Shown: one piece after another, positions 1 through 64,000 of the stretch
How the letters are laid out: each line of letters begins with the position of its first letter
Position numbering within the stretch: position 1 is the stretch's first letter
Assembly: GCA_024399115.1 (NCBI GenBank)
Contig: JAKSHZ010000001.1
Location: 1-64,000, forward strand
DNA from: Bacilli bacterium
Lineage (GTDB): Bacteria > Bacillota_I > Bacilli_A > RFN20 > CAG-826
Length of the DNA: 64,000 nt
Reading direction: 5' to 3'
The notes under the pieces: generated by a model
Seen by the model: only the letters and a program-made list of their open reading frames with translations
Databases searched by the model: none
Told to the model about the DNA's origin: nothing
Program-made: the position numbers and the translations under genes

Positions 1-346
1 TTTTCTTAATATTCTGGCAAGGAACATTAATTGTGAAGTAATAATCTTTCCCACTGTTTGTAACAAAACCACATGTTTTTATATTTCCACTGAATGTTTT
101 TACAATACTTTTCTTTTCAGGTGAAGTACCACCACCGGCAAACTTTCTAAATTTCCCGGTAGTTGGGTCTACTGTATTAGTTTTGTTATATGTGTAAATA
201 TCGCCAGTATCTTTATCTGTACAGAAATAAGTATCTGGCATACCACTATCTTTCATGGCGAGCATTTCTGCCTTTGTTAAAACAAGTCTTGAATCTACGG
301 AATCAGAACCACCAATCGAGAATCCAGACATCAAAGGAATAGCCAT
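1..346 (-). CDS. phage structural/tail protein, C-terminus beyond window
   Basis: Open frame on the minus strand from an ATG at 346 to the window edge, at least 115 residues. A purine-rich SD (AGAGAGGTTAG) lies just upstream. The N-terminal region contains SRLVLTKAEMLAM, a motif often seen near the start of phage tail or fibre proteins. It is the last visible gene of a minus-strand structural run with the two genes at 359-2838. The exact role is not clear and the C-terminus is not in the window. Confidence 0.6.
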   Translation of the reverse strand, partial: MAIPLMSGFSIGGSDSVDSRLVLTKAEMLAMKDSGMPDTYFCTDKDTGDIYTYNKTNTVDPTTGKFRKFAGGGTSPEKKSIVKTFSGNIKTCGFVTNSGKDYYFTINVPCQNIKK

Positions 347-358
347 AATCTAACCTCT

Positions 359-2020
359 CTATAATTTGAATGTAAGACTAAAATTAGTCTGAGTCTGAAC
401 GGTATTTGAACGATAAACCATAAGGTCGTAGTCCTTACCATTTTTAGTTACAGTAACTTTTCCAACTTTTGTAAAGTTTCCTAAGTTTTCAAATCCAGTA
501 GCATCCAGAATAGATGTTAAGCTTCCATATGAATAATCATATGCTAAATAGAAATACTTTTCGTTTGCTGTAAATTTGTAAGTTTTATTTCCTTTAGAAG
601 ATAAATCTTCTGTAAGTGTTGTTGGATCTGTCAAAGAAGCATCTGCTGAAACACCATAGTAATAAGGAATTATAAATGAAACTGAATATGTTGCCTGTGC
701 AGTTTTACCCTGAACATCTGAAACAATAGCTTTAAATGTTGTATTAGCAGTTATACTTGCTGCTGGAGTATAAGCATATGCACCGAATGAAGTCTGAGTT
801 TCAATAAGTGTACTTCCATCATAGAGTTTAATATCTGCAATATCAGATGTGCCTTTACTACCAGAAGAAGTCAGAGTAACTGAAGTAAGAGGACTCCATT
901 TTGCTCTTAATGAACCAACAGAAAGTTTCAAAGAAACAGATGGGTTGATATACTTAACAAGTAATTTATTAAAAATATCTTCCAGAGAAGTTCCTACTTC
1001 AAAATTAGTTCCAGAAGGAATACCACCACATTCTACGTTGGTTTTAATAGCCTGAGTAAGTACAGAAGAACCACCAGCAGTTTCAGTTAATGCAAGAATG
1101 CCTTGTGCATTAACCATTACAGTTTTACCGGCATTTTCTGGACCGTAATCGTTATCTAATTTCTTAGCAAGGAGTTCATCTGTTTTTGTCTTGGTATAAT
1201 AATCATCAAGAGAAATCTGAGTATCACCAATCTTTCTCCAGACTTCCTGTACATAAATAAATTCTTCGTAAAAGTCTGTAGTTGCACCTTTTTTCTTACA
1301 GAAGTAAATAGCATGATCATCAATATCAAATTCAGGAAGTTCATCAACAAGATAAACATTAAACTGATTAATAGCCATTAACAATGAATCGATTTCATCT
1401 TTTGAATAAACCTTAGATTTTATATAATAGTTTTCAAGGTCAGATACGGCTTTTGTGATAAACTCAGCATCATTGTCAAAATCTGACACTCTTGTTGGTT
1501 TATTTTTAATATAATCATCTGCAACTTGATTTGTCTGATCCCAGTCTGACTGAACGTTCTGCTGAGCTTTATCATACTGTTCCTTAAGTTCATCTGTAAG
1601 GTCGTTTGTAGAAAGTCCTTTTCCTTCTTCTACATCAACCTTAGTATCCATATCAATATCTTCAAGTTTTTCTTTAAGTTCTGTTGTGAAGTTTTCATCA
1701 GTAGGAACTTTTACATCAAGAACTTCATTCTTAATTTCCAATGAAGTTCCGATTTTAGCACCACCCTTTACAGTTGCCGATGCGGTTGGTAAATCACCAG
1801 AGCCATCTGCAACTTCACGCCACTTCTTTAAAACAGGGTCGTTAGGATTGCTTATGTTATAACGATATTTAAGCCCTGTTTCATAACAGAATGCTTCAAA
1901 AATTGGTGGAAGATAGTTTTCAGAAAAATTAGTCATTTCAAAGATAGTATCAAAAGCATCTCTTTTGAAGTTCTGTTTCTGGCCTTTATAATCGAACTGG
2001 TCAATAATACTGGCTGCCAT
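359..2020 (-). CDS. tail fibre/baseplate-like structural protein, 553 aa
   Basis: The middle carries two tail-fibre signatures: the VKGGAKIGTSLEIKN stretch at about residues 84-98 and QSDWDQTNQVADDYIKNKP at about 157-175, which occur in repeat regions of phage fibres. The C-terminal 200 residues (YYYG, then aromatic-rich beta-like sequence ending SLTFKL) resemble the C-terminus of the neighbouring gene at 2029-2838, so the two share a domain. An SD AGGAGAG precedes the ATG at 2020. Probable role: part of the tail tip or a side fibre. The domain ends are estimated by eye. Confidence 0.65.
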   Translation of the reverse strand: MAASIIDQFDYKGQKQNFKRDAFDTIFEMTNFSENYLPPIFEAFCYETGLKYRYNISNPNDPVLKKWREVADGSGDLPTASATVKGGAKIGTSLEIKNEVLDVKVPTDENFTTELKEKLEDIDMDTKVDVEEGKGLSTNDLTDELKEQYDKAQQNVQSDWDQTNQVADDYIKNKPTRVSDFDNDAEFITKAVSDLENYYIKSKVYSKDEIDSLLMAINQFNVYLVDELPEFDIDDHAIYFCKKKGATTDFYEEFIYVQEVWRKIGDTQISLDDYYTKTKTDELLAKKLDNDYGPENAGKTVMVNAQGILALTETAGGSSVLTQAIKTNVECGGIPSGTNFEVGTSLEDIFNKLLVKYINPSVSLKLSVGSLRAKWSPLTSVTLTSSGSKGTSDIADIKLYDGSTLIETQTSFGAYAYTPAASITANTTFKAIVSDVQGKTAQATYSVSFIIPYYYGVSADASLTDPTTLTEDLSSKGNKTYKFTANEKYFYLAYDYSYGSLTSILDATGFENLGNFTKVGKVTVTKNGKDYDLMVYRSNTVQTQTNFSLTFKL

Positions 2021-2028
2021 ATTCTCTC

Positions 2029-2838
2029 CTAGTTAAATGTCAACTGAACACCTTCTGCGGCAGAAGCATCAGTCTGCAAATAACATAAATAATTAATTCC
2101 GTTAATCTGCAGCGGAATCTTTGTGAAACTTTCTGTGTAATTAATATTGTTCTTGGTATCTCTGATAGAATTTAAAGCACCATAATCAACAGGATAAGCA
2201 TAAAGGATTTTGCCGAATTCCATTGTGATACCTTCATAGACGAATGATTTACTACCAATAATCTTATTAGAAAGTGCTTTAATATCATCTTCTGTTGGAT
2301 TTACAAGTAAATTACTTACTGTTCCATAATAAGTCTTATAAACAAATGAGATTTTCTTTGTTACTTCAGTAAACTCGCCTTCAACATCATAAGCAGTAAC
2401 CTTTACAGTGATATTTGCATTTGTTGCAGGTGAATATGTCTGTGTATGCAGGAAAATACCACCGTCTTTTACTCCGTCAGCAAATTCTTTTACAACAGTT
2501 CCGTTGATTTCTACTTTAATTCTCTGAATTTCACTTGTTCCAAGTTTTACGTTAGTCGATACAAGTAATTCTGAAATAGTATCAACTTCTTTATCCATAA
2601 GTGTCTTGTTTGGAGTGAGAGAAACTGTAACGATTGGATTTACATATTCTTCAACCTGAACTACAACCTGTTTCCAAGCAGTTCCGGGATTAGGATAGTA
2701 AGTTCCATTCTTTTTAATAGTAATTGTTTCAAGCTGGATATCCCCAGAGCCACCTCTAGGATTGTATTTATGTCTTACAATGTTTGAAACCACATTGGCA
2801 TCTTTAAGTGGTTCTGTGTTAATAGGTTTCTTAGCCAT
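2029..2838 (-). CDS. structural protein sharing a C-terminal domain with the neighbouring fibre protein
   Basis: 269 aa. After a short N-terminal section (KDANVVSNIVRHKYNPRGG) come two beta-rich domains. The last ~110 residues contain YYGTVSN and YPVDYGALNSI, matching in order YYGVSAD and YDYSYGSLTSI of the protein encoded at 359-2020. This suggests duplication of an assembly or receptor domain. The gap to the downstream gene is 8 bases, so they are probably co-transcribed. The GGAGCAGAGT sequence serves as SD. Confidence 0.6.
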   Translation of the reverse strand: MAKKPINTEPLKDANVVSNIVRHKYNPRGGSGDIQLETITIKKNGTYYPNPGTAWKQVVVQVEEYVNPIVTVSLTPNKTLMDKEVDTISELLVSTNVKLGTSEIQRIKVEINGTVVKEFADGVKDGGIFLHTQTYSPATNANITVKVTAYDVEGEFTEVTKKISFVYKTYYGTVSNLLVNPTEDDIKALSNKIIGSKSFVYEGITMEFGKILYAYPVDYGALNSIRDTKNNINYTESFTKIPLQINGINYLCYLQTDASAAEGVQLTFN

Positions 2839-2882
2839 ACTCTGCTCCTATGCTTTCATTAAAATAGAAAAATCAATCGTAG

Positions 2883-3302
2883 TTAAAACTCAACTACAAC
2901 TTTTTCATCAGGAGAATAAATGTAAACTTCAACTCTCGGATTTGACTTATCGTAGTCGCATTCGACCATATGCTTAAATAAAACATTCCAGTTATCATCT
3001 GGAATAATTCCTGCATCGGTGAGAGTATCAAAAACAGAAGAAACGCCATTGTCAGCATCTCTTCGGATCCTATCACCGAAATAGAACTTAAGGATGATTT
3101 TTCCTCTTTCAATAAAGAACCCCTGCTTCTGATACATCAGTTCTGTAATGGCAGAATCGTGCCATTGCATATATCTGTCTGAGGAACGAACAAAAGGCTT
3201 AGGACTAGTTCTGCCTGTCTTTGGATTTTTAACATAACGTATAGTTATTTCTTTTGAATTTTTTTTAGAGGCTACAGTGCCATGAATAATAAACTGCTTC
3301 AT
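2883..3302 (-). CDS. rusA: RusA-like Holliday junction resolvase
   Basis: 139 aa, the usual size for RusA. The diagnostic acidic motif is present: RRDADNGVSSVFDTLTDAG followed by IIPDDN (about residues 79-103), with the Asp residues that bind Mg2+ in the family. RusA dimers cut four-way junctions, which phages use in recombination and in resolving replication branches before packaging. Rad52-like, SbcCD-like and SSB proteins elsewhere in the window would supply its substrates. The start ATG at 3302 has only a weak SD. Confidence 0.85.
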   Translation of the reverse strand: MKQFIIHGTVASKKNSKEITIRYVKNPKTGRTSPKPFVRSSDRYMQWHDSAITELMYQKQGFFIERGKIILKFYFGDRIRRDADNGVSSVFDTLTDAGIIPDDNWNVLFKHMVECDYDKSNPRVEVYIYSPDEKVVVEF

Positions 3303-3334
3303 GGCACCATAGTAAATGTGAATTGAATCGTAGT

Positions 3335-3475
3335 TTAAGGAAGTGTATAACCGTGACTGTGTTTACCGGCACGATGATTTGCAAAGCGTTTGTTTTTAAG
3401 AGTAATCTTACGTGGCTCTTTTGCAAAACTTCCTTTCTTCGAAACATTTCCAGAACTAAGTTTTAATGCTTTCAT
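3335..3475 (-). CDS. small basic protein, 46 aa
   Basis: ATG at 3475 behind AGAGGTGAG, stop at 3335-3337. The product is rich in Lys, Arg and His (MKALKLSSGNVSKKG...) and has no recognisable domain. A nucleic-acid-binding role is possible but only inferred from charge. It precedes the RusA gene in the same direction with a 32-base gap. Confidence 0.5.
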   Translation of the reverse strand: MKALKLSSGNVSKKGSFAKEPRKITLKNKRFANHRAGKHSHGYTLP

Positions 3476-3598
3476 AAACTCACCTCTATATTTAAGATAC
3501 TACAATAGTAATCACTTCTCCTGTTCGTAATTAACTACGATTTTTTTTGAGACTATCTTGAAGATGTAGTGAGAGCAAAATAAATCTAAGGACAAAAT

Positions 3599-3808
3599 AT
3601 GACTTACACATTCAAATGTACAAAATGCAATAAGGATTTTGAAAAAGAAATCTCAATCAAAGAATACGACAATGAAAAGAACAAGACTTACTGTGAATGC
3701 GGTGGAAAAGCCGAGAGAACTTTCATTATGGACACTCTTGTTACTCACTATGCCTGTGACGGATTCTATGACACAGGTTCAAAAACCGGGAGATACCGCT
3801 GCAGATAG
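3599..3808 (+). CDS. FmdB-type zinc-ribbon protein
   Basis: 69 aa with CTKC near the N-terminus and CECGG about 20 residues later, the CxxC...CxCG pattern of FmdB-like zinc ribbons. It stands alone on the plus strand, opposite to its neighbours, between RusA/small basic gene and two terminators. AAGGACA precedes the ATG. It may bind DNA or act in regulation; no specific partner is visible. Confidence 0.65.
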   Translation: MTYTFKCTKCNKDFEKEISIKEYDNEKNKTYCECGGKAERTFIMDTLVTHYACDGFYDTGSKTGRYRCR

Positions 3809-3870
3809 TTGACTTATCAGTCTTACGGGTATATTATATTAATATCAATAGAAAAGATAAGATTTTTAAA

Positions 3871-3906
3871 AAAGACAGGTAAAGAATCGCTTACCTGTCT
3901 TTTTTG
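3871..3906 (+). terminator. intrinsic terminator after the zinc-ribbon gene
   Basis: A 12-bp perfect stem AAAGACAGGTAA / TTACCTGTCTTT with an 8-base loop runs into six T. It ends plus-strand transcription of the gene at 3599. Confidence 0.85.
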
Positions 3907-3966
3907 TTGACATTACGGAGTTATCGGATTTACAATAAGGTAATCTAACTTAATTCCATATAACTT

Positions 3967-3999
3967 AAAAAGGACCTGAAAAAAACTCAGGTCCTTTTT
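3967..3999. terminator. bidirectional intrinsic terminator
   Basis: A 13-bp perfect stem (AAAAAGGACCTGA / TCAGGTCCTTTTT) with A and T tracts on both sides. It sits between the convergent genes at 3599 and 4039, so it can stop both. Confidence 0.85.
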
Positions 4000-4038
4000 G
4001 TATTCAGGGAAATCAACGGAAATTTAGGGGAATTCCCT

Positions 4039-4470
4039 CTAATTTCTTCTGACCTCTTTTGCGAAAACTTCGACATCACAATCTAAATAGAAAGCAAGTT
4101 TATGAACTACCTTTCTCGAAGTAATCTTTCCTTTAACGATATTATAAAGATAACTCGGTTTATACCCCAAATCTTTTGAAGCGGAATTAAGCTTCTTTCC
4201 TTTCTTCTGAATCATATCAAAGACTTTAGGCCAGTCCACGATGTATCCACGGATCCAAGAAATAGACTTACTTTCTCCTTCCTCATACATAATGATATCC
4301 TCAACTTTACAGTTAAGAAACTTACACATCTTTTCCAGTGTAGAGAAAGTGATAGGTTTATTTCCGTTAAGTCTTGCTCTTAATGAATAATCATTAAACT
4401 CAGCCATAAGCTGTTCCAAAGTAATGTTGCGATGAGATAAGGTATTTCTTAAAGGTTTATAATTTATCAT
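4039..4470 (-). CDS. tandem HTH (XRE/Cro-type) transcriptional regulator
   Basis: 143 aa. Residues ~1-60 (ITLEQLMAEFN..., ITFSTLEKMCKFLNCKVEDI) match the Cro/C1-type HTH class with the LNCxVEDI ending. Residues ~75-140 look like a second, more distant copy (LNSASKDLGYKPSYLYNIVKGK, LDCDVEVFA). Two DNA-binding units in one chain are unusual. It is last in a minus-strand chain with short overlaps (4457-5434), so it probably regulates that operon or a nearby promoter. GGGAG serves as SD. Confidence 0.7.
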   Translation of the reverse strand: MINYKPLRNTLSHRNITLEQLMAEFNDYSLRARLNGNKPITFSTLEKMCKFLNCKVEDIIMYEEGESKSISWIRGYIVDWPKVFDMIQKKGKKLNSASKDLGYKPSYLYNIVKGKITSRKVVHKLAFYLDCDVEVFAKEVRRN

Positions 4471-4945
4471 TGAACTCCCAGTGGTACTTACCGTTGTAAT
4501 ACCAGCTTTTAATAATGTCTTTATCTTTCAGTGTTTCAATCAGTTCTTCCATCTGCCTTTTAATCTTGAATAGCTGCTCGTTCTTCTGCTGCAGTTTCTT
4601 AATCACATTCCCCTGATTATAGATAATCATCTGAGCATCTGGTCCGGCATCCTTACATTCAAGCATATCCACTTCCGACTTATCAAGGCTTACCGAGTAT
4701 CTTCCCATAAGTCCTTTAATATAATCATCAACAGGAAGCACAGTATTAGACTCTTCGATAAAAGAACTAGTCATACTTGCATTCAGCTCACGACACCTTT
4801 CCCTCGCATCTTCCTCGCTTTTGAACCAGCCTACAACCTTATCACTGCAGGGTTCCCATTTATTACTTTCTAAAGGAAACCAGCCTTTATTTGTACGGTA
4901 ACAATACCAGCTATACTCTGGTGTCCAGCAACTATTCATTTCCAT
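4457..4945 (-). CDS. unknown protein with aromatic N-terminus and coiled coil
   Basis: 162 aa. The N-terminal 35 residues are rich in Trp, Tyr and Cys (SCWTPEYSWYCYRTNKGWF) and the region ~110-145 is a short coiled coil (VIKKLQQKNEQLFKIKRQM). Start is the ATG at 4945 behind AAGGAGTGATAG. It overlaps both neighbours by 14 bases, which indicates translational coupling. Function not recognised. Confidence 0.55.
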   Translation of the reverse strand: MEMNSCWTPEYSWYCYRTNKGWFPLESNKWEPCSDKVVGWFKSEEDARERCRELNASMTSSFIEESNTVLPVDDYIKGLMGRYSVSLDKSEVDMLECKDAGPDAQMIIYNQGNVIKKLQQKNEQLFKIKRQMEELIETLKDKDIIKSWYYNGKYHWEFNDKL

Positions 4946-5207
4946 CTATCACTCCTTTCACAGCCTTTACTAATTTGTCCTTATCCTTACTCTTTGCATA
5001 CCAGCACTTAATTAAATGTATACCAAGAGATAAAGCAAATCCACCTGTCATTCTTATGCCACCCATATAATGCATGAAGTCTTCCTCACTAAGTTCTTCA
5101 CCTTCTCTCTTATGATTAATGTTATGATACAGCTTCAAATCTATATGGTCACTGTTCTTAAGAACTCCAGTCTTCATCAAATAATTTCCTTCACCCAATA
5201 CTATCAT
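4932..5207 (-). CDS. unknown 91-aa protein
   Basis: I place the start at the ATG at 5207 (MIVLGEGNYLM) because AGGAGAAT lies just before it and the ATG overlaps the upstream TGA as ATGA. An in-frame ATG 18 bases further upstream lacks an SD. The sequence contains a GGIRMTGGFALSLGIHL glycine-rich stretch that could be membrane-associated. No family recognised. Confidence 0.5.
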   Translation of the reverse strand: MIVLGEGNYLMKTGVLKNSDHIDLKLYHNINHKREGEELSEEDFMHYMGGIRMTGGFALSLGIHLIKCWYAKSKDKDKLVKAVKGVIDGNE

Positions 5208-5434
5208 TTTATTCTCCTGTAACATTCTACTAAATCTTCAACTCTCGTTGCCCATAAAAACTTAAAGAGCTTAGAAGAGCATAGAGCAAAAGTCCCGGCA
5301 TTACCCTTAGTATTCTCAGCAACTAAATTAACAACCTTAAGTTTCTCCCCTAACTCTCCCTGCCATACACTCCCTATAGGAATCAGCTCACTACTGGCCT
5401 TATCCCACTCTTCAATTTCTTTACAAATCCTCAA
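5204..5434 (-). CDS. unknown 76-aa protein, TTG start
   Basis: The SD AAAGGAGGAATAGA points to a TTG at 5434 rather than to ATG codons upstream, giving MRICKEIEEWDKASSEL. It is the first gene of the minus-strand chain ending at 4039 and faces the long non-coding region. No known domain. Confidence 0.5.
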   Translation of the reverse strand: MRICKEIEEWDKASSELIPIGSVWQGELGEKLKVVNLVAENTKGNAGTFALCSSKLFKFLWATRVEDLVECYRRIK

Positions 5435-5536
5435 ATCTATTCCTCCTTTCAACATAAATAACACTTGCTTATTACTTGTATTCTATCCAAAAATCTCCAG
5501 TTTAACAATCTTTACAGACATCATTCTGTTATATTT

Positions 5537-5566
5537 TTGTATAAAGAATTGGTAATTTTATATAAT
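5537..5566 (+). promoter_or_regulatory. candidate sigma70-type promoter toward the non-coding region
   Basis: TTGTAT (5537-5542), 18-base spacer, TATAAT (5561-5566). It points right, toward the structured RNA and the plus-strand genes from 6690. Confidence 0.45.
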
Positions 5567-5949
5567 TTTATGATGCCCACCAAGATTCTTAATAAAGACA
5601 ACAACGCCCCCTTACCCCTCCTTTTACTAAGAAAATAGGTCCGCAGGACCCCGAAAAATTCGTTTCAGAAAAAATCAGGTGGCATGATTAAAACAAGACC
5701 CCCTAAATAAAACACCCCTAATTTTAACGTAGAGGCCCTTAAAAAGGCTTAAACGATAAATTATTCAAAAATCGCTATCCGATGCGTCAGCGTGAAGATA
5801 TCAGCGTCTCAGAGGTATTTTTACTCAAAACAAAACAAGTGTTTTTTATTCGTTTTTCTAAACACTTAAAAATAGTCTAAAAAAGTAGACAGTTATCATC
5901 AGTTTTCTCACTTTTTTCACACAGTTAAATCAGCTTTTTGTCAGTTTCA
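5567..5949. other. gene-free stretch with C-rich tracts and small inverted repeats
   Basis: No ORF with an SD is visible on either strand. It holds C-rich runs near 5607-5725 and an inverted repeat AAGTGTTT (5837-5844) / AAACACTT (5860-5867). It may be leader sequence for the RNA that follows; nothing more can be supported. Confidence 0.35.
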
Positions 5950-6630
5950 AGGGGCTTAAAGTGCCAAAAATCGGGTTCAACAATTTGTGGGACAAGTCCA
6001 CAACGTGTTGATCGTTCCCGAGACCCCGGGGGCGTTATATTTGGTTGGTGTAAGGGGGTAACACAAAAACGAAACGAGCAAATGCTCACTGTTCTTTGAC
6101 ATTTCTAGGGTATGGTCTTGAAAAGCAAGTCCGTTGGACTCTTGCGAAAAAGTAGTGGAAGTTAAAAAGTATGGGATTTGATGACAAGCGATGATGAGTA
6201 GATTTTCAAGACAAGATACTAGATTACTAGGGTATGAGAAAGTTTGACGGAAGTTAAAACCGATGAATGAACGTAAAGTTCAACGTAAGTTCACAGAAAG
6301 CACTTGCCCGGGCGTGATACTCAAGGGCGGCGGCGTAATCGGCGAGCACTAGCAAACGAACACAGAGATAAAGTGTAGAAATACTACAAAGGTAGTGTTC
6401 CAAGGTCAGTGGGGTACTCGCACCCCTAATGGCTAAAACTACCAAGGGGTTACTATGTCCAGTTGGTCTGGTTGTGGTAACCATAACATCGAGAACTTGT
6501 TCGGCATAGTCCGAAGCAAGCCAATGACGACAAGTGAGTAAGCAAGCAACTCTGATAGCAAGTAAGGCAGAGCCGGTTCCGGCATAGTCCGGTGCATCCT
6601 CACGGGGTTCAACTCCCCGACTGCCTCATA
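5950..6630 (+). ncRNA. large structured non-coding RNA candidate (GOLLD/ROOL-like context)
   Basis: This stretch is richer in G+C than the flanks and has no SD-led ORF. It contains many plausible helices: GAGC/GCTC (6076-6087), a perfect long-range 10-bp helix GTCTTGAAAA (6115-6124) with TTTTCAAGAC (6203-6212), a nested GGTTAC/GTAACC stem (6448-6453/6477-6482) enclosing CCAG/CTGG, and two hairpins with the same CATAGT loop (6501-6514 and 6579-6592). It ends in a tRNA-like element. Known large phage RNAs, GOLLD and ROOL, have this size range and lie next to tRNAs in phage genomes. I infer membership of that broad type only; I cannot match a consensus by eye. Confidence 0.45.
6565..6627 (+). 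ncRNA. miniature tRNA-like element 1
   Basis: Acceptor-like helix AGGCAGA (6565-6571) / ACTGCCT (6620-6626), 6 of 7 pairs, next to a canonical T-arm: CGGGG stem, TTCAACT loop, CCCCG. Only 31 bases lie between acceptor and T-arm, too few for normal D and anticodon arms; they hold one CCGG-CATAGT-CCGG hairpin. It therefore is not a standard tRNA. A tRNA mimic or the end of the large RNA are the main readings. Confidence 0.5.
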
Positions 6631-6689
6631 ACCCGTATGGGTGAATATATTAAACACAAAAAAGCACCTTAGGTGCAAGGGAGTCAATT

Positions 6690-7061
6690 ATGACAAAAGC
6701 AGAATTCAGAAAATTAACAAACGGAACACAGGTAACATTCAAATGGGCAGGTAAGAAACGCACAGGCGTATTCCAGTACTTTTCAAGCAAATATCCAACT
6801 AAGGCACTCATTCTCTGGCAGAAAGATAACGAAGACAAACCACACAATCACCAAGTATCATTCCAAGCACTTCACACACCAGAGTCAGACAAGGCAGACA
6901 AGGCAAAGGCACTTGCAGAAGCAAAGGCAAAGGCAGAACGCAAGGCAGAACGTGAAGCAAAATCGGCAGTAAAGGCACAGAAAAACCTCGACAACGCAAC
7001 AGACTTTGAATTACTCAAGGCACTTGCAGACCGTCTTGGATACTCTGTAGTGAGCAAATAA
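6690..7061 (+). CDS. unknown protein with Ala/Lys/Glu-rich helical tail
   Basis: 123 aa. The first ~65 residues form a compact domain (FRKLTNGTQVTFKWAGKKRTGVFQ), and residues ~66-105 are a long charged helix of repeated KA/AKAxAERKAE units, likely a coiled coil or nucleic-acid-binding arm. SD AAGGGAG. First gene of the plus-strand small-gene block and directly downstream of the large RNA, so it may be read from the same transcript. A CACACCC/GGGTGTG hairpin follows at 7068-7085. Confidence 0.6.
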   Translation: MTKAEFRKLTNGTQVTFKWAGKKRTGVFQYFSSKYPTKALILWQKDNEDKPHNHQVSFQALHTPESDKADKAKALAEAKAKAERKAEREAKSAVKAQKNLDNATDFELLKALADRLGYSVVSK

Positions 7062-7087
7062 TAAAACCACACCCGTAAGGGTGTGTT

Positions 7088-7138
7088 AGCGAGAACCGAG
7101 TACCGAAAGGACAAGGGGTTCAACTCCCCTACTCGCTA
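7088..7138 (+). ncRNA. miniature tRNA-like element 2
   Basis: Acceptor-like helix AGCGAGA (7088-7094) / ACTCGCT (7131-7137) and a T-arm AGGGG-TTCAACT-CCCCT (7114-7130). The insert between them is only 20 bases with a small CC-GAAA-GG hairpin. It has the same A-A mismatch at the base of the acceptor as element 1 at 6565, so the two are related by design rather than random tRNA fragments. Confidence 0.5.
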
Positions 7139-7161
7139 TAACTTAAAATCAAGGAGTTTGC

Positions 7162-7335
7162 ATGAATATATACGCAATAAATAAAACACCAAGTTTTGAA
7201 GAACGCAGAGCAATCGCAGTGTTGCTCAAGGCAAAGGGTGTTGGGTTGGGCAATTGCTCAAGAAGATTGACACGCAAGGTTACAAGAGCCGTTATCTTGT
7301 TAAGTTCTAACGGTTACTTGGTTGATATTCAGTAA
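7162..7335 (+). CDS. small unknown protein, 57 aa
   Basis: ATG at 7162 behind AAGGAG. Product MNIYAINKTPSFEERRAIAV..., basic, with a possible short helix-turn-helix-like stretch (KVTRAVILLSSNGYLVDI). No family recognised. Confidence 0.5.
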   Translation: MNIYAINKTPSFEERRAIAVLLKAKGVGLGNCSRRLTRKVTRAVILLSSNGYLVDIQ

Positions 7336-7346
7336 GGAGAAATGCT

Positions 7347-7694
7347 ATGGGCAAGAAAGGATTTTATGGCAGAGAATATATCAGAACTAAAGATGGTGAT
7401 TATGACTATCAGGCACAAGTGAATAGACTTCACAACCTTAAGGAATGGGATAGAGATGAAACACTGGTAATTAAAGAAGGTTCCGAAGTTTCACTTGATG
7501 AGATGAATGAACGTTGGAAAGCATATGACTGGCTTGTTGCAGATGATAAACATTGGGAGAGCAAGATTATCAGAAAGGTTGATGAACTCGCATATCAGAA
7601 ACGCAGAGATGCAAGACGTTTACTTCCAAGTGAACGCAAGATGCTTTATTCAGAACCAATTGACGTAAATATTATATCAAAATTTATTCACTAA
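7347..7694 (+). CDS. unknown protein, 115 aa
   Basis: SD AAGGAGAAA, ATG at 7347. Highly charged, with VNRLHNLKEWDRDE and many Arg/Lys near the C-terminus (RRDARRLLPSERK). No recognised domain. Follows the 57-aa gene by 11 bases, so it is in the same operon. Confidence 0.55.
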   Translation: MGKKGFYGREYIRTKDGDYDYQAQVNRLHNLKEWDRDETLVIKEGSEVSLDEMNERWKAYDWLVADDKHWESKIIRKVDELAYQKRRDARRLLPSERKMLYSEPIDVNIISKFIH

Positions 7695-7704
7695 GGAGTT
7701 AGGT

Positions 7705-7848
7705 ATGGAAAAGAAACCCGGAATTGTTTACATCACACCAAAAGGAAATCTTTTCGTAGCACCTGAAGGGTTACGTGGAGAAGAATTTGACAAAGTAGTC
7801 ATCGAGTTATTCGGTGAAGATGAATTAAAAGGAAACAGCAATGAATGA
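7705..7848 (+). CDS. small unknown protein, 47 aa
   Basis: ATG at 7705 with AAGGAG upstream; product MEKKPGIVYITPKGNLFVAP... Acidic C-terminus. The last codons overlap the start of the next gene by 8 bases, supporting both as coupled genes. Confidence 0.5.
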   Translation: MEKKPGIVYITPKGNLFVAPEGLRGEEFDKVVIELFGEDELKGNSNE

Positions 7849-8008
7849 AATTATTGAACTAGGTGTTGAACGAATGGAACACGATGACAAGATACTCTAC
7901 AGAGCATTCATCAAGAAAGGCAAAAACAGAATAGTCGGCATCTGGGGATTTTATTATGAAAATGCAATTAAAGATATTGAAATCTTAAGAAAACGGTTAG
8001 GAGTGTAA
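7841..8008 (+). CDS. small unknown protein, 55 aa
   Basis: ATG at 7841, SD AAAAGGAAA inside the previous gene. Product MNEIIELGVERMEHDDKILY..., beta-then-helix in appearance. No domain recognised. Confidence 0.5.
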   Translation: MNEIIELGVERMEHDDKILYRAFIKKGKNRIVGIWGFYYENAIKDIEILRKRLGV

Positions 8009-8009
8009 T

Positions 8010-8192
8010 ATGACAGACCACGAAAGATTAATGGATTTATGCAAAAAAATTAAAAAAGGTGAAGTAATTATGAGTTATGAAGAAGAACGCAGAATTGCTG
8101 CCAAGTATCACGAAATGTCGCATACATCATCGGCAAAACGCAGAATGTTAATCGAACAACGTATGAAGTTATCACAAAAACCAAGTAAATAA
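8010..8192 (+). CDS. small basic unknown protein, 60 aa
   Basis: Starts one base after the stop of the previous gene, with TTAGGAG as SD. Rich in Lys, Arg, Glu (CKKIKKGEVIMSYEEERR), predicted helical. It ends the first small operon: a terminator follows at 8206. Confidence 0.5.
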   Translation: MTDHERLMDLCKKIKKGEVIMSYEEERRIAAKYHEMSHTSSAKRRMLIEQRMKLSQKPSK

Positions 8193-8205
8193 CGTATTGA
8201 ATATT

Positions 8206-8234
8206 AAAGGCTATCTCAACAGATAGCCTTTTTT
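8206..8234 (+). terminator. intrinsic terminator
   Basis: Stem AAAGGCTATCT (8206-8216) / AGATAGCCTTT (8221-8231), tetraloop CAAC, then T-run. It is followed by a leader TATTGAGTGCGTTAGTACTC and an SD for the 23-aa ORF at 8265. Confidence 0.8.
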
Positions 8235-8264
8235 ATTGAGTGCGTTAGTACTCAAGGAGAACAT

Positions 8265-8336
8265 ATGTACGAGATTTCAACAGACATTTATGAAGTTATC
8301 AACAGAGATGAACTTGACACATTACTTGATGAGTAG
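8265..8336 (+). CDS. very short ORF, 23 aa
   Basis: ATG at 8265 behind CAAGGAGAA, product MYEISTDIYEVINRDELDTL.... It lies between two terminators, each followed by a related leader. It could be a real microprotein or a leader peptide; the strong SD favours translation. Confidence 0.4.
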   Translation: MYEISTDIYEVINRDELDTLLDE

Positions 8337-8350
8337 TGTATCCAACACTT

Positions 8351-8378
8351 AAGCCTATTCACTCGAATAGGCTTTTTT
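8351..8378 (+). terminator. intrinsic terminator
   Basis: Stem AAGCCTATTC (8351-8360) / GAATAGGCTT (8365-8374) and T-run. The following leader TATTGGGTGCATTGGCACT resembles the one after the terminator at 8206. Confidence 0.8.
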
Positions 8379-8408
8379 ATTGGGTGCATTGGCACTAAGG
8401 AGAAAATT

Positions 8409-8585
8409 ATGGCAAGAGTTATTGAACAACTCAAAAACGACAACTTGAATGTTGTACTTGGTATTAGCGAAAACTTCGCTAGTGATATTTATGACTGTTT
8501 GAAAAAGGAAGATGAGCAGTTAGCTATCTACTTCATGGAACAGTGGAGATTTGCAAAGATTACTGGTCATTTAATGGCAAGATAA
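8409..8585 (+). CDS. small unknown protein, 58 aa
   Basis: ATG at 8409, SD TAAGGAGAA. Product MARVIEQLKNDNLNVVLGIS..., mostly helical with IYDCLKKEDEQLAIYFMEQW. No family recognised. Confidence 0.5.
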   Translation: MARVIEQLKNDNLNVVLGISENFASDIYDCLKKEDEQLAIYFMEQWRFAKITGHLMAR

Positions 8586-8590
8586 TTTTG

Positions 8591-8635
8591 TGGACTGTTT
8601 GTGGACTTTCTATTCCGTAAACAGTCCATCTTATT
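8591..8635 (+). terminator. terminator/attenuator hairpin
   Basis: Perfect 10-bp stem TGGACTGTTT (8591-8600) / AAACAGTCCA (8619-8628), loop of 18 bases. A related hairpin lies at 13342-13380. The U-tract is weak, so it may attenuate rather than stop transcription into the gene at 8649. Confidence 0.5.
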
Positions 8636-8648
8636 TAGGGTGGGAAAT

Positions 8649-8888
8649 ATGAAAACAGCAAATTATGAAGTATCAGAAGAAGAATGGGAACGCATTACAG
8701 GAGAAACTATGCCAACCAAGAAACAGAAGCAGAGAGCATTCGACTTAGCAGTCCATTCTCTCAAATCTAACCCCAACTTCCCTATCGAATGTTGGGTAAG
8801 TGGACTTGATGAACCTGAACGTTCACGAGTTTGGCAACGTGCGAAAGACTACGTTGAAAGTCTTAAGAATGAACTCAAATTTGAGTAA
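8649..8888 (+). CDS. unknown protein, 79 aa
   Basis: I choose the ATG at 8649 (MKTANYEVSEEEWERITGE) because GGGTGGG lies just before it; a longer frame from 8601 runs through the hairpin. The product is charged and helical with a Trp-rich region (FPIECWVSGLDEPERSRVWQ). No known family. Confidence 0.55.
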   Translation: MKTANYEVSEEEWERITGETMPTKKQKQRAFDLAVHSLKSNPNFPIECWVSGLDEPERSRVWQRAKDYVESLKNELKFE

Positions 8889-8899
8889 AGGAGCATTGT

Positions 8900-9220
8900 A
8901 TGGAATACATTGTAACAACAGTTCTTGATAACAAACAGAAATACTACTTCGTTGATGCAGAAAATGAAGAACAAGTTGGATTATCACTTGCAAAGTTGAT
9001 AAAACCAAATGAAAGAATTATGGAAATTGCAAATGCAGAATTAAAAGACAACTGCGATTTTTACACTATCTTCTTTTACGGAAATTATCCTTTCAATACA
9101 AGAACGGTAATTGATGTAGCACAGACAAAAGAAGAAGCATTGGGAATTACAGAAGCATTGAACAACACACAGGTTGTTCGTGGAACCTTCAGAGCAGAAG
9201 GTGTGAACTATTTAATTTAA
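8900..9220 (+). CDS. unknown protein, 106 aa
   Basis: SD AAAGGAG, ATG at 8900. N-terminal beta strands (YIVTTVLDNKQKYYFVDAENEEQ) and a helix rich in acidic residues. The layout resembles small phage proteins that carry an alternating DpnD-like strand pattern, but I see no clear signature. Confidence 0.5.
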   Translation: MEYIVTTVLDNKQKYYFVDAENEEQVGLSLAKLIKPNERIMEIANAELKDNCDFYTIFFYGNYPFNTRTVIDVAQTKEEALGITEALNNTQVVRGTFRAEGVNYLI

Positions 9221-9232
9221 GGAGTCATAATA

Positions 9233-9394
9233 ATGAAAAAATTCAAAGTACACTTTGGTAATCTGAACATTCTTGAATGTGGTCGTTCAGTTATCGTTTT
9301 GGCAAGAGATAAATATAAAGCAGAACGATTTGCAATTCTTCATTATCAGTACGATGACGAATTCATTATGTCTATCAATGAAATAAAGGAGTAA
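9233..9394 (+). CDS. small unknown protein, 53 aa
   Basis: ATG at 9233, SD TAAGGAG. Product MKKFKVHFGNLNILECGRSV..., alternating beta pattern and a short helix. Ends 3 bases before the next ATG. No family recognised. Confidence 0.5.
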   Translation: MKKFKVHFGNLNILECGRSVIVLARDKYKAERFAILHYQYDDEFIMSINEIKE

Positions 9395-9397
9395 GGT

Positions 9398-9787
9398 ATG
9401 GCTAGATATGATATTGTAGATGGTGTTAATCAGAGAATTACACAGAAATTAGTAGAACGAGAAGTTTACTGTTGTATGACTTACGAAGTCGAATATATGT
9501 TGCGTACTCAGTACAACACAAAAGACCCACTCATCACTGATGACGATGTGCAGAATGTATATGACGAAGAAACTGATACTTATGCAGAAGTTTTTGAATG
9601 GTGGGCAGTTTCTGATTGGTTTGGTGAAAAACTCAAAGAGAAAGGTGAAGTTATTATCGATAACATATGGGGTAAAACTTATTGGGGTCGATGTACAACA
9701 GGTCAGTCAATCTGTATTGACGGTGTAATTTTCGATATCGCTTATGATATGGGAATTCTTAAAGGTATGGAACATTCTTGGGAGTAG
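9398..9787 (+). CDS. unknown protein, 129 aa
   Basis: SD AAAGGAGTAAGG, ATG at 9398. It has a conserved-looking core of the kind seen in many phage small proteins: TYEVEYMLRTQYN..., FEWWAVSDWFGEKLKEKGEVI, and GKTYWGRCTTGQSICID. The Trp- and Cys-rich middle suggests a folded enzyme-like or binding domain, but no catalytic motif is visible. Confidence 0.6.
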   Translation: MARYDIVDGVNQRITQKLVEREVYCCMTYEVEYMLRTQYNTKDPLITDDDVQNVYDEETDTYAEVFEWWAVSDWFGEKLKEKGEVIIDNIWGKTYWGRCTTGQSICIDGVIFDIAYDMGILKGMEHSWE

Positions 9788-9790
9788 ATT

Positions 9791-9955
9791 ATGAAAAAAA
9801 ATACAAAAGAAACTGAGTTCGAAAAAGGTATTAAAATTCACAAAGATAAATGTGATGGAAAGATAGTTTTCATAACTGCTGTAGCAAAACCTAAGTCTAG
9901 ATATTACACAGTATATAAATGTGAAAAATGCAACACTGCATTTATAAATACATAG
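9791..9955 (+). CDS. small protein with a CxxC pair, 54 aa
   Basis: ATG at 9791, three bases after the previous stop. One Cys near residue 21 and CEKC near the C-terminus could make a small zinc site. Ends TAG; SD for the next gene overlaps. Confidence 0.5.
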   Translation: MKKNTKETEFEKGIKIHKDKCDGKIVFITAVAKPKSRYYTVYKCEKCNTAFINT

Positions 9956-9964
9956 GAGTAAGTT

Positions 9965-10132
9965 ATGAAAGGATACTTTTCGATATGGGGTTGTTACTAC
10001 GGTAAATGAGAGAAGATAGACCAAGCAAGTTCAGATGATGAAGCTTTCTATCTTGCTTGTGAATATCAAATGGCATTCGGTAGTGAATGGACTATCGAAG
10101 TAAGACACAAAGGAATGCACTTTGAGTGCTAA
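9965..10132 (+). pseudogene. small gene interrupted by in-frame TGA (or recoded)
   Basis: ATG at 9965 behind AGGAG opens a frame that meets TGA at 10007-10009 (codon 15) and then continues for 40 codons with protein-like content: EKIDQASSDDEAFYLACEY, then GSEWTIEVRHKG, ending TAA at 10132 exactly at the SD of the next gene. If TGA were Trp the product would be an uninterrupted 55-aa protein. Either a nonsense mutation or readthrough explains it. Confidence 0.5.
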
Positions 10133-10142
10133 GGAGTTGAAG

Positions 10143-10337
10143 ATGAAAATTGTAAACGTGATTATCGAAGAAAGATTATCAAGAACTACTGCCATTGAAA
10201 TCAATGACGATGAAGATGAATTCGATGCAATCGATAAGGCAAAGGAAATGTACTACAACGAAGAAATTGTCTTAGGTGCAGAAGATTTTTACTACCGTGA
10301 AATCGGTACAGATAACATTGAACTCACAAATTTCTAA
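10143..10337 (+). CDS. DpnD/PcfM-like small protein
   Basis: I choose the ATG at 10143, preceded by AAGGAG; the frame extends upstream only through a TTG. The 64-aa product begins MKIVNVIIEERLSRT and contains AIDKAKEMYYNEEIVL followed by EDFYYREI, the pattern of DpnD-PcfM family proteins. Members are common in phages and conjugative elements; their function is unknown. A shorter relative is encoded at 43310-43483. Confidence 0.6.
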   Translation: MKIVNVIIEERLSRTTAIEINDDEDEFDAIDKAKEMYYNEEIVLGAEDFYYREIGTDNIELTNF

Positions 10338-10348
10338 GGAGAATAAAA

Positions 10349-10762
10349 ATGTTTCAGACAACAGTAAACAAACTTAACAAGATATTTGATTGGGCAGAAG
10401 GTGAAATCGCAAAATTCAAAAGCAACCACGAAGAACAGGATTTCTATGACGGTGTACGCAGATTAAAACAGGCATTAGACGGTTCAGATCGATTTGGTGC
10501 GTTTGGAAACACTCATCGTAAGTATGCCGTAATGATACTCAACCCCGAAGATAACTCATTCCGTTGGGTAACTGAAATGAATGGTTGCGACAGAACTTTC
10601 AAGTATGAATACGGTAAACCTGCCTACTTCTTTGAAGACAGTTGGTGGTGTGAAGACTTTGTATCGGGTTGCATTTGTAATGGTTACAGTGCATTCATCG
10701 TAACAGTTCCTGACATCTTCAAGTATGAAGATTTTGTGAACCCAGAAAAGCCTACCGAATAA
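10349..10762 (+). CDS. unknown protein, 137 aa
   Basis: SD AAGGAGAA, ATG at 10349. N-terminal helix (MFQTTVNKLNKIFDWAEGEI) and an aromatic, Cys-containing C-terminal half (EDSWWCEDFVSGCICNGYSA). No domain recognised. In line with the flanking small genes and probably co-transcribed. Confidence 0.55.
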   Translation: MFQTTVNKLNKIFDWAEGEIAKFKSNHEEQDFYDGVRRLKQALDGSDRFGAFGNTHRKYAVMILNPEDNSFRWVTEMNGCDRTFKYEYGKPAYFFEDSWWCEDFVSGCICNGYSAFIVTVPDIFKYEDFVNPEKPTE

Positions 10763-10797
10763 GGTAGACTTTAATGTTTAACATAAAGGAGAATTGT

Positions 10798-10980
10798 ATG
10801 ACAAGAGAAGAATTGTATGAAGAACATGGTGCAAAAGATAGAGATGAATATCTCGAAAATCTTGCAGAAGAAAATGGTGTTGACCCTTGGGTAGTAAATG
10901 AACTCGCAGGGATGCTTGGTGAAGATGAAGACTTTGACGGTCTTGTTAGTTTTGTTGAAGACTTTGGAGGTATGTTCTAA
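10798..10980 (+). CDS. small acidic protein, 60 aa
   Basis: The ATG at 10798 (MTREELYEEHGAKDRDEYLE) follows AAAGGAGAAT and is preferred over an in-frame ATG at 10774. Strongly acidic. The stop TAA overlaps the ATG of the next gene (TAATG), so the pair is translationally coupled. Confidence 0.55.
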   Translation: MTREELYEEHGAKDRDEYLENLAEENGVDPWVVNELAGMLGEDEDFDGLVSFVEDFGGMF

Positions 10981-11663
10981 TGGATAAATATATGCCAGTT
11001 AAGTATTGGGTTGAAGATAATGAATTACATCGTGCCTACTTCGATAGAGAAGAAGATTTGTACGATAGTCCAAGAGATTTGGGTAACTTTGGAACAATGG
11101 TTTGTGGACATCCCAGATACAATCTCGGTGATATACAAGTAAAGACAAGAGAAGAATGGTTTGCAAACAAACCACTCAAAGCTGATACTCTTGTACTTCT
11201 TCCACTTGGACTTCTCGACCACAGTGGTCTGGCTATGTACATCGGTGGTGTAACAGACCCTTGGGATAGTAGTGAAGTTGGTTACATCTTTGTTCGTAAA
11301 GATAATCCCGAAGTAGTTGATTACAAGAAAACTCACACTTGGAAAGAAACAAAAGAATGGGCAGAAAACATCTTGCGTAGTGAAGTTGCAACTTATGATG
11401 CTTATCTTCACGGTGATGTTTATTACATCACAGAAGAAAAGTATGACGAAGAAACTGAAACTTGGGATAATGTTGACGGATATGGTGGTGTATATGTTGT
11501 AGATGATACATATCAGAAAGAACTGGAAAATGCAGTTTCTCATATTAAAGAATTCTCCGGCAACCACGAACTTTTCGATGAAGATGTAGCAAACGATGCA
11601 ATTGAACATCACACAATTGACATTCTCTGTGGTCAGAAAGTATTTGAGTTTATGGAGTCGTAA
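10980..11663 (+). CDS. conserved unknown protein, 227 aa
   Basis: Starts within the TAATG of the previous gene. The region GNFGTMVCGHPRYNLGD at about residues 36-52 is typical of a conserved phage/plasmid family of unknown function. Three acidic-aromatic segments follow (EVATYDAYLHGDVYYITEE, YGGVYVVDD). No catalytic motif can be assigned. The stop again overlaps the next ATG (TAATG). Confidence 0.6.
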   Translation: MDKYMPVKYWVEDNELHRAYFDREEDLYDSPRDLGNFGTMVCGHPRYNLGDIQVKTREEWFANKPLKADTLVLLPLGLLDHSGLAMYIGGVTDPWDSSEVGYIFVRKDNPEVVDYKKTHTWKETKEWAENILRSEVATYDAYLHGDVYYITEEKYDEETETWDNVDGYGGVYVVDDTYQKELENAVSHIKEFSGNHELFDEDVANDAIEHHTIDILCGQKVFEFMES

Positions 11664-11776
11664 TGGTAACTATCACACAGAAAGGAAAAACAACTTGGTA
11701 TGTAACAGTTAACGGTTGTGTGTGGAAGTTCTATTCACATACAAAAGCAAAGAAATTTGCAAGGAGTTTTGAATGA
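11663..11776 (+). CDS. small protein, 37 aa
   Basis: ATG at 11663 inside TAATG of the previous gene; stop TGA overlaps the next ATG (ATGA). Product MVTITQKGKTTWYVTVNGCV..., a likely three-strand sheet with a basic tail. The double overlap supports real translation. Confidence 0.5.
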   Translation: MVTITQKGKTTWYVTVNGCVWKFYSHTKAKKFARSFE

Positions 11777-12312
11777 ATGTTACAAACAATATACCAAACT
11801 GGGTGCCTAAATATTTGCGTAAAGATAAATATTGGCTTTATGACAAAATATTAGAAGCTCGTAAAGAAGAAGAACGTGGTCGTAAATACCTTAAGTCTGA
11901 AGAATATAAGCAGCACAGAATAGATTTTGCAAGATTTAGCAATGGAACAGATAAGCAAATCGGTAATCTCTATTATCAACTGACAAATGAATCTAACTTT
12001 GATTGCGTTGAATTGTTTGTATCACTCAGAAATCGAAAGTTCAAAATGTGGGATGGTGTAAAGGAATCAAATAAAAATGATATGAGATTTCTAAAATATG
12101 CAGAACATTACGGGACTGCACTTGAACCTAGAATTTACGGCAAGTATATGTTCTTTATGATTCAATGCCGAGAACAACCACCATATACTGCAATACTAAA
12201 ATGTTATGTACTAAAAGATGGTGAAGACAAATCTATCCCTGAGATTGATGAGTATGGCTGTGCATATGTCTTTAGAGAACAATGGAGAAGATATTTCTTA
12301 TATGCACAGTAA
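11773..12312 (+). CDS. unknown protein, 179 aa
   Basis: SD AAGGAGTTTTGA before the ATG at 11773. Basic N-terminal half with charged helices (DKILEARKEEERGRKYLKSE) and an aromatic C-terminal half. No recognised family; end of a coupled four-gene chain beginning at 10798. Confidence 0.55.
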   Translation: MNVTNNIPNWVPKYLRKDKYWLYDKILEARKEEERGRKYLKSEEYKQHRIDFARFSNGTDKQIGNLYYQLTNESNFDCVELFVSLRNRKFKMWDGVKESNKNDMRFLKYAEHYGTALEPRIYGKYMFFMIQCREQPPYTAILKCYVLKDGEDKSIPEIDEYGCAYVFREQWRRYFLYAQ

Positions 12313-12341
12313 GTTAGAAATATTTACATAGGAGAATTGAA

Positions 12342-12647
12342 ATGGAGAATAAAAAAGAATTTAGTAATGACTGGTGTTTCTCAGGCGAAATCGTAAGAGT
12401 TGCACCTTTCAAAGATGAAAACAGAAAGGACTTCTACGGAAGTGTAGTACTTCGTGGACAGTCAAAAAATGAACTCTTGTTCTACTCGAACATCTGTGAA
12501 CTTACAATCTTTATGCGTAAGAAAGAATGGGATTACTTCAACAAGGTCAAGAAGTGTTATGACAATGCAGAAATCTGTGGACACTTCGAACAGACAGCAA
12601 CAAAGACTAATCCTGTTAAGTTAGTAGCAGACTTGATACTTAATTAA
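12342..12647 (+). CDS. unknown protein, 101 aa, possible OB-like fold
   Basis: SD AGGAGAA, ATG at 12342. The strand pattern (CFSGEIVRVAPFKDENRKDF, YGSVVLRG, NELLFYSNI) and a KVKKCYDNAEICGHFEQTA segment suggest a small beta-barrel such as an OB fold, as in SSB-like proteins. This is inference from pattern only. Confidence 0.5.
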   Translation: MENKKEFSNDWCFSGEIVRVAPFKDENRKDFYGSVVLRGQSKNELLFYSNICELTIFMRKKEWDYFNKVKKCYDNAEICGHFEQTATKTNPVKLVADLILN

Positions 12648-12668
12648 ATCATAATAAAGGGTGGGAAA

Positions 12669-12818
12669 ATGAAAGTACACAGAATTGTAATTAAAAAAGG
12701 TAACTTGAAAAGAGAGATATACAAGAAAGCTGCGTGGCACGAAGAACACGAACTACTTACTTGTACATTAATTGCAGTAATTTTTTGGGCAGTCGCTTTG
12801 ACTGCCTTTTGTATTTAA
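12669..12818 (+). CDS. small membrane protein candidate, 49 aa
   Basis: ATG at 12669 behind GGGTGGG. Basic N-terminus and a hydrophobic C-terminus (LLTCTLIAVIFWAVALTAFC) that would span the membrane. A GGCAGTC/GACTGCC hairpin with T-run (12788-12810) lies inside the coding end, so the segment may double as a terminator, or the ORF may be non-coding leader. Confidence 0.4.
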   Translation: MKVHRIVIKKGNLKREIYKKAAWHEEHELLTCTLIAVIFWAVALTAFCI

Positions 12819-12830
12819 CGGAGGTCTTAT

Positions 12831-13022
12831 ATGGATTTGAACGAAGTTCAGTTGGAAACTTACACATCGATGGAAGTATCACTCACTGCTAAAGGAACTG
12901 CTCAGTGGTGCATTAAAGCAAAGTACCCTACTCCAGAAGCAACTCGTGAAGCATTGGAAAAAGGTATCAAGATGTTGCGTGAAGAAATCGCAAAGCAGGG
13001 ATTAAAAGAAGCAGGTATCTAA
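12831..13022 (+). CDS. unknown protein, 63 aa
   Basis: SD CGGAGG, ATG at 12831. Beta-strand start (VQLETYTSMEVSLTAKGTA) then an amphipathic helix (EATREALEKGIKMLREEIAK). No family recognised. Confidence 0.5.
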   Translation: MDLNEVQLETYTSMEVSLTAKGTAQWCIKAKYPTPEATREALEKGIKMLREEIAKQGLKEAGI

Positions 13023-13064
13023 CACGGAGAGTTTATCAGCTTATAAAAGCAAAGGAGAAGTCTT

Positions 13065-13331
13065 ATGAAGAAGTTGTATTACGAATACAGTTAGTTGGAA
13101 AAGTTTATTACTCTTCTAACTAACACACATGGTTATGAATGTATTCAGACTTGGGAAGGATGTTTAGGTATAGGCAATTGGATCTGTTGTCCACCCGATG
13201 ATAAACATTACTTCTTTGTCATTCACGAAGAGTATGCAAACGAATGGTCTAGCAGACATTGGATGATGAAATGCAGAAAACTTCCTAAACAATGGGAAGA
13301 TGAATATAGACGTTGGGAAGAAAGCGATTAG
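13065..13331 (+). pseudogene. gene with in-frame TAG at codon 10 (or TTG restart)
   Basis: ATG at 13065 behind AAAGGAG opens MKKLYYEYS, meets TAG at 13092-13094, and the same frame runs on for 79 more codons (LEKFITLLTNTHGYECIQTW, then an aromatic-rich C-terminus WEDEYRRWEESD). The downstream part could restart at the TTG at 13095 but no SD sits at the right distance. Readthrough, mutation or restart are all possible. Confidence 0.5.
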
Positions 13332-13341
13332 GACAATTTAT

Positions 13342-13380
13342 GGACTGTTTATGGAATATCAATTCTATGAACAGTCTTTT
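13342..13380 (+). terminator. intrinsic terminator before the reverse transcriptase
   Basis: GGACTGTT (13342-13349) pairs with AACAGTCT (13370-13377), mostly 7-8 bp, then a T-run. It shares the stem core with the hairpin at 8591. It separates the small-gene block from the reverse-transcriptase locus. Confidence 0.6.
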
Positions 13381-13441
13381 TCTTTAACAATATGAGTAGC
13401 AAATGACAGTTTACAAGTTAGAAAACTTCAAGGAGAATATA

Positions 13442-14716
13442 ATGACAAACTTCTTTCTGAACAAACTATTCACAACACCAGAACTGCTTGATAAATACAC
13501 AAAGAAAGCGATTGATAAGCATATCAATAAGGCAATGATTAACAACTCGTTTTCTAATCAGAACGACTTGAATATCATCTATCACAAAATCGCAGACGGT
13601 CAGTACAAAATTGCACCAAGTCATATGGGTGAAGTACCTAAAGACGATGGTACAATGCGTACTGTTTACATCAACGAAGGATTTGATAGAGTCCTTATTG
13701 CTTACTACAACGATATGTTCTTTCAGTATTGCTCTGAAAGAATACATAAACAGTGTAAGTCTTATCAGACAGGAATTGGGACAGGCAGAGTTGTTAAGGA
13801 ATTAATTAAATATATTTCAGAATGTAAGTCAAACGACATAGGTGCAAAACTTGACTTGTCTAAGTACTTCGATACACCACAAATCGAATACATAGATAAG
13901 GAGTTTGCTTACATCGAAAGTAAGTTCGGTGAAGATGCCGGGTTAAATGCTCTTAAAGAGTTCTATCATATGAATTGGGTATTTGACTTAAAAGGCAACT
14001 TGGTTGAACACTATCACTCTTTAGGACAGGGAGTAAGTACTGCTAGTTACTTAGCAGATGCACTGCTCTATCACATCGACAAAGAAATCTCTGAAAAGTA
14101 TGACGTTTATTACGTCAGATATTCTGATGACATTTGTATCATCGGTAAAGAATGGAAGAAAGCCTTTGATAGAGTTTCTGAGATGTTGAATGATATGAAC
14201 CTTACTCTTAATCCAAAGAAGATAGAGTTCCTTACAAAAGATAAATACTTCAAGTTCTTAGGTTTCTCATTACGTAATGAAGATATAACAATATCTAAAT
14301 CACGTCTTGAGAAGTTCAAGAAAGAGATTATCAAACTGACACTTAAGTCAAAACGTAAGACATTAGACGGTGTTGTTCACGATGTAATCTACTTCCTTTA
14401 CGGCAAAGGTGATTACTCTTGGGCAACTTCAATGTTGAATACGATTAATGTTATTGAAGATATCCAAGAGCTGAACAGTTTTGTAATGGACTGTATTCGT
14501 GGTTGGTACTTCAATAAACGGAAGATCAAGTTCATTGGTAATCTTGGTTATGAGAATAGACTTGATAAGAAAGGTGTTGTTACTCGTGGAACAGGTTCTG
14601 CTGTTACTACAATGAGAACAAAGATGCCTGAAATTAAAGGCTATCTCAGTCTTGAAATGATGAGAGAGTTAATGATTATGGATAAACGTATCTACAAATC
14701 TAAACTCTCTGCCTAG
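13442..14716 (+). CDS. reverse transcriptase associated with a tandem hairpin array
   Basis: 424 aa from the ATG at 13442, chosen because AAGGAGAATATA precedes it; the frame extends 39 bases upstream without an SD. RT motifs in order: KLDLSKYFDT (first catalytic Asp, residue ~138), SLGQGVSTASYLADALL (~193-209, the QG motif of palm/fingers), and VRYSDDICII with YSDD at 227-230, followed by LNPKKIEFL and FKFLGF. These residues are those of an active polymerase. No endonuclease, maturase or other enzymatic domain is visible; the C-terminal ~150 residues are a basic, helical thumb-like region. It is not clearly of the DGR, group II intron or a retron type I can name. The gene is followed at once by two copies of a hairpin repeat unit and, three genes later, by four more, so these RNAs are the likely templates or partners. 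Confidence 0.85.
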   Translation: MTNFFLNKLFTTPELLDKYTKKAIDKHINKAMINNSFSNQNDLNIIYHKIADGQYKIAPSHMGEVPKDDGTMRTVYINEGFDRVLIAYYNDMFFQYCSERIHKQCKSYQTGIGTGRVVKELIKYISECKSNDIGAKLDLSKYFDTPQIEYIDKEFAYIESKFGEDAGLNALKEFYHMNWVFDLKGNLVEHYHSLGQGVSTASYLADALLYHIDKEISEKYDVYYVRYSDDICIIGKEWKKAFDRVSEMLNDMNLTLNPKKIEFLTKDKYFKFLGFSLRNEDITISKSRLEKFKKEIIKLTLKSKRKTLDGVVHDVIYFLYGKGDYSWATSMLNTINVIEDIQELNSFVMDCIRGWYFNKRKIKFIGNLGYENRLDKKGVVTRGTGSAVTTMRTKMPEIKGYLSLEMMRELMIMDKRIYKSKLSA

Positions 14717-14889
14717 GAACTTGCTTAGAATAAAGCAGATATGCAAGAGAGATTAATCTTTATGAATACCTGTTTTGTATATAGCTTCTAACCAGATTGA
14801 CAAGCCTTAACATGCCAGTAAATCTGGTTTGAAGCTATTCATACAGGTAATTAATCAGCAACCTACATCTCTATTCTCTAATCTTTGAG
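14717..14889 (+). repeat. RT-array unit 1
   Basis: Begins right after the RT stop. Conserved 5' part ends in ATCTTTAT (14756-14763). Variable hairpin 14769-14847 has stem segments TAGCTTC/GAAGCTA and CCAGATT/AATCTGG, apex containing CCTTAAC. Conserved 3' part TAATCA (14852-14857), 27 bases, TTGAG (14885-14889). Confidence 0.7.
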
Positions 14890-15062
14890 CATATCTTGAT
14901 ATGGTAATCAGACATCATAAGAAACATCTCGATTTATAAGCGACAGGTAAATAGTTATGCAGCCCCTGCGATGATTCAGGGTTTACTCCCTGAATGATAG
15001 CAGTGGCTGCAATATTTACCTTCGTTAATCAAAATTTTAAATCAATACCACACAGTTTTGAA
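14890..15062 (+). repeat. RT-array unit 2
   Basis: Hairpin 14945-15021: outer AGGTAAAT/ATTTACCT, inner ATTCAGGG/CCCTGAAT, loop TTTACT. 5' part ends GATTTATAAG; 3' part TAATCA (15026-15031) then 26 bases to TTGAA (15058-15062). Period to unit 1 is 173 bases. The SD of the gene at 15081 follows. Confidence 0.7.
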
Positions 15063-15080
15063 TGATGTTAAGGAGTGTTT

Positions 15081-15533
15081 ATGACAATCTATGAACAGTT
15101 AATTGACGGAGTAACAAAAGGTCAGTCGTATTACATAAACTTCAAAACTAGGGACTTGAAATTGAATAAGAAGTTCTTGGTAAAGAATGGTAAGTATGAC
15201 GGTGAATATGGGTTCCTGCCTTGTAAGGCTAGAGAACATATCGAAGAACTGTTTGATGAATATTATTTTTCAAATAGTTGTGAACGAAGTGATATGAAAT
15301 CCACATACTTCATTGCTCTTGATAATGAAGAGATAAGTATAGAAGAAGCCGTATGTGGTGAAAGTCGCTTCATAGCACAAGCAAAGTTGGAAGGATATGT
15401 ACTTGGACTAATTCTAAGTAACTGTCCTTGGTCAGAAATAGCCTACAACGAAAAGGATTTTGTATGGCAATCAAAAAATAATAAGAACCTAATTGTATGG
15501 AAAGAATGGTTCAAGGAGATGAATGATGCTTAA
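15081..15533 (+). CDS. unknown protein in the RT locus, 150 aa
   Basis: ATG at 15081 behind TAAGGAG; a GTG six bases earlier overlaps the SD and is not used. The sequence (MTIYEQLIDGVTKGQSYYIN, FLPCKAREHIEELFDEYYFS, ESRFIAQAKLEGYVLGLILS) shows mixed alpha/beta content and no recognised motif. It sits between the two blocks of hairpin units and overlaps the next gene by 11 bases, so it belongs to the RT operon. It could be an effector or accessory factor; that is inferred from position only. Confidence 0.6.
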   Translation: MTIYEQLIDGVTKGQSYYINFKTRDLKLNKKFLVKNGKYDGEYGFLPCKAREHIEELFDEYYFSNSCERSDMKSTYFIALDNEEISIEEAVCGESRFIAQAKLEGYVLGLILSNCPWSEIAYNEKDFVWQSKNNKNLIVWKEWFKEMNDA

Positions 15534-15783
15534 AAAGGTAATCATTGAAGAAGATGGAATTCGAAGAGAGTACGAAGATGTACTTACTACTTCTTTTTGG
15601 ATTAAGGAAGATATTATCTGTTTCTGTAAAGACAGAGATATCGACTTAGAGAATGAAAGTGATATATTTTGGAGTTACTTATCAGGTTGGATGGATGGTT
15701 GTGAATACTACCCTGCCACTTCTGATGAAGTATTTGATTGTGTAAATGAAGTCTTAAAAAGACGTGAAGAATGGGAAATATAA
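15523..15783 (+). CDS. unknown small protein in the RT locus, 86 aa
   Basis: Starts at ATGATG inside the end of the previous gene, SD AAGGAG. Acidic and aromatic: FWIKEDIICFCKDRDIDLEN and FWSYLSGWMDGCEYYPATSD. Helical prediction. No known domain. Coupled translation with the 150-aa gene suggests the two products act together. Confidence 0.55.
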   Translation: MMLKKVIIEEDGIRREYEDVLTTSFWIKEDIICFCKDRDIDLENESDIFWSYLSGWMDGCEYYPATSDEVFDCVNEVLKRREEWEI

Positions 15784-15795
15784 GGAGAAATTAAA

Positions 15796-16884
15796 ATGGC
15801 AAAAGTAATTTGTAAAGTTTGTGGTGCAGAAATGGATTTACCAAATCATGGCGAGATGTGTATCGGTGCTTTCAACGATACAACTGACAATGTAGTTGGT
15901 GTATTACCAACAAGATTACCAAATGATAAAGGAGATAAAAGAACTATGGAAATGATTAGCAAGGTTGACGCATTAAAAGCTGCTGGGTTCACAGAAGAAC
16001 AGATTAACAAAATGATTGGTATTGTTGGCTTCAACAAAGATGAAGTCATTCAGAGTGATGCAATCTCTGAACAGATTTTTGCAAATCGTGGTGCGATGAA
16101 CACAGTTTCATTCAGACGTAAGATTACAGCACAGTTCTTGAAAGCACACTTTTGTTACAAAGGTGGAGTTCAGGAATACATCAACAATAAATCTTACAAT
16201 TGGCAGTTCGATATGATGCTCGAAGAATGTAAACAGTTGATGAAAATGGAAAGCAACTGTGATAAAGAACTTGATATTCGTAAATCGTTCTTCTCACTCA
16301 GCTTAATTAAAGATGTAGTAGAACAGTACAGTGAAGACTTGCTTCACTTCATCACAGAAAAAGAACGTAATGACAATAAGAAATGCAAAGGTGTTCCTTA
16401 TGTTAAGTACATCGGTTTGAAAGGTCGTGGGTTCTATAAGAACTGTTGTTTCAAAAGCGACATTATTTCACGTATCTACTCTCCACTTTGGCACTATGTG
16501 TACAACGTTTCTAAAGCATCTACTTACAAAGAAATGTACACTGCCCTTTACCACTTTGTTAACTCTATGGAATTCATTCCACTTCCAAACAACTATCCTA
16601 AGTCTAAGAAATGGATTGACGCATTCAAAGGTGCAGGTGCTTACTACTCTATGATGAACTTATCACAGAACTCTGACTTGAAAATCAGAAATTATGAAAC
16701 AGGTAAAATTCTTAACAAATACGATGCTCGTTGCTATCTTGAAAGTATGTCGAGCAATTGTACAGGTTATGAATTGTATGGTCAGTTCAAACAGATGCTT
16801 GAAGATAACAGCTTTACTATGGACAATTTCATAACTCTCTGTAAACAGACAAAAGAAAAACGTTTGGCTGAATTAAACAAATAG
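15796..16884 (+). CDS. unknown 362-aa protein in the RT locus with N-terminal CxxC
   Basis: SD AAGGAGAAA, ATG at 15796. The N-terminus VICKVCGAEMDLPNHGEMC has a CxxC and a later Cys that could bind zinc. A UBA-like or helical segment follows (ISKVDALKAAGFTEEQINKM), then about 280 residues rich in aromatic and basic residues (YVKYIGLKGRGFYKNCC, RIYSPLWHYVYNV). No enzyme motif is visible. The four-unit hairpin block starts right at its stop codon, as the two-unit block starts at the RT stop. This arrangement makes it the best candidate partner of the RT, perhaps an RNA or DNA binder. No homolog recognised. Confidence 0.65.
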   Translation: MAKVICKVCGAEMDLPNHGEMCIGAFNDTTDNVVGVLPTRLPNDKGDKRTMEMISKVDALKAAGFTEEQINKMIGIVGFNKDEVIQSDAISEQIFANRGAMNTVSFRRKITAQFLKAHFCYKGGVQEYINNKSYNWQFDMMLEECKQLMKMESNCDKELDIRKSFFSLSLIKDVVEQYSEDLLHFITEKERNDNKKCKGVPYVKYIGLKGRGFYKNCCFKSDIISRIYSPLWHYVYNVSKASTYKEMYTALYHFVNSMEFIPLPNNYPKSKKWIDAFKGAGAYYSMMNLSQNSDLKIRNYETGKILNKYDARCYLESMSSNCTGYELYGQFKQMLEDNSFTMDNFITLCKQTKEKRLAELNK

Positions 16885-17056
16885 TTAAATAGTGTGTGAT
16901 AGCACTTAACGTATTAGATACCTAATCTTTATACAAGCTGGTTTGAACTCCTGATCAGCTGCACTTCATCCGGGCTTACTCCCGGATTCAGTGCTGCTGA
17001 TCAGGATAAACCAGCTCCTAATCGCTGTCCTTATAGCAATATCACATTGGTAGACG
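16885..17056 (+). repeat. RT-array unit 3
   Basis: Starts directly after the stop of the 362-aa gene. ATCTTTAT at 16925-16932; hairpin 16936-17016 with AGCTGGTTT / AAACCAGCT at the base, CTGATCAGC / GCTGATCAG in the middle and ATCCGGG / CCCGGAT at the top, loop CTTACT. Its 3' flank (TAATCG...) is the most diverged of the six. Confidence 0.65.
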
Positions 17057-17233
17057 ATACGTTCTTATGGAAAAGATTAATGCACAAGAAGATATTAAGT
17101 TTATAGATAACGCCTAATATCACATAATTTAATCCTGCAGACGGTTCTCTAACATCAACCGTCTGCAGGATTAAATTCAACAATTATGCGTTATTTAATC
17201 AATAAGTTAGATATATTCCACACATTCTTTGAG
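17057..17233 (+). repeat. RT-array unit 4
   Basis: Hairpin 17107-17194: base ATAACGC/GCGTTAT, then a perfect 21-bp helix (17126-17146 with 17157-17177) and loop CTCTAACATC. 3' part TAATCA (17196-17201), 27 bases, TTGAG (17229-17233), the same spacing as unit 1. Confidence 0.75.
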
Positions 17234-17403
17234 TGCATTGTTATGGAAGAACTTAATACACAAGTAACTATGACGTTTAATGTCACGGGTTTAATGCATC
17301 TCATCCAGTCAGCAAATCAACTTACCCTAATTCGCTGACTGGATGAGATGAAACACCCGTGGCTTCATCAATAACTTACATAAACTTCCACAAAAGTTTT
17401 GAG
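17234..17403 (+). repeat. RT-array unit 5
   Basis: Hairpin 17284-17361: base CACGGGT/ACCCGTG, internal loop, then a perfect 17-bp helix (17297-17313 with 17334-17350); 20-base loop containing CTTACC. 3' part TCATCA (17365-17370), 28 bases, TTGAG (17399-17403). Its 5' part shares TTATGGAA and ACAAG with unit 4. Confidence 0.75.
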
Positions 17404-17580
17404 TGTATTAGAGATAGGTACTCACAAATAAACAAGGTTATTCATCTTTATGGATGGAGGCTTGCAATACGTCATGCTGTTCTCAGGTTCGTTAAATAAC
17501 TTACCGACCTGAAGTACAGCATGACTATTCAAGCCTCCATCTAATCAAAACTCTAAAGCAATACCTACAGAATAATTGAG
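17404..17580 (+). repeat. RT-array unit 6
   Basis: ATCTTTAT at 17444-17451; hairpin 17453-17541 with GATGGAGGCTTG/CAAGCCTCCATC (12 bp), GTCATGCTGT/ACAGCATGAC (10 bp) and CAGGT/ACCTG, loop with CTTACC. 3' part TAATCA (17542-17547), 28 bases, TTGAG (17576-17580). Last unit before the gene at 17615. Confidence 0.75.
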
Positions 17581-17614
17581 TTTATTTAATTTTAATCAGA
17601 AAGGAGAATTACAA

Positions 17615-17851
17615 ATGGACAAAATCAGTAATGAAGTATTGGATGCAATGCATATCCTTGCAGCAAGATTAATTGGAGAAAAAGTTGAAAACGGAAACAC
17701 TGCAATAAGTGTTGATTACAACACAGAACAGATTATCTTCGAAGATTTTACACATAGTTCTACATACAGAGTTAACTGTGGTTGGGATAGTGAACGTGGT
17801 TCTATCTCAGATTTTACAAAACTTCTCACTAAGTTGAGTGGACATTTATAG
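17615..17851 (+). CDS. unknown protein after the hairpin array, 78 aa
   Basis: ATG at 17615 behind AAAGGAGAA. Product MDKISNEVLDAMHILAARLI..., a helix and a beta-rich half (TAISVDYNTEQIIFEDF, TYRVNCGWDSERG). No family recognised. It lies between the array and the omega-RNA of the first IscB, so it may or may not belong to the RT system. Confidence 0.55.
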   Translation: MDKISNEVLDAMHILAARLIGEKVENGNTAISVDYNTEQIIFEDFTHSSTYRVNCGWDSERGSISDFTKLLTKLSGHL

Positions 17852-17879
17852 GACTTCTAAATAAGTAGTTAAACATACA

Positions 17880-18142
17880 TATAAGTGGACATTTATCTTG
17901 TATGTATGGCTTGTTTAGTGGTCTCTAGCCTGAGTGACTGCATCTGTCGAAAGATATGTTGCAGATATGAACTACGTTGTTGGAAGAAGTTAAAGACACA
18001 CCTACGGATGCACCTTTAGTCCGCTGCTCTGTGAGTGCCAACCAAGAAACACTTCTAATGTCCTGAAGTGATAACAGGGAAACACAAGAGCTTACCAACG
18101 ACATTGGCAAAAAGGAAGATACCCGTTATGGAGGTAGCAGAA
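17880..18142 (+). ncRNA. omega-RNA-like region of IscB 1
   Basis: No SD-led ORF. It shares TGAACTACGTT (17968-17978) and CTGCTCTGTG (18024-18033) with the region before the second IscB, at nearly equal spacing (56 and 54 bases). A long-range helix GTTGTTGG (17976-17983) / CCAACGAC (18095-18102) followed by ATTG has a covarying counterpart there. IscB guide RNAs lie just upstream of the gene in known systems. The target-determining 5' end is not resolved. Confidence 0.7.
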
Positions 18143-19384
18143 ATGCAAAACTACAGTTTTGTAGTAGATGAAGAAAACAAACCGTTAGCACCTACTAAAG
18201 TAAATAGGGCTTGGTTTCTTATCAGAAAAGGTCGGGCTGAATTAGTCAGCAAGTATCCTATGGTAATCAAACTTAAACGAAAGGTTGAAAATCCTGTCGG
18301 TGAGTTTGTTATGGGAATTGATGATGGTTCTGCTCATGTAGGCATGGCGGTTGTTCAGAAGTGTAAGACTAAGAATAAGGTTGTATTCAAGGCAACTATG
18401 GAACAGCGTCAGGATGTAAAAAAGAGAATAGATGTAAGACGGGAGTATCGCAGATACAGAAGAAATCATAAGCGATATCGAGAAGCAAGATTCTATAACA
18501 GAGCTTCTTCTAAAAGACAAGGTAGATTAGCACCAAGTATTAGACAGAAGAAAGAATCAACTTTGCGAGTGATTAATCGTCTTAATAAATGGGTAAACAT
18601 CTCTGAGTACCACTTGGAAGATGTTGCAGTAGATATCAGGGTAATGGCAGAAGGACATAAGCTTTACAGATGGCAATATCAGAAGTCCAACAGGCTTGAT
18701 AACAACCTTCGTAAAGCAGCTATTCTTCGTGATGAATGCAAGTGTCAGGAATGTGGTAAATCAAACTGTGTATTAGAAGTTCATCATATCAGAGCAAGAC
18801 GTTATGGTGGTGCTGATACAATCGGTAACTTGATAACACTCTGTACTGGCTGTCATCAGAAAACTGAAGGAAAAGAAAGAGATTTTGAAGCGAGGTATTT
18901 TGCAATGATTGAATCTAAACCAATCAGATTTGATTATGCACAACACGTTATGCAGGGTAAAAATTATCTTCGTTCTGAAATTTCAAAACTTGGTAATTTA
19001 GTTATAACAACTGGCGGTGACACTGCAAATAAGCGGATGGACTGGAATATAGAGAAGTCGCATTCTAATGATGCAATCTGTATAACTGATTTAAAACCTG
19101 ATACTACGGATGTAAAAGAATGGACTATAAAACCTATGAGAAGAAAGTCCAAAGCTAAAACGAATAATGTGTTAGGAATTAAACATAGAGATTTAGTTTC
19201 TTATACATTTAGAAATGGTGAGAAACATATTGGGTACGTTACAGCTCTTTATCCAGAGTTGAATGCACTTAATTTTCAATCACCAACAAAACATTGCAAG
19301 AAAGTAAATGCACTAAAGTGTAAGTTACTTTGGAAGTACGACAAACTTTATTGGTTTAATTGTCAATGTTTGTCTATATATTAA
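18143..19384 (+). CDS. iscB: IscB RNA-guided nuclease 1
   Basis: 413 aa from the ATG at 18143 (SD GGAGG). Domain order matches IscB: PLMP-like N-terminus ([19 protein letters not shown], with A in place of M), Ruv[13 protein letters not shown] (Asp60), Arg-rich bridge helix [19 protein letters not shown], RuvC-II around E159, HNH with two CxxC pairs and [11 protein letters not shown] (His214/215), and RuvC-III KSHSNDA (His307, Asp310). A C-terminal domain of ~90 residues follows. All catalytic residues are present, so an omega-RNA guided double-strand nuclease is expected. No TnpA transposase is nearby. Confidence 0.88.
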
Positions 19385-19398
19385 TTAGGAGAATAAAG

Positions 19399-19554
19399 AT
19401 GAAGATTAAATACATACTCTACTGTATTGTTTGGAAGTTTACTCACTTTGGTAAACTTTATAAAGGAATGGAACCTGTTTGTTATAACGAGTGGTTGTTC
19501 AATGAGTATATGACAGAACTATTAGGAAAATCAGATGATTATTTGAGTGATTAA
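19399..19554 (+). CDS. small unknown protein, 51 aa
   Basis: ATG at 19399 behind TAGGAGAA; upstream in-frame codons lack an SD. Product MKIKYILYCIVWKFTHFGKL... ends NEYMTELLGKSDDYLSD, similar to the end of the next protein (NEYKTELLENLNDYWSD), so the two share a C-terminal motif. Confidence 0.5.
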   Translation: MKIKYILYCIVWKFTHFGKLYKGMEPVCYNEWLFNEYMTELLGKSDDYLSD

Positions 19555-19573
19555 ATGAACAAGGAGAATAAAG

Positions 19574-19780
19574 ATGAAAAAAGAAACTTTATTAAATGCT
19601 GTTAGAGAAGACCGTTTATACGACCTTATCTGCAATGAAGGTTGGTCAATGAGTAAGGATGAATTAATCCTACTTGCCAAAGAATGTTATTTTGCCGGAA
19701 CTAGTTCTGCCACTCAACTTACTCATAATGAGTATAAAACAGAACTGTTAGAAAACTTAAATGATTATTGGAGTGATTAA
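19574..19780 (+). CDS. small unknown protein, 68 aa
   Basis: SD AAGGAGAA, ATG at 19574. Helical (LLNAVREDRLYDLICNEGW). Its last 17 residues resemble those of the 51-aa product just upstream, which points to a duplicated tail. It abuts the next ATG without a gap. Confidence 0.5.
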   Translation: MKKETLLNAVREDRLYDLICNEGWSMSKDELILLAKECYFAGTSSATQLTHNEYKTELLENLNDYWSD

Positions 19781-20119
19781 ATGAAAGCAACATTGAACGA
19801 AAACGAAACTGAACTTGTAGTAAGTATCATCAACTGTCTTATCGAAAGACTTCCACAGGATGAATACGATTTTGATACTTGTGCCATTGGATACTGCGAA
19901 GATAACAAAAAGTTAATCATCGAATCTAATAATGGTGATGAATTATCAGATACTCTTGAATGGGTTCTTGAAGAAGTTGTAGATACAGTCTGCAGTTTCC
20001 ATTCAGAACTTGAAAAAGCAAATGATAAGATTAATGTTCTTATGGATTATGTAGATGAAGATGATTTAGAAGAAGTCAAAAACGTCTTCAAAAAAATCGA
20101 CAACAGAGATAAGGAGTAA
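19781..20119 (+). CDS. unknown acidic protein, 112 aa
   Basis: ATG at 19781 immediately after the previous stop. Strongly acidic with a helical C-terminus (SFHSELEKANDKINVLMDYV). No known domain. Part of the five-gene chain 19574-20987 with gaps of 0-2 bases or short overlaps. Confidence 0.55.
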   Translation: MKATLNENETELVVSIINCLIERLPQDEYDFDTCAIGYCEDNKKLIIESNNGDELSDTLEWVLEEVVDTVCSFHSELEKANDKINVLMDYVDEDDLEEVKNVFKKIDNRDKE

Positions 20120-20121
20120 TT

Positions 20122-20361
20122 ATGGATACACACGGAACTACAGGGGAAGAATTAAGAACAATGGAAGCAATTCAAAGTCTTAATCGGAAGACACCAGATC
20201 TCAAACTGCGAGATTTATTTGCAATGTTTGCTTTAAGTGGAATTGTTGAAATTAGCAATTGGGGTTCTGATGCTGCAAACAAAGCAGTTGCAGAAGTTTG
20301 TTATGACATTGCAGATGCAATGATAAAAGCAAGAGAAGGGAAAAATAATAAGGGGCAATAA
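20122..20361 (+). CDS. unknown protein, 79 aa
   Basis: SD AAGGAG, ATG at 20122. Helical: EELRTMEAIQSLNRKTPDLK, then DAANKAVAEVCYDIADAMIK. No family recognised. Confidence 0.5.
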   Translation: MDTHGTTGEELRTMEAIQSLNRKTPDLKLRDLFAMFALSGIVEISNWGSDAANKAVAEVCYDIADAMIKAREGKNNKGQ

Positions 20362-20694
20362 ATGATAGTAAATATTAGTCAGTATGATTTTGAAAAGTTA
20401 ATGAACTGTTGTGAAAACATTAAGAATGGATACTTGGTAAACCTGTTAAATGGTTGGAAAGAACAGGAAGAACAGACAGTAGAAGCATTCATTGTAAGAT
20501 GGATTGATGATGATTTTATCAAATACTTTGAAGAAGAAATGGGCCGTAAACCTACAAGTGAAGAACTTGAAAACTTCAAAAGTTATGCCTGCTTAGAAGA
20601 AGCTGGTGGTGAATCTGCTATTGCTTGTGGTTGGGAACGTATCTATTCTGCGTTTGATGAATGGAAGAATGATAATATTGGAGAAGATGAATGA
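20362..20694 (+). CDS. unknown protein, 110 aa
   Basis: SD AAGGGG, ATG at 20362 directly after the previous stop. Contains FEEEMGRKPTSEELENFKSY, a helix-turn-helix-like stretch, and an acidic C-terminus. Overlaps the next gene by 4 bases. Function unknown. Confidence 0.5.
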   Translation: MIVNISQYDFEKLMNCCENIKNGYLVNLLNGWKEQEEQTVEAFIVRWIDDDFIKYFEEEMGRKPTSEELENFKSYACLEEAGGESAIACGWERIYSAFDEWKNDNIGEDE

Positions 20695-20987
20695 GAAAAA
20701 TCGAAGCATTATGTTTATACGAAGAACAGAAGTTAAACATCAGTAATCACGAACCTTTAGTTGCTCTATCTTGTCTAACCTATGAAGAAGACGAAACAGA
20801 AGAAGAGTTTACCTTTACAGTTCCTATCGAATGGCTTATCAGATATATGGATAGTCAGTCTGGTAAAAGATATTGGGATTGGGAAAAAGTTCAGCATTGG
20901 CTTCAGCACAGATATACATACGAAGATTCTAAACCAATCTTTGATGAAGCAATTATGGATAATGTTTGCATTAACATTAATTTCTAA
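20691..20987 (+). CDS. unknown protein, 98 aa
   Basis: Starts in the ATGA overlap with the previous gene; GGAGAAGA is the SD. Acidic, aromatic C-terminal half (RYWDWEKVQHWLQHRYTYED). No domain recognised. Confidence 0.5.
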   Translation: MRKIEALCLYEEQKLNISNHEPLVALSCLTYEEDETEEEFTFTVPIEWLIRYMDSQSGKRYWDWEKVQHWLQHRYTYEDSKPIFDEAIMDNVCININF

Positions 20988-21058
20988 AAGTATTTATAAC
21001 ATTAAGAGAAATATTAGATTACATCCAGACTATGTAGAACTGGATAAGGAGTTACAAA

Positions 21059-21229
21059 TTGAAATTTAATATCGACAAAGAAACAGCAGAAGAATTGATT
21101 TCGGTCATTAACTATTGGGCAATTAATCACTCATTAGTTGAATGTTGTGGCAGTAAAGCAATTGGGTTTAAGTGTGATTACTTGGAACCAGCTTTAGAAG
21201 AAGGCTTCGAAGAAGATTCTGACGAATAG
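21059..21229 (+). CDS. small unknown protein, 56 aa, TTG start
   Basis: AAGGAG precedes a TTG at 21059; no ATG is available in frame. Product (M)KFNIDKETAEELISVINYWA..., with two Cys and an acidic tail. A terminator follows at 21254. Confidence 0.45.
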   Translation: MKFNIDKETAEELISVINYWAINHSLVECCGSKAIGFKCDYLEPALEEGFEEDSDE

Positions 21230-21253
21230 AAATAGTCGTAACTTTTAGTTAAC

Positions 21254-21281
21254 AGGCAGTCCGTTGTGGCTGCCTTTTTTA
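21254..21281 (+). terminator. intrinsic terminator
   Basis: AGGCAG (21254-21259) / CTGCCT (21270-21275), followed by a T-run. Ends the operon that starts near 19399. Confidence 0.65.
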
Positions 21282-21304
21282 TTTTAACCCAATTAAAAAA
21301 TGGG

Positions 21305-21395
21305 GGGCTACAAGGAAGTACAGCAGACACCTTGTAGCCCTAAAGAGAAAATAGTTTGAGATTTGATCAAACTATCTAAATGATAAATCTCAAAC
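21305..21395 (+). promoter_or_regulatory. structured leader RNA with mutually exclusive stems
   Basis: Two perfect 11-bp stems: GGGCTACAAGG (21305-21315) / CCTTGTAGCCC (21330-21340) and GTTTGAGATTT (21354-21364) / AAATCTCAAAC (21385-21395). The second competes with TAGTTTGA (21352-21359) / TCAAACTA (21367-21374). This is the layout of a switch or attenuator in the leader of the gene at 21424. No known riboswitch class recognised. Confidence 0.5.
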
Positions 21396-21423
21396 AAAGT
21401 TAAGTCAACAGGAGAATTAAATT

Positions 21424-22041
21424 ATGTCTAGAGAAAATGAAGTATGTGTATCAAAGGGAAACATTAAAATGGGAGAAATCAAATCTATCTCTTTACCACC
21501 TATCTCAACTTGCAGAGCTTGTCAGTGTCACGCTAAATGTTATGCTGCAAAAATAGCAAAGTTAAGAAAGACAGTAAGAGAATCTTATGAAAGAAACTTA
21601 CGCATCTTGAATGAACAGCCGGAAGTATTCTACAAAACATTAGACTTAACATTAGCAACTTCAAGACTTTTCAGATTACACGTATCTGGTGACTTCTGCA
21701 GCAAAGAATATATGACAAGGGTGTTTGAGATTGTAGCAAAAAATCCTTTGTGTGAAGTGCTGGTCTTCACGAAGCGATATGAATGGGTCAATGAATGGTT
21801 GGAAGAACATATCAGACTTCCTGATAATTTACATCTTATTTTTAGTGGTTGGAAAGGATTGCCTATGAGCAATCCTTTTTTATTGCCTGAATGCCATGTC
21901 ATCTACAAAGACGGTTCTACAACTGCTGCAGATAATAAAGAATCTTATATCTGTTCTGGTAACTGTAGCGAATGTCACGTAGAAGATAAAGGTTGTTGGA
22001 GTCTTAAAAAGAATCAGCAGGTTCTTATTAAGGAACATTAA
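21424..22041 (+). CDS. phage GP88-like Cys-rich protein
   Basis: 205 aa, SD AGGAGAA. The segment SLPPISTCRACQCHAKCYAA (~residues 19-38) followed by KTVRESYERNL is typical of the phage gene-product-88 family, whose Cys cluster probably binds metal. The middle RLFRLHVSGDFCSKEYMTRV and LVFTKRYEWVNEWL are also family-like. A second Cys group CSGNCSECHVEDKGCW is at the C-terminus. The biochemical role of the family is not established. A structured leader precedes it. Confidence 0.7.
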   Translation: MSRENEVCVSKGNIKMGEIKSISLPPISTCRACQCHAKCYAAKIAKLRKTVRESYERNLRILNEQPEVFYKTLDLTLATSRLFRLHVSGDFCSKEYMTRVFEIVAKNPLCEVLVFTKRYEWVNEWLEEHIRLPDNLHLIFSGWKGLPMSNPFLLPECHVIYKDGSTTAADNKESYICSGNCSECHVEDKGCWSLKKNQQVLIKEH

Positions 22042-22078
22042 TCATATGGGTGGAGTTCCACCCTATAAGGAGAAACTT

Positions 22079-22375
22079 ATGGACTTTGAACAGATTAAAA
22101 ACACAGTGCTTTCCAGCTTGCATAAAAAAGAAACTTTCTTAATCAAGGATAATCCAACTGGTAAGCAGTATTTACTTGCAGGAACACCAATGATTGAAGA
22201 TGACATTACTTCCGATTTCATTGATTTAATTAAGAAGTATGAAAAGAAATACGGCTTCCCTACTACATCAGAAACTGAACATTACGAGTTCACTAATGAT
22301 ATGGTTGTGAAGTTTATGGATTACATATGTTCTACACATAATGCAGAACTTGTGTATGCATCAACAGAATTTTAA
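22079..22375 (+). CDS. unknown protein, paralog of the 23818 product
   Basis: ATG at 22079 behind TAAGGAGAAA; a GGGTGG/CCACCC hairpin sits just upstream of the SD. 98 aa. GKQYLLAGTPMIEDDI and IKKYEKKYGF, then YICSTHNAELVYA, align with the C-terminal part of the protein at 23818-24240 (GKQYLLAGTPVIE..., YEKKYGF, YICSMHNAELIYG). Family unknown; the duplication suggests selection. Confidence 0.55.
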   Translation: MDFEQIKNTVLSSLHKKETFLIKDNPTGKQYLLAGTPMIEDDITSDFIDLIKKYEKKYGFPTTSETEHYEFTNDMVVKFMDYICSTHNAELVYASTEF

Positions 22376-22385
22376 GGGAAATTAT

Positions 22386-22760
22386 ATGACAGTCAAAGAA
22401 TTAAAAGAAATGTCTAATCACGAATTAGATTGGTATTATGAAGAACCCGGTTCAGATCCAGATGATTACGAATTAACAGACTTGGCTTGGAAATGTTTAG
22501 CAAGTGAACTTGTAGAGATTTGGGAAGAAGAAATGAGAGATGCTGGGTATAGCAAAGATTTTGTTTCTGACTTCAGCAAATCAGACTTACGTTCTTGGGC
22601 TAATGGTCAGATTAACAGATGGAAAAAAGGAATTAAAGAAGGTTTCAGAGGTGCTGGCTATGAAGAAGATTTGGATAAAGGTTACTATAGGTATACTTAC
22701 GATGTACCAAATACTGTTATGGTAAGGGCAGAAAATCCTTGGATACCATATCATTTTTAA
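22386..22760 (+). CDS. unknown protein, 124 aa
   Basis: ATG at 22386 with AAGGGAAA as SD; the longer frame overlaps the previous gene without an SD. Acidic N-terminal region and a helix FSKSDLRSWANGQINRWKKG. No known domain. Confidence 0.5.
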   Translation: MTVKELKEMSNHELDWYYEEPGSDPDDYELTDLAWKCLASELVEIWEEEMRDAGYSKDFVSDFSKSDLRSWANGQINRWKKGIKEGFRGAGYEEDLDKGYYRYTYDVPNTVMVRAENPWIPYHF

Positions 22761-22800
22761 GCAGTCTCATTCTTTGATACTACCTTTATGATATTTTATA

Positions 22801-22809
22801 TGTTATAAT
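22801..22809 (+). promoter_or_regulatory. extended -10 promoter element
   Basis: TGTTATAAT, the extended -10 pattern TGnTATAAT, ends 18 bases before the ATG at 22828 with AGGAGGAG between. No good -35 at 17 bases, as is common for extended -10 promoters. Confidence 0.5.
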
Positions 22810-22827
22810 AACAGGAGGAGATATATT

Positions 22828-23814
22828 ATGATTATGAGCAATTTATGGGCACTTGTTCTTGGTGATGTAAAAGGTGTTCCATTTCAGTTTTTATCAAGAG
22901 ACTTTATCAACGGTATATCAAGCGATACTTGGTTGATTTTATATTACGGTGATACAATTGCAGAAAAACGCAAAATTGAACCGGGAACTTACAGTGACGA
23001 TACTGCAATGACACTTGCTACAATGGATGCATTTGTTAAGTTTAATTCAAGCAACATTACAGATGACTTCTACAAAATCTTAATCAAGAACTTTCAGAAC
23101 TGGTTATACAAAGGAGCTTATACACAGGATGGATATGCTTGGGATGTAGGCATAACTACTGAACGTGCAATTGACAGATATCCAGACGAGATTACAAATC
23201 TGGAATTCCTCGGTGACCCAGAACTTAACAACTCAGGAAATGGTTCATTAATGCGTATGGCACCTGTTGCTATGTTCTTGTATTACAAGGATGGAGTGAA
23301 CGCATTACGAAAACGTGAAAACATTGACCTTGTAGAAAACGTCTCTGCAATTACTCATAAGAGTCCATTATGTCTTGTGTACTGTGTTATCTATACACAG
23401 TTTATGTTGCTTGCACTTGATAAAAAAATTAATCCTTTAACATGGGTATTAGAATGTAAAAGAGAACTTACCCGATGTCCATTAACAGAAGAAGAAATTG
23501 AAATTATTAACAAGTGTAAGATTTTTCTCTCTAACTTCTCAAGACTTTTACGAAGAGATATCGATGGAACAGGGTTTGTAGTTGACACATTAAAAGCTGC
23601 AGTTTGGTCTGTGATTCATTCTACAGAATTAAATGAGGCAATTGCTAACTGTGTACTTTTAGGGGATGATACCGATACAACAGCCTGTGTAGCAGGTTCT
23701 TTGTTTGGACACCATCTTAAATCTGATATGAAAACAGTTAGAAATTATCAGAAAGTTAATAGATACATCGAAGAGTTTCAGGACTTTTTAATTAAAATGC
23801 AAGGAGATAAATAA
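22828..23814 (+). CDS. ADP-ribosylglycohydrolase (DraG/ARH family)
   Basis: 328 aa with SD GGAGGAG. Family metal-binding motifs are clear: GTYSDDTAMTLATM (~residues 53-66) and LLGDDTDTTACVAGSLFG (~272-289), with NSGNGSLMRMAP between. These enzymes remove ADP-ribose from Arg or other residues using two Mg2+ ions. In a phage such an enzyme could reverse ADP-ribosylation by a host defence toxin or reset a phage-made modification; both are inference. It has its own promoter candidate and is followed closely by the genes at 23818 and 24240. Confidence 0.85.
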   Translation: MIMSNLWALVLGDVKGVPFQFLSRDFINGISSDTWLILYYGDTIAEKRKIEPGTYSDDTAMTLATMDAFVKFNSSNITDDFYKILIKNFQNWLYKGAYTQDGYAWDVGITTERAIDRYPDEITNLEFLGDPELNNSGNGSLMRMAPVAMFLYYKDGVNALRKRENIDLVENVSAITHKSPLCLVYCVIYTQFMLLALDKKINPLTWVLECKRELTRCPLTEEEIEIINKCKIFLSNFSRLLRRDIDGTGFVVDTLKAAVWSVIHSTELNEAIANCVLLGDDTDTTACVAGSLFGHHLKSDMKTVRNYQKVNRYIEEFQDFLIKMQGDK

Positions 23815-23817
23815 AAA

Positions 23818-24240
23818 ATGAATTTCGCTAAAAGTATTGATAAAGAATCTGTTGATGAAACTATGTACAGAGTTAATATAGCACACGCAGAAAGAGACGG
23901 AGATCTTAAAAGAAAGTTTGAAATTGAACAGGAGTATGTAGAAAATCTAAAGACTAAATTTCTTAATAAACTTCACAGTGATGAAGTTTTATTAATGACA
24001 AACAAACTCATAGGAAAGCAGTATCTTCTTGCCGGAACCCCTGTAATTGAGGTAGCAATTGCAAACGATTTAATTGCAGTAATTGAAAAGTATGAAAAGA
24101 AATACGGGTTCGATATTCTGGATAAAAGAGAACACTATGACAAAGTTGATGATTTAGCAGGAGATTTATTGAGATATATTTGTTCTATGCATAACGCAGA
24201 ACTTATATATGGTAAAACAGATGTATTAAAGAGGATTTAA
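23818..24240 (+). CDS. unknown protein, paralog of the 22079 product
   Basis: 140 aa, SD AAGGAGA. Residues ~48-135 match the 98-aa protein at 22079-22375 (see shared GKQYLLAGTP and YEKKYGF), with an extra charged N-terminal helix (HAERDGDLKRKFEIEQEY). The stop overlaps the next ATG (TAATG). Confidence 0.55.
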   Translation: MNFAKSIDKESVDETMYRVNIAHAERDGDLKRKFEIEQEYVENLKTKFLNKLHSDEVLLMTNKLIGKQYLLAGTPVIEVAIANDLIAVIEKYEKKYGFDILDKREHYDKVDDLAGDLLRYICSMHNAELIYGKTDVLKRI

Positions 24241-24758
24241 TGAGATACAACAAAAACGAAGTGCTTAAGTTATGTTATGAATTATGTGATGCCAACATTG
24301 AAAAGATTATGGTTATCTGTCTCACAGAAAATGGTACACCTTTTGCCCATTCAGTGATTCGTACTGGAACTGAACAAGACTGTACAATCAGAGTCAAAGA
24401 TATTATCAAGTATATTAGAAAATATAATTGTAAAAACTTTGTCCTTTGTCATAATCATACTAACGGGATTCTTGACCAATCTGAAGAAGATGATCATTTA
24501 ACATCATTAATAATTGAATTGGAAAGTGATTTTGATTATAAACTGGTTGACCATATCATTGTAATGAAAGGTAATCCGACAGTACACTTCTCTTACAAAG
24601 ATATTAACTTTAAGTTTGTCGCTGATAATTCAGTTATTAATAATGAAGTTCCAACTTCACTTCATAAAAAGATATTACTTGTTGCTAATAAAGCATCAGT
24701 AAAAAAAGAAGTTAACAAATCACAAAGCAAACAAGTGATTTGTTTTGTTAAAAAGTAA
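24240..24758 (+). CDS. JAB/RadC-like metalloprotein
   Basis: 172 aa. CHNHTNGILDQSEEDDHLTS carries the H-x-H...S...D arrangement of the JAMM zinc site used by RadC and JAB-domain proteins, with a downstream VDHIIVMKG strand as in RadC. The N-terminal HhH part of full RadC is missing, so this is the JAB domain plus a short basic tail. RadC-type genes are common in mobile elements; activity is unproven. Coupled to the gene before it. Confidence 0.7.
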   Translation: MRYNKNEVLKLCYELCDANIEKIMVICLTENGTPFAHSVIRTGTEQDCTIRVKDIIKYIRKYNCKNFVLCHNHTNGILDQSEEDDHLTSLIIELESDFDYKLVDHIIVMKGNPTVHFSYKDINFKFVADNSVINNEVPTSLHKKILLVANKASVKKEVNKSQSKQVICFVKK

Positions 24759-24763
24759 TTAAT

Positions 24764-24890
24764 AGTCGTGGTGGTAGATGTAATCATATATCATTAAAAA
24801 GGTATATGAGGATGCACCGGCTTAAAAAAAATAAGTACTTGATATATGAGAAGCTAGGAAACTGCTGCCACGACTTTCTTTTTTTTTTGG
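24764..24890 (+). ncRNA. structured leader/attenuator RNA
   Basis: Outer helix AGTCGTGG (24764-24771) / CCACGACT (24868-24875) runs straight into a T-tract. Inside, CATATATC (24785-24792) can pair with either GGTATATG (24801-24808) or GATATATG (24841-24848). The long closing stem plus T-tract would stop transcription before the membrane-protein gene at 24903. Riboswitch-like, class unknown. Confidence 0.5.
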
Positions 24891-24902
24891 AGGAGATTAA
24901 TT

Positions 24903-25838
24903 ATGAAAATTATAGCACGACTAATTATATATGGACTATTTCTTTCATGCCTTGTTAAAGCTTTCGTTGGACTTTCATTTTGGAGAACATACGAAGATGA
25001 AATAATTCCAATGGCCGCAGAGTTTGAAAAAGAAGAAGCTGAATATGGAAAGAATTACGGTTTCTCTTACACAAGAGAAATATATGAGAATCGATGGATG
25101 AATTTTATTAGAGAAAAACATTTTTTAGATGGTTCATTCAATGATGTGGTAATTGCATGGATTACAACTACACCTATAAAAGATACTTTAGTATACCTTT
25201 GGAATATCATACAATTAATTCTTATGCTTGAAGGTTTTATCTATCTTTATAACCGAGAGAAGAAAATCAGAGATGAAGAAGAAGGTATTATTAAAGATTA
25301 TCCAAAAGATATAAACATCGATACTGCAACTAACGATGAGATTTATGAAGCATTAAAACAACTTGATCCAACATTTGCCCTTAATCCTTACTCAAGGGGT
25401 GAACATAGAGATGATTTAATCAGAAAGTATAAAGAAGCAAAGCAAATGAGTGATGATTATGATTATACTATCAAGATTCATAAACGTTACAAAAAACTGT
25501 ATTGGTTCTTCTTATTCTTCTGGATTTTAGCACCGTTCTTTATTCCACTTATTATAGCAGGTGTTGGTGGATTAATGTTATCTTCATTCATTTTCTTTAT
25601 TACAGTACCTGCTGGAATATTTATGGGTTCTGTAGTATGGCCATTAGTTCTTAAACAGATGATATTTGTAGATGATGAAGAAGGTGATGCTATGGTAGCC
25701 AAAGGAAAATGGCGAGATGGTAAAAAAGTTTTCTACTCTGAAGTTATTATGGAAAAAATAAACCTCTCAAGAGAAGAAGAAAAAACAAATACAGCTTCAT
25801 TATTGACTGGCAATATATTAAGCAAGTTTTTCAAATAG
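24903..25838 (+). CDS. membrane protein with four predicted helices
   Basis: 311 aa, SD GGAGGAG. Hydrophobic segments at about 5-25, 98-118, 200-220 and 222-250, the last rich in Gly and Phe (IIAGVGGLMLSSFIFFITVP). A soluble loop of ~80 residues between the second and third contains TNDEIYEALKQLDPTFALNP. Function not known; superinfection or envelope roles are possible. A terminator follows. Confidence 0.6.
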   Translation: MKIIARLIIYGLFLSCLVKAFVGLSFWRTYEDEIIPMAAEFEKEEAEYGKNYGFSYTREIYENRWMNFIREKHFLDGSFNDVVIAWITTTPIKDTLVYLWNIIQLILMLEGFIYLYNREKKIRDEEEGIIKDYPKDINIDTATNDEIYEALKQLDPTFALNPYSRGEHRDDLIRKYKEAKQMSDDYDYTIKIHKRYKKLYWFFLFFWILAPFFIPLIIAGVGGLMLSSFIFFITVPAGIFMGSVVWPLVLKQMIFVDDEEGDAMVAKGKWRDGKKVFYSEVIMEKINLSREEEKTNTASLLTGNILSKFFK

Positions 25839-25856
25839 TTGTCAGGGTCATCATTC

Positions 25857-25889
25857 AAAACTCCACGGTTTATTCTGTGGAGTTTTTTT
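25857..25889 (+). terminator. intrinsic terminator
   Basis: 10-bp stem AAAACTCCAC / GTGGAGTTTT with T-run, after the membrane-protein gene. Confidence 0.85.
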
Positions 25890-25949
25890 ATGTCTATGGA
25901 CATTTTATGGAATACTTGCATTTTAATGCATTATTTACTTGTTTTTTAC

Positions 25950-25978
25950 TTGTCTTTTGTATTTTGGTGTATTATAAT
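25950..25978 (+). promoter_or_regulatory. promoter giving a leaderless mRNA
   Basis: TTGTCT (25950-25955), 17-base spacer, TATAAT (25973-25978), then 6 bases and the ATG at 25985. No SD. Transcription should start at or next to the ATG. Confidence 0.7.
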
Positions 25979-25984
25979 GTAAGT

Positions 25985-26272
25985 ATGTTAGACCTTAAGA
26001 AAGATATACCAGTAAGACAGGAATGTTTTGACGTGGTAGAAGACAAAATCGCACAGATTAGAGATTTATTATTAGAAGCGGAACAGACATTACACATGGC
26101 TGTTGAAACAAAAGATTGCCTTTTAACTAAAGAAGAAGTTGCAGAATACTTCAGATGTAGTCCTAATGCAATCCCAAGAGCTATCCCAAGATTCAGACAG
26201 AGTGGTAGTTCTTTATTCTTAAAAAGTGATGTTGATGCATATGTCAACAAGCGATTAAAACGAAATAAATAA
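25985..26272 (+). CDS. excisionase/MerR-like HTH protein, leaderless
   Basis: 95 aa from the ATG at 25985, chosen because the promoter -10 lies 6 bases upstream and the longer frame would be untranscribed. The C-terminal half LTKEEVAEYFRCSPNAIPRA followed by FLKSDVDAYVNKRLKR matches helix-turn-helix excisionase-type DNA-binding domains. N-terminal part is a helix. It probably regulates the recombination operon that follows (Rad52-like, SSB). Confidence 0.7.
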   Translation: MLDLKKDIPVRQECFDVVEDKIAQIRDLLLEAEQTLHMAVETKDCLLTKEEVAEYFRCSPNAIPRAIPRFRQSGSSLFLKSDVDAYVNKRLKRNK

Positions 26273-26317
26273 GCAGTTTGCTTATAAAGAGATTATCTTT
26301 AACATAGGAGATTAAAC

Positions 26318-27049
26318 GTGAAAGCAAATGAATTAATCAAATTGCAGGAACCTTTCCCGGCACAGGACATTGAATGGAGACTTCAAAGCTGTGGCGAAAC
26401 TAAAGGTAAACTGTGGGGAAAAGTACTTGCATACATTACCTCAAGAGCCGTTCAAGAACGTCTTGATAATGTGTGTGGTCCTGATGGTTGGCAGTGTTCA
26501 ATTAAGAAAGAAGGTGATGCATATCTGTGTACACTTTCAGTTCGTGTAGAACACGAAGATGGAACTGTAGAATGGATTTCGAGAACTGATGGTGCTGATG
26601 CTACAGATATCGAAGCTGTAAAAGGTGGTATTTCTGGAGCTATTAAACGTGCAGCAGTTTTATTCGGATGTGGTCGTTATCTTTATCAATTAAAAGATAA
26701 TTGGGCTAATATTTCGGAACATGGTGCTTTTTCTGGTAAGACAAAAGAAGGTACATGGTTCAAATGGGACCCACCTACACTTCCAGATTGGGCATTACCA
26801 AAAACAAATAAAGTTCAAAATAAATCTGGTAAGGAAGAGACTTCGACCCCTACTTCCGTACCAGATAGTCCAGAAGTAACTAAGGCTATCAAGACCGTTA
26901 AAGATTATATCATAAATAACCAGTTAAACAAGGACTGGATTCCTAAAGCTAACAGTTATATTGAGACAAAAAATCTTGATGGACTTAACAGAATCGTTTC
27001 CTATATGGAAGCACAGATTGATAAAGCAATTACTGAAGAAGCAAGCTAA
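26318..27049 (+). CDS. Rad52/Rad22-family single-strand annealing protein, GTG start
   Basis: 243 aa; GTG at 26318 behind AGGAG. The N-terminal 160 residues carry the family pattern: FPAQDIEWRLQSCG, VLAYITSRAVQERLDNVCG, WISRTDGADATDIEAVKGG, then IKRAAVLFGCGRYLY. Such phage proteins form rings that anneal complementary strands for recombination-dependent repair and replication. The C-terminal linker is rich in Ser/Thr/Pro. The next gene is SSB, a usual partner. Confidence 0.88.
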   Translation: MKANELIKLQEPFPAQDIEWRLQSCGETKGKLWGKVLAYITSRAVQERLDNVCGPDGWQCSIKKEGDAYLCTLSVRVEHEDGTVEWISRTDGADATDIEAVKGGISGAIKRAAVLFGCGRYLYQLKDNWANISEHGAFSGKTKEGTWFKWDPPTLPDWALPKTNKVQNKSGKEETSTPTSVPDSPEVTKAIKTVKDYIINNQLNKDWIPKANSYIETKNLDGLNRIVSYMEAQIDKAITEEAS

Positions 27050-27061
27050 GAGGAATAAACT

Positions 27062-27460
27062 ATGAATGATATTAACGTAACAACATTGCAGGGAAGATTA
27101 ACTGCAGACGCAACAATTAAACAGTTCGACAATGGAAATCAGGTATTACAGTTTTCAATTGCTGTAAATACTTCATTCAAAAAAGGAGAAGAATGGGTAG
27201 ACTACCCTAACTTCTTCTCTTGTAAATACTACGGAAAATCTCTCGAAAAATTAAACGAAAGACTTAAGAAAGGAAAAGAAGTGACTCTTGTAGGTCACTT
27301 GAAACAGGACCGTTGGGAAAAAGACGGGCAGAAAAATTCTGCTGTTGTAGTTGAAGTTGAAAAACTCAGAGTTGCTTTGGACAAATCAGGGTCATCATCT
27401 GATACTTCATCGGAAACTTCGTCAGATCCCAGTGAATTCCCAGAGGACATTCCCTTCTAA
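27062..27460 (+). CDS. ssb: single-stranded DNA-binding protein
   Basis: 132 aa with the OB-fold pattern of bacterial SSB (TLQGRLTADATIKQFDNGNQ, VLQFSIAVNTSF, FFSCKYYGK, VTLVGHLKQDRWEKDGQ). It ends in a Ser/Asp-rich linker and the acidic tip PEDIPF that binds partner proteins. Follows the Rad52-like gene by 12 bases with SD AGAGGA. Confidence 0.92.
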   Translation: MNDINVTTLQGRLTADATIKQFDNGNQVLQFSIAVNTSFKKGEEWVDYPNFFSCKYYGKSLEKLNERLKKGKEVTLVGHLKQDRWEKDGQKNSAVVVEVEKLRVALDKSGSSSDTSSETSSDPSEFPEDIPF

Positions 27461-27556
27461 TATCCCTCCACAAGTTCAGGCATTCGCTAACGCATTTGGG
27501 GAAATCGTGTAGCGAAAGGCGGCCACTGCCTTAAGTGTGGCAAATTGGGAGTAATA

Positions 27557-28093
27557 ATGACAAAGTCTAAAGAGAGAATAACAAAGATTACAAAGAAAGG
27601 AGCATTTAACTTTGCACTTAATGCTGCTTATTCTGCAATCAAATACAATGAAGAATCTTTTTTCGACAGTACTACCGGCTCAAATATAGTATTCATTATT
27701 GAAAGTGTAACAGGGTTAACTTTTGAAGTCTTTAGAAAAATGGTGCTTGAATCATTAGATTATGAAAATAAGTTTGACTACGATACCGTTGTCAAAGACG
27801 CAAAGACTTTAAGTATTAAAGAGCTTGCCGCTAAACACGAATGTTCTTATGAAGAAATGAGATATTACCTGATTAGTCGCAATATCAAATACAATAAGAC
27901 AAACCCAAAACTTACACAAGAAAGAAATACTGAAAAGATTAAAGACACTGCTATCAGATTAAACGGTAAATACACCTTATCAGAACTTTCGAATATCGTT
28001 GGTATTCAGTACTCATTCGTTAAAGAAATATGTCTTCGCTATGGACTTCCATATCGCAAGACTGCAAGGAATCGTGTATCAGTAACCCCATAG
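27557..28093 (+). CDS. HTH-like protein whose end runs into the IscB 2 element
   Basis: 178 aa from the ATG at 27557 (SD GGGAG). Two HTH-like segments: LSIKELAAKHECSYEEMRYY and YTLSELSNIVGIQYSFVKEI. The final residues NRVSVTP* are encoded across the left end of the IscB element, whose hairpin at 28086 supplies the stop codon. The native C-terminus may have been cut by insertion. Confidence 0.55.
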   Translation: MTKSKERITKITKKGAFNFALNAAYSAIKYNEESFFDSTTGSNIVFIIESVTGLTFEVFRKMVLESLDYENKFDYDTVVKDAKTLSIKELAAKHECSYEEMRYYLISRNIKYNKTNPKLTQERNTEKIKDTAIRLNGKYTLSELSNIVGIQYSFVKEICLRYGLPYRKTARNRVSVTP

Positions 28094-28326
28094 CTAAAGC
28101 TAGGGGCTTGTAGCCCTTTACTGACTAGACTGAGTGATAAGCAGTGTTACTGCTTTGAACTACGTTATCTGTAAATGTATAGACACCAGTGGATGTAATA
28201 CCTAGTCCACTGCTCTGTGGTAAGTGATTAAACAAGACTGAGAGGTAGGTCTAGTGTTGCTTACAAGAAACTACAGATAACATTGTCTAAGGTATTCAAC
28301 TCTAACATACAGGAGAATTTAAAATT
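28085..28326 (+). ncRNA. omega-RNA-like region of IscB 2
   Basis: Begins at an IS-end hairpin CCCCATAGC-taaa-GCTAGGGG (28086-28106). Holds TGAACTACGTT (28156-28166) and CTGCTCTGTG (28210-28219) as before IscB 1. The helix GTTATCTGT (28164-28172) / ACAGATAAC (28273-28281), followed by ATTG, corresponds to a different-sequence helix there, so pairing is conserved while sequence is not. Confidence 0.72.
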
Positions 28327-29562
28327 ATGGTGTATGTATCAAATATTGAAGGTAAACCGCTGATGCCTTGTAAAGAGGCAAAGGCGAGGCATCTTTTAAA
28401 AGACGGCAAAGCAATCGTTGTAAGAAAAGAACCTTTTACAATCCGTTTGCTTTTTGAAGTGGATAATGTAACGCAAGAAGTTGCATTGGGAATTGATGCA
28501 GGTTCTAAACATATCGGAGTAAGTGCTACTACTGGTAGGAAAGAATTATATGCAGCAGATGTTGAGTTGAGAAACGATATCGTAGATTTGATTTCTACTA
28601 GACGTAAATATCGTAGAACTAGAAGGAACAGATTGCGTTATCGTAAGCCTAGATTCAATAATCGTGTTCACTCCAAACATAAAGGATGGCTGGCACCAAG
28701 TATCGAACAGAAGATTAACTGTCACTTAAAGATAGTTGAAGATGTACACAAGATACTTCCTGTTTCTAAGGTAATTGTTGAAGTTGCTTCTTTTGATATT
28801 CAGAAGATTAAGAATCCTAATATCGAAGGAAAGGAATATCAGCAGGGTGAACAGTTAGGATTCTGGAATGTAAGAGAGTATGTTCTGTTTAGAGATGATC
28901 ATACTTGTCAGTGCTGTAAAGGTAAATCTAAGGATTCAATTTTGAATGTACACCATATTGAATCAAGAAAGATTGGAGGAAATTCTCCAAACAATCTGAT
29001 TGCTTTATGTGAAACCTGTCATCGTGGTTATCACAAAGGAACTGTTAAGTTACCTAAGAACATTAAACGTGGTATGTCATTTAGAGATGCCACGTTTATG
29101 GGAATTATGAGATGGACTTTCTGCGAAAGATTAAGGGCTATATATCCAAATGTTTCTATAACTTACGGATATATAACAAAAAATACTCGCATAGAGAACA
29201 ATCTTCCTAAAGACCATTACATAGATGCTAGGTGTATAAGTGGTAATCCATTAGCTGAACCTTTAGGTTATGTCTGGTATATGAGAAAAGTACGCAGACA
29301 TAACAGACAGATTCATAAGGCTAAGATATTGAAAGGTGGTGTTAAAAAACTTAATCAGGCTCCTTATTTAGTTAAGGGTTTTAGATTATTCGACAAGGTA
29401 AAACTTGATAATAAATCTTGTTTTATCTTCGGTAGACGGTCTAGTGGTTCATTTGATATCAGAACTCTTTCAGGAGAAGTGATATCAAGATGTGCCAATA
29501 GTAAAAAATTAGAATTGATATCCAAAAGAAATGGATATTTATCAGAAAGGAGAAATGCGTAA
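28327..29562 (+). CDS. iscB: IscB RNA-guided nuclease 2
   Basis: 411 aa, SD AGGAGAA. N-terminal PLMP motif is intact (GKPLMPCKEAKARHLLKDGK). RuvC-I LGIDAGSKHIG (Asp57), bridge helix RRKYRRTRRNRLRYRKPRF, RuvC-II VIVEVASFD (Glu152), HNH with CQCC and LNVHHIESRKIGG (His209/210) and CETCH, RuvC-III KDHYIDA (His297, Asp300), then a C-terminal domain. Complete and probably active. It differs widely in sequence from IscB 1, so the two arrived separately. No transposase gene lies nearby. Confidence 0.9.
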   Translation: MVYVSNIEGKPLMPCKEAKARHLLKDGKAIVVRKEPFTIRLLFEVDNVTQEVALGIDAGSKHIGVSATTGRKELYAADVELRNDIVDLISTRRKYRRTRRNRLRYRKPRFNNRVHSKHKGWLAPSIEQKINCHLKIVEDVHKILPVSKVIVEVASFDIQKIKNPNIEGKEYQQGEQLGFWNVREYVLFRDDHTCQCCKGKSKDSILNVHHIESRKIGGNSPNNLIALCETCHRGYHKGTVKLPKNIKRGMSFRDATFMGIMRWTFCERLRAIYPNVSITYGYITKNTRIENNLPKDHYIDARCISGNPLAEPLGYVWYMRKVRRHNRQIHKAKILKGGVKKLNQAPYLVKGFRLFDKVKLDNKSCFIFGRRSSGSFDIRTLSGEVISRCANSKKLELISKRNGYLSERRNA

Positions 29563-29569
29563 ACTTCCT

Positions 29570-29589
29570 CCCCATAGTTAAAACTAGGG
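29570..29589 (+). repeat. right-end hairpin of the IscB 2 element
   Basis: CCCCATAGTTaaAACTAGGG, close to the left-end hairpin at 28086-28106. Together they probably mark the two ends of an IS200/IS605-type element without TnpA. Confidence 0.5.
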
Positions 29590-29611
29590 ATTTCCGTTTA
29601 CGCTACTTCGT

Positions 29612-29812
29612 ATGAAGAAAATTAAGTATGGTGTAAAAACTGGCTTTTCGACCACAATTTGTCCTTATGACTTAAACACTGAAGAACCTATTTATGTAGG
29701 TTCTAAAACTTGCAGTGCTTTATGTTCACATAACATCAAAACAGATAAAGGTTATGTACTTTGTTCTCGCTGTGAATTACACAAAAGACCTTTTCACAAG
29801 GTAAAGATATGA
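29612..29812 (+). CDS. Cys-rich small protein, 66 aa
   Basis: ATG at 29612, no clear SD. Contains STTICPYDLN and six Cys overall in a CxxxC / CxxC arrangement (TCSALCSHNI, YVLCSRCELH) that could form a zinc site. Lies directly after the IscB 2 element, so its upstream region may have been changed by insertion. Confidence 0.5.
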   Translation: MKKIKYGVKTGFSTTICPYDLNTEEPIYVGSKTCSALCSHNIKTDKGYVLCSRCELHKRPFHKVKI

Positions 29813-29991
29813 GATTGAGTTATATAGCGTGTTATTTAATCGGGTTAGTAACGATGTATCTTAGCGTATTTGCTGACGATATGTTAGACCCTTATAAGTC
29901 TCTGATTAAACTTGGTGGATTTCTAATGGGTCTAATTCTCGTAGTAAATATTATGAGAATCGATAATAAAAATTTTGAGGATGAAGAATGA
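29809..29991 (+). CDS. small membrane protein, 60 aa
   Basis: Overlaps the previous stop by 4 bases. Two hydrophobic segments (YIACYLIGLVTMYLSVF and LIKLGGFLMGLILVVNIM) around a short polar loop, acidic end. Possibly a holin- or toxin-like membrane peptide; no evidence beyond topology. Confidence 0.5.
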   Translation: MRLSYIACYLIGLVTMYLSVFADDMLDPYKSLIKLGGFLMGLILVVNIMRIDNKNFEDEE

Positions 29992-30218
29992 GGTGGTACG
30001 AATACTTAATGCTCTTTGTATTCATTGCATTAATTGCAATTGTTAGTTGTCAATTAGTGCAGGATATCAAAGAAGTTAAAGATTATATACAAGAACTGTA
30101 TGTAAACGAAGCACAGCTCGAAGACTTGATCCAGACTAGTGCAAAAGAAACAAAAGACGAATGTAGAAGAATGACTGATACAGTCGTTGATTTCGTGATA
30201 AACGAAAGATGGAATTAG
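29988..30218 (+). CDS. membrane-anchored helical protein, 76 aa
   Basis: Overlap of 4 bases with the previous gene; SD GAGGATGAAG. One N-terminal membrane helix (LMLFVFIALIAIVSCQLV) and a helical, charged C-terminal part (LEDLIQTSAKETKDECRRM). Topology resembles small i-spanin-like or accessory proteins, but the lysis cassette is elsewhere. Confidence 0.5.
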   Translation: MRWYEYLMLFVFIALIAIVSCQLVQDIKEVKDYIQELYVNEAQLEDLIQTSAKETKDECRRMTDTVVDFVINERWN

Positions 30219-30221
30219 TAT

Positions 30222-30433
30222 CCAACTACTGTCAGTAGTGAAGATAGACGCTTGTCCGTATGGACTGCGAATCCCAAAAAAAATGTGGTTTGAGATACCC
30301 TGCTTCCGAAAGGTTGCAGGGTCTTATTCGGTTATTAACCGGCTGTCAGTCGGATAATATAACTCCTATCCGTATGGATGGAGATTTCTTTAAAAGATTT
30401 CAGTTCCACTCTTTTGAGTGGAACATTTTGTTT
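30222..30433 (+). ncRNA. structured non-coding RNA with terminator
   Basis: About 210 bases without SD-led ORF and at least six hairpins: CTACT/AGTAG (30226-30238), GTCC-GTAT-GGAC (30254-30265), ACCCTGC/GCAGGGT (30297-30303/30316-30322) topped by a GAAA loop, CCGGCT/AGTCGG (30339-30353), ATCC-GTAT-GGAT (30368-30379) and a final GTTCCACTC/GAGTGGAAC terminator stem (30403-30424). The motif TCCGTATGGA occurs in two of the hairpins. Class unknown. Confidence 0.5.
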
Positions 30434-30438
30434 AACAC

Positions 30439-30612
30439 ATGAGAAAACTAATCAAACAAATGACACCCGAAGAAAAACGGGAATATTATCGTGAATATTA
30501 TAAAGCTCATAGAGAAGAACGATTAGCATCTTCTAAAAAATATAATCATTCACATAAGGCTGAAGTTAATGAATACAAAAGACTTTGGTATAGAAAAAAA
30601 TGCGGACTATAA
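30439..30612 (+). CDS. small basic helical protein, 57 aa
   Basis: ATG at 30439 just after the terminator hairpin, no clear SD. Product MRKLIKQMTPEEKREYYREY..., very rich in Lys, Arg, Glu and Tyr, like short phage nucleic-acid-binding peptides. Moderate evidence for translation. Confidence 0.4.
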   Translation: MRKLIKQMTPEEKREYYREYYKAHREERLASSKKYNHSHKAEVNEYKRLWYRKKCGL

Positions 30613-30621
30613 GGAATAAAA

Positions 30622-30945
30622 ATGACTACAGAAGATTTAATTGAACAGTTCATTCAGGCAGGTGTTAAGGCCTACAAGATTATCCTCAGAGGAACTGAGA
30701 AATATGACAGACTTAACAGACACCTTCCTGTTGATATTGACGGTCAGGAAGTAAATTACTGGAGAGAATATGGTGTATATACAATGTCCATTTATCTCCA
30801 CAACTTATTACCTGACAGTCATCTTGAATGTACTTTAGATGGAAACGATTCATCGATTAGTATCGAACTTACAGACGAACAACAGCGATTCCTTAATGGA
30901 AAATTGTATGAGTTCCTTAAAAAAAATAATGCACTTTCTTTTTAG
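30622..30945 (+). CDS. unknown protein, 107 aa
   Basis: SD AAGGAA, ATG at 30622. Mixed helix and strand (TEDLIEQFIQAGVKAYKIIL, SHLECTLDGNDSSISIELTD). No recognised family. Confidence 0.5.
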   Translation: MTTEDLIEQFIQAGVKAYKIILRGTEKYDRLNRHLPVDIDGQEVNYWREYGVYTMSIYLHNLLPDSHLECTLDGNDSSISIELTDEQQRFLNGKLYEFLKKNNALSF

Positions 30946-30955
30946 GAGGTTTAAA

Positions 30956-31231
30956 GTGACAAAATTTGAAATGTGGTTATTTAACAACAGATGGAATATT
31001 GCAGCAGTTGTTACAATCTTGGTTGAAATAGTTCTTTCTATTTTGAAAGTAACTAATGGTTGGACTATCAGTTGGTTCATACTTTTAATACCGGCAGAGA
31101 TCATCCTTGTTTATAACCTGTTGATTGGTGCACTATGTTTGACTTGTTATCTGCTTGATATCGATGGCGAGATGTGGCGAAAAGAAAAAATTGATAAACA
31201 GATAAAAGAACATATGGATAAAAAGGAGTAA
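30956..31231 (+). CDS. small membrane protein, 91 aa, GTG start
   Basis: TAGGAGG precedes a GTG at 30956. Two hydrophobic helices (IAAVVTILVEIVLSILKV and WFILLIPAEIILVYNLLIGA, extending to LTCYLLDI) and a charged C-terminal tail. Function unknown. Confidence 0.55.
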   Translation: MTKFEMWLFNNRWNIAAVVTILVEIVLSILKVTNGWTISWFILLIPAEIILVYNLLIGALCLTCYLLDIDGEMWRKEKIDKQIKEHMDKKE

Positions 31232-31236
31232 CGAAA

Positions 31237-31653
31237 ATGAGTACAACAAAAGAGAAGATTACTGTAATGACTGCCTACGAAGAAGGTAAGAAGATTGAAT
31301 GTAAAAGCAGAGATTGTAATTGGGCTGAGTGGATATTACCACAAGAGCCTGCTTGGAATTGGGCAGAGTGTGATTACAGAATAAAAGAAGAACCAAAGTA
31401 CAGACCATACAAAGACATTGATGAACTGTTCAATGATTGGGCAGAAAAAACACACAGTATACCAGCAAATATGGAACAGTTAGTCAGACCATTGATTTGG
31501 GTAGAGTCAAAAGTTACTGGTATTGAAAGACTAATTACAACTTACGACAGACACGCTGAACTAGTTAAAATTGCAAAGCGTTGTATTAGTTTAGAATATT
31601 TATTTAATAATTATACTTTCCTTGATGAAAGTCCTTGTGGTAAGAAGGAGTAA
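31237..31653 (+). CDS. unknown protein, 138 aa
   Basis: SD AAGGAG, ATG at 31237. The N-terminal section MTAYEEGKKIECKSRDCNWA and EPAWNWAECDYRIKEEPKYR is typical of a widespread phage family of unknown function (variants end in YRIKPE). C-terminal half helical with two Cys. Confidence 0.6.
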   Translation: MSTTKEKITVMTAYEEGKKIECKSRDCNWAEWILPQEPAWNWAECDYRIKEEPKYRPYKDIDELFNDWAEKTHSIPANMEQLVRPLIWVESKVTGIERLITTYDRHAELVKIAKRCISLEYLFNNYTFLDESPCGKKE

Positions 31654-31656
31654 AAA

Positions 31657-31788
31657 ATGAGCAAAAAAAAAGGGAGCGGGAACTATTTTATTTTTGACAG
31701 GTTATTTTATTTAATGAGTTGTGAAAGCGTTTATTTAGAATCTTACCTCAAAAAGTTTGAAATAACTAAATCTACGGAGAAATTATAA
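31657..31788 (+). CDS. small unknown protein, 43 aa
   Basis: ATG at 31657, SD AAGGAG in the end of the previous gene. Basic start (MSKKKGSGNYFIFDRLFYLM) and helical tail. Supported mainly by the SD. Confidence 0.4.
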   Translation: MSKKKGSGNYFIFDRLFYLMSCESVYLESYLKKFEITKSTEKL

Positions 31789-31806
31789 AAAACTTAGGAG
31801 ATAAAT

Positions 31807-32073
31807 ATGACAGAAGTAGATGAACAGGTAAGAAAGTTTATTGATTTTTTGGATAATGATGAGGCATTAGATAAAACTATTAGACATATGAAAAAAATCA
31901 ATAAGTTTTTGAAAAATGAAATTGCAGAATCAAAAAAAGGAAACGAAGAACTTCGCTATTGCGGAAATTGTCAGAGTGTTTTTGATGCTGATGGATTTTG
32001 TTATTTATATAAAGACGGAAGATGTATAAATCAGAGTGAATGGACAAAAAGAAGTAAAGGAGTAGAAAAATGA
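31807..32073 (+). CDS. Cys-containing unknown protein, 88 aa
   Basis: SD TAGGAG. Charged helix in the first half, then a CGNCQSVFDADGFCYLYKDG region with four Cys including CxxC, a likely zinc site. Overlaps the next gene by 4 bases. Related Cys-plus-coil layouts recur in the next three genes. Confidence 0.5.
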   Translation: MTEVDEQVRKFIDFLDNDEALDKTIRHMKKINKFLKNEIAESKKGNEELRYCGNCQSVFDADGFCYLYKDGRCINQSEWTKRSKGVEK

Positions 32074-32348
32074 GTACAGATAATGAATTGTTAAGTGCAG
32101 TAAAAGTTACACTAATTGAAAAAGCAAATTTAGAAAAACGTGTAAAAGAACTTGAAGAAAAACACACAAGACTTTCCAAAATGCTTGAAATGGCAATAGA
32201 TTTCATTGAGCAAGAAGATATGCAGTGTAAACTGTGTTCGTTTTTTTCAAGTTGCAGAGAAAACTGTCCGTATGGAGATGAAACACCAATATCTGACATT
32301 ATTCGTGCAGAACTTGAAAAACGTGTTATGCAAAGAAAAGGAGAATAA
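32070..32348 (+). CDS. coiled-coil Cys protein, 92 aa
   Basis: SD AAAGGAG. Coiled coil at about 12-35 (KVTLIEKANLEKRVKELEEK) and a Cys cluster CKLCSFFSSCRENCPYGDE, pattern as in small phage proteins with a zinc-like knuckle. Unknown function. Confidence 0.5.
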   Translation: MSTDNELLSAVKVTLIEKANLEKRVKELEEKHTRLSKMLEMAIDFIEQEDMQCKLCSFFSSCRENCPYGDETPISDIIRAELEKRVMQRKGE

Positions 32349-32350
32349 TA

Positions 32351-32830
32351 ATGTTATCTGACGAAGAAAAAGCAGAAGAAATATTACAAACAAAAGGCTC
32401 AATGACTTTTTGTGCGAAAGGTTGTGGCTACACAGAAAAAGTAAAAGAACTTATTGCTATAGGACTTGCAGAAGGCAGGAAAGAAGGTTACGAACAAGGT
32501 AAGAACAATGAACGAGAATCACAATGTGGAAAGAAAAACTATGAGAAAGATATAACAAGGTTAAAAAAAGAAAACGCAGAACTTTCTAATTCAGTAACCG
32601 AATTAACTAACACGAAAACCGAGTTAAAAACTAAAGTTACCGAGTTAGAAAAGCAGATTGAAAAAATGAAGTCCTTTATACATTCTGAAATTGACTTTTG
32701 TGTGTATTGTCCTTTAACAGACGAATGTGTGAATGACGAAGGAGCTTGTCCTTATGCTTATTCAACAGAAGAAGAACAGAAAAATCTTCTTATGGATTTT
32801 ATTAATAAGTGGGAGTCGGTAGATGAATAA
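32351..32830 (+). CDS. coiled-coil Cys protein, 159 aa
   Basis: SD AAAGGAG, ATG at 32351. An N-terminal helix, a long coiled coil (KKENAELSNSVTELTNTKTE with heptad repeats) and a C-terminal Cys group CVYCPLTDECVNDEGACPYA that resembles the cluster of the 92-aa neighbour. Overlaps the next gene by 8 bases. Unknown role. Confidence 0.5.
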   Translation: MLSDEEKAEEILQTKGSMTFCAKGCGYTEKVKELIAIGLAEGRKEGYEQGKNNERESQCGKKNYEKDITRLKKENAELSNSVTELTNTKTELKTKVTELEKQIEKMKSFIHSEIDFCVYCPLTDECVNDEGACPYAYSTEEEQKNLLMDFINKWESVDE

Positions 32831-33056
32831 AGTTGTAATCAAAAGTTTAATAGGTCAGAACGGCGAATCTTTAGGAGCATATGTAGATTATGGTGATTTC
32901 TGCAAAATGCAAAGAGAATATGAAGAACAGATTGAAAAAATGAAACCTTATTGCAAAGAATTATGTAAGAATTACATCAAAACTGAGTTTATGGGGAATG
33001 ATTGTTATAATGGTGTATGTAGGAATTGTGATAAATGGGAGTTAAAAAATGAGTGA
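32823..33056 (+). CDS. small Cys-rich protein, 77 aa
   Basis: SD GGGAG. Starts with a beta segment (VVIKSLIGQNGESLGAYVDY), then a helix and Cys residues CKELCKNYIK... CYNGVCRNCDKW. Third member of the local set with a similar Cys knuckle. Overlaps the next gene by 8 bases. Confidence 0.5.
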   Translation: MNKVVIKSLIGQNGESLGAYVDYGDFCKMQREYEEQIEKMKPYCKELCKNYIKTEFMGNDCYNGVCRNCDKWELKNE

Positions 33057-33273
33057 AAAAGAATACAAAGAAAAATGTAATAATATGTTCGCTAAGAACT
33101 CAATCCTGCTTCATAGAATTGATGAACTGAAAGAACAGATTGAACAGTTATCCAATGACAATCACGTTCTAAAAACTTCTTTCATTATGCAGCAAGAACA
33201 GATTGAAGTATTAGAAGAAAAGTTGCAGAAAGCCAAAAATATGCTGCCTACTTGGCAAAAGGAAAAGCTATGA
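33049..33273 (+). CDS. small coiled-coil protein, 74 aa
   Basis: SD GGGAG. Almost wholly coiled coil (LHRIDELKEQIEQLSNDNHV, IEVLEEKLQKAKNML). Last of the chain 31807-33273. The glycosyltransferase start lies within its end. Confidence 0.5.
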   Translation: MSEKEYKEKCNNMFAKNSILLHRIDELKEQIEQLSNDNHVLKTSFIMQQEQIEVLEEKLQKAKNMLPTWQKEKL

Positions 33274-34199
33274 ATCCATTTTTATCTATCGTTATTATCT
33301 TCTGTGATAACGATGTACACTACATACCCGGTCTTCTTAAACAGATTGAAGAAAAAGTATTCGTCAGTTACGAAGTTGTTCTTATTTCCAATTGTAAATA
33401 TCATCTTGCAGACTTCAATGCAAAAAATGTAAGAATGTATCAAAGAGGATATAATGCATATCAATTCGACTCAAGACGTTTTGCAATTCCATATTGTACA
33501 GGTAAGTATATATGGTACATAGATGCCGATGACAGCATCCTAACTATAACTCCACTTCTTGAAAAAATGGATGATGATATAGTTATTTTCTGCTTTATGG
33601 AACAGAATAAAATCCTGTCTGTTCCTACTGCCACAAAAAGAATCATTGGAAGATTAGATGGTAAAAAAATAAAACGATACTCCTCTGAAATTTTACAAGT
33701 TGAAAACCCAAAAAACTTCTTAGGGTTTATCTGTTGCACTCTATGGAATAAATGGATCAAGAAAGAACTGGCCGATGAACTCTACCCTCAGCTTCCGGCA
33801 GGCTTAGAGATAGTTGCATCTGAAGATGTATTCTATACAAGTTATTACATAGACCGTTCAAAAACAATATGTCTATGTGCTGAAACTATTTACATTTACA
33901 ATAAAGAAAATGCAAAAGGATTTGACCCAAAGATGACTAATCAAAGATTTGAACACATCATCAAAGGCAGAAAAGAATCTCTTGAACTATTTAATCACTT
34001 TATTAAAGACCCGGAACATTACGAACCTATACAGCAGAGTATCTGCTATTTCTATATTAAATTACTGGAAACAGAAGATCCAAAATCAGCTTTCGAAACA
34101 ATGAAAAAACACTTCAAACTAGAAGACCTGAAAGCAAGTTTGAACTCTCCACTACTCTCTGTTGAAGATAAAAAGAAATTAACTACGATTGTATATTGA
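33270..34199 (+). CDS. GT-A family 2 glycosyltransferase
   Basis: 309 aa from the ATG at 33270 (AAAAGGA as SD). N-terminus FLSIVIIFCDNDVHYIPGLL is the nucleotide-binding start of GT2 enzymes and IWYIDADDSI holds the DxD-type metal site (~residues 86-90). It would move a sugar from a nucleotide donor to an unknown acceptor. Phage glycosyltransferases act on phage DNA, on structural proteins or on host surface polymers; the neighbours do not decide which. Confidence 0.8.
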   Translation: MNPFLSIVIIFCDNDVHYIPGLLKQIEEKVFVSYEVVLISNCKYHLADFNAKNVRMYQRGYNAYQFDSRRFAIPYCTGKYIWYIDADDSILTITPLLEKMDDDIVIFCFMEQNKILSVPTATKRIIGRLDGKKIKRYSSEILQVENPKNFLGFICCTLWNKWIKKELADELYPQLPAGLEIVASEDVFYTSYYIDRSKTICLCAETIYIYNKENAKGFDPKMTNQRFEHIIKGRKESLELFNHFIKDPEHYEPIQQSICYFYIKLLETEDPKSAFETMKKHFKLEDLKASLNSPLLSVEDKKKLTTIVY

Positions 34200-34228
34200 T
34201 TAATACTTAAACCCATAGAGGTAATCCT

Positions 34229-34915
34229 ATGGGTATTTGTATTGATTGTATTTACATTGGTGATGACAACCGCAGAACAGACAATAAACCAGCAACTTGC
34301 TGTAAGAAACCTGAAAGAAAGTTTATTGAAGACTTTATTTGTAGAAATGAAAATAACGCAGATTTAGATTTTGTAACCGGGAAATTAACATTCGGTTCTT
34401 GTCGTATTAAAAATATGTTTGGTGAATGTCTCTTTTTTGATGATGGTAAAGAAGAAAAAACTTTCTTTGCTTGGAAAAATGGTGAAGATATTATTTATGT
34501 TCTCGATGCAAACCCAACTTCTGATACTGAATACTATCTTGGCATTAATGATGATCCTGCCGGAAAAGTTATCACAGTAACTTACTTTGGTTGGAAATCC
34601 GATGAATTATATTGCTTTACTCAGACAGAGACTCCTAGTCAGTATGATGTAACATTTACTAATAACGGAACTATTTTTAGTACTATCAGTGAAGTCGGAG
34701 ATGATTACATCGTTGTTAATGAAATAACATATAATCGCACAGAAGAATTAGACAACCTTAAAATCTACATTGATGGTAAAGTTTATAACCGTTCCGAAGA
34801 AGATGATGTAATCATTCGTGTCGAAGTTCCTTCAGATGATGACCCTGAGCCTGATGATAGCACACAAATCGATGATCCAGTTGCACCAGAAGACCCAGAA
34901 GAAAACAATCCTTAA
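34229..34915 (+). CDS. unknown protein with acidic Pro-rich tail, 228 aa
   Basis: SD TAGAGG, ATG at 34229. Cys residues CIDCIYIGDD, TCCKKPE and CRIKNMFGEC near the N-terminus suggest a zinc-binding start. The middle holds beta-rich Ig-like sequence (YDVTFTNNGTIFSTISEVGD). The last ~35 residues are Asp/Glu/Pro repeats. It could be a structural or decoration protein; no family recognised. Confidence 0.55.
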   Translation: MGICIDCIYIGDDNRRTDNKPATCCKKPERKFIEDFICRNENNADLDFVTGKLTFGSCRIKNMFGECLFFDDGKEEKTFFAWKNGEDIIYVLDANPTSDTEYYLGINDDPAGKVITVTYFGWKSDELYCFTQTETPSQYDVTFTNNGTIFSTISEVGDDYIVVNEITYNRTEELDNLKIYIDGKVYNRSEEDDVIIRVEVPSDDDPEPDDSTQIDDPVAPEDPEENNP

Positions 34916-34919
34916 GTAC

Positions 34920-34948
34920 TTGTATCACGATTTTATCGGTTGTAAAAT
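34920..34948 (+). promoter_or_regulatory. promoter giving a leaderless mRNA for SbcD
   Basis: TTGTAT (34920-34925), 17-base spacer with TTTATCGG, TAAAAT (34943-34948), then 6 bases to the ATG at 34955. The TTTATCGGTTGTAAAAT core recurs at 45214-45231. Confidence 0.7.
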
Positions 34949-34954
34949 TCCTAT

Positions 34955-35698
34955 ATGAAATTTATCCATATAGCAGACGTACACGCAAATAAGAATCGTA
35001 TTAAGCCATGTCTTAGTGCATTGAAACAGATAAGAGATTTTATCTTCACTAACAGTAAATCTAAAAAGGATGCCCCTCCTCTATTAATAGCAGGAGACTT
35101 TTGGGATGCCACAATTACAAATACAGAAAATTCTGGCTTCACTCAGTATATAGATATAATGGGTGAAATTGCAGCTTTAACAGAAGTATTTATGGTAGCC
35201 GGAACACCATCTCACGATGTTGCATCTTCCCTTAAAGTTTTCAAACCATTAGGTATTCATTTATTTGAAGAACCGGGAATTGAACATATGGATGGTTATA
35301 CTATTTATGCAATTCCTGAACCAAGAAAATCCAATTATATAGTTTCCTCTCAGCACGAACTTAATGAACGTATTTTACAAGATTTACGCAATAGTATTGA
35401 TATATTCAAAAGTATAAAAGAACAGAAGAGAAACCCGATTAATATCCTTATGTATCACGGAGAAGTCACAGGAAGTATTTATCAGAACGGTGTAAAAGTA
35501 CAAGAAACTTCATATGCTATGCCGGGAGTATGGCTTAAGGAACTTGATATGGATTATATAGCCTTAGGTCATATTCATTTGGACCAGCAGATAGAAAGTG
35601 TAGGACATTGCTATTACGCAGGTTCTGTAGCACCAATTGATTTCGGTGAACAACATAATGCCGGATTTAATTTAATTGATATCGAGGTTGACGAATGA
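34955..35698 (+). CDS. SbcD/Mre11-like nuclease subunit (T4 gp47 type)
   Basis: 247 aa; leaderless, no SD. Metallophosphoesterase motifs: IADVHAN (D-x-H), AGDFWDA, VAGTPSHDV in place of the usual GNHE/D, MYHGEV and ALGHIHL. The altered motif III keeps His and Asp but replaces Asn with Ser, so activity may differ. It pairs with the SbcC-like gene that overlaps it by 4 bases. The complex would process DNA ends for recombination, with the Rad52-like protein. Confidence 0.85.
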   Translation: MKFIHIADVHANKNRIKPCLSALKQIRDFIFTNSKSKKDAPPLLIAGDFWDATITNTENSGFTQYIDIMGEIAALTEVFMVAGTPSHDVASSLKVFKPLGIHLFEEPGIEHMDGYTIYAIPEPRKSNYIVSSQHELNERILQDLRNSIDIFKSIKEQKRNPINILMYHGEVTGSIYQNGVKVQETSYAMPGVWLKELDMDYIALGHIHLDQQIESVGHCYYAGSVAPIDFGEQHNAGFNLIDIEVDE

Positions 35699-38304
35699 AC
35701 AAAGTAACCGTAAAAAGAATAAGTTTTGGATTTCCTGTTAATACTACAAGAGAAATTCCTTATGAAGATTTAGATACACTTAAAAAAGAAAACTTTAAGA
35801 ATAAAAATCTCCATGTCAAATTAGTATTAGAAAAAGAACTTAAAAAGAGTTTCAATGCTTCTCAAATCGCATCTGATATACAGATGTCAACAGGTGCAGA
35901 AAAAGTTAAGATATCTTTTATTTATAACAACTCTTCCTCTGAACGTTCTAAGGAAGTGGCAGATGCACAGTCTATAACAGACAAGTTCAAGTTATATGCA
36001 AAACTTAATGAAATAAAATATTCCGACACTACTCTATCCTGCCTTGAAAACATTCAGAATAATATCACTCTTGATAATGCAGTTCCTAGTGATAGTTTCG
36101 AACTGGAGTTTGCCTCTGTAAGAGGTGCTATCGGAATTAAAGACGGCCAAAATATAGATGAAATTAATATCAATTTTAAGGAACAGTATTCTGATGGAAT
36201 CATCATCTTAGTAGGTAAAAACGGTGCTGGAAAGTCTACTCTTATTGAAAATCTTCATCCGTACCCTCAGATGCTTACTCGTTCAGGTGCATTAAAAGAC
36301 CATTTCTGCCTTAAAGATTCACACCGTATCTTAATTTATAAAATGTCAAACGGTGATAAAATTAAGATTATGATGCTCATAGACGGTGCGGCTAAATCTG
36401 TACTAACCAAATACAATGTTTTCTATCAGTCTGCAGGATCTGACGAATGGATTCCAGAAACCTCTATCGATGGAGGATATGATTCATATAAGAAATTCTG
36501 TGAATCTATATTCGGCTCATTGCAAATGTTTATGAGAACTTCATTCTTTGCAAATAAAGAAATTAAATCTATTCCTGACTTGGCAAATGCCACTAAAAGC
36601 GAAAAGATGACCCTGTTCTCTATATTGGCAGGCACAGATTACTTAGGTGCAATCTCTCAAAAATCTAAAGACTTTGCTAAAGAACAAGAGAAGATAATCG
36701 AAGAAATAAAATCCCAGTTAAAAGATTTTGATAACATTGAATACCGTCTCACAGAAGCCGGAAATCAAATTGTTATCAACAGTCAGGAAATTGACAATTA
36801 TCAAAAACTCATTGATATAGACCAGCAGGAACTTGAACTTTGTAACGAAGCTCAAAAGGAATATCTCAAACTTTCAGGCTCTTATGACATTATTCGTAAA
36901 AATCAGCAGGAGAAAATTGCAAGATTAGGTGACATCGAGAGAGAACAAACTGCAATTAACAATTCCATTGCTGCAGTAAATGAAGACTTGGAAAGCAAAG
37001 ATGTTATGGAAGAACAGCTAAAATGGTATGACAATGCTATGGCTACAAAAAAACAACTTGAAATCACTAAGTCTAAATTGGAAACAAACAAGTTCAATCT
37101 TGCTGCTAAAATAGATTCTCTTGAAGCAGAAGACAGAAAAACATCAAGAACAATTTCTGATTTGGAAAACGAAATCTATAAACTTAAGATTCAGGAAAAC
37201 TCTTTAGAAAAGGCTTTACCTAAATTAGATGGATCTTGTCCTGTTTGTGGTGCTCCATTATCAGAACACAAAAAAGAAGAACTTGAAAAAGATTTTAATG
37301 AAATCTCAGAACGTATCAAAACAATTAAGTCTAACACAGAGTCTAAGCAGACTGAATTGTCAGAATTAAGAAGTAAACTTAATGATAGAGAAATTAAGGA
37401 ACTTAAAAAACAACACGATGAAATTAAAGAAGCATTAAAATCAACTATTAATGATATTTCCGATATCGACAATTATGCTGCTGATATTGACGTTGATGAT
37501 ATTAAAGATATCTTAACACATTCTCAGTTTAAGCTGGATAATTATAATCAGCAATTGGAAAAACTTATTTCTGAACATCAGAAAGTTCAGTCTGACTTGG
37601 AAGAAATAGAAAATCAACTTACTAATATTCCAAAAGATTATACTGACAGAATTAATGTTCTTACTCGTGGCATTCAGGACTCTCAGCAACAGATTGCAAA
37701 TCGTAAAGCTGAAAATAAGACTCTGGAATATGAAATCAAAAGACTTGATGGATATAAAACTCAAGTCTCAGATATCAAAAATCAGATTAAAGAACATCAG
37801 CAGTTATTAAAGGAATATCAGTTACTTTCCAAATCGTTCAGCAATGAAGGTATACAAGCCTTAGAACTTGATTCTGCCGCACCTGAAATTTCAGATATTA
37901 CCAATGCAATTTTGAACGAAACTTATGGTGATAGATTTACTATCAGTTTTGATACACAAAGAGATACAAAAGATGGTCGTAAAATTGATGACTTTATCAT
38001 TTATGTATTTGATGCAGAAACTGGTAGAAAGAAGAAATTGGATGTATTAAGTTCAGGCGAAGGTATTTGGGTTAAAAATGCTTTGTATTATGCATTCTCA
38101 GTAATTCGTTCAAGAAGAACTGGATTCTGTTTTAAGACACGTTTCCTTGATGAAGCTGATGGTGCGTTAGATACAGAAGCAAGAGCAAAATACTTAAAGA
38201 TGATTGAGGTTGCTCATAGAATGTGTAATGCCACCCAAACCATCCTCATTACACATTCTCAAGAAATTAAAGAAATAGTTGATCAGAAAATCGAATTTTT
38301 ATAA
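35695..38304 (+). CDS. SbcC/Rad50-like ATPase (T4 gp46 type)
   Basis: 869 aa. Walker A GKNGAGKST at about 174-182, long coiled coils on both sides of a zinc hook CPVC at about 515-518, signature LSSGEG at ~787 and Walker B with DEADGALD at ~819. Unlike T4 gp46 and Rad50, where the Walker A lies near residue 35, this protein has an extra ~140 residues in front (MNKVTVKRISFGFPVNTTRE...) with no recognised domain. It works with the SbcD-like subunit on DNA ends and possibly replication-coupled recombination. Confidence 0.87.
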   Translation: MNKVTVKRISFGFPVNTTREIPYEDLDTLKKENFKNKNLHVKLVLEKELKKSFNASQIASDIQMSTGAEKVKISFIYNNSSSERSKEVADAQSITDKFKLYAKLNEIKYSDTTLSCLENIQNNITLDNAVPSDSFELEFASVRGAIGIKDGQNIDEININFKEQYSDGIIILVGKNGAGKSTLIENLHPYPQMLTRSGALKDHFCLKDSHRILIYKMSNGDKIKIMMLIDGAAKSVLTKYNVFYQSAGSDEWIPETSIDGGYDSYKKFCESIFGSLQMFMRTSFFANKEIKSIPDLANATKSEKMTLFSILAGTDYLGAISQKSKDFAKEQEKIIEEIKSQLKDFDNIEYRLTEAGNQIVINSQEIDNYQKLIDIDQQELELCNEAQKEYLKLSGSYDIIRKNQQEKIARLGDIEREQTAINNSIAAVNEDLESKDVMEEQLKWYDNAMATKKQLEITKSKLETNKFNLAAKIDSLEAEDRKTSRTISDLENEIYKLKIQENSLEKALPKLDGSCPVCGAPLSEHKKEELEKDFNEISERIKTIKSNTESKQTELSELRSKLNDREIKELKKQHDEIKEALKSTINDISDIDNYAADIDVDDIKDILTHSQFKLDNYNQQLEKLISEHQKVQSDLEEIENQLTNIPKDYTDRINVLTRGIQDSQQQIANRKAENKTLEYEIKRLDGYKTQVSDIKNQIKEHQQLLKEYQLLSKSFSNEGIQALELDSAAPEISDITNAILNETYGDRFTISFDTQRDTKDGRKIDDFIIYVFDAETGRKKKLDVLSSGEGIWVKNALYYAFSVIRSRRTGFCFKTRFLDEADGALDTEARAKYLKMIEVAHRMCNATQTILITHSQEIKEIVDQKIEFL

Positions 38305-38589
38305 TTCCATCTTCTTCTCTATCTTTGATAATCTCTTATCAATCTTTTTAAGTTCCTTGATGGTATCAACTTCTTCGGTAAACTCATAACCACCATCAAG
38401 GTAAGTTCTTAAGATATCTAAGATAAAAGCAGTTTGAGTTTTATGAACGCTTCTTGCTGCATCTCGTATTTTTTGCTGGAATGTACGTTCAACACGCATT
38501 GTTAAAGTGATGTAGTGTTCATTATCATCTCGTTTAATGATACCACCAGTCCATTTGTTAATTTGAGGTACTTTCTTTTTGTCTTCCAT
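38299..38589 (-). CDS. ribbon-helix-helix DNA-binding protein
   Basis: 96 aa, ATG at 38589 with GGAG upstream. HYITLTMRVERTFQQKIRDA and then KTQTAFILDILRTYLDGG fit a CopG/Arc-type strand plus two helices; the C-terminus is a coiled coil (IKELKKIDKRLSKIEKKMEL). Divergent from the HNH gene at 38718, whose promoter lies between, so it probably represses that promoter or its own. Confidence 0.65.
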   Translation of the reverse strand: MEDKKKVPQINKWTGGIIKRDDNEHYITLTMRVERTFQQKIRDAARSVHKTQTAFILDILRTYLDGGYEFTEEVDTIKELKKIDKRLSKIEKKMEL

Positions 38590-38682
38590 GACACATCTCC
38601 ATTAAAACATAATACTACTCACTCCAATATAATTATCGGAATCAGTAGTCAAAAACTATAGTCTTTTTTACTTGTTTGTTAC

Positions 38683-38711
38683 TTGTTTTTCAGAATTATC
38701 TTTTGTAAAAT
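38683..38711 (+). promoter_or_regulatory. promoter giving a leaderless mRNA
   Basis: TTGTTT (38683-38688), 17-base spacer, TAAAAT (38706-38711), then 6 bases to the ATG at 38718. The spacer has GAATTATC, close to the GAATTTATC of the 45202 promoter. Confidence 0.7.
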
Positions 38712-38717
38712 AATCTT

Positions 38718-39551
38718 ATGGAAACATTAGCACTTAGAGGCCAAATAAAAAAGGTTAATAATTCATTCATAATTTACCCTGCTACAAAAGCAGATTGGTC
38801 TAATCTTACTTTATACACAAATTTGATTACTGACAAGTATTCTACAATAACTTTTAAGTCAGGTTCTGGTTCAAAATCATATTCTCAGGTTAAAACTGCT
38901 TGGGCATTAATCACAATGCTATGTGTAGCAAAACTTGGGAGAAAACCTACAAAGAAAGAAATCGATATTATGTATGCAGAAACACTTGATATGTTTGCTG
39001 ATAAGGAGTTACAGCAAGGCATCTTGTTTTCCGAACCGAAATATATTCCTGTATCTATCTCAAAGATGTCAAAACGACAGTTAGCAAGATACATCCAGTC
39101 TATGATGCAGATGCTTCACGAAAATACTCACGGTTTCTTATTATCACCTGACGATATGATTGAAATCAGTGAATTATTCTCAGAATGGAATAACTTCTTA
39201 TCTTGTCTTGATGTAGACCCTACTGACCTTGATGATAATGGAGAATACTTATCTCTGGAAGAATACAGACGAACTCATACGGTAAGTTATGCTTCCGGCA
39301 GAGTCACTGACAATTATGGTGGTCCACTGGAAATGGCACATATAGTTTCAAGAGGGTCTGATCCTGCATTTGAAAACTGTTGTTGGAATGTAATGATGCT
39401 TACACACGAAGAACACCAAGAAATTATGCATCAGGAAGGCTGGAACGCATTAATTGCAAGATACCCACATATTCGTGGAAGAGTTGATAGAGCATTCAAT
39501 ATGGCCCATCATATTTATAAAGTAGCTGAACAAAACGGGGTTGAACTGTGA
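38718..39551 (+). CDS. HNH-like nuclease candidate
   Basis: 277 aa, leaderless. The C-terminal section GPLEMAHIVSRGSDPAFENC, then NVMMLTHEEHQEIMHQEGW, has the His, Asn and second His spacing of HNH nucleases (H-I...N...H..H), though zinc Cys residues are missing. The N-terminal 150 residues are helical. It starts a two-gene operon (overlap at 39548). Its target is unknown; recombination or packaging roles are possible. Confidence 0.65.
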   Translation: METLALRGQIKKVNNSFIIYPATKADWSNLTLYTNLITDKYSTITFKSGSGSKSYSQVKTAWALITMLCVAKLGRKPTKKEIDIMYAETLDMFADKELQQGILFSEPKYIPVSISKMSKRQLARYIQSMMQMLHENTHGFLLSPDDMIEISELFSEWNNFLSCLDVDPTDLDDNGEYLSLEEYRRTHTVSYASGRVTDNYGGPLEMAHIVSRGSDPAFENCCWNVMMLTHEEHQEIMHQEGWNALIARYPHIRGRVDRAFNMAHHIYKVAEQNGVEL

Positions 39552-40222
39552 CAAAGAAGGAAATTGCCACTCTATTTGGTTGGAAATGTGTTACTGCTGT
39601 TAATGAAGCATTCGTTAAGGCAGAATCTAAATGTCAGTCTATAAAGGACAAAAAAGGTCATTATAATAAAAAAACAAGTATCGATTACACACTTGAAGAA
39701 ACATTAATAGCTATGGACTGTTTAAGGTCAAAGATGACTTTTACTCCTATGATGAAAAGATACCTTATTGAAAATTTTATTCACAGAGATACTCCGTATG
39801 CATTAAAAGAAAAACCTTTGCATATCCCTAGAGAAGTAAGACATTTCATTTATTGGTGGGGAATATCCGAAGGTAGATTACAGGTATGTGTTAGTTGCGG
39901 CTATTTTGCAGTAAGAACTCCAAACAAACAGAATGCTAAACCTCAACCATACTGTACATTCTATGAACGATACTTTAATCATCTTACTAATAAGATTAAT
40001 ATCTATAAGCAGAAGTGTCCTACATATATCAAATCAAACACTACTCCATATGTATTCTTAGAAACAGGTCCAGTTTTAGTGGATCAAGTAGACAGAGATA
40101 ATAAGAAGTTATTACCAGCTCCTGTAAAAACTCTTGGTTTTGACCAGTCTGCTTTTAAGAGTAAGAGAAAAAAGAATGAGCCAATTATTATTTTAAGGGA
40201 TGCGTTTGAAGATGATTTTTAG
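39548..40222 (+). CDS. unknown protein, 224 aa, GTG start
   Basis: GTG at 39548 overlaps the previous TGA. The N-terminal KKEIATLFGWKCVTAVNEAF may be an HTH. One CVSC pair and a Cys downstream (RLQVCVSCGYFAVRT, QPYCTFYERYF) look like an incomplete zinc site. C-terminus basic. Coupled with the HNH-like gene, so they may act together. Confidence 0.55.
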   Translation: MTKKEIATLFGWKCVTAVNEAFVKAESKCQSIKDKKGHYNKKTSIDYTLEETLIAMDCLRSKMTFTPMMKRYLIENFIHRDTPYALKEKPLHIPREVRHFIYWWGISEGRLQVCVSCGYFAVRTPNKQNAKPQPYCTFYERYFNHLTNKINIYKQKCPTYIKSNTTPYVFLETGPVLVDQVDRDNKKLLPAPVKTLGFDQSAFKSKRKKNEPIIILRDAFEDDF

Positions 40223-40277
40223 GATGATTAACATTAACACATAAATCAAATCCAAAACCAACAACCCTAACAGTACT

Positions 40278-40574
40278 TTAAGCAACATCGCTACCACACA
40301 TTACTAATTCAAGGATACGATTATATTCTTCCATTCTTTTGGAATAATCTTCTTTTACAACCTGAATACAATGTTCCTGCCGATTCTCAAGTTCTTTGAT
40401 TCTGCTCATAATATCCTCATCATCAGCATACATTGTTTCACACAAATCAATTAATGGTTTGTTATTTTTAGGGATAGATGTAATTGTTTCTTCATAATTT
40501 TTAGTCATATCAGTAATTCTATTTCTGATAACATTTGCAATCCAGTCTGCATCTTTTTCTGTAAGTGTAATCAA
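40278..40574 (-). CDS. unknown helical protein, 98 aa
   Basis: ATG at 40574 with GAGG upstream. Helical and acidic, ADDEDIMSRIKELENRQEHC with coiled-coil pattern. First gene of the minus run 40278-43483 on the left side. No family recognised. Confidence 0.5.
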   Translation of the reverse strand: MITLTEKDADWIANVIRNRITDMTKNYEETITSIPKNNKPLIDLCETMYADDEDIMSRIKELENRQEHCIQVVKEDYSKRMEEYNRILELVMCGSDVA

Positions 40575-40646
40575 AATATAAGCCTCAGTAATTCATCATT
40601 CAATTGTTTATACAACCTATCCGTTGTTAATGGCTTTATTGAAGCA

Positions 40647-40667
40647 CCCCATAGCTAAAGCAAGGGG
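40647..40667. repeat. solitary IS-end hairpin
   Basis: CCCCATAGC-taaa-GCaAGGGG, nearly identical to the IscB 2 left-end hairpin at 28086. There is no transposon gene here, so this is a remnant of an element end or a third insertion site. The 40575-40733 gap otherwise shows nothing I can assign. Confidence 0.5.
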
Positions 40668-40733
40668 TTTTACGGCAACATCTGATAATGCAGAACCTTT
40701 CCCAAAGGTCTTCAAAATCAGTTATCTGTTTCA

Positions 40734-41039
40734 TCAGTCTTTGAATTTATAGATATCATCAGCAGAAACACCCATAGAAATAAGCAATAAAGTACAATAT
40801 CCGATAATATCACACACATCGTTTATTCTCGGTTTTTCATCCGGGTTACTGATTACTCTTCCCAATTTATCATCAAGACGAATAAGGATAGAATTTGTAG
40901 AATCACCCTTAAAGAAGATTTTTTTTGGCTTGAGAGCAGAATCACCATACTTCTCATTTTTATAGAGAAGTAAGTCTTTCATGGCATCCATAGTTTCAAT
41001 AATCTTCTTCTGAGATTCTGTAAGCATACTTTTATCCAT
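40734..41039 (-). CDS. MazG/DUF1599-like nucleotide pyrophosphohydrolase
   Basis: 101 aa, SD TGGAG. The pattern YKNEKYGDSALKPKKIF, SILIRLDDKLGRV and DVCDIIGYCTLLL matches the DUF1599/NMAD1 group, helical proteins related to MazG that are thought to act on nucleotides. It overlaps the lipoprotein gene by one base (TAATG). It sits with deoxycytidylate deaminase and the ThyX-like gene, consistent with dNTP metabolism. Confidence 0.65.
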   Translation of the reverse strand: MDKSMLTESQKKIIETMDAMKDLLLYKNEKYGDSALKPKKIFFKGDSTNSILIRLDDKLGRVISNPDEKPRINDVCDIIGYCTLLLISMGVSADDIYKFKD

Positions 41040-41491
41040 TACCAGTCTCCATTTGTAATATCAGGCAACCATAACTTTGGATTAAATACAATTTTGTAAC
41101 GATAATTATCTACATCCGAATTAGGTTGTAACTGTTCTGAAAAATATGTAATATCCTGCTTCTGACCAAGATAGTGTCTTAGAAATTCATTTGGACCAGT
41201 CTTAACTACAATTTCTACATCACCGTCTTTATCAATTGCGACATGACTGTAGCCTTCACATACAAATACAGTTTCACCTAAACGAACATTGTAAAAAGTA
41301 ACTCTGCGATATGTGTCAAAGTTACCTTCACGCATTTCAAGTTTATTTACTGTTTTAGCATATTCACTTGTGTAAGTTGCTGCGTGACGTTCACGTTCAA
41401 AATGATTTTCACTGGCCATTTCTGTACAACCAGTAACAAAACCTATCATTGCACAAATTACAATGAATAAAATTACCAATTTTCTTTTCAT
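41039..41491 (-). CDS. phage lipoprotein (beta-sandwich type)
   Basis: 150 aa, SD AGGAG. N-terminal signal peptide with lipobox GFVTGC, so the mature protein would be lipid-anchored at Cys22. The rest is beta-rich and includes the family-like segment VVKTGPNEFLRHYLGQKQDI and YFSEQLQP, found in phage beta-sandwich lipoproteins. Such proteins may act in envelope modification or superinfection exclusion; that is inference. Confidence 0.7.
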   Translation of the reverse strand: MKRKLVILFIVICAMIGFVTGCTEMASENHFERERHAATYTSEYAKTVNKLEMREGNFDTYRRVTFYNVRLGETVFVCEGYSHVAIDKDGDVEIVVKTGPNEFLRHYLGQKQDITYFSEQLQPNSDVDNYRYKIVFNPKLWLPDITNGDW

Positions 41492-41499
41492 AAAAACTC

Positions 41500-41919
41500 C
41501 TAAAGATACACTTTTTCAAATTCAATGCCACAACCTTTCAACAACTCTTTAGAAGCAATTGTATCAGGTGTATCAGCATATTTATCTGATGTGTAATATA
41601 TTTTTTTACATCCAGTTTGCACCAGAAGTTTTGCACAGTTAGAACAAGGAAACAATGTTACGTAAGCATCATATCCTCTTGGAAGTTTTCTGTGAGATGT
41701 AATTGCTGCCATTTCTGCGTGAATTACATATGGATATTTAGTCAATTCCAGACTACCTTCGTGCCCCCAAGGAAACTTAACTAAAGAATGACGAGGCATA
41801 TGATTATGCCCAACACCTACAGTTTTTTTACCCTTTTTAAGAACACATCCAACTTTGGTTCTTGGATCTTCTGACAACAAAGCAACTGCTTCTGCAGATT
41901 TCATTACTGCCTTAATCAT
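41500..41919 (-). CDS. deoxycytidylate deaminase
   Basis: 139 aa. Zinc deaminase motifs: VIHAEMAAI (His-Ala-Glu) and FPCSNCAKLL (PCxxC). It converts dCMP (or dCTP in some phages) to dUMP, feeding thymidylate synthesis. SD AAGGGTGG. It lies near the ThyX-like gene at 42478, as expected for a dTMP pathway. Its start overlaps the upstream gene by 4 bases. Confidence 0.88.
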   Translation of the reverse strand: MIKAVMKSAEAVALLSEDPRTKVGCVLKKGKKTVGVGHNHMPRHSLVKFPWGHEGSLELTKYPYVIHAEMAAITSHRKLPRGYDAYVTLFPCSNCAKLLVQTGCKKIYYTSDKYADTPDTIASKELLKGCGIEFEKVYL

Positions 41920-42239
41920 TTGACACCACCCTTATCGATTGCTTTATCAAGTAAACTGTCCAAATCAAGAAGAACTTTACATCGTTCTCCTTCACAAAAA
42001 CCTTCTGTAAACATTAAACACTTACCTCTTGTTTCAGGTTCACAAGATGAACATTCCACAAAACGTGTTTCGTAATATGCCCAACGTTTTCTACCTTCGA
42101 TAAGTTCTTTATGTTCGGCAGCGTGAATTGTCTGTAATTTTTGATAATCGAGTTGAAGCTGTTCTAATTGCTGTTTATATTTTTCTGCTTCATCACGAGC
42201 CTTATCCCTGTCCGAAAGTGCTCTTACTAAAGACTCCAT
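41916..42239 (-). CDS. coiled-coil protein with Cys cluster, 107 aa
   Basis: I take the ATG at 42239 (MESLVRALSDRDKARDEA) because GGAGATAAGT precedes it, rather than the ATG 12 bases upstream. A coiled coil (EKYKQQLEQLQLDYQKLQTI) is followed by CSSCEPETRGKCLMFTEGFC, the same style of Cys knuckle as the set at 31807-33056. Confidence 0.55.
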   Translation of the reverse strand: MESLVRALSDRDKARDEAEKYKQQLEQLQLDYQKLQTIHAAEHKELIEGRKRWAYYETRFVECSSCEPETRGKCLMFTEGFCEGERCKVLLDLDSLLDKAIDKGGVK

Positions 42240-42241
42240 AC

Positions 42242-42463
42242 TTATCTCCATTCATCCATGGATGTCGGATACACAACATCTGGAACTTCAATTTTAATAA
42301 AGCGGCCACAAATACAAGGACCCGGTTTATTCTGATTCTTAAAATAATCACACATACATTTAGTAGGCTGAATAATACAACAACATTTACCATCATTATC
42401 CTTAATGGCATTAGTTATTTTTTGATATTGCTCACGATTTGGATTTGCAATGATTTTTAACAT
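42242..42463 (-). CDS. ferredoxin-thioredoxin-reductase-like Cys protein
   Basis: 73 aa, SD GAGG. KCCCIIQPTKCMCDYFK and GPCICGRFIKIE form a three-part CxC pattern like the iron-sulfur/redox centre of FTR catalytic subunits, which small phage and Firmicutes proteins also carry. Starts MLKIIANPNREQYQKITNAI, also family-like. A redox role, perhaps for ribonucleotide reduction, is inferred. Confidence 0.6.
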   Translation of the reverse strand: MLKIIANPNREQYQKITNAIKDNDGKCCCIIQPTKCMCDYFKNQNKPGPCICGRFIKIEVPDVVYPTSMDEWR

Positions 42464-42477
42464 ATGTTTTCCTCAAT

Positions 42478-43194
42478 TCATTTATTTTCAACTTCATCTA
42501 TGAAAATTAAATCTTGAGCATAAGGCAAACTTCTTGCCCAAGTGATAAATGCTTCACTCCATTCAGTAAGTTTGTGGAATCTTCTCTGACCTTTGGAACA
42601 CATATTCAAAAGATTTTCGTAGTTCATTGTTACTGTACGTTTCTGTAACCAAGATTCTGGAAGAAGTCTGATGAGTTCTTTCCAATATCTTTTATCTTTT
42701 GTTTCGTTGTACTTCTGTCTTAAATTTTCCAAATCTCTTATAAGACAATCCCAATAAGTATAAACTCTTAAACCTAACCCAATTTCAATATTTTTAAAAT
42801 CATCCATCTCAAAACAATCCATTGTGATAGGTGTACTTGCTAACTTGTGCATTGTGCTGGTACTATTTGCAACTGTACCAACCTTGTAAGTTGAAAATTC
42901 CTTCCACCAATACAAGGGTGCAGTAATAGTTACTTCAACTTGAATCTGTCTAAGAAATTTACGATGTTCAGAACCAGCACAAATCAAAGTTTGTGCAAGT
43001 TTCATATCATTTTCTCCAATCTTTGCATATTCGTAAATATCATTATTTTTATGCAAAATAAACATTCCATCTTCAAGTCCTTCTTCACCACAGAATCCAA
43101 ACTCACTATCAATTTTATTCCAACTGTTTTTGGCATTTCTCATTCCAAAAAGTGCATTTTCAAAACCACAAACTCTTGTTCTTTCAAACTTCAT
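42478..43194 (-). CDS. ThyX-like flavin-dependent thymidylate synthase homolog
   Basis: 238 aa, SD AAGGAG. The arrangement LICAGSEHRKFLRQIQVEV, APLYWWKEFSTYKVGTVANS and TMHKL, then RTVTMNYENLLNM and RRFHKLTEWSEAF, matches phage ThyX-like proteins. The canonical RHRxxSxNExSxRY motif is not intact; KVGTVANSTSTMHK stands near its place. It may be a divergent enzyme for dTMP synthesis or a non-catalytic relative. Deoxycytidylate deaminase nearby supports the pathway. Confidence 0.65.
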   Translation of the reverse strand: MKFERTRVCGFENALFGMRNAKNSWNKIDSEFGFCGEEGLEDGMFILHKNNDIYEYAKIGENDMKLAQTLICAGSEHRKFLRQIQVEVTITAPLYWWKEFSTYKVGTVANSTSTMHKLASTPITMDCFEMDDFKNIEIGLGLRVYTYWDCLIRDLENLRQKYNETKDKRYWKELIRLLPESWLQKRTVTMNYENLLNMCSKGQRRFHKLTEWSEAFITWARSLPYAQDLIFIDEVENK

Positions 43195-43224
43195 CTTTAT
43201 ATTTCTCCTTGATAAAAGTTTTCC

Positions 43225-43257
43225 AAAAAAAAAGGTGTCAGACTTAACCTATCTGAC
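43225..43257 (-). terminator. intrinsic terminator (minus strand)
   Basis: GTCAGA (43237-43242) / TCTGAC (43252-43257) with an A-run on the plus strand (43225-43233) that becomes the U-tract for minus transcription. It ends the gene at 43310. Confidence 0.55.
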
Positions 43258-43309
43258 GTGAGGTTTCCCAAGGTATTCTGGAGGTATTAATGAACAAAAG
43301 ACCGAGGGA

Positions 43310-43483
43310 CTACTCGGTTTCTGAATCCACAGTTACAGTGTCAATTATAAAATCTTCATTGCATAATTGCACATCTTTATCAAAAAGTGATTTTGCCAAT
43401 TGTTCAGCTTCTTTTTTATTATTAGCATCAACATAGTATTCCTTTGTGAATACTCCTTCTAATGTAACTTCAAACTTAGCCAT
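43310..43483 (-). CDS. DpnD/PcfM-like small protein, 57 aa
   Basis: ATG at 43483, stop TAG at 43310-43312. MAKFEVTLEGVFTKEYYVDA and KKEAEQLAKSLFDKDVQL resemble the DpnD-like protein at 10143-10337 in layout (two strands, helix, acidic strand). SD is weak. A hairpin ACCGAG/CTCGGT overlaps its end. Confidence 0.5.
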   Translation of the reverse strand: MAKFEVTLEGVFTKEYYVDANNKKEAEQLAKSLFDKDVQLCNEDFIIDTVTVDSETE

Positions 43484-43499
43484 ACTTATCTGCTACTTA

Positions 43500-43660
43500 A
43501 AATATGGACAAATATCCATATCAAGAAAATTACTGTTTCACCCTGTATGTTTTTGAAAACTAGAGTTTTCTACTCACAAGTTCTTGTACAGTCCACAGTC
43601 GTAAATTCCCGACTAACCATCGGTACATAGTCTATATGACTTGTTTATGCCAGTTTATAG
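43500..43660 (-). ncRNA. probable TnpB guide-RNA (omega/reRNA) region
   Basis: In IS200/IS605 elements the guide RNA overlaps the 3' end of tnpB and runs to the right end. Here the gap after the tnpB stop has no SD-led ORF until 43483 and contains inverted segments such as GTGGACTGTAC. The assignment is by position only; no family structure confirmed. Confidence 0.3.
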
Positions 43661-44820
43661 ACTTCTAAATCTCTCAAATTAAGACTTGCATTAAAATCCC
43701 TGTCATTTTCATATCCACAATCACATTTGTACCAGCGGTCTTTAAGTCTTAAGTCTGACTTAATAGCACCACATTTATGGCACATCTTTGATGATGGAAA
43801 GAATCTTCCAGCAACTCTAACTTCAATCCCAAGTTGATTGCATTTAGCAGTAAGTTTTTCTCTGAATGTATAGAAATTCTGCTCTGCAACTGCTTTTGAA
43901 AGATGTCGGTTCTTCATCATTCCTTTTACATTCAAATCTTCGATTGTTACAAACTGTGGCTTGGTTTTCACCACTTCTGCAACACAATGATTTATATAAT
44001 TGGAGTGGATATTATTTATCCTCTGATGAAGTTTCTGTACTTCAAGTAAGTTTTTCTGGATATTCTGTCTAGTAGCTTCTCCATTTTTATTGCGTTCTTT
44101 TAATGCTTCGTATTTTCTCGAAAGCGAACGCTGTTTTCTTTTAAGCTGTTTATTCAGTTTTCTCACAACGTGAGTTTTATTGATATTCTTAAAAACTCTG
44201 CCGTCACTAAGAACTGCAAAGTCTTTAAGACCCAAGTCAATTCCAATGCCTTCACCTGTCTGTTTTACTTTCTGAAAATCAGACTGTTCAACTAGAACTG
44301 AAACATAATATCTACCAGCTTTTACCGATACAGTTCCACTTTTAATAATGTATATATCAGAATTGGTTGGTATATACCCTTTCTCTTTTAACTGAACCCA
44401 TCCAAGTGTAGGTATCTTAATCCGATGTCTTTCACAAGGAATGATTGCTTTTGAATCTGTCTTTACGAAATACATCTTTACATCAGATTTTCCTTTCTTC
44501 TTGAATTTTGGAAACTTTGCCTGTTTTTTAAAGAATTTCTTGAAAGCACTTTCTGCATCCATAATTGACTTCTTTGCAGATTTAGAACTCACTTCCTTAA
44601 TCCATGAATAGTCAGAATTAGAAGGAATGAAATCATTATTAAGCCACTTTGAGAAATCCATACCGCTTACAAACTTCTTTTCTTTTTCATAAACTTCTTT
44701 GTTATGAGCAATATAGAAGTTGTAAATAAACCTGCAGATTCCGATTGTTTTATGAATCAAAACTTTCTGTTCTTCAGTAGGATTAATTTCTGTCTTGTAT
44801 GCTCTTAGCAATTTCTTCAT
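43645..44820 (-). CDS. tnpB: TnpB (IS200/IS605 OrfB) RNA-guided nuclease
   Basis: 391 aa. Start MKKLLRAYKTEINPTEEQ as in the family, RuvC-I GIDLGLKDFAVLSDG (Asp195), RuvC-II QFVTIEDLNVKGM (Glu294), zinc finger CHKC...CDCG (347-368) and RuvC-III DRDFNAS (373-379). All catalytic residues are intact. SD GGAGG sits close to the ATG. No TnpA lies in the window, so the element cannot move by itself here; it may persist as a nuclease that favours its own retention. Confidence 0.9.
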   Translation of the reverse strand: MKKLLRAYKTEINPTEEQKVLIHKTIGICRFIYNFYIAHNKEVYEKEKKFVSGMDFSKWLNNDFIPSNSDYSWIKEVSSKSAKKSIMDAESAFKKFFKKQAKFPKFKKKGKSDVKMYFVKTDSKAIIPCERHRIKIPTLGWVQLKEKGYIPTNSDIYIIKSGTVSVKAGRYYVSVLVEQSDFQKVKQTGEGIGIDLGLKDFAVLSDGRVFKNINKTHVVRKLNKQLKRKQRSLSRKYEALKERNKNGEATRQNIQKNLLEVQKLHQRINNIHSNYINHCVAEVVKTKPQFVTIEDLNVKGMMKNRHLSKAVAEQNFYTFREKLTAKCNQLGIEVRVAGRFFPSSKMCHKCGAIKSDLRLKDRWYKCDCGYENDRDFNASLNLRDLEVYKLA

Positions 44821-44892
44821 CCTCCTACTACCGCTATTAAACTACATAAACATTCAAGATGTTTAAAAACTCCACAAACATTCCACAAAATG

Positions 44893-45102
44893 TCAAAAGA
44901 GTTCGTTCTGACCTGACATTTCTTCCTCAAACATCTTCTTGTTTCGTTCGGAAATAGTTCGGTCAACCATCTTTTCCAATTCCAGTCGATGTTTATCTTC
45001 TGGACCCGGAGTTATGTAAGAATGCTTGCTAAACCACTTCTTCTGTAAGTCTCGCATTTCTTTCACAACACGAATGAACTGATCAATTGTTGTTATCGCC
45101 AT
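44893..45102 (-). CDS. small helical protein, 69 aa, leaderless
   Basis: ATG at 45102 lies 6 bases after a minus-strand TATAAT, without SD. The product is a long charged helix (TIDQFIRVVKEMRDLQKKWF, HRLELEKMVDRTISERNKKM). No family recognised. Divergent from the gene at 45238. Confidence 0.5.
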   Translation of the reverse strand: MAITTIDQFIRVVKEMRDLQKKWFSKHSYITPGPEDKHRLELEKMVDRTISERNKKMFEEEMSGQNELF

Positions 45103-45108
45103 AAGTTA

Positions 45109-45138
45109 ATTATACATCCGATAAATTCGGTGATTCAA
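45109..45138 (-). promoter_or_regulatory. leaderless promoter (minus)
   Basis: Minus strand: TTGAAT (45138-45133), 18-base spacer with GAATTTATCGG, TATAAT (45114-45109), 6 bases, ATG 45102. Its GAATTTATCGGATGTA spacer element is an exact inverted copy of that in the 45202 promoter. Confidence 0.7.
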
Positions 45139-45201
45139 GATATAATTGCAAAATACTTTATATTTTAATTTCTTTTTAAGTTATTTTTTATTTTTAACTA
45201 C

Positions 45202-45231
45202 TTGTTTTTTGGAATTTATCGGATGTAAAAT
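45202..45231 (+). promoter_or_regulatory. leaderless promoter (plus)
   Basis: TTGTTT (45202-45207), 18-base spacer, TAAAAT (45226-45231), then 6 bases to ATG 45238. GAATTTATCGGATGTA occupies 45212-45227. Confidence 0.7.
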
Positions 45232-45237
45232 ATTGGT

Positions 45238-45681
45238 ATGAAATAATACGCAAAATTAGGATTTGTTAAAAGTAAATCTTCGACAACTTCTTACATTTTG
45301 GCATCTAAGGTGGGAGAAGTTAAAGGTCTGAAACTGGGTGTTTATAAAGACACTGCTGCAAATCAGGCTAAGGGTGTGGTTGGTTCTGAATACATTCGTT
45401 TCTCTGTCCCAAGAGAACCAAGTATCAGAAAATACTTCGCACATACATTCGAAAATGCTGACGGAGATGTTCTTACCAGTACAGAAGCTCTTGATGATAA
45501 CAACAGAACATTTGGTGATACAAAACGTATCGGTTCCAAAGATTTAATTCTTATCGAGTTTTCTGCTGATATGGAAACATTAATGATGTACTTCATTAAG
45601 AATAAAGGCACTGACAGATGGACAAAGCAGAACGCTTTTAGAGACTGGGTAAACGGAGAGCAGTTGATTGCAGAACGTTAA
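45238..45681 (+). pseudogene. leaderless gene with TAA at codon 3 (or TTG start downstream)
   Basis: The ATG at 45238 has the same 6-base distance to its -10 as the other leaderless genes, but reads ATG AAA TAA. The frame then stays open for 145 codons: YAKLGFVKSKSSTTSYILAS, later GSEYIRFSVPREPSIRKYFA and TKQNAFRDWVNGEQLIAER. Translation could restart at TTG 45298 (127 aa) or the gene may be off or recoded. The product family is unknown. Confidence 0.5.
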
Positions 45682-45779
45682 CTACGAACTAGTTTTAAGC
45701 GAGTATTAACACAGACTTCGTATGAAGCTTTGACAATTGAAGAAATCCCACATCCTTCTTGAGTTGTTAAAAACTCTTT

Positions 45780-45845
45780 AATCCCTAAGAGTAAATCACG
45801 ATGTGGACCAGAAATAGTGTGATTTATTTTTAGGGATTTTTTATT
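45780..45845 (+). terminator. long two-part terminator hairpin
   Basis: AATCCCTAA (45780-45788) / TTAGGGATT (45830-45838) encloses TAAATCAC (45792-45799) / GTGATTTA (45819-45826), loop of 19 bases, then T-run. Stops the gene at 45238 before the repressor. Confidence 0.75.
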
Positions 45846-45873
45846 TCTCTTCGGGAGGGGAAGTATAAAAAGT

Positions 45874-46146
45874 TTACTTATATTGCTGCAATATATTATC
45901 TATTGTTTCAATAAGTTCTTTTGTTTTATCTCGTTCAATACCCGTTACGAGATATTCGACAGTAGTTCCAAGTTCTTGAGCAAGTAAAAATACTTCATCA
46001 GCCCTTGGGAGATTACCATATCGCTTACAACTTTTGTAAGCATCCAAATTGATATCTAACTTTTTAAGAGTATCTACTAAAGTTAGATTCTTTTGCTTAA
46101 GTAATTCTTTCACTCTTTCATAAAAACTTAAATATTGTTCATTCAT
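45874..46146 (-). CDS. CI-like XRE repressor
   Basis: 90 aa from the ATG at 46146; a GATAAT box lies exactly 6 bases upstream, so the gene is probably leaderless and the longer frame to 46182 is not used. The HTH is in SFYERVKELLKQKNLTLVDT and LDAYKSCKRYGNLPRADEVF, with AQELGTTVEYLVTG closing the domain as in XRE/CI regulators. Divergent from the antirepressor-like gene with three similar operators between them, the layout of a lysogeny switch. Confidence 0.75.
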   Translation of the reverse strand: MNEQYLSFYERVKELLKQKNLTLVDTLKKLDINLDAYKSCKRYGNLPRADEVFLLAQELGTTVEYLVTGIERDKTKELIETIDNILQQYK

Positions 46147-46168
46147 ATTTATATTATCGGAATAAAAA

Positions 46169-46258
46169 GAGTTATTTAACACTATTTTTTTATAAAAATT
46201 TTATTGACAAGAGTTTTATAACCCTGTATATTATATTTATAAGAGTTATATAACTCTT
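46169..46258. promoter_or_regulatory. lysogeny switch: promoter and three operators
   Basis: Operators: GAGTTATTTAACAC (46169-46182), GAGTTTTATAACCC (46211-46224) and a perfect palindrome AAGAGTTATATAACTCTT (46241-46258). The rightward promoter is TTGACA (46204-46209), 17 bases, TATATT (46227-46232). The second operator fills the spacer and the third lies after the start site, so repressor binding would block this promoter. The first lies over the repressor promoter and would set autoregulation. Confidence 0.7.
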
Positions 46259-46284
46259 TGTATTAAAGAGAAAGGAGTTGGTAT

Positions 46285-46977
46285 ATGAAAACAAACGTTA
46301 TTATGGAATCCGTAAAAGACAGAGAGTTATTCGGAGTTATTATTCATCAAAATACAAAAGACTCTATGTTATCTCTTACAGATTTGCAAGAAGCCTACAC
46401 TCATGCACGAGTACTTAATGGTTGGAAAACAAAAGGAGAAATTCAGCACATTATTAATGGACAGGAAAATGCTGAACGAATCTATTATGTCCTCTTTGAG
46501 CAAAAATTAATAAATTGTGAATATTCTCAATTTATGGATATGGTTAAGAAAAATGGAATGGTCAAAGTATTAAAAGAGTTTGGAGTATATCGAACAACAG
46601 GTAGAGGCGAAAACAAAAAATCTGTATGCAATCCTTATATCTGGGTATTAGTTGCAATGGAATTAAATCCAATGATGTATGCAAAAGTTGTAACTTGGCT
46701 TACAGATACTCTCATCTTAAATCGTATTGAAGCAGGCAATTTCTATAAAGAATTATCATCTGCCTTATACAAACTTCCAGAAAAAATAGATTATCCAAAA
46801 CTTGCAGAAACCTTAAATATCAAGGTTTTTGGAAAACATGAATTAGGAATTAGAAATAAAGGTAGTAAAGAAGAACTTGAAAAACTTTATATTCTCGAAG
46901 CAAATATTGCTTTTGCGATTAATAAAGGCTACTTGAAAACTCAAAATGATGTAATCAAAGCAATATCAGAATACTAA
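46285..46977 (+). CDS. KilA-N/antirepressor-like protein
   Basis: 230 aa, SD AAAGGAG. The middle FGVYRTTGRGENKKSVCNPY and IWVLVAMELNPMMYAKVVTW, then LTDTLI, follows the KilA-N pattern (an A-x-x-L-sP-xx-xx-V-xx-W stretch) of phage antirepressors. N-terminus MLSLTDLQEAYTHARVLNGW fits too. It is the first gene of the rightward early operon and is controlled by the operators at 46169-46258. It may inactivate the repressor, or act as an early regulator. Confidence 0.65.
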   Translation: MKTNVIMESVKDRELFGVIIHQNTKDSMLSLTDLQEAYTHARVLNGWKTKGEIQHIINGQENAERIYYVLFEQKLINCEYSQFMDMVKKNGMVKVLKEFGVYRTTGRGENKKSVCNPYIWVLVAMELNPMMYAKVVTWLTDTLILNRIEAGNFYKELSSALYKLPEKIDYPKLAETLNIKVFGKHELGIRNKGSKEELEKLYILEANIAFAINKGYLKTQNDVIKAISEY

Positions 46978-46988
46978 CGGAGATGTAA

Positions 46989-47159
46989 GTGACAAACAAA
47001 GATTTATTTATCTTAAACGCATCTTCTGACTTTGAGAAAGTCGAAGAGTACCTTAGGAAAGGATACACAGAAACTTCTGAGTGGAAAGAACGGTTAGAAG
47101 CCTTATCTGCTTCTTTGAATGTATTGTTAATGGAGATGGAGAATGAACGCATACGTTAA
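46989..47159 (+). CDS. small helical protein, 56 aa, GTG start
   Basis: GTG at 46989 behind GGAGAT. Product (M)TNKDLFILNASSDFEKVEEY..., charged, helical. Overlaps the next gene by 17 bases. Unknown function. Confidence 0.45.
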   Translation: MTNKDLFILNASSDFEKVEEYLRKGYTETSEWKERLEALSASLNVLLMEMENERIR

Positions 47160-47424
47160 GTTCAAATTAGATTACTCATTAGAGATTGATGGAATCTTCT
47201 ACGATATCAAAGCATCTGGTACATACGATGTTGAAGCGGCTTATTACGAAGGTAATATCGAAATCGATGACTATGGTGATGTAGATCTCGATGAAATTGA
47301 AATTGAATACGAAGGACCTGATGGTATTACAACAGTAGAACATGACTGTTCTATCTATCAGAGAATCTGTGAAGATGCTGAAAGCAAAGCCATAAATTAT
47401 GAAGGCGATGTTCAATGGAGGTGA
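47143..47424 (+). CDS. acidic beta protein, 93 aa
   Basis: SD TGGAGA, ATG at 47143. Alternating strands rich in Asp, Glu and Tyr (YVKFKLDYSLEIDGIFYDI, IEIDDYGDVDLDEIEIEYEG). Possibly a DNA-mimic because of the charge, but unproven. Confidence 0.5.
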   Translation: MNAYVKFKLDYSLEIDGIFYDIKASGTYDVEAAYYEGNIEIDDYGDVDLDEIEIEYEGPDGITTVEHDCSIYQRICEDAESKAINYEGDVQWR

Positions 47425-47426
47425 TG

Positions 47427-47723
47427 ATGAGCAAGTTTACAATTAATTTTGGAGAGATGGAATACAGTCAGATGATTAATGACGTTGATTATTTGGCGTA
47501 TACATCAGGTGGATGCATTAATGGTGAAGCAGACCTTATTGGAGATGAACTTAAAAATGTCCAGTCTGTAGAACTTATTACTGACATCAACTTCTCACAA
47601 TATGATGAAACAGTTGAAGCGTATGTACCTTGTGAATTTGTAAATGAACTTTATCAGAAGTTCTGTAACTACATCTTATCAGAATGTACAAAGAATAAAT
47701 CTAAAGTAAGGGTGATAGCATAA
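47427..47723 (+). CDS. unknown acidic protein, 98 aa
   Basis: I place the start at ATG 47427 because GGAGG lies 5 bases upstream; the frame also has ATG at 47415 and 47424. Mixed alpha/beta (EYSQMINDVDYLAYTSGGCI, CEFVNELYQKFCNYILSEC). Overlaps the initiator gene by one base (TAATG). Confidence 0.5.
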   Translation: MSKFTINFGEMEYSQMINDVDYLAYTSGGCINGEADLIGDELKNVQSVELITDINFSQYDETVEAYVPCEFVNELYQKFCNYILSECTKNKSKVRVIA

Positions 47724-48631
47724 TGGCAGAAACAACATTTATTCGTACTAAAAAAGATAGAGATTTTACTCTTTTAGATAACACTTTTTTAAGAGACCCA
47801 AATCTTTCTGCGGCAGCCAAAGGTGTATTTGCATACTTACTCTATTTACCAGAAGACTGGGTAATCTATCAGTCTGAATTAAAAAACCATTTCTCTAACG
47901 GAAGAGATTCTTTAAGAGCAATCATTTCAGAATTAGAAAGATTTGGATATATCATTAAAGAAAAAAATAGAACTGAAACAGGAAAGTTTAGTGGTTATAA
48001 ATATCAAATTGTAGAAAAGCCTGAACCATGTAGTATTAGCCGTGACGGGTTTTCCGCAGCGGCTAAACCGAAATCGGAAAATCCGACACTACTAAATACT
48101 AATAATAACCAAATACTAAATAAACTAAATACTAATACTACTAATACCCCTTCTCCATCTGAAATTGAATTACAGAAAAAACTGGATGAAGCAAACAAAA
48201 AGATTGAGGAACAAGAACAGACCCTATCTAAGCTCAATAAGAAAACCAAGAAGTCTGATACAACTACTCTTTGTGAACCTGACTTCTACACTTCTTTGCT
48301 TAATGCTTACAAAAAAGTTTTCTTCTCAGTAAGAAAATCTGGTGTTCCTTGTACCAAAGATTACAAGAAGTATGTTGATAAAGCATTACTTCGACTCAGA
48401 GAATTGGGTCTCTCTGATAATGAAGCACACGACAGAATGCTTGAAGCAATTAATAATGCTCCAACATTAGATTATTGGGTAAACGAAGCAAAATGTGCAT
48501 TCGCTTACATCGTTTCAGATTATGGTTTAAGTAAACTATGTGGCTCTTCACAGAACTTGAAAAAAGGCGGCGGTAGTGTCGTGGCACAGAAAGGGAATGG
48601 AGAGTTTGATGAATTAGGCATACCGTTTTAA
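47723..48631 (+). CDS. phage replication initiator with winged HTH
   Basis: 302 aa. The first ~90 residues (FTLLDNTFLRDPNLSAAAKG, VFAYLLYLPEDWVIYQSELK, LRAIISELERFGYIIKEK) match the winged-HTH of phage replisome organisers. A linker, a coiled coil (LQKKLDEANKKIEEQEQTLS) and a helical C-terminal domain of the DnaD-like loader-binding type follow. Iterons lie inside the gene at 48094-48135, as in lambda O. Followed by a DnaC-like loader and DnaB helicase. Confidence 0.75.
   Translation: MAETTFIRTKKDRDFTLLDNTFLRDPNLSAAAKGVFAYLLYLPEDWVIYQSELKNHFSNGRDSLRAIISELERFGYIIKEKNRTETGKFSGYKYQIVEKPEPCSISRDGFSAAAKPKSENPTLLNTNNNQILNKLNTNTTNTPSPSEIELQKKLDEANKKIEEQEQTLSKLNKKTKKSDTTTLCEPDFYTSLLNAYKKVFFSVRKSGVPCTKDYKKYVDKALLRLRELGLSDNEAHDRMLEAINNAPTLDYWVNEAKCAFAYIVSDYGLSKLCGSSQNLKKGGGSVVAQKGNGEFDELGIPF
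48094..48135 (+). other. candidate origin iterons inside the initiator gene
   Basis: AAATACTAA at 48094-48102, 48111-48119 and 48127-48135, spaced 17 and 16 bases, in an AT-rich patch that codes for an Asn/Thr-rich linker. The position within the initiator gene is typical of lambdoid-type origins. Confidence 0.5.
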
Positions 48632-48649
48632 TTAGGGAGGAAGGTGGTT

Positions 48650-49054
48650 ATGTTTGATAAGTATGTGAAAATTGATGACCGTATCTACTACGAGTCACAG
48701 ATGGAATTGATGAGTGAAAAACAGTTATATGCACTCATTGATGAATGTAAAAACGGAATCAAAGAAATCGAGATCCGTAAAAATGACTACAAGGTTAAGA
48801 ACTATGATGTTAATAACCTTGAACATTACAATAAGGTTTTGCAGAAGTTTGATTCAGCATCGGTTTACTTACAGTCTGATATCGTTTTGATTAACAAAAT
48901 TATCAAAGCAAAAAGAACTGCACAACTTGGTAATAACGAGGACTGGTACAAGACATTCATCAGAAATACAAAGTCTTGTATCACAAAACGTAAGTTTGAC
49001 AAAATTGTCAAAGAAACTGATGCAAGTATGGGATTTAAGTTGAATTATGAGTGA
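48650..49054 (+). CDS. unknown protein of the replication operon, 134 aa
   Basis: Start at ATG 48650 (SD GGGAGGAAGG) rather than the GTG 6 bases upstream. Helical and charged (EKQLYALIDECKNGIKEIEI, CITKRKFDKIVKETDASMGF). No known domain. Overlaps the DnaC-like gene by 8 bases. Confidence 0.5.
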   Translation: MFDKYVKIDDRIYYESQMELMSEKQLYALIDECKNGIKEIEIRKNDYKVKNYDVNNLEHYNKVLQKFDSASVYLQSDIVLINKIIKAKRTAQLGNNEDWYKTFIRNTKSCITKRKFDKIVKETDASMGFKLNYE

Positions 49055-49712
49055 GATTAATTTTTTTAATATGGACCTTGTGACAGAAAGTGATATCAGA
49101 ATTGATGATACACAGATTCTGAAAGATGCAAATGAAACTTCCAAGATCCCTCCAAGATTTTGGAATGCGAAGTTCAGTGATTTTGCTGATATCGTGACAA
49201 AAGATAATCAGGGTAATGTCGCTTACAACGTGACTGCTGATGTTAAAGAGTTTGCTTTGTCTAAGAGTTCCGGCAAGGTACTTGGTCTTTTCGGACCTAA
49301 CGGTGTCGGAAAAACTTATACAGCTTGTGCTGCAAGTCACGAAAGAGCCGTTGAAGGAAAGCATCCGGGGTTATATCTTCTTTGTAAACTTCTTCAGCCT
49401 ATGATTATGACATCACGTTCTTTCAAGGCAACCGAATCAGAAATGGACTTGTATGAGAAATATTCAAAGACTCCATTTCTTATTATTGATGAAGTTGGGA
49501 AATGTACAGACCCGGAGATGGAATGGAATTTTTTAACAACATTGTTTGCACTTAGATATGACAATAACCTTGATACAATCTTCACTACAAATATGGATGT
49601 GCAGATGTTTAAGGATTTCATCTTGAATACAAACAATAAAGGACAGGATGTTTATGACAGATTACATTCTTCACTTATTACGAGAGTTGTTAGAGGAGAA
49701 TCACACCGTTGA
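49047..49712 (+). CDS. DnaC/IstB-like AAA+ helicase loader
   Basis: 221 aa. Walker A LFGPNGVGKTYTACA and Walker B FLIIDEVGKCTD, with LDTIFTTNMDVQMF and SSLITRVVRGESHR (sensor/arginine-finger region). Loads DnaB onto the phage origin. Position between initiator and helicase genes fits this role. SD weak; translation is probably coupled to the gene before it. Confidence 0.82.
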   Translation: MSEINFFNMDLVTESDIRIDDTQILKDANETSKIPPRFWNAKFSDFADIVTKDNQGNVAYNVTADVKEFALSKSSGKVLGLFGPNGVGKTYTACAASHERAVEGKHPGLYLLCKLLQPMIMTSRSFKATESEMDLYEKYSKTPFLIIDEVGKCTDPEMEWNFLTTLFALRYDNNLDTIFTTNMDVQMFKDFILNTNNKGQDVYDRLHSSLITRVVRGESHR

Positions 49713-50161
49713 GTATAGACCTTACTGAACTTGAAGCATTCTGTGAAACACATACTTGTACAGAAATAATTAACAAGTATGGCAGACAAGGTTATATCTT
49801 GTGCTTGAATAATAACTTTGAGCACAAAGATAGCAGAGTTAAAATCACAGATGAATGGCTTGATGAATTAAGAGAGTTCTGTAAAACACATTACAGACAG
49901 GAAGTGTTAAATAAATACGGTAACAAGATTTGGTATTACTTGAAAAAATATAATATCAGAACTTGTAAGAAACCGTATAAAATTACGAAGATTCGGAATG
50001 ACGAGTTTTCAGATGAAGATGTTTTAGATATCTGCATCGTAAGTGGATATCAGAATGGGTTAACAATTATGCAGTTGGCAAAAGCCTTTCAGGTTTCACC
50101 AAATCACATTAATTACTTGATCCATCGTTGTAAAAAAATTGAGGAGTACTTATATGCCTAA
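49709..50161 (+). CDS. HTH-like protein, 150 aa, TTG start
   Basis: TTG at 49709 with GAGGAGAA upstream, overlapping the DnaC stop by 4 bases. Two repeats of a pattern (LEAFCETHTCTEIINKYGRQ; LREFCKTHYRQEVLNKYGNK) suggest an internal duplication, and the C-terminus GLTIMQLAKAFQVSPNHINY is an HTH. Unknown role next to the helicase. Confidence 0.55.
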   Translation: MSIDLTELEAFCETHTCTEIINKYGRQGYILCLNNNFEHKDSRVKITDEWLDELREFCKTHYRQEVLNKYGNKIWYYLKKYNIRTCKKPYKITKIRNDEFSDEDVLDICIVSGYQNGLTIMQLAKAFQVSPNHINYLIHRCKKIEEYLYA

Positions 50162-51437
50162 TAATTATATTAATGAATCTTATGAAAGAGCCTTGCTCGG
50201 ATGTATGTTGCTTGATAATTCTATCATCGATGAAATTTCACATCACTTGGAAAAAGTAGCATTTTGCGTATACAAAAATCAGGCTATCTATGACCAAATC
50301 TGTACTTTGTATCTTGAAAACAAACACGTTGATATTCTTGCTCTTACTCAGAGATGTAGAAATATTGACCCATCTTATATTGCAAGTTTAACAGATATCG
50401 CTTCTTCAGCAAATTACAATTTCTACTTGGAAGAAGTTAAAAAGTTATATCTTGCTCGTGACTTGAAAAATGAAGTTGTAGAAAAACTCAGCACTCTGTC
50501 TTCAGATAACGTAATTGAAACTATCCACTCAATTGATAGTCAGCTCACATCTTATATGACTTTTGAAAAGACAAAACCTTTGTCTCTCAAAGAAATGTGT
50601 GTTCCATTTACAGAAAAATTATCTGAAGTTATGAAAACAAAACCTGAATATCTCGGAGTTGATACAGGTTGGAAAAATCTTAATGATATTCTTGATGGAT
50701 TACAGAGTGGTAAATTAGCAATTTTAGGGGCGAGACCTTCTGTCGGTAAAACAGCCTTTGCTCTTCAGCTGGCCTCAAACCTTTGTCGTAATAACATTCC
50801 AACTGACATTGTATCATTGGAAATGTCTGCTCAGACATTGATGAACCGTATGGTGTCATTTGAAACTGGTATCCCTATTTATTACCTTACACACGGATTA
50901 ATTACATCATCAACTATGATGGGTAAACTTAATGTGGCAATGAATAGACTTTTCAACTACCCAATGAACATTCACGATTCAGGTATGGAAAATGAACAGA
51001 AACTTTATTCATTTATTCGTACTCAGGCAAAACTTTGTGGAACTAAAGTATTTATTGTGGACCATATTGGTTTAATCAGACATTCAAATGCCAATATGAA
51101 ACGTGTTGAACAGTTGGATGAAATCACAGATAAACTTGCACACTTGGCAAAAGAACTTGATGTTACAATTGTTTGCCTTTGTCAGCTTAAACGTGATGCA
51201 GAAGGTAAAGAACCTACACTTTCAGATTTGCGTGATAGTGGTGCTATCGAACAGAACGCAGATATCTGTATGTTCTTGCATCGTAATCGTGCAACCGGCA
51301 ATGAAACAGAAATCCCTTCAAAGATAATCGTAATCAAACATCGTGATGGTGCTTGTGGTACTGCGGATATGATTTTCTATCCAAAATTGACTAAATTTGC
51401 CGAATCTAGTGACGATTTCAGTAAAAATGCCGCTTAA
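50154..51437 (+). CDS. dnaB: DnaB-type replicative helicase
   Basis: 427 aa from the ATG at 50154 (SD GAGGAG). N-terminal domain SYERALLGCMLLDNSIIDEI, linker, then RecA-like core: Walker A LGARPSVGKTAFALQLA, IFIVDHIGLI (Walker B region), CLCQLKRDAEGKEP and LRDSGAIEQNADICMFLHR. Unwinds the phage fork, loaded by the DnaC-like protein upstream. No primase domain is visible here. Confidence 0.92.
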   Translation: MPNNYINESYERALLGCMLLDNSIIDEISHHLEKVAFCVYKNQAIYDQICTLYLENKHVDILALTQRCRNIDPSYIASLTDIASSANYNFYLEEVKKLYLARDLKNEVVEKLSTLSSDNVIETIHSIDSQLTSYMTFEKTKPLSLKEMCVPFTEKLSEVMKTKPEYLGVDTGWKNLNDILDGLQSGKLAILGARPSVGKTAFALQLASNLCRNNIPTDIVSLEMSAQTLMNRMVSFETGIPIYYLTHGLITSSTMMGKLNVAMNRLFNYPMNIHDSGMENEQKLYSFIRTQAKLCGTKVFIVDHIGLIRHSNANMKRVEQLDEITDKLAHLAKELDVTIVCLCQLKRDAEGKEPTLSDLRDSGAIEQNADICMFLHRNRATGNETEIPSKIIVIKHRDGACGTADMIFYPKLTKFAESSDDFSKNAA

Positions 51438-51509
51438 GGTTTGACGTAAATTTTATTATATGTTAGATTTGATTTAAAGCCATGATATAGGTTAACAACA
51501 GAAGGTTTA

Positions 51510-51767
51510 ATGACTAAATTAGACAGTCTGATGCAGGCCAGCCTTGTCATCGGCAAATCAAATCCAGACATTTTCCTGTCATCAATTAATCTAGACACAG
51601 ATGATGAATTTCTTGTTGTTGTAAATGATAAAGTCGAAGCAATCATTTACCAGTATAAAGACTCTTGGTACATATGGTACACAAAAAAATGTTACCGTAC
51701 ACAAGTCTCAAGTTTTACTGCTGCTTGCGAGCAGATTGAAGAGGAGATTCAGAATTGCGTGGCGTAG
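51510..51767 (+). CDS. unknown protein, 85 aa
   Basis: SD GAAGG, ATG at 51510. Beta-rich middle (DDEFLVVVNDKVEAIIYQYK) and a helical end. Overlaps the next gene by 13 bases. No family recognised. Confidence 0.5.
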   Translation: MTKLDSLMQASLVIGKSNPDIFLSSINLDTDDEFLVVVNDKVEAIIYQYKDSWYIWYTKKCYRTQVSSFTAACEQIEEEIQNCVA

Positions 51768-52126
51768 AAAATCCTCAGAAAGAAATCATTGTAGAAGAAT
51801 TAAAACGTGGTGTTCCAAGTTCTGAACTCTCCAAGAAATATGGAGTAGCAATGTCTACCATTACAACTTGGATTAAGGCACTTCCTAGAGATTGTACCAA
51901 ATCAAAATTCGATTTCAAAAACAGAAGAATCTCAGTTATGAGAAAAGTTAATATGGCAGAAGCCAAGATTTCAGATATGATTGCAGATTATGTTGTCTGT
52001 GATATTTCTGATGACGAATGGGAAGCTGTACAGAAATTCATTCAGCACGAACTTATCGAAGTAGCAACTTTTACTGGTGAAGACGAAGAAGGAACTATGT
52101 GCGATAACTGTTTATTCTGCAAATAG
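51755..52126 (+). CDS. HTH protein, 123 aa, TTG start
   Basis: TTG at 51755 behind GAGGAG. VEELKRGVPSSELSKKYGVA then MSTITTWIKAL form a transposase-like HTH; the C-terminus has MCDNCLFCK with CxxCxxC. Possibly a regulator of the early operon end. No transposase domain follows. Confidence 0.6.
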   Translation: MRGVENPQKEIIVEELKRGVPSSELSKKYGVAMSTITTWIKALPRDCTKSKFDFKNRRISVMRKVNMAEAKISDMIADYVVCDISDDEWEAVQKFIQHELIEVATFTGEDEEGTMCDNCLFCK

Positions 52127-52377
52127 CGTGTTTACAAAAGTGTTTACAATTTTAAATACATTAGATTGTTATTGTATGCAGTTTCTTCTATATATTAGTG
52201 TATTCTAATGCACGTAAATGTAGGCTAATGCATATCTGGGGTTGTCCCCCACCCATCTGCTACACGATTTTTTATAAGCTATTTCTTTATATTACAAGGA
52301 ATTAACTTTTAGCCATTTTATAAGTGTTTACAAAATGTTGACAAAAGTTTATTTTTCCTTTAAATCGTTTAAACACT
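52127..52377 (+). other. probable attP region with integrase arm-type repeats
   Basis: No ORF. GTGTTTACAAAA-like repeats at about 52129, 52141 and 52325 flank AT-rich sequence and a hairpin GGGGTTGTCCCCC. Such repeats next to an integrase gene are typical of arm sites. A promoter TTGACA (52338-52343), 17 bases, TAAATC (52361-52366) drives the integrase. The core site cannot be seen from one window. Confidence 0.5.
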
Positions 52378-53502
52378 ATGAATAAACGACCCTTTTATCT
52401 TACCAAAAGAAAGCTCGCTTCTGGTAAAATAGTATACTATTTTTATACTTATGACAAGTTTGGCAACCGTACTGTTCCACAGTCTACTGGCTGTTCAAAG
52501 AAAACAGATGCCTTTAACTATTGTAGCTCACTTTTCAAAAAAGGCAACTTAACAAATCAAAATGTTAAGTTTAAGGTTTATGCTGCAAACTTTTTTGATG
52601 AAGAAGAACGATGGTATAAAAATAAAATGGTAGAAGGTGGTATTACAGAAAATACTGTAACCACTTATCAGATTAATCTGAGAAAATACATCATGCCTTA
52701 TTTCGGAGAGATGTATATTGATAAGATCACAACCTCAGATATCAAAGCATACAGAATCCATCTTACAGAATCAGGTCTGTCAAATAAGTCTATTAATAAC
52801 TCAGTAAACATCATTCGTATTATTTTTAATTATGCAATGGAAGATGATATCATTTATAAATCTCCAGTAAATAAAACTGTTGCATCATTGAAGGTAGAAC
52901 ATAAACGAGAAGCATTTACGGATGATGAATTGGATTATATTTTCAGCAATTATTTTGAAGATGAACGTTATTATTTATTCTTACTTCTTGGTCCATTAAC
53001 TGGTATGAGATTTTCTGAAGCCTTAGGTCTTACAAGAGAAAATATCAAAGACGGATATATTGAAATAACTCATCAGTATAACAATAACAAGATTAAGGAT
53101 ATTAAGACTAAGGAAAAAAGATTTATTACAATTCCAAAGAAACTGGAAGAAATGTTACGCAAACAGGTTGGTGACAGAACTTTTATATTCTCACAGAAAT
53201 TATTAGATATACCGATTGTAGAGTCTACAACAAGGCGAAATTTGTATAATTACTACAATTTTGAGATGTTGAGACGAAAAAAAGAGAACCAACTGACATA
53301 TCACTCATTCAGATATTATCTTAATACTTTACTATTATCAAAAAATATTCCAAAGTACAAAGTCGATTTTGTAATTGGTCATTCAGAAGGAAAAGGAAGT
53401 ATGACACAACTCTACACTACTTGGAAACCTAATATGTACGATGATGTACTGAAGGTTCAGGAAGAATTGTTAGATAGATTACTTAGTTTACGAAAGCGAT
53501 AA
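52378..53502 (+). CDS. int: tyrosine recombinase (phage integrase)
   Basis: 374 aa. N-terminal arm-binding and SAM-like core-binding domains (ENTVTTYQINLRKYIMPYFG, TTSDIKAYRIHL). Catalytic domain with LTGMRFSEALGL (Arg), TYHSFRYYLNTLL (H-x-x-R), VIGHSEGKGSMTQLYTTW (His and Tyr). Complete. No SD; the ATG lies 11 bases after the -10 box, so the leader is very short. It would integrate the phage at attB; attP is probably the region upstream. Confidence 0.9.
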   Translation: MNKRPFYLTKRKLASGKIVYYFYTYDKFGNRTVPQSTGCSKKTDAFNYCSSLFKKGNLTNQNVKFKVYAANFFDEEERWYKNKMVEGGITENTVTTYQINLRKYIMPYFGEMYIDKITTSDIKAYRIHLTESGLSNKSINNSVNIIRIIFNYAMEDDIIYKSPVNKTVASLKVEHKREAFTDDELDYIFSNYFEDERYYLFLLLGPLTGMRFSEALGLTRENIKDGYIEITHQYNNNKIKDIKTKEKRFITIPKKLEEMLRKQVGDRTFIFSQKLLDIPIVESTTRRNLYNYYNFEMLRRKKENQLTYHSFRYYLNTLLLSKNIPKYKVDFVIGHSEGKGSMTQLYTTWKPNMYDDVLKVQEELLDRLLSLRKR

Positions 53503-53695
53503 AACCTTTACTTTCTAAAATCATCTTTCCGTATTCTGCTTTTTCGATATCAGGAGTTGTGAATACCTTGAGGGTATAATATCCATTCATTGAGAACAGA
53601 TAAGCAGGATATCCCATTTTGTTTAATTTTTTCTGATCATCTTTAGATTCAGAAGTTGAACTGTATTTACCTACACATACTGCATAAACTTGCAT
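53483..53695 (-). CDS. SPOR-like domain protein, 70 aa
   Basis: ATG at 53695 with TTGGAGAA. MQVYAVCVGKYSSTSESKDD and YTLKVFTTPDIEKAEYGKMI fit one SPOR repeat, which binds denuded peptidoglycan glycan strands. Alone and without a signal peptide, it may act with the endolysin. It overlaps the integrase 3' end by 20 bases on the opposite strand. Confidence 0.6.
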   Translation of the reverse strand: MQVYAVCVGKYSSTSESKDDQKKLNKMGYPAYLFSMNGYYTLKVFTTPDIEKAEYGKMILESKGFIAFVN

Positions 53696-53754
53696 AATTA
53701 TTCTCCAAAAAGATAAGGCTACCTTTCGGTAGCCCTATCTTAATTAATATTAAG

Positions 53755-54072
53755 TTATTCTTTTTTGAAAGTCATAAATAATCCGGCTACCAATGCTACA
53801 ATTCCGACCACACCAGTAATAATTGTAGATACCAGAGACTCGTTGAAGCCCATAAAACCTAATAGAAGACCACCAACGGCAAATAGACAGATTGAAACAA
53901 TAACTTTCCAGTCTTTTGTTTCTGACTTTTTCCAAGCTGCAACAATTTCAAGTGCAGCACCCAAGAATGTGATTGCAATACCTGTGTAATCTGCAGCAGG
54001 TACATCTGTGAATACACACAAACATGATCCGGCAAGGATCAAAATAATTCCTAAAATTTTGAAGAATTTCAT
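53755..54072 (-). CDS. membrane protein, holin-like
   Basis: 105 aa, SD AGGAAGAG. Four hydrophobic segments (ILGIILILAGSCLCVFTDV, YTGIAITFLGAALEIVAAW, VIVSICLFAVGGLLLGFMG, IITGVVGIVALVAGLFMTF). Position at the end of the lysis cassette suggests a holin or antiholin. No family recognised. Confidence 0.55.
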   Translation of the reverse strand: MKFFKILGIILILAGSCLCVFTDVPAADYTGIAITFLGAALEIVAAWKKSETKDWKVIVSICLFAVGGLLLGFMGFNESLVSTIITGVVGIVALVAGLFMTFKKE

Positions 54073-54073
54073 A

Positions 54074-54460
54074 TTACTCTTCCTCCTCTAAAATATCAGG
54101 AGTAATACTACTCCCGTTAATATCACTGTAGTCGAACCCAGAGCTATACAGGTATACTTCAAGATTGTATACTTTCTCTCTAGTTGCTCGTAACTTATCG
54201 ATAACTCCATCGATTCCTTCTGTGCTTGTCCTAAGCTCGTCTGAGAGTTCTCTAAGGCTGTTTCTGACTGCAGTAACTGTAGTTGCAGCTTCAGACAAGT
54301 CTCTGTAAGCTCTTTCAAGTTCAGATTCCAATTCTCTAAGTCTATTATCGCTTTGTCTAATTCTTGTGCGATAGTCGGAGTAAAGGATTCCCCCCAGAAG
54401 TAAGATGGCAATAAAAAGACCACCAAAAGCACAAAGTATTTTTTTAATCTGCTCACTCAC
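54074..54460 (-). CDS. membrane-anchored coiled coil, i-spanin-like
   Basis: 128 aa, GTG at 54460 with AGAGGAAG. N-terminal helix (CAFGGLFIAILLLGGILY) then a periplasmic coiled coil (LRELESELERAYRDLSEAAT). This is the layout of inner-membrane spanins. A second protein-like frame, shifted by one, runs through almost the same DNA (54088-54456). Confidence 0.55.
   Translation of the reverse strand: MSEQIKKILCAFGGLFIAILLLGGILYSDYRTRIRQSDNRLRELESELERAYRDLSEAATTVTAVRNSLRELSDELRTSTEGIDGVIDKLRATREKVYNLEVYLYSSGFDYSDINGSSITPDILEEEE
54088..54456 (-). CDS. overlapping frame: signal peptide, coiled coil, C-terminal TM
   Basis: 122 aa in another frame of the same DNA. GTG at 54456, four bases after the other start. 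It has a signal-like start (KKYFVLLVVFLLPSYFWGES), helical middle (LNLKELTETCLKLQLQLLQS) and a C-terminal membrane helix (CIALGSTTVILTGVVLLLIF). Similar three-part proteins occur in lysis regions. Because both frames look like proteins, dual coding is likely; one could still be a shadow. Confidence 0.5.
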   Translation of the reverse strand: MSRLKKYFVLLVVFLLPSYFWGESFTPTIAQELDKAIIDLENWNLNLKELTETCLKLQLQLLQSETALENSQTSLGQAQKESMELSISYEQLERKYTILKYTCIALGSTTVILTGVVLLLIF

Positions 54461-54719
54461 TCGCTTCCTCTTCTGTTTTCTCTTTACTCATAACTTCTTT
54501 GTAAGCATTGATACCTTTCTGAGTAACATTGATTCCCAGATAAACCAAAGATACATAAAAGAAATAAGTAAGCACTTTAGAAAAAAGTTCCACCATTGAG
54601 TCAGGAACATTCTTGAGAACACATACGTCAATAACGAGAATAATTGCAGTAATTAAGACAATTACTCCCCAAGTAATCCATACGGAAAATTTACGACTTT
54701 TCAACTTATCTTCTGTCAT
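54453..54719 (-). CDS. holin-like protein with two membrane helices
   Basis: 88 aa from ATG 54719 or 54722 (SD GGTGGAG). Two hydrophobic segments (ITWGVIVLITAIILVIDV and VLTYFFYVSLVYLGINV) and a charged C-terminus EKTEEEASE, common holin features. The TGA overlaps the GTG starts of the spanin-like genes. Confidence 0.65.
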   Translation of the reverse strand: MTEDKLKSRKFSVWITWGVIVLITAIILVIDVCVLKNVPDSMVELFSKVLTYFFYVSLVYLGINVTQKGINAYKEVMSKEKTEEEASE

Positions 54720-54810
54720 CATCTCCACCTTTGTAGACCATAAAAATAGTTGTTAAGGCTCCAATTGCGAAGCCCAAAACAAATCCAATAAAATAATATT
54801 CGGGCATCAT
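54706..54810 (-). CDS. very small membrane protein, 34 aa
   Basis: ATGATG at 54810/54807 overlapping the endolysin stop (ATGA). One hydrophobic helix (FIGFVLGFAIGALTTIFMVY) and a charged end. The SD of the next gene lies inside its 3' end. Position in the lysis cassette suggests a holin regulator. Confidence 0.5.
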   Translation of the reverse strand: MMPEYYFIGFVLGFAIGALTTIFMVYKGGDDDRR

Positions 54811-55208
54811 TTTTTTCTTAAAACTCCCAAAACATTTTCTCTACTTCTTAATTTGATTTTCGCACCATCCTGCTTAAAACCATCCTGTTCAAAAACAAGA
54901 ACCTGTTTATCTGTAATTCCTAACAGAATAGCAACATGGCCATATTTATTTGTTGGACTTGAGTTCCAAATAATAACATCTCCGGGAGTTGCCCGTGAGA
55001 TTGTAAACTTATCCAAATATTTCTTTTCAAGTGGCAGCTTGTCGTAATTCAACCAAAGGTCTTTTGCTCCATCTACGCCGCCAGTATGTGGAATTTCCCA
55101 CACGTCATAACAATACTGTCTAAAAACATCAACACACTGGAAACCAAATTTTTTATCCCAGTCCACACCTTTATTGATGTATTTTGTTACAAATTCGTCA
55201 AGTTTCAC
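54807..55208 (-). CDS. CHAP-domain endolysin
   Basis: 133 aa. Cys of the CHAP active site in FGFQCVDVFRQYCYDVW and His in NKYGHVAILLG, plus FEQDG as third element. The protein would cleave peptidoglycan as amidase or endopeptidase. No separate wall-binding domain; the SPOR protein at 53483 might supply binding. Stop overlaps the next gene. Confidence 0.8.
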   Translation of the reverse strand: MKLDEFVTKYINKGVDWDKKFGFQCVDVFRQYCYDVWEIPHTGGVDGAKDLWLNYDKLPLEKKYLDKFTISRATPGDVIIWNSSPTNKYGHVAILLGITDKQVLVFEQDGFKQDGAKIKLRSRENVLGVLRKK

Positions 55209-55939
55209 TAAATTACCCCACTCTTTTTAAGACGTTCATCAAGGACTTGGATGTAATATTTATTCTTTTCAATACAGTCCTGAAGAACCTGACTCCAATG
55301 CTGACTCTGTTCGACATTCTTAATTTCAGCTTCGTAAAGTTTAATCTTTCTAGCACAAGACTTACGGACTTCAGTCATAACCATAACAAGCCAGTCGTCA
55401 ATTAATGTCTGGAAACTTTCTTCTACGCTATTCCACTGTTCCATTACATTTTTATCACAGTTATCTAATGTGTTTTCAAAAAGAATTTCACGATGGATTT
55501 CACGTATCATTTCTAATAATTGATTACGATATGACGGATAGTTTTCCGGCATAAGTTCTCTTGTAAAATGGTTGTTGTTGATGTACTCGTAGAAAGGGTC
55601 TTTGAAAGCATAGAATAATGAACGCCTAGATGTCTGGCACATTTTCTCAATGCAACTTATTTTTGATATTTTGTAATTACAACTTTTGGTTTGTCTTCTC
55701 ATCGAACATCTCAGTTCGTAATCTACCGATTCGATGACTTCTTGTAAGTGATACATAACAGTCTGACAAGTCTGGTCGTATTCATAATCCGAAGTCTTAA
55801 GTGTTCCTTTTGAAATACTTAACCCTAACTTTCTTACTAGAAAGAGTGTAATTGAAATTACAGCAATTATTCCCACGAATATTACGATTAAATTTGAAAG
55901 AGGCATTGTTGTTAAATTTGCAGAAATTTCACCTTGCAT
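55208..55939 (-). CDS. membrane protein of the lysis/structural region, 243 aa
   Basis: ATG at 55939 (MQGEISANLTTMPLSNLIVI) behind GGGAG; the longer frame crosses a terminator. One N-terminal membrane helix (NLIVIFVGIIAVISITLFLV) and a helical cytoplasmic or periplasmic part with five or more Cys. Unknown function. Overlaps the endolysin start by one base. Confidence 0.55.
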   Translation of the reverse strand: MQGEISANLTTMPLSNLIVIFVGIIAVISITLFLVRKLGLSISKGTLKTSDYEYDQTCQTVMYHLQEVIESVDYELRCSMRRQTKSCNYKISKISCIEKMCQTSRRSLFYAFKDPFYEYINNNHFTRELMPENYPSYRNQLLEMIREIHREILFENTLDNCDKNVMEQWNSVEESFQTLIDDWLVMVMTEVRKSCARKIKLYEAEIKNVEQSQHWSQVLQDCIEKNKYYIQVLDERLKKSGVI

Positions 55940-55994
55940 AATAAACTCCCAAGTTCCATTTTTTACAAGAATAATGGGATTATTAATCGTAGTT

Positions 55995-56025
55995 AAAAAA
56001 AGGCTGTCTAAATTAATAGACAGCC
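55995..56025 (-). terminator. intrinsic terminator (minus strand)
   Basis: GGCTGTCTA (56002-56010) / TAGACAGCC (56017-56025) with a plus-strand A-run at 55995-56001, read as U-tract on the minus strand. Ends the gene at 56032. Confidence 0.8.
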
Positions 56026-56031
56026 AAAGAT

Positions 56032-56475
56032 TTAAGCTACAAAAGTAAAGTAATAGGTCATTGGGCATTTACCATGAGCATCCTCATCGTTGAAATAATC
56101 CCATACCAAATCACCGAAAAATTCTGGTTCATCCTGCAATTCATACTTTTTAGCAGTTCGCATAAAATCAGAATGGAAAGCGTTCATACAAGCCCAAAAT
56201 TCACACTTAGACATTTTGGACCAGTCAACTCCAACTCTTTGACCAACTTCTGTAGTTTGTTCCATTGTCCACTTCTGACCGTCTGGAAGATTTGAAACCC
56301 AAGTTTTACAAGTTGATTCATTCAACTTAGTTCCGTAGGCTTTTTTATATACATCTTTATAGACTTCAAGTGGATCATCTTCTTTCTGAACTGCATCTGC
56401 AAGAATCATCAGTAATCCATCAGTAGATATTTTACCTTCACGTTTTACTTCTGAAATAAGTTCTGTAAGTTCCAT
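56032..56475 (-). CDS. unknown protein of the structural run, 147 aa
   Basis: SD AAGGA, ATG at 56475. CKTWVSNLPDGQKWTMEQTT, VGVDWSKMSKCEFWACMNAF and DYFNDEDAHGKCPMTYYFTF resemble a family found in gut Firmicutes phages, function unknown. The start overlaps the stop of the next gene upstream. Confidence 0.55.
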   Translation of the reverse strand: MELTELISEVKREGKISTDGLLMILADAVQKEDDPLEVYKDVYKKAYGTKLNESTCKTWVSNLPDGQKWTMEQTTEVGQRVGVDWSKMSKCEFWACMNAFHSDFMRTAKKYELQDEPEFFGDLVWDYFNDEDAHGKCPMTYYFTFVA

Positions 56476-56711
56476 TATTTAATCCTTTTTACAACTTCTT
56501 TGCCAAAGATATTTTTTGTCACAGTAAACTCTCCAATACTTTCTGGAAGGTTGTCAGAAACTACTAATCCAGTTTCTTCAACAGGTTCGGTCTCTACTAC
56601 TGATTTAGTTTGTACTACTGGTTCCTCAGTAGGTTCATCCCTTAGAAAGTATTGGTCGGTAACTACTACATAATGATTTTGGCAAAAAGCACACATACCA
56701 TTACACTGCAT
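56475..56711 (-). CDS. Cys-start protein with acidic linker, 78 aa
   Basis: ATG at 56711. MQCNGMCAFCQNHYVV has three Cys near the N-terminus, followed by a Thr/Glu/Val-rich linker with repeats of VETEPVEET type. Unknown; structural neighbours. Confidence 0.5.
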   Translation of the reverse strand: MQCNGMCAFCQNHYVVVTDQYFLRDEPTEEPVVQTKSVVETEPVEETGLVVSDNLPESIGEFTVTKNIFGKEVVKRIK

Positions 56712-56713
56712 AC

Positions 56714-57031
56714 CTAGTAGACCGTGTACCCCATAGGAGTGTTTGATACAATTACGTGAGGTGTCGTTGCACCATAGTAACCAACATACTTTTTGCCTCT
56801 CTGCAACTGAGAACCAAGAATAGGATTTCCGTATTTATTCCATAATGGAATTGTGGCTCCATTTACAGTTACCTGAACTGGAAGATTTGCACCTGCCGCT
56901 GGAATTGTGTCACAGAGCCTAAAACAGAAACGGTCTCTATCAGTTGCTGATACGGTTGTAGAGAATGCAAGTACAACTGCATCTGCACCCACTGTAACTG
57001 AATTTGCACAATGGAAGTAATTACAAGCCAT
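56714..57031 (-). CDS. small structural protein, 105 aa
   Basis: Start ATG at 57031 (MACNYFHCANSVTVGADAVV) behind AAGGAGAG. The product resembles small beta-rich phage proteins found in gut Firmicutes phages beside the gene type at 57072. It is probably exposed on the particle. No enzymatic motif. Confidence 0.55.
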   Translation of the reverse strand: MACNYFHCANSVTVGADAVVLAFSTTVSATDRDRFCFRLCDTIPAAGANLPVQVTVNGATIPLWNKYGNPILGSQLQRGKKYVGYYGATTPHVIVSNTPMGYTVY

Positions 57032-57071
57032 AAAACTCTCCTTATGGTGAGGTTTTACCCTCACCATTCAA

Positions 57072-57674
57072 TTAGCAGTTACATCCATTCCAGATGTTAT
57101 TCTTGAAAAGATCACGCATGAAGTTTTCAAGATTCTGAGTCTGAATGCCCTGTGCAGTTACAAGACCTGTTGCAAGATTCTCATTCTTAGCATCCTGTAA
57201 TTCATCACGAAGCTTCTGAATTTCATTCTGCTGAATAAGAATACGAGTTTTCTCACCATCGTCACGAATTGCATTTTTGATGCCACAGCAACAATCCTGC
57301 ATACGATAGTTAGAATCTGCAATTGCAGCCTGTACTCCACTGAATCCTGCTCCAAGATTCTGGTTTACATTTGCAAGACCTAACTGAATTCCACCGAATC
57401 CATTACAGAGGTTCTGATTTACATCAGAGAAACCACGAGTGATTTCATTCTGCATACTACGGAATTCACTGAAAGTGTTCTGACTGTTCAAACCTTCATA
57501 AAGGTCTGATTTAAGTGAGTTGTTATTGTTGTTATTCCAACCTCCGCCTCCCATCAGGAAGAAAAGGATAAGAATAACCCAGAAAGATGATGAACCAGAC
57601 CCGAAGAATCCGTCATTATCTCCTCTAATGTTGTTTGCTAATGAAAGCAAATCTGATGAAGTAACTTCACTCAT
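57072..57674 (-). CDS. Gly/Asn-rich structural protein with TM segment, 200 aa
   Basis: SD AGGAGGGGG. A hydrophobic segment (SFWVILILFFLMGGGGW) followed by an Asn run, then a coiled or helical region with repeated NVNQNL and GFGGIQLGLA / GFSGVQAAIA motifs and a CCC triplet. Common in gut phages near tail genes. Membrane or virion role not known. Confidence 0.55.
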   Translation of the reverse strand: MSEVTSSDLLSLANNIRGDNDGFFGSGSSSFWVILILFFLMGGGGWNNNNNNSLKSDLYEGLNSQNTFSEFRSMQNEITRGFSDVNQNLCNGFGGIQLGLANVNQNLGAGFSGVQAAIADSNYRMQDCCCGIKNAIRDDGEKTRILIQQNEIQKLRDELQDAKNENLATGLVTAQGIQTQNLENFMRDLFKNNIWNGCNC

Positions 57675-57760
57675 TTTAAGCCCCCTCCTAAGAAGCTATT
57701 ATTATGTTAAGTAAAATCTTGTCATTTTTGTAGGGAAGATAAATGTATTGTTTGTGGATA

Positions 57761-57792
57761 AAAAAAAAGGACTAACCGACCAAAGTTAGTCC
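57761..57792 (-). terminator. intrinsic terminator (minus strand)
   Basis: GGACTAAC (57769-57776) / GTTAGTCC (57785-57792) with a plus-strand A-run at 57761-57768. Ends the gene at 57804. Confidence 0.8.
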
Positions 57793-57803
57793 TAGGGGAA
57801 AGG

Positions 57804-58001
57804 TTACTTTTTCTTGAATATATTTAATAAGTAACTTGCTTTCTGTTTGGCATCTTCAATTTCTGAGTTTGAATACCTCCCGGAAGAAATTACTTCATTC
57901 AACATTTGTTCAGGAGTTTTCCCAGACCTTTTAATCTGATTTGAAAACTCATTAATCTGAGATATCAAGCTCTGGTTGTTCTGGTTGTTTTTCAGTTGCA
58001 T
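57804..58001 (-). CDS. small helical protein, 65 aa
   Basis: ATG at 58001, SD GGAGTGAAG within the upstream gene, overlap 50 bases. MQLKNNQNNQSLISQINEFS and KTPEQMLNEVISSG are typical of small phage structural-region proteins in Firmicutes phages. Function unknown. Confidence 0.55.
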   Translation of the reverse strand: MQLKNNQNNQSLISQINEFSNQIKRSGKTPEQMLNEVISSGRYSNSEIEDAKQKASYLLNIFKKK

Positions 58002-58341
58002 ACTTCACTCCATTATCAACTCGATTTGCAAGTTTGTTTATTGTCTGAATTAAATTGTCATATTCCAACTTTGAAATACTAACAGGTGTACTTTCAGCTT
58101 CATATGATTCAGTTACATCTGTAAGTTTGAATATTCTTAATGATAGTTTGCCGATAGAATCGCATTCCTTGATATAAAGGATGTCGGCATTTGGATCTAG
58201 TAATAGATATGAATCTCCACGGTTCAAATGAAAATCTTTAGCCTGCTGCAGACTATTTACAGTAATGATTTCATGTTTCCCCGGATTAAAAACGTTTAAT
58301 AAATTTGTTGCTTGAGATATTGAATTGTAATCAAAACCCAT
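57952..58341 (-). CDS. small structural-region protein, 129 aa
   Basis: ATG at 58341 (GGTGGGAG as SD). Segments IITVNSLQQAKDFHLNRGDS, YLLLDPNADILYIKECDSIG and LSLRIFKLTDV follow a pattern of phage proteins with an SxxEA...P...YxK...G layout, often found near head or tail genes. Role unknown. Confidence 0.6.
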   Translation of the reverse strand: MGFDYNSISQATNLLNVFNPGKHEIITVNSLQQAKDFHLNRGDSYLLLDPNADILYIKECDSIGKLSLRIFKLTDVTESYEAESTPVSISKLEYDNLIQTINKLANRVDNGVKYATEKQPEQPELDISD

Positions 58342-58399
58342 AACTCCCACCTCTTTATATTTACAATACTTTGGGTTTAGATAAAGTAGAATAGACTAT

Positions 58400-58729
58400 T
58401 TATTGACTCTTTATGGAACTTGTATTGACCTCTGGATATTTACTTGGTTTAATATTAAGTAAAGAAAGAATTTGAGTTGCATTTTCTCTGTTCTCAATCC
58501 ATTTGTACAACTTCTTGATAGAACGGTGTAATGCTTTACTTACTGAGTTTTCTTCGATTACTAGTAAGTCTGCACATTCTTTAAGAGAGAGTCCTTTTAC
58601 AAATCTTGTGTACAAAACTTCTCTCTCCCTTGCAGACAAATTAGAACTGTCGATTAAATCATAAGACTCTTTTCTTCCTAATGTGCTGAAAAGATTTTTA
58701 CAGAAAATAAATTCGTTTGTCATTTTCAT
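58400..58729 (-). CDS. sigma-70 region 4-like regulator
   Basis: ATG at 58729 behind AGAGGTAAG; 109 aa. LSAREREVLYTRFVKGLSLK then ECADLLVIEENSVSKALHRS is a region-4-like HTH as in small phage sigma-like activators. No region 2 is present, so it is unlikely to act as a full sigma factor. First gene of the minus structural run ending at 53483, so it may switch on that run. Confidence 0.7.
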   Translation of the reverse strand: MKMTNEFIFCKNLFSTLGRKESYDLIDSSNLSAREREVLYTRFVKGLSLKECADLLVIEENSVSKALHRSIKKLYKWIENRENATQILSLLNIKPSKYPEVNTSSIKSQ

Positions 58730-58843
58730 AATGCTTACCTCTTTTGTAATTAAATCTATAAGCAATATTATTTATTATTTGATTAGATGAGACTGTCATC
58801 TAATCATCAATTACTATTCAAAAACCACTAAAGAGAGAGTTTT

Positions 58844-59491
58844 ATGGTAAGAGATAGGATTAAATTATTTTTAACTGATTTTGTACAGGTCGGATTATCA
58901 ATAATAAACTTATTATTATTGATAGCAATGATTTTTGATCCAAATGAAAGAGATACTTTCTTTTGGATTTACTTTGGAATGAGAGTTATGTTTATTCCAA
59001 TTACGATATTATTTGGGGATAGAGGAATCTGGGCGTTTTACTTTATTTACACCAACATCAAAGCCTTAGATATCACATTTGATAACTTAACTTGTGTTGC
59101 AATTATTTCATTACTTTTTACAATTCTTCCTAAAGTAGATAAAAAGAAAGCAATTGTTATTGCAGCATTGTATGTTACAGATATTTTTATTGTTGCCAGT
59201 ATTCACAATAAACAGCCATTTTATATTTATGTACATTTATTAGGATGTCTTGGATATTGTATAGCAATGTGGAAACTGAAGTCTTCAATTTCTAATAACA
59301 AAAGATTAAAGTTATTGCCTGACGAAATTAAAATACTTACATACCTTTCGGAAGGTCGTTTACAAAAAGAAATCCTTGAGTTCTCAGAAAATACTGTTTA
59401 TAGAAAACTCAAGGAGGCAAGAATAAGAAATGGTATTAAGGATAATGAAGAATTATTAATGATATTTATGGATAATAAAGATGCTTACTGA
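58844..59491 (+). CDS. multi-pass membrane protein with C-terminal LuxR-type HTH
   Basis: 215 aa, SD AAAGAGAGAG. About five hydrophobic segments in the first 150 residues (IINLLLLIAMIFDP, MRVMFIPITILFG, LTCVAIISLLFTIL, AIVIAALYVTDIFI, YVHLLGCLGYCIAM), then LLPDEIKILTYLSEGRLQ and EILEFSENTVYRKLKEARIR, a LuxR-like HTH. A regulator held in the membrane could sense the envelope and act on DNA. It faces the sigma-like gene across a 114-base gap that probably holds both promoters. Confidence 0.65.
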   Translation: MVRDRIKLFLTDFVQVGLSIINLLLLIAMIFDPNERDTFFWIYFGMRVMFIPITILFGDRGIWAFYFIYTNIKALDITFDNLTCVAIISLLFTILPKVDKKKAIVIAALYVTDIFIVASIHNKQPFYIYVHLLGCLGYCIAMWKLKSSISNNKRLKLLPDEIKILTYLSEGRLQKEILEFSENTVYRKLKEARIRNGIKDNEELLMIFMDNKDAY

Positions 59492-60484
59492 CTAACTACC
59501 AATTGCAAACCAATCAAATGGTTCTGTTGCCATACCACTATTATAAACAGAATAGAAATCAAAACTGGTAGATGTAACATTTTCAATCATAGCAACTAAA
59601 ATTGAATTTCCACTATTATGTCTCATAGTTGTGGTAACGCTATAGTTTTCACTTGTGAACGGTATTGGTAATGTTATAGTACCTTTCGATAAATTATTTG
59701 TTTTCTTTCCCCACTGTAAAGTCAATCCGTTTGTAAGTTTCAGCCAAGAACCGTTTTCATTACTACCAGAGTTAAACAAGTTATTAATTGTATCGTAAAT
59801 ACTTGTAAGTTTATCACTTACATTTTGAGCAGTCCAAACATTTGTTACTGATGTTTTCGCATCATCAACAGTAACTGATGATGGTACTGGGAAATTTTTA
59901 TAAACTTCTTTAGCTTTGATAATGTAATTAAAACCAACCTGTTTTCCGTGAGTTGTTTTTCCGTTTCTTGGCTCACCATATTCGTCATCAAACTTAGTTG
60001 GTAAACCAAGATTTGCATAACCTTCTAATGTAGTATTAGTTCTATTATGGTTGTTACCATAGTCGTTTGTGTTACCTGCACTATCACTACTAGATGCACG
60101 AATTCCGTGAGTATGTCCTGCATCATCGTGTTTATGACCTTGAAGTTGGTCATCTCTAAATTCACCTAAACTTACTGGGTCGTGAGTTGCAATATCATAA
60201 GTAACGTTTTCACCTGCACCAACGATTTCAACTTCTCTTAAGTCTGGGAGTTTGAAATATCCTTCTGGAGTATCTTCATTATTAAAATAATCTCCGAAAA
60301 TATCATACAATTCCTGATATTCGGTGATACTAAGATTCTGACCTTTAAGAGAAATATATCCAAGTGGTAAATTTTCAGATGGCCATGCAAATATTGTTCC
60401 AATAGGAACACCGCCACCAAAACGAGTTTTTAGTCTGTCGTAAAACTCACCTAAAATTGATTTAATACCCTGATAATCAGCCAT
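59492..60484 (-). CDS. tail fibre with tail-collar domain
   Basis: 330 aa. VPIGTIFAWPSENLPLGYIS then LYDIFGDYF and FKLPDLREVEIVGAGENVTY are the phage tail-collar domain in the N-terminal third. A His-rich GHKHDDAGHTHGIRASSSDS stretch, often in fibres, follows, with a beta-rich C-terminus. SD AGGAG. Probably attaches to the receptor-binding tip. Confidence 0.8.
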   Translation of the reverse strand: MADYQGIKSILGEFYDRLKTRFGGGVPIGTIFAWPSENLPLGYISLKGQNLSITEYQELYDIFGDYFNNEDTPEGYFKLPDLREVEIVGAGENVTYDIATHDPVSLGEFRDDQLQGHKHDDAGHTHGIRASSSDSAGNTNDYGNNHNRTNTTLEGYANLGLPTKFDDEYGEPRNGKTTHGKQVGFNYIIKAKEVYKNFPVPSSVTVDDAKTSVTNVWTAQNVSDKLTSIYDTINNLFNSGSNENGSWLKLTNGLTLQWGKKTNNLSKGTITLPIPFTSENYSVTTTMRHNSGNSILVAMIENVTSTSFDFYSVYNSGMATEPFDWFAIGS

Positions 60485-60487
60485 CTA

Positions 60488-63400
60488 TTACTCCTCGAAA
60501 ACATCATCAAAATCTCTATCAGTCATTGAAACTGATACGTCTAAGAAATTACATTTGACTGAATTTGGGTCTTTTGCCCAGATTACAAAGTTCGAGTTTT
60601 CTGGATCCAAAGCCTGTGTAATTCCTTTAGTTACGAATCTAGATTGTGTCTTAAAATATTTATCAATTGCTGCATCCAAATCTTCAATTTCTTGTTCTGA
60701 TGGATTAGGAAGGTAAGCAATCTCATCTGCTCCATATTCAAGATAAATCTTATCTCCCGGAATGTATGGAACTTCTGTAGACCAGATTTTGTATGGAGAA
60801 GAACTTCTTCCAGTATTTTCAACTTTCTCATATTTAGAGACTATTAAGTTATGGTTTGCTACATCGTTCTTAATACGATAGAAAGTCCAGTTATTTGGAG
60901 TTGCATTTACGATTGGTGTCAATCTATCTACATAGATATTTTCAAGACTTGTACATCCTGAAAAACATTCATCCATGTTTGCACCAATCATCATTTCTAA
61001 TGGCATTTCCCATTTTTCAATTGTAACTAAGTTTGAACATCCTTCAAACATATAAGATAAATCTCTGACAAACATTGGTTCTGCTTCCCCTGAGCCTTCA
61101 CTTCCAATATCGGTCATTTCTACAACAGGAACATTTTTTACAGTTTCTAAAGATGTACATCCATAAAAACATCCTGAAGTATTAGATGCACGAGGTAATT
61201 TAGGGGAAGTTTTAATCATAGAACAATGATTAAAAGTCCCTCCTAAATCAACAGGAATTTCAAATCCATCTTTCATAGGTTGTGGTATTTCTGGAATTTC
61301 TTTTAAGGCATAACATCTGGAGAAACTTTCGTACAAATCAATGACAGTATTAGGAATCGCAGGTGCAGCAACAAGATTTTCGCAATCTGTAAAGCAATTG
61401 GCCAAAGATATGATACCATCTGGGAGTTCCGTTTCAGACATATCCAAATATACATTTATTTCATGACGCAAAACTTCACTTTCCTCTATTAAATCTCCGA
61501 TTCCTGCGTATAATACATTAGCTAATGGTGAATGATAATATTTAGCAGCCAAATCTGCCTGAGTTAACTCTGTCACCTTAATCTTATAAGGATGGTCAAT
61601 ATCATTATGGTCTTGCCAAAGGATCCAAGTACTAAGGATTCTAAAAGGAATATCAGTATTAATTGCTTTTACTATTTGTTTCATATTACCTAAAGAACCT
61701 TGAATATCAGATGCAGAAAATTTGTTTTCAAAAGCTTTGTAGATACTTTTTTCAACCTTAATTTCCATTTCAACATCTTCTGTGAAAATATCTGTGAGTT
61801 TATCGCAGAGATAAAAATCAAATTCTGTTCCTGTGAAATCGGTTGCTTCCCATAATGATATTTCAGTCAAATTAGAACATCCACTAAAAGTCAAAGATAA
61901 ATCTTTAACATTAACTGGAATATTGGAAATTTTTCTGAGATTTGTACAATTCATAAAACATTGCATCATTGATGTAACAGAATCAGGGATGCCTGTAATT
62001 TCATATAAATCCTCACATCCTTCAAATGTGGAATTCATATTAGTAATTCCGTTTGGTAAATCTGGTTGTTGTTGTAAATTTATACAATTAGCAAATGTAT
62101 TTGTTAAGGATCTTACCCCATCGGGAAGTTTTGGAGGATACATTAATGCTTTACAATTGTTAAAGGCATACATTAATCCATCAATAACTGGTAATTGGGT
62201 GTCTCTTAAATCCAGATATTTATATGGATATTGTTCAATGGTATATCCTAAAGGACATCTAATAGCACCGTCTATAATAGAGATTGCTAATGCTTCAACA
62301 GGAATCTCTGTTATATTGATTTTATATGGAATCATTGGTGGAACTTCACTAACCATAGAAATCCACTCTTCGAAATTCACGTATGGGATTTCGTTAGTAT
62401 CAGCTTTTACAGTTGAATTAATATTAAAAGGGAATGATGAAGTATGAACTTCAATATCCTTTAAGGCTTTCTCTAAGAGTAATTCTTCGTAAGGACCATT
62501 AACAATTATTTCTTGTATTGAAGAGTTAATAAATATTTCATCATATGCATCATACGTGTTTATACCTTCTCCACTAGAAGATATATTAAGTATAGGGCTA
62601 CTAGGCTCAATTTCCCATTTGTTAATCTTTGTTAATTTTGGACAATCAGCAAATGAGTGCCATAAAGCCATAGCTCCTGAAGGAATATTTGTAATTACTT
62701 CAAGATTTTCGCATCCTGCAAAAATTCCAGCTATAACCAATTCATTATTATTTGGTAATTTAGGGGATTGAATCATACTTGTACAATATTCAAATGTTTG
62801 ATTCAATGAACTTACTGAAGAAGGTATTGCCGGTATGTGAGTTAGGTTTTTACAATTTCCAAAGCAACCTGTTAAATCAACTAAATTTTTTGGAATATTT
62901 GGGATTGTAATAATTGCAGTTCCATAAAAAGTTCCGACCATTTCAGTAACTGATTCTGGAATAGTTGGAGTACTTTCTAAATTCTTACAATTTGCAAATG
63001 TGTAATACAAATTTGTAACAGTTGAGGGGATATTATTTATATGAGAAATACCTGTTCCTTGAAAAGAACCTAGCATAGTTTCAATTGAGTCTGGTAAAGT
63101 TCCAATTTCAGTAATTTTTTGACAATTTGAACAAATATTATCAATATTTTTTACTCCTTCATAAAGTGTTGGAAATACAATTAGATTCGAACAATTTTCA
63201 AAAGTTCCAGACAATTCAATTGCATTTATAAACTGTGGCGGCGTAATTAATGTTTTTAAGCCGTTGAATGAAGCGTGATAAATACCATCTGCTTTTGATA
63301 ATACAGTTTCTGACATTCCAATATATATATTTTTATATCTATTAAGTATAAAATTAAAAGAATTTTTATTTACAGGATCTAATGCTTCATCTGTTATATC

Positions 63401-64000
63401 AATTACATTAATTTCATACGGAGAATCTAAATCATTTTTTTCTTGGTGCTGTAACCATAAGTCTAATTCATAAAACCCAATACGTGTTTCAAGATTTTTA
63501 ACTATGTCCTCAAAGCCACCTATTCTTTGAGCTTTATGAAATAAGAAATCAATTAGTTTATATTTCGCAGTATAATTACTTATTTTTTTTTCAGAATCAT
63601 ATGCATAAATTGTTAAATTAGTATTTGTACCATCAAATGCATATATAGCTGTAGATTTCATTATTGAAAAACTTTCATCAGAAATTTCCCATTCAGAAAT
63701 CTCTTCTAAGTTAGTACAACCTTGAAAAATGTATTCAAAGTCTGTTAAATAACAAGGTATTCGGGGTATAACCTTTAAATTACCGCAATAACTAAAACAC
63801 CTATTCATACTTGCACAATTATTGTCTATTACGGGGGCAATAACTAAGTGGGGAATACCACTAAATGCCGAATCAAGATTTGTTAAACTTAACTTAGAAC
63901 GGGATAAGTTTACATAAATTGTAGGATTATATTTCATTAAATGGGTTACTGTTGACAATGCAGAATCTAAATCATTAATTTGAATATCATAAGGTTCATC
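60488..64000 (-). CDS. giant BspA-like leucine-rich-repeat fibre, partial
   Basis: Open to the window edge, at least 1170 residues. Many repeats of the BspA/DUF285 LRR type (SGTFENCSNLIVFPTL, YTFANCKNLESTPTIPESVT, CFMNCTNLRKISNIPVNVKD). Larger modules of ~260-300 residues each begin with a PYEINVIDITDEAL-like segment (also PYKINITEIPVEAL, PYKIKVTELTQADL and, at the edge, PYDIQINDL). Such proteins mediate binding to surfaces. Here it follows a tail-collar fibre, so it may be a host-recognition fibre. The N-terminus lies outside the window. Confidence 0.75.
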   Translation of the reverse strand, partial: DEPYDIQINDLDSALSTVTHLMKYNPTIYVNLSRSKLSLTNLDSAFSGIPHLVIAPVIDNNCASMNRCFSYCGNLKVIPRIPCYLTDFEYIFQGCTNLEEISEWEISDESFSIMKSTAIYAFDGTNTNLTIYAYDSEKKISNYTAKYKLIDFLFHKAQRIGGFEDIVKNLETRIGFYELDLWLQHQEKNDLDSPYEINVIDITDEALDPVNKNSFNFILNRYKNIYIGMSETVLSKADGIYHASFNGLKTLITPPQFINAIELSGTFENCSNLIVFPTLYEGVKNIDNICSNCQKITEIGTLPDSIETMLGSFQGTGISHINNIPSTVTNLYYTFANCKNLESTPTIPESVTEMVGTFYGTAIITIPNIPKNLVDLTGCFGNCKNLTHIPAIPSSVSSLNQTFEYCTSMIQSPKLPNNNELVIAGIFAGCENLEVITNIPSGAMALWHSFADCPKLTKINKWEIEPSSPILNISSSGEGINTYDAYDEIFINSSIQEIIVNGPYEELLLEKALKDIEVHTSSFPFNINSTVKADTNEIPYVNFEEWISMVSEVPPMIPYKINITEIPVEALAISIIDGAIRCPLGYTIEQYPYKYLDLRDTQLPVIDGLMYAFNNCKALMYPPKLPDGVRSLTNTFANCINLQQQPDLPNGITNMNSTFEGCEDLYEITGIPDSVTSMMQCFMNCTNLRKISNIPVNVKDLSLTFSGCSNLTEISLWEATDFTGTEFDFYLCDKLTDIFTEDVEMEIKVEKSIYKAFENKFSASDIQGSLGNMKQIVKAINTDIPFRILSTWILWQDHNDIDHPYKIKVTELTQADLAAKYYHSPLANVLYAGIGDLIEESEVLRHEINVYLDMSETELPDGIISLANCFTDCENLVAAPAIPNTVIDLYESFSRCYALKEIPEIPQPMKDGFEIPVDLGGTFNHCSMIKTSPKLPRASNTSGCFYGCTSLETVKNVPVVEMTDIGSEGSGEAEPMFVRDLSYMFEGCSNLVTIEKWEMPLEMMIGANMDECFSGCTSLENIYVDRLTPIVNATPNNWTFYRIKNDVANHNLIVSKYEKVENTGRSSSPYKIWSTEVPYIPGDKIYLEYGADEIAYLPNPSEQEIEDLDAAIDKYFKTQSRFVTKGITQALDPENSNFVIWAKDPNSVKCNFLDVSVSMTDRDFDDVFEE

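Follow-up and report, generated by a model that had tools for sequence, protein, structure and literature searches.

We propose, with a probability of roughly 0.6, that a structured non-coding RNA is the first element of the rightward operon of a phage, and that host RNase P, probably together with RNase Z, cuts a tRNA mimic at its 3' end and so frees the RNA. The window (the whole stretch of 64,000 nucleotides that was analysed) comprises the initial 64 kb of a contig of 182 kb that carries phage genes (G000:C1), among them portal-like and large-terminase-like genes (91-94 kb), genes for tail proteins and a Cro/CI-type repressor gene. A stretch near the left end of the window probably encodes a large, structured non-coding RNA, about 600 nt long or longer. 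The features used are as follows.

4039-4470, minus strand: Cro/CI-type repressor gene, left of the non-coding gap
5465-6689, no strand: non-coding gap between divergent phage operons, with no plausible ORF
5950-6564, plus strand: non-coding RNA body, delimited by the rise in G+C and by alignment to the syntenic region of phage G279
6115-6124/6203-6212, plus strand: arms of a long-range helix (GTCTTGAAAA/TTTTCAAGAC), perfect over 10 bp
6448-6482, plus strand: stem-loop of the GGUUACUAU..AUGGUAACC type within the RNA body (fold z -2.3 for 6436-6482)
6496-6520, plus strand: hairpin with CATAGT loop, stem from 6501 (fold z -1.85 for 6490-6525)
6565-6626, plus strand: tRNA mimic 1, acceptor and T arm without anticodon arm
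6690-7061, plus strand: first ORF behind the RNA (123 aa), with mimics 1 and 2 on its two sides
7087-7138, plus strand: tRNA mimic 2, after the first ORF (fold z -2.8)
13403-14716, plus strand: UG27 reverse transcriptase (PADLOC profile, E 9e-131)
15075-15533, plus strand: RTas346 (PADLOC profile, E 3e-35)
15796-16884, plus strand: RTas337 (PADLOC profile, E 2e-48)

The window RNA and its tRNA mimics

The gap is bordered by minus-strand genes on the left and by a long plus-strand operon on the right. The original prediction had described coding-free, G+C-richer DNA here, and both properties were found again. G+C was mostly 0.40-0.55 across 5950-6650, dipping to 0.34 around 6150-6300, as compared with 0.35 in coding DNA and, for some of the DNA immediately before 5950, 0.24-0.28. 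The G+C-richer part (about 5950-6626) terminates in mimic 1. The 5' limit of the RNA body was set by the G+C rise and is approximate; the true start is possibly further upstream. A sigma-70-type promoter was searched for upstream of the RNA and none was found.

The predicted long-range helix is present and perfect. An inverted repeat of this quality was obtained in 13% of dinucleotide shuffles (3% within 100 nt) and is thus not rare. The two predicted CATAGT hairpins are also present. The hexaloop of the first recurs at 6583-6588 (stem from 6579), and two hairpins with an identical hexaloop occurred in only 0.2% of dinucleotide shuffles. The second hairpin competes with the D-like arm of mimic 1. 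As for the large RNA of a GOLLD/ROOL-type or new class that had been suggested, the part that stands is a large, probably structured phage RNA outside the classes recognised by Rfam; the G+C-richer stretch as a whole folds no better than shuffles (z -0.52, with 7 of 20 shuffles at least as good).

Mimic 1 reads AGGCAGA...CGGGG-TTCAACT-CCCCG-ACTGCCT. Its acceptor (6565-6571/6620-6626) has six pairs and an A.A mismatch. The T stem (6603-6607/6615-6619) has five pairs and carries the canonical T loop TTCAACT (6608-6614). Stacked on each other, acceptor and T arm form the 7+5 layers of a tRNA, which is the geometry of an RNase P substrate. Taken alone, mimic 1 folds weakly (z -1.7). Mimic 2, which the original prediction did not contain, has the acceptor TAGCGAG/CTCGCTA with the same A.A mismatch and the T arm AGGGG-TTCAACT-CCCCT. 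The T-arm motif GGGGTTCAACTCCCC was found twice, exactly, in the window (6604 and 7115), where 0.03 occurrences were expected with two mismatches allowed. ARAGORN called no tRNA and no tmRNA in the window, and neither mimic was among its calls. The tRNA-like element that had been predicted beside the RNA is real, but it is not a tRNA gene and is apparently the 3' end of the RNA rather than a neighbour.

Other tRNA-like elements were seen elsewhere on the contig. A Leu-type tRNA call whose anticodon loop has 9 nt (locus L035, 11312-11388) and another T-arm element (L035, about 11497-11580) lie at contig positions 95312-95580. The Leu-type call is followed by a CCCGTATGGGTGAAT hairpin, the same as at window position 6632 behind mimic 1. 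A tRNA gene with anticodon UUA (L035, 12868-12941; contig 96868-96941) would read the stop TAA, and sits in a phage whose genes read normally under the standard code.

Relatives in phages and in Bacteroidales prophages

At the DNA level, no homologue turned up among phages, plasmids, 95 relatives or 279 host-order genomes; matches of 20-45 nt were judged to be chance. A pattern with two GGCATAGTCC copies gave nine matches in IMG/VR, all chance or tandem repeats. The ORFs at 6690, 10980 and 4457 gave no relatives in IMG/VR, and gene 21424 had one close relative, in phage G279, and three distant ones. Related IMG/VR phages were reached via the large terminase. G279 (IMGVR_3300001598_000056) is a 61-kb phage with a terminase 69% identical to that of the window phage. 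It has about 0.9 kb of non-coding DNA, then a mimic, then an ORF and, further on, the same three-gene cassette. Its mimic has a GGCAC/GTGCC acceptor, again with an A.A mismatch, and the ORF behind the RNA is homologous to window ORF 6690-7061 (31% identity). Alignment of the two RNA regions scored 604, against at most 521 in all 60 shuffles. G279 carries the one clear homologue of the window RNA. RNAalifold on these two divergent sequences gave no informative structure. Phage G282 has a similar layout, but the alignment of its RNA region was not above shuffles; it is counted as a probable mimic-ended phage RNA. The arrangement is absent from G280.

Several observations concern the contig itself. 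It is 182044 bases long, has 37 bases in common at its two ends and is possibly circular. There are two integrase-like genes (52378-53502 and 151287-152522); tail genes that are paralogues of each other lie at 101.6-103.5 kb and across the contig ends. Past 106 kb the genes are poor matches to those of the related phages, and the contig may therefore be a junction of two phages. In the window, a RAGATH-18 RNA (43530-43599, minus strand) lies directly downstream of a TnpB-like gene (43645-44820, minus strand), where a TnpB guide RNA would be expected. A HEARO RNA (28078-28300) precedes an RRXRR/HNH-type gene (28327-29562), and a second RRXRR-HNH gene (18068-19384) is without a HEARO match.

The UG27 cassette was used as a syntenic landmark. 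From UG27 homologues, 80 viral and 29 genome loci were reached; the genome loci are all Bacteroidales, judged by title. The cassette is filed as candidate defence (DRT); here it was seen in phages and prophages. In the collection of papers searched, none dealt with UG27 reverse transcriptases or with Bacteroidales-2 RNA. At the UG27 loci, tRNA-like minihelices were found on the reverse transcriptase strand in 22 distinct cases, a few ordinary tRNAs included, and on the other strand in one (shuffles give 2-4 and 0-3, respectively). Prophages of B. gallinarum, B. fragilis, Phocaeicola, Butyricimonas, Alistipes and others have a non-coding stretch of about 750 nt that ends in a mimic and lies upstream of UG27 on the same strand. 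The RNA lies at 893-1672 in L249 and at 609-1430 in L253. A promoter-like TTTG-N19-TATA, read by eye, precedes it in L253 and, roughly, in L244.

The Bacteroidales mimic is a complete cloverleaf, with an acceptor, a D-like arm, a third arm and a T arm (z -5.3 and -4.1). The third arm has up to 9 pairs and a loop of 4-5 nt in place of the 7-nt anticodon loop. In the L221 mimic this loop has 3 nt, and the two middle arms are quite different in sequence and fold to the same shape. In the mimic alignment, 88.6% of cells were paired, against 80.4% in shuffles; two-sided changes numbered 16 against 8.0, and none of 500 shuffles reached that number. Slid structures on the same alignment paired 28-55%. 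Over the whole RNA including the mimic, 110 two-sided cells were counted (shuffle mean 36, maximum 49). These shuffles ignore relatedness, and the counts are to be read as support, not as probabilities.

The core of the Bacteroidales RNA (about 400 nt) is Rfam RF02943, the Bacteroidales-2 RNA, matched over its full length with 346-434 bits. Matches were obtained in L253 (735-1171), L264, L266, L268, L272 and L182 (1516-1905), always opposite to the strand of mimic and operon, and the model stops before the mimic. The mimic was placed on the operon strand since a T loop is strand-specific. The core has the more favourable energy on the operon strand (-124.6 against -90.6; in a second computation, -129.5 against -105.2). 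Counts of G.U against A.C were 12:1 and 15:8 for the mimic strand in two alignments of our own and, on the alignment of Rfam itself, 7:2 for the Rfam strand. It is likely that RF02943 was modelled on the wrong strand, and a boundary error is probable too. Both strands could be right if both are transcribed. RF02943 did not match the window RNA at E up to 10, nor the G279, G282, G283 and G280 records at E up to 0.01.

A cloverleaf model built on the Bacteroidales mimics only was run over 450 kb of this and related phages. Five matches had an E of 1 or less; they include the G279 mimic (E 0.03) and, at E 0.17, window 6563-6628. The same model matched 152 of 273 host-order genomes, mostly over 75-77 nt and presumably in tRNA genes, and is thus of no use as a genome scanner. 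The window and Bacteroidales RNAs have in common their layout, their place in the genome and the mimic. No similarity of the RNA bodies was detectable, and the claim is therefore of the same architecture and does not extend to common descent. The window, G279 and the Bacteroidales prophages all have at least 600 nt of non-coding sequence with an operon-strand, anticodon-less acceptor/T-arm element immediately behind it. Covariation in both mimic and RNA body was found in the Bacteroidales set only. The original prediction had named covariation, together with lack of a match to known classes, as the sign of a new class; it was obtained indirectly, via Bacteroidales RNAs that share layout and position with the window RNA, G279 being too divergent to provide it. 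A conserved phage RNA architecture is thus well supported in the Bacteroidales set and is supported in the window by synteny and the mimic.

Proposed processing and alternative readings

The RNA would be transcribed as the first product of the phage's rightward operon. Host RNase P would cut the operon transcript 5' of mimic 1, at about 6564/6565, and RNase Z would probably cut on its 3' side. These cuts would free the RNA body with a defined 3' end, split from the downstream mRNA. Mimic 2 would bring about the same separation after the first ORF. As a guess, the freed body might act in trans in the manner of ROOL or GOLLD. RNase P reads the T-stem/acceptor stack by length and not by sequence (PMC4919913). 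OLE RNA and pre-tmRNA are bacterial non-tRNA substrates of this enzyme, and the 3' ends of MALAT1 and MENbeta are made by RNase P with RNase Z at tRNA-like structures (PMC4919922). The design found in the window phage and, at the same place, in gut Bacteroides prophages suggests that such viruses use host tRNA-cutting enzymes to release an RNA.

Some mimics stand behind ORFs where there is no large RNA, so that a mimic alone is no proof of an RNA. In B. oleiciplenus-type prophage DNA (L202), tRNA-like elements at 4068-4130 (read by eye) and 4882-4961 stand on either side of one ORF, with no large RNA upstream. Positions directly behind a structured non-coding RNA and around single ORFs (window 6565-7138; L202, about 4068-4961) fit a punctuation role, and the mimics may be general border marks in such phages.

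The mimics might instead be decayed tRNA genes of a phage tRNA cluster, with the upstream stretch a plain leader or a replication or regulatory region that yields no separate RNA. The ordinary folding energy of the whole stretch, the presence of other tRNA-like elements and tRNA genes near 95-97 kb of the contig and the single clear homologue of the window RNA would all agree with this. However, decay would not preserve the 12-layer stack, the 7:66 mismatch and the position in two phages, and mimic and body both covary in the Bacteroidales set. We regard decay as unlikely. Slightly less likely still is a decoy function, in which the mimic would occupy host tRNA-handling proteins (EF-Tu, tRNA nucleases, tRNA-dependent defences) and the large RNA would be its carrier. 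A complete cloverleaf without an anticodon loop would bind tRNA partners and be unreadable and uncuttable at the anticodon, which speaks for a decoy. Against it, no target was identified, a 750-nt body would be unnecessary, and the window and G279 mimics clearly keep only acceptor and T arm, which a cutting site fits better.

The RNA could also serve the UG27 reverse transcriptase, encoded downstream on the same strand, as its partner (template or primer). The enzyme is encoded 7 kb downstream of the window RNA. In two Bacteroides-type genomes, each of the three RF02943 copies measured has it about 9 kb downstream. Some other reverse transcriptases initiate on tRNA-like 3' ends (e.g. that of the Mauriceville plasmid), and UG27 might likewise start cDNA synthesis at the mimic, so that RNA, mimic and enzyme would form a new RNA-templated phage system. 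However, the association is biased because most relatives were reached through UG27, the part of UG27 phage BS-TP1 that was examined contains no such RNA, and a mimic-ended region occurs in G282 in the absence of UG27. Known reverse transcriptase systems, moreover, usually keep the partner RNA adjacent to the reverse transcriptase gene. Both the partnership and such a system are considered very improbable. In BS-TP1 (PQ571274; L284, 2567-4063), 1.5 kb without annotated genes lies upstream of UG27; no mimic was found in it, and it has many repeated GTGGGCG/CCCAT-like words.

Least probable of all, to the point of being negligible, is the membership in GOLLD or ROOL put forward in the original prediction: size, phage origin and the tRNA-like neighbour fit (PMC12286853), but neither Rfam model matched, at the gathering score or at E up to 10.

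Significance and comparison with known RNAs

If release by the host enzymes is right, at least two distant phage lineages close off a large non-coding RNA with a tRNA that lacks an anticodon, the bacterial equivalent of how MALAT1 ends, and the same device marks ORF borders. An uncharacterised Rfam entry would gain definable ends, testable in Bacteroides fragilis Q1F2 or B. gallinarum DSM 18171. Bacteroidales-2 itself gains a 3' end and, probably, a corrected strand. Further phage RNAs could be sought by a simple signature, a mimic that follows non-coding sequence.

The Bacteroidales RNAs of RF02943 have the layout, genome position and mimic of the window RNA; the Rfam model differs in being on the opposite strand and without the mimic, and leaves the window and G279 RNAs unmatched. 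GOLLD and ROOL are phage RNAs as well, large (600-900 nt) and structured, frequently found close to tRNA islands and of unknown function (PMC12286853). The window RNA is also large, phage-borne and next to a tRNA-like element. It differs from them in having no sequence or structure match and in ending in an anticodon-less mimic, where they have a neighbouring tRNA gene. Like tmRNA, it is large and has a tRNA-like domain in which acceptor and T arm are present and the anticodon is missing. In tmRNA, however, the acceptor strands form the two termini of the entire RNA, with a reading frame between them, whereas the acceptor of the phage mimic closes a compact unit of 50-75 nt, and ARAGORN finds no tmRNA. 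In MALAT1/mascRNA and MENbeta/menRNA, the 3' end of a large non-coding RNA is followed by a tRNA-like structure cut by RNase P and RNase Z (PMC4919922). Those are animal nuclear RNAs without homology to the phage RNA, for which cleavage at the mimic is inferred; the best Rfam match of the T arm, below threshold, was mascRNA-menRNA.
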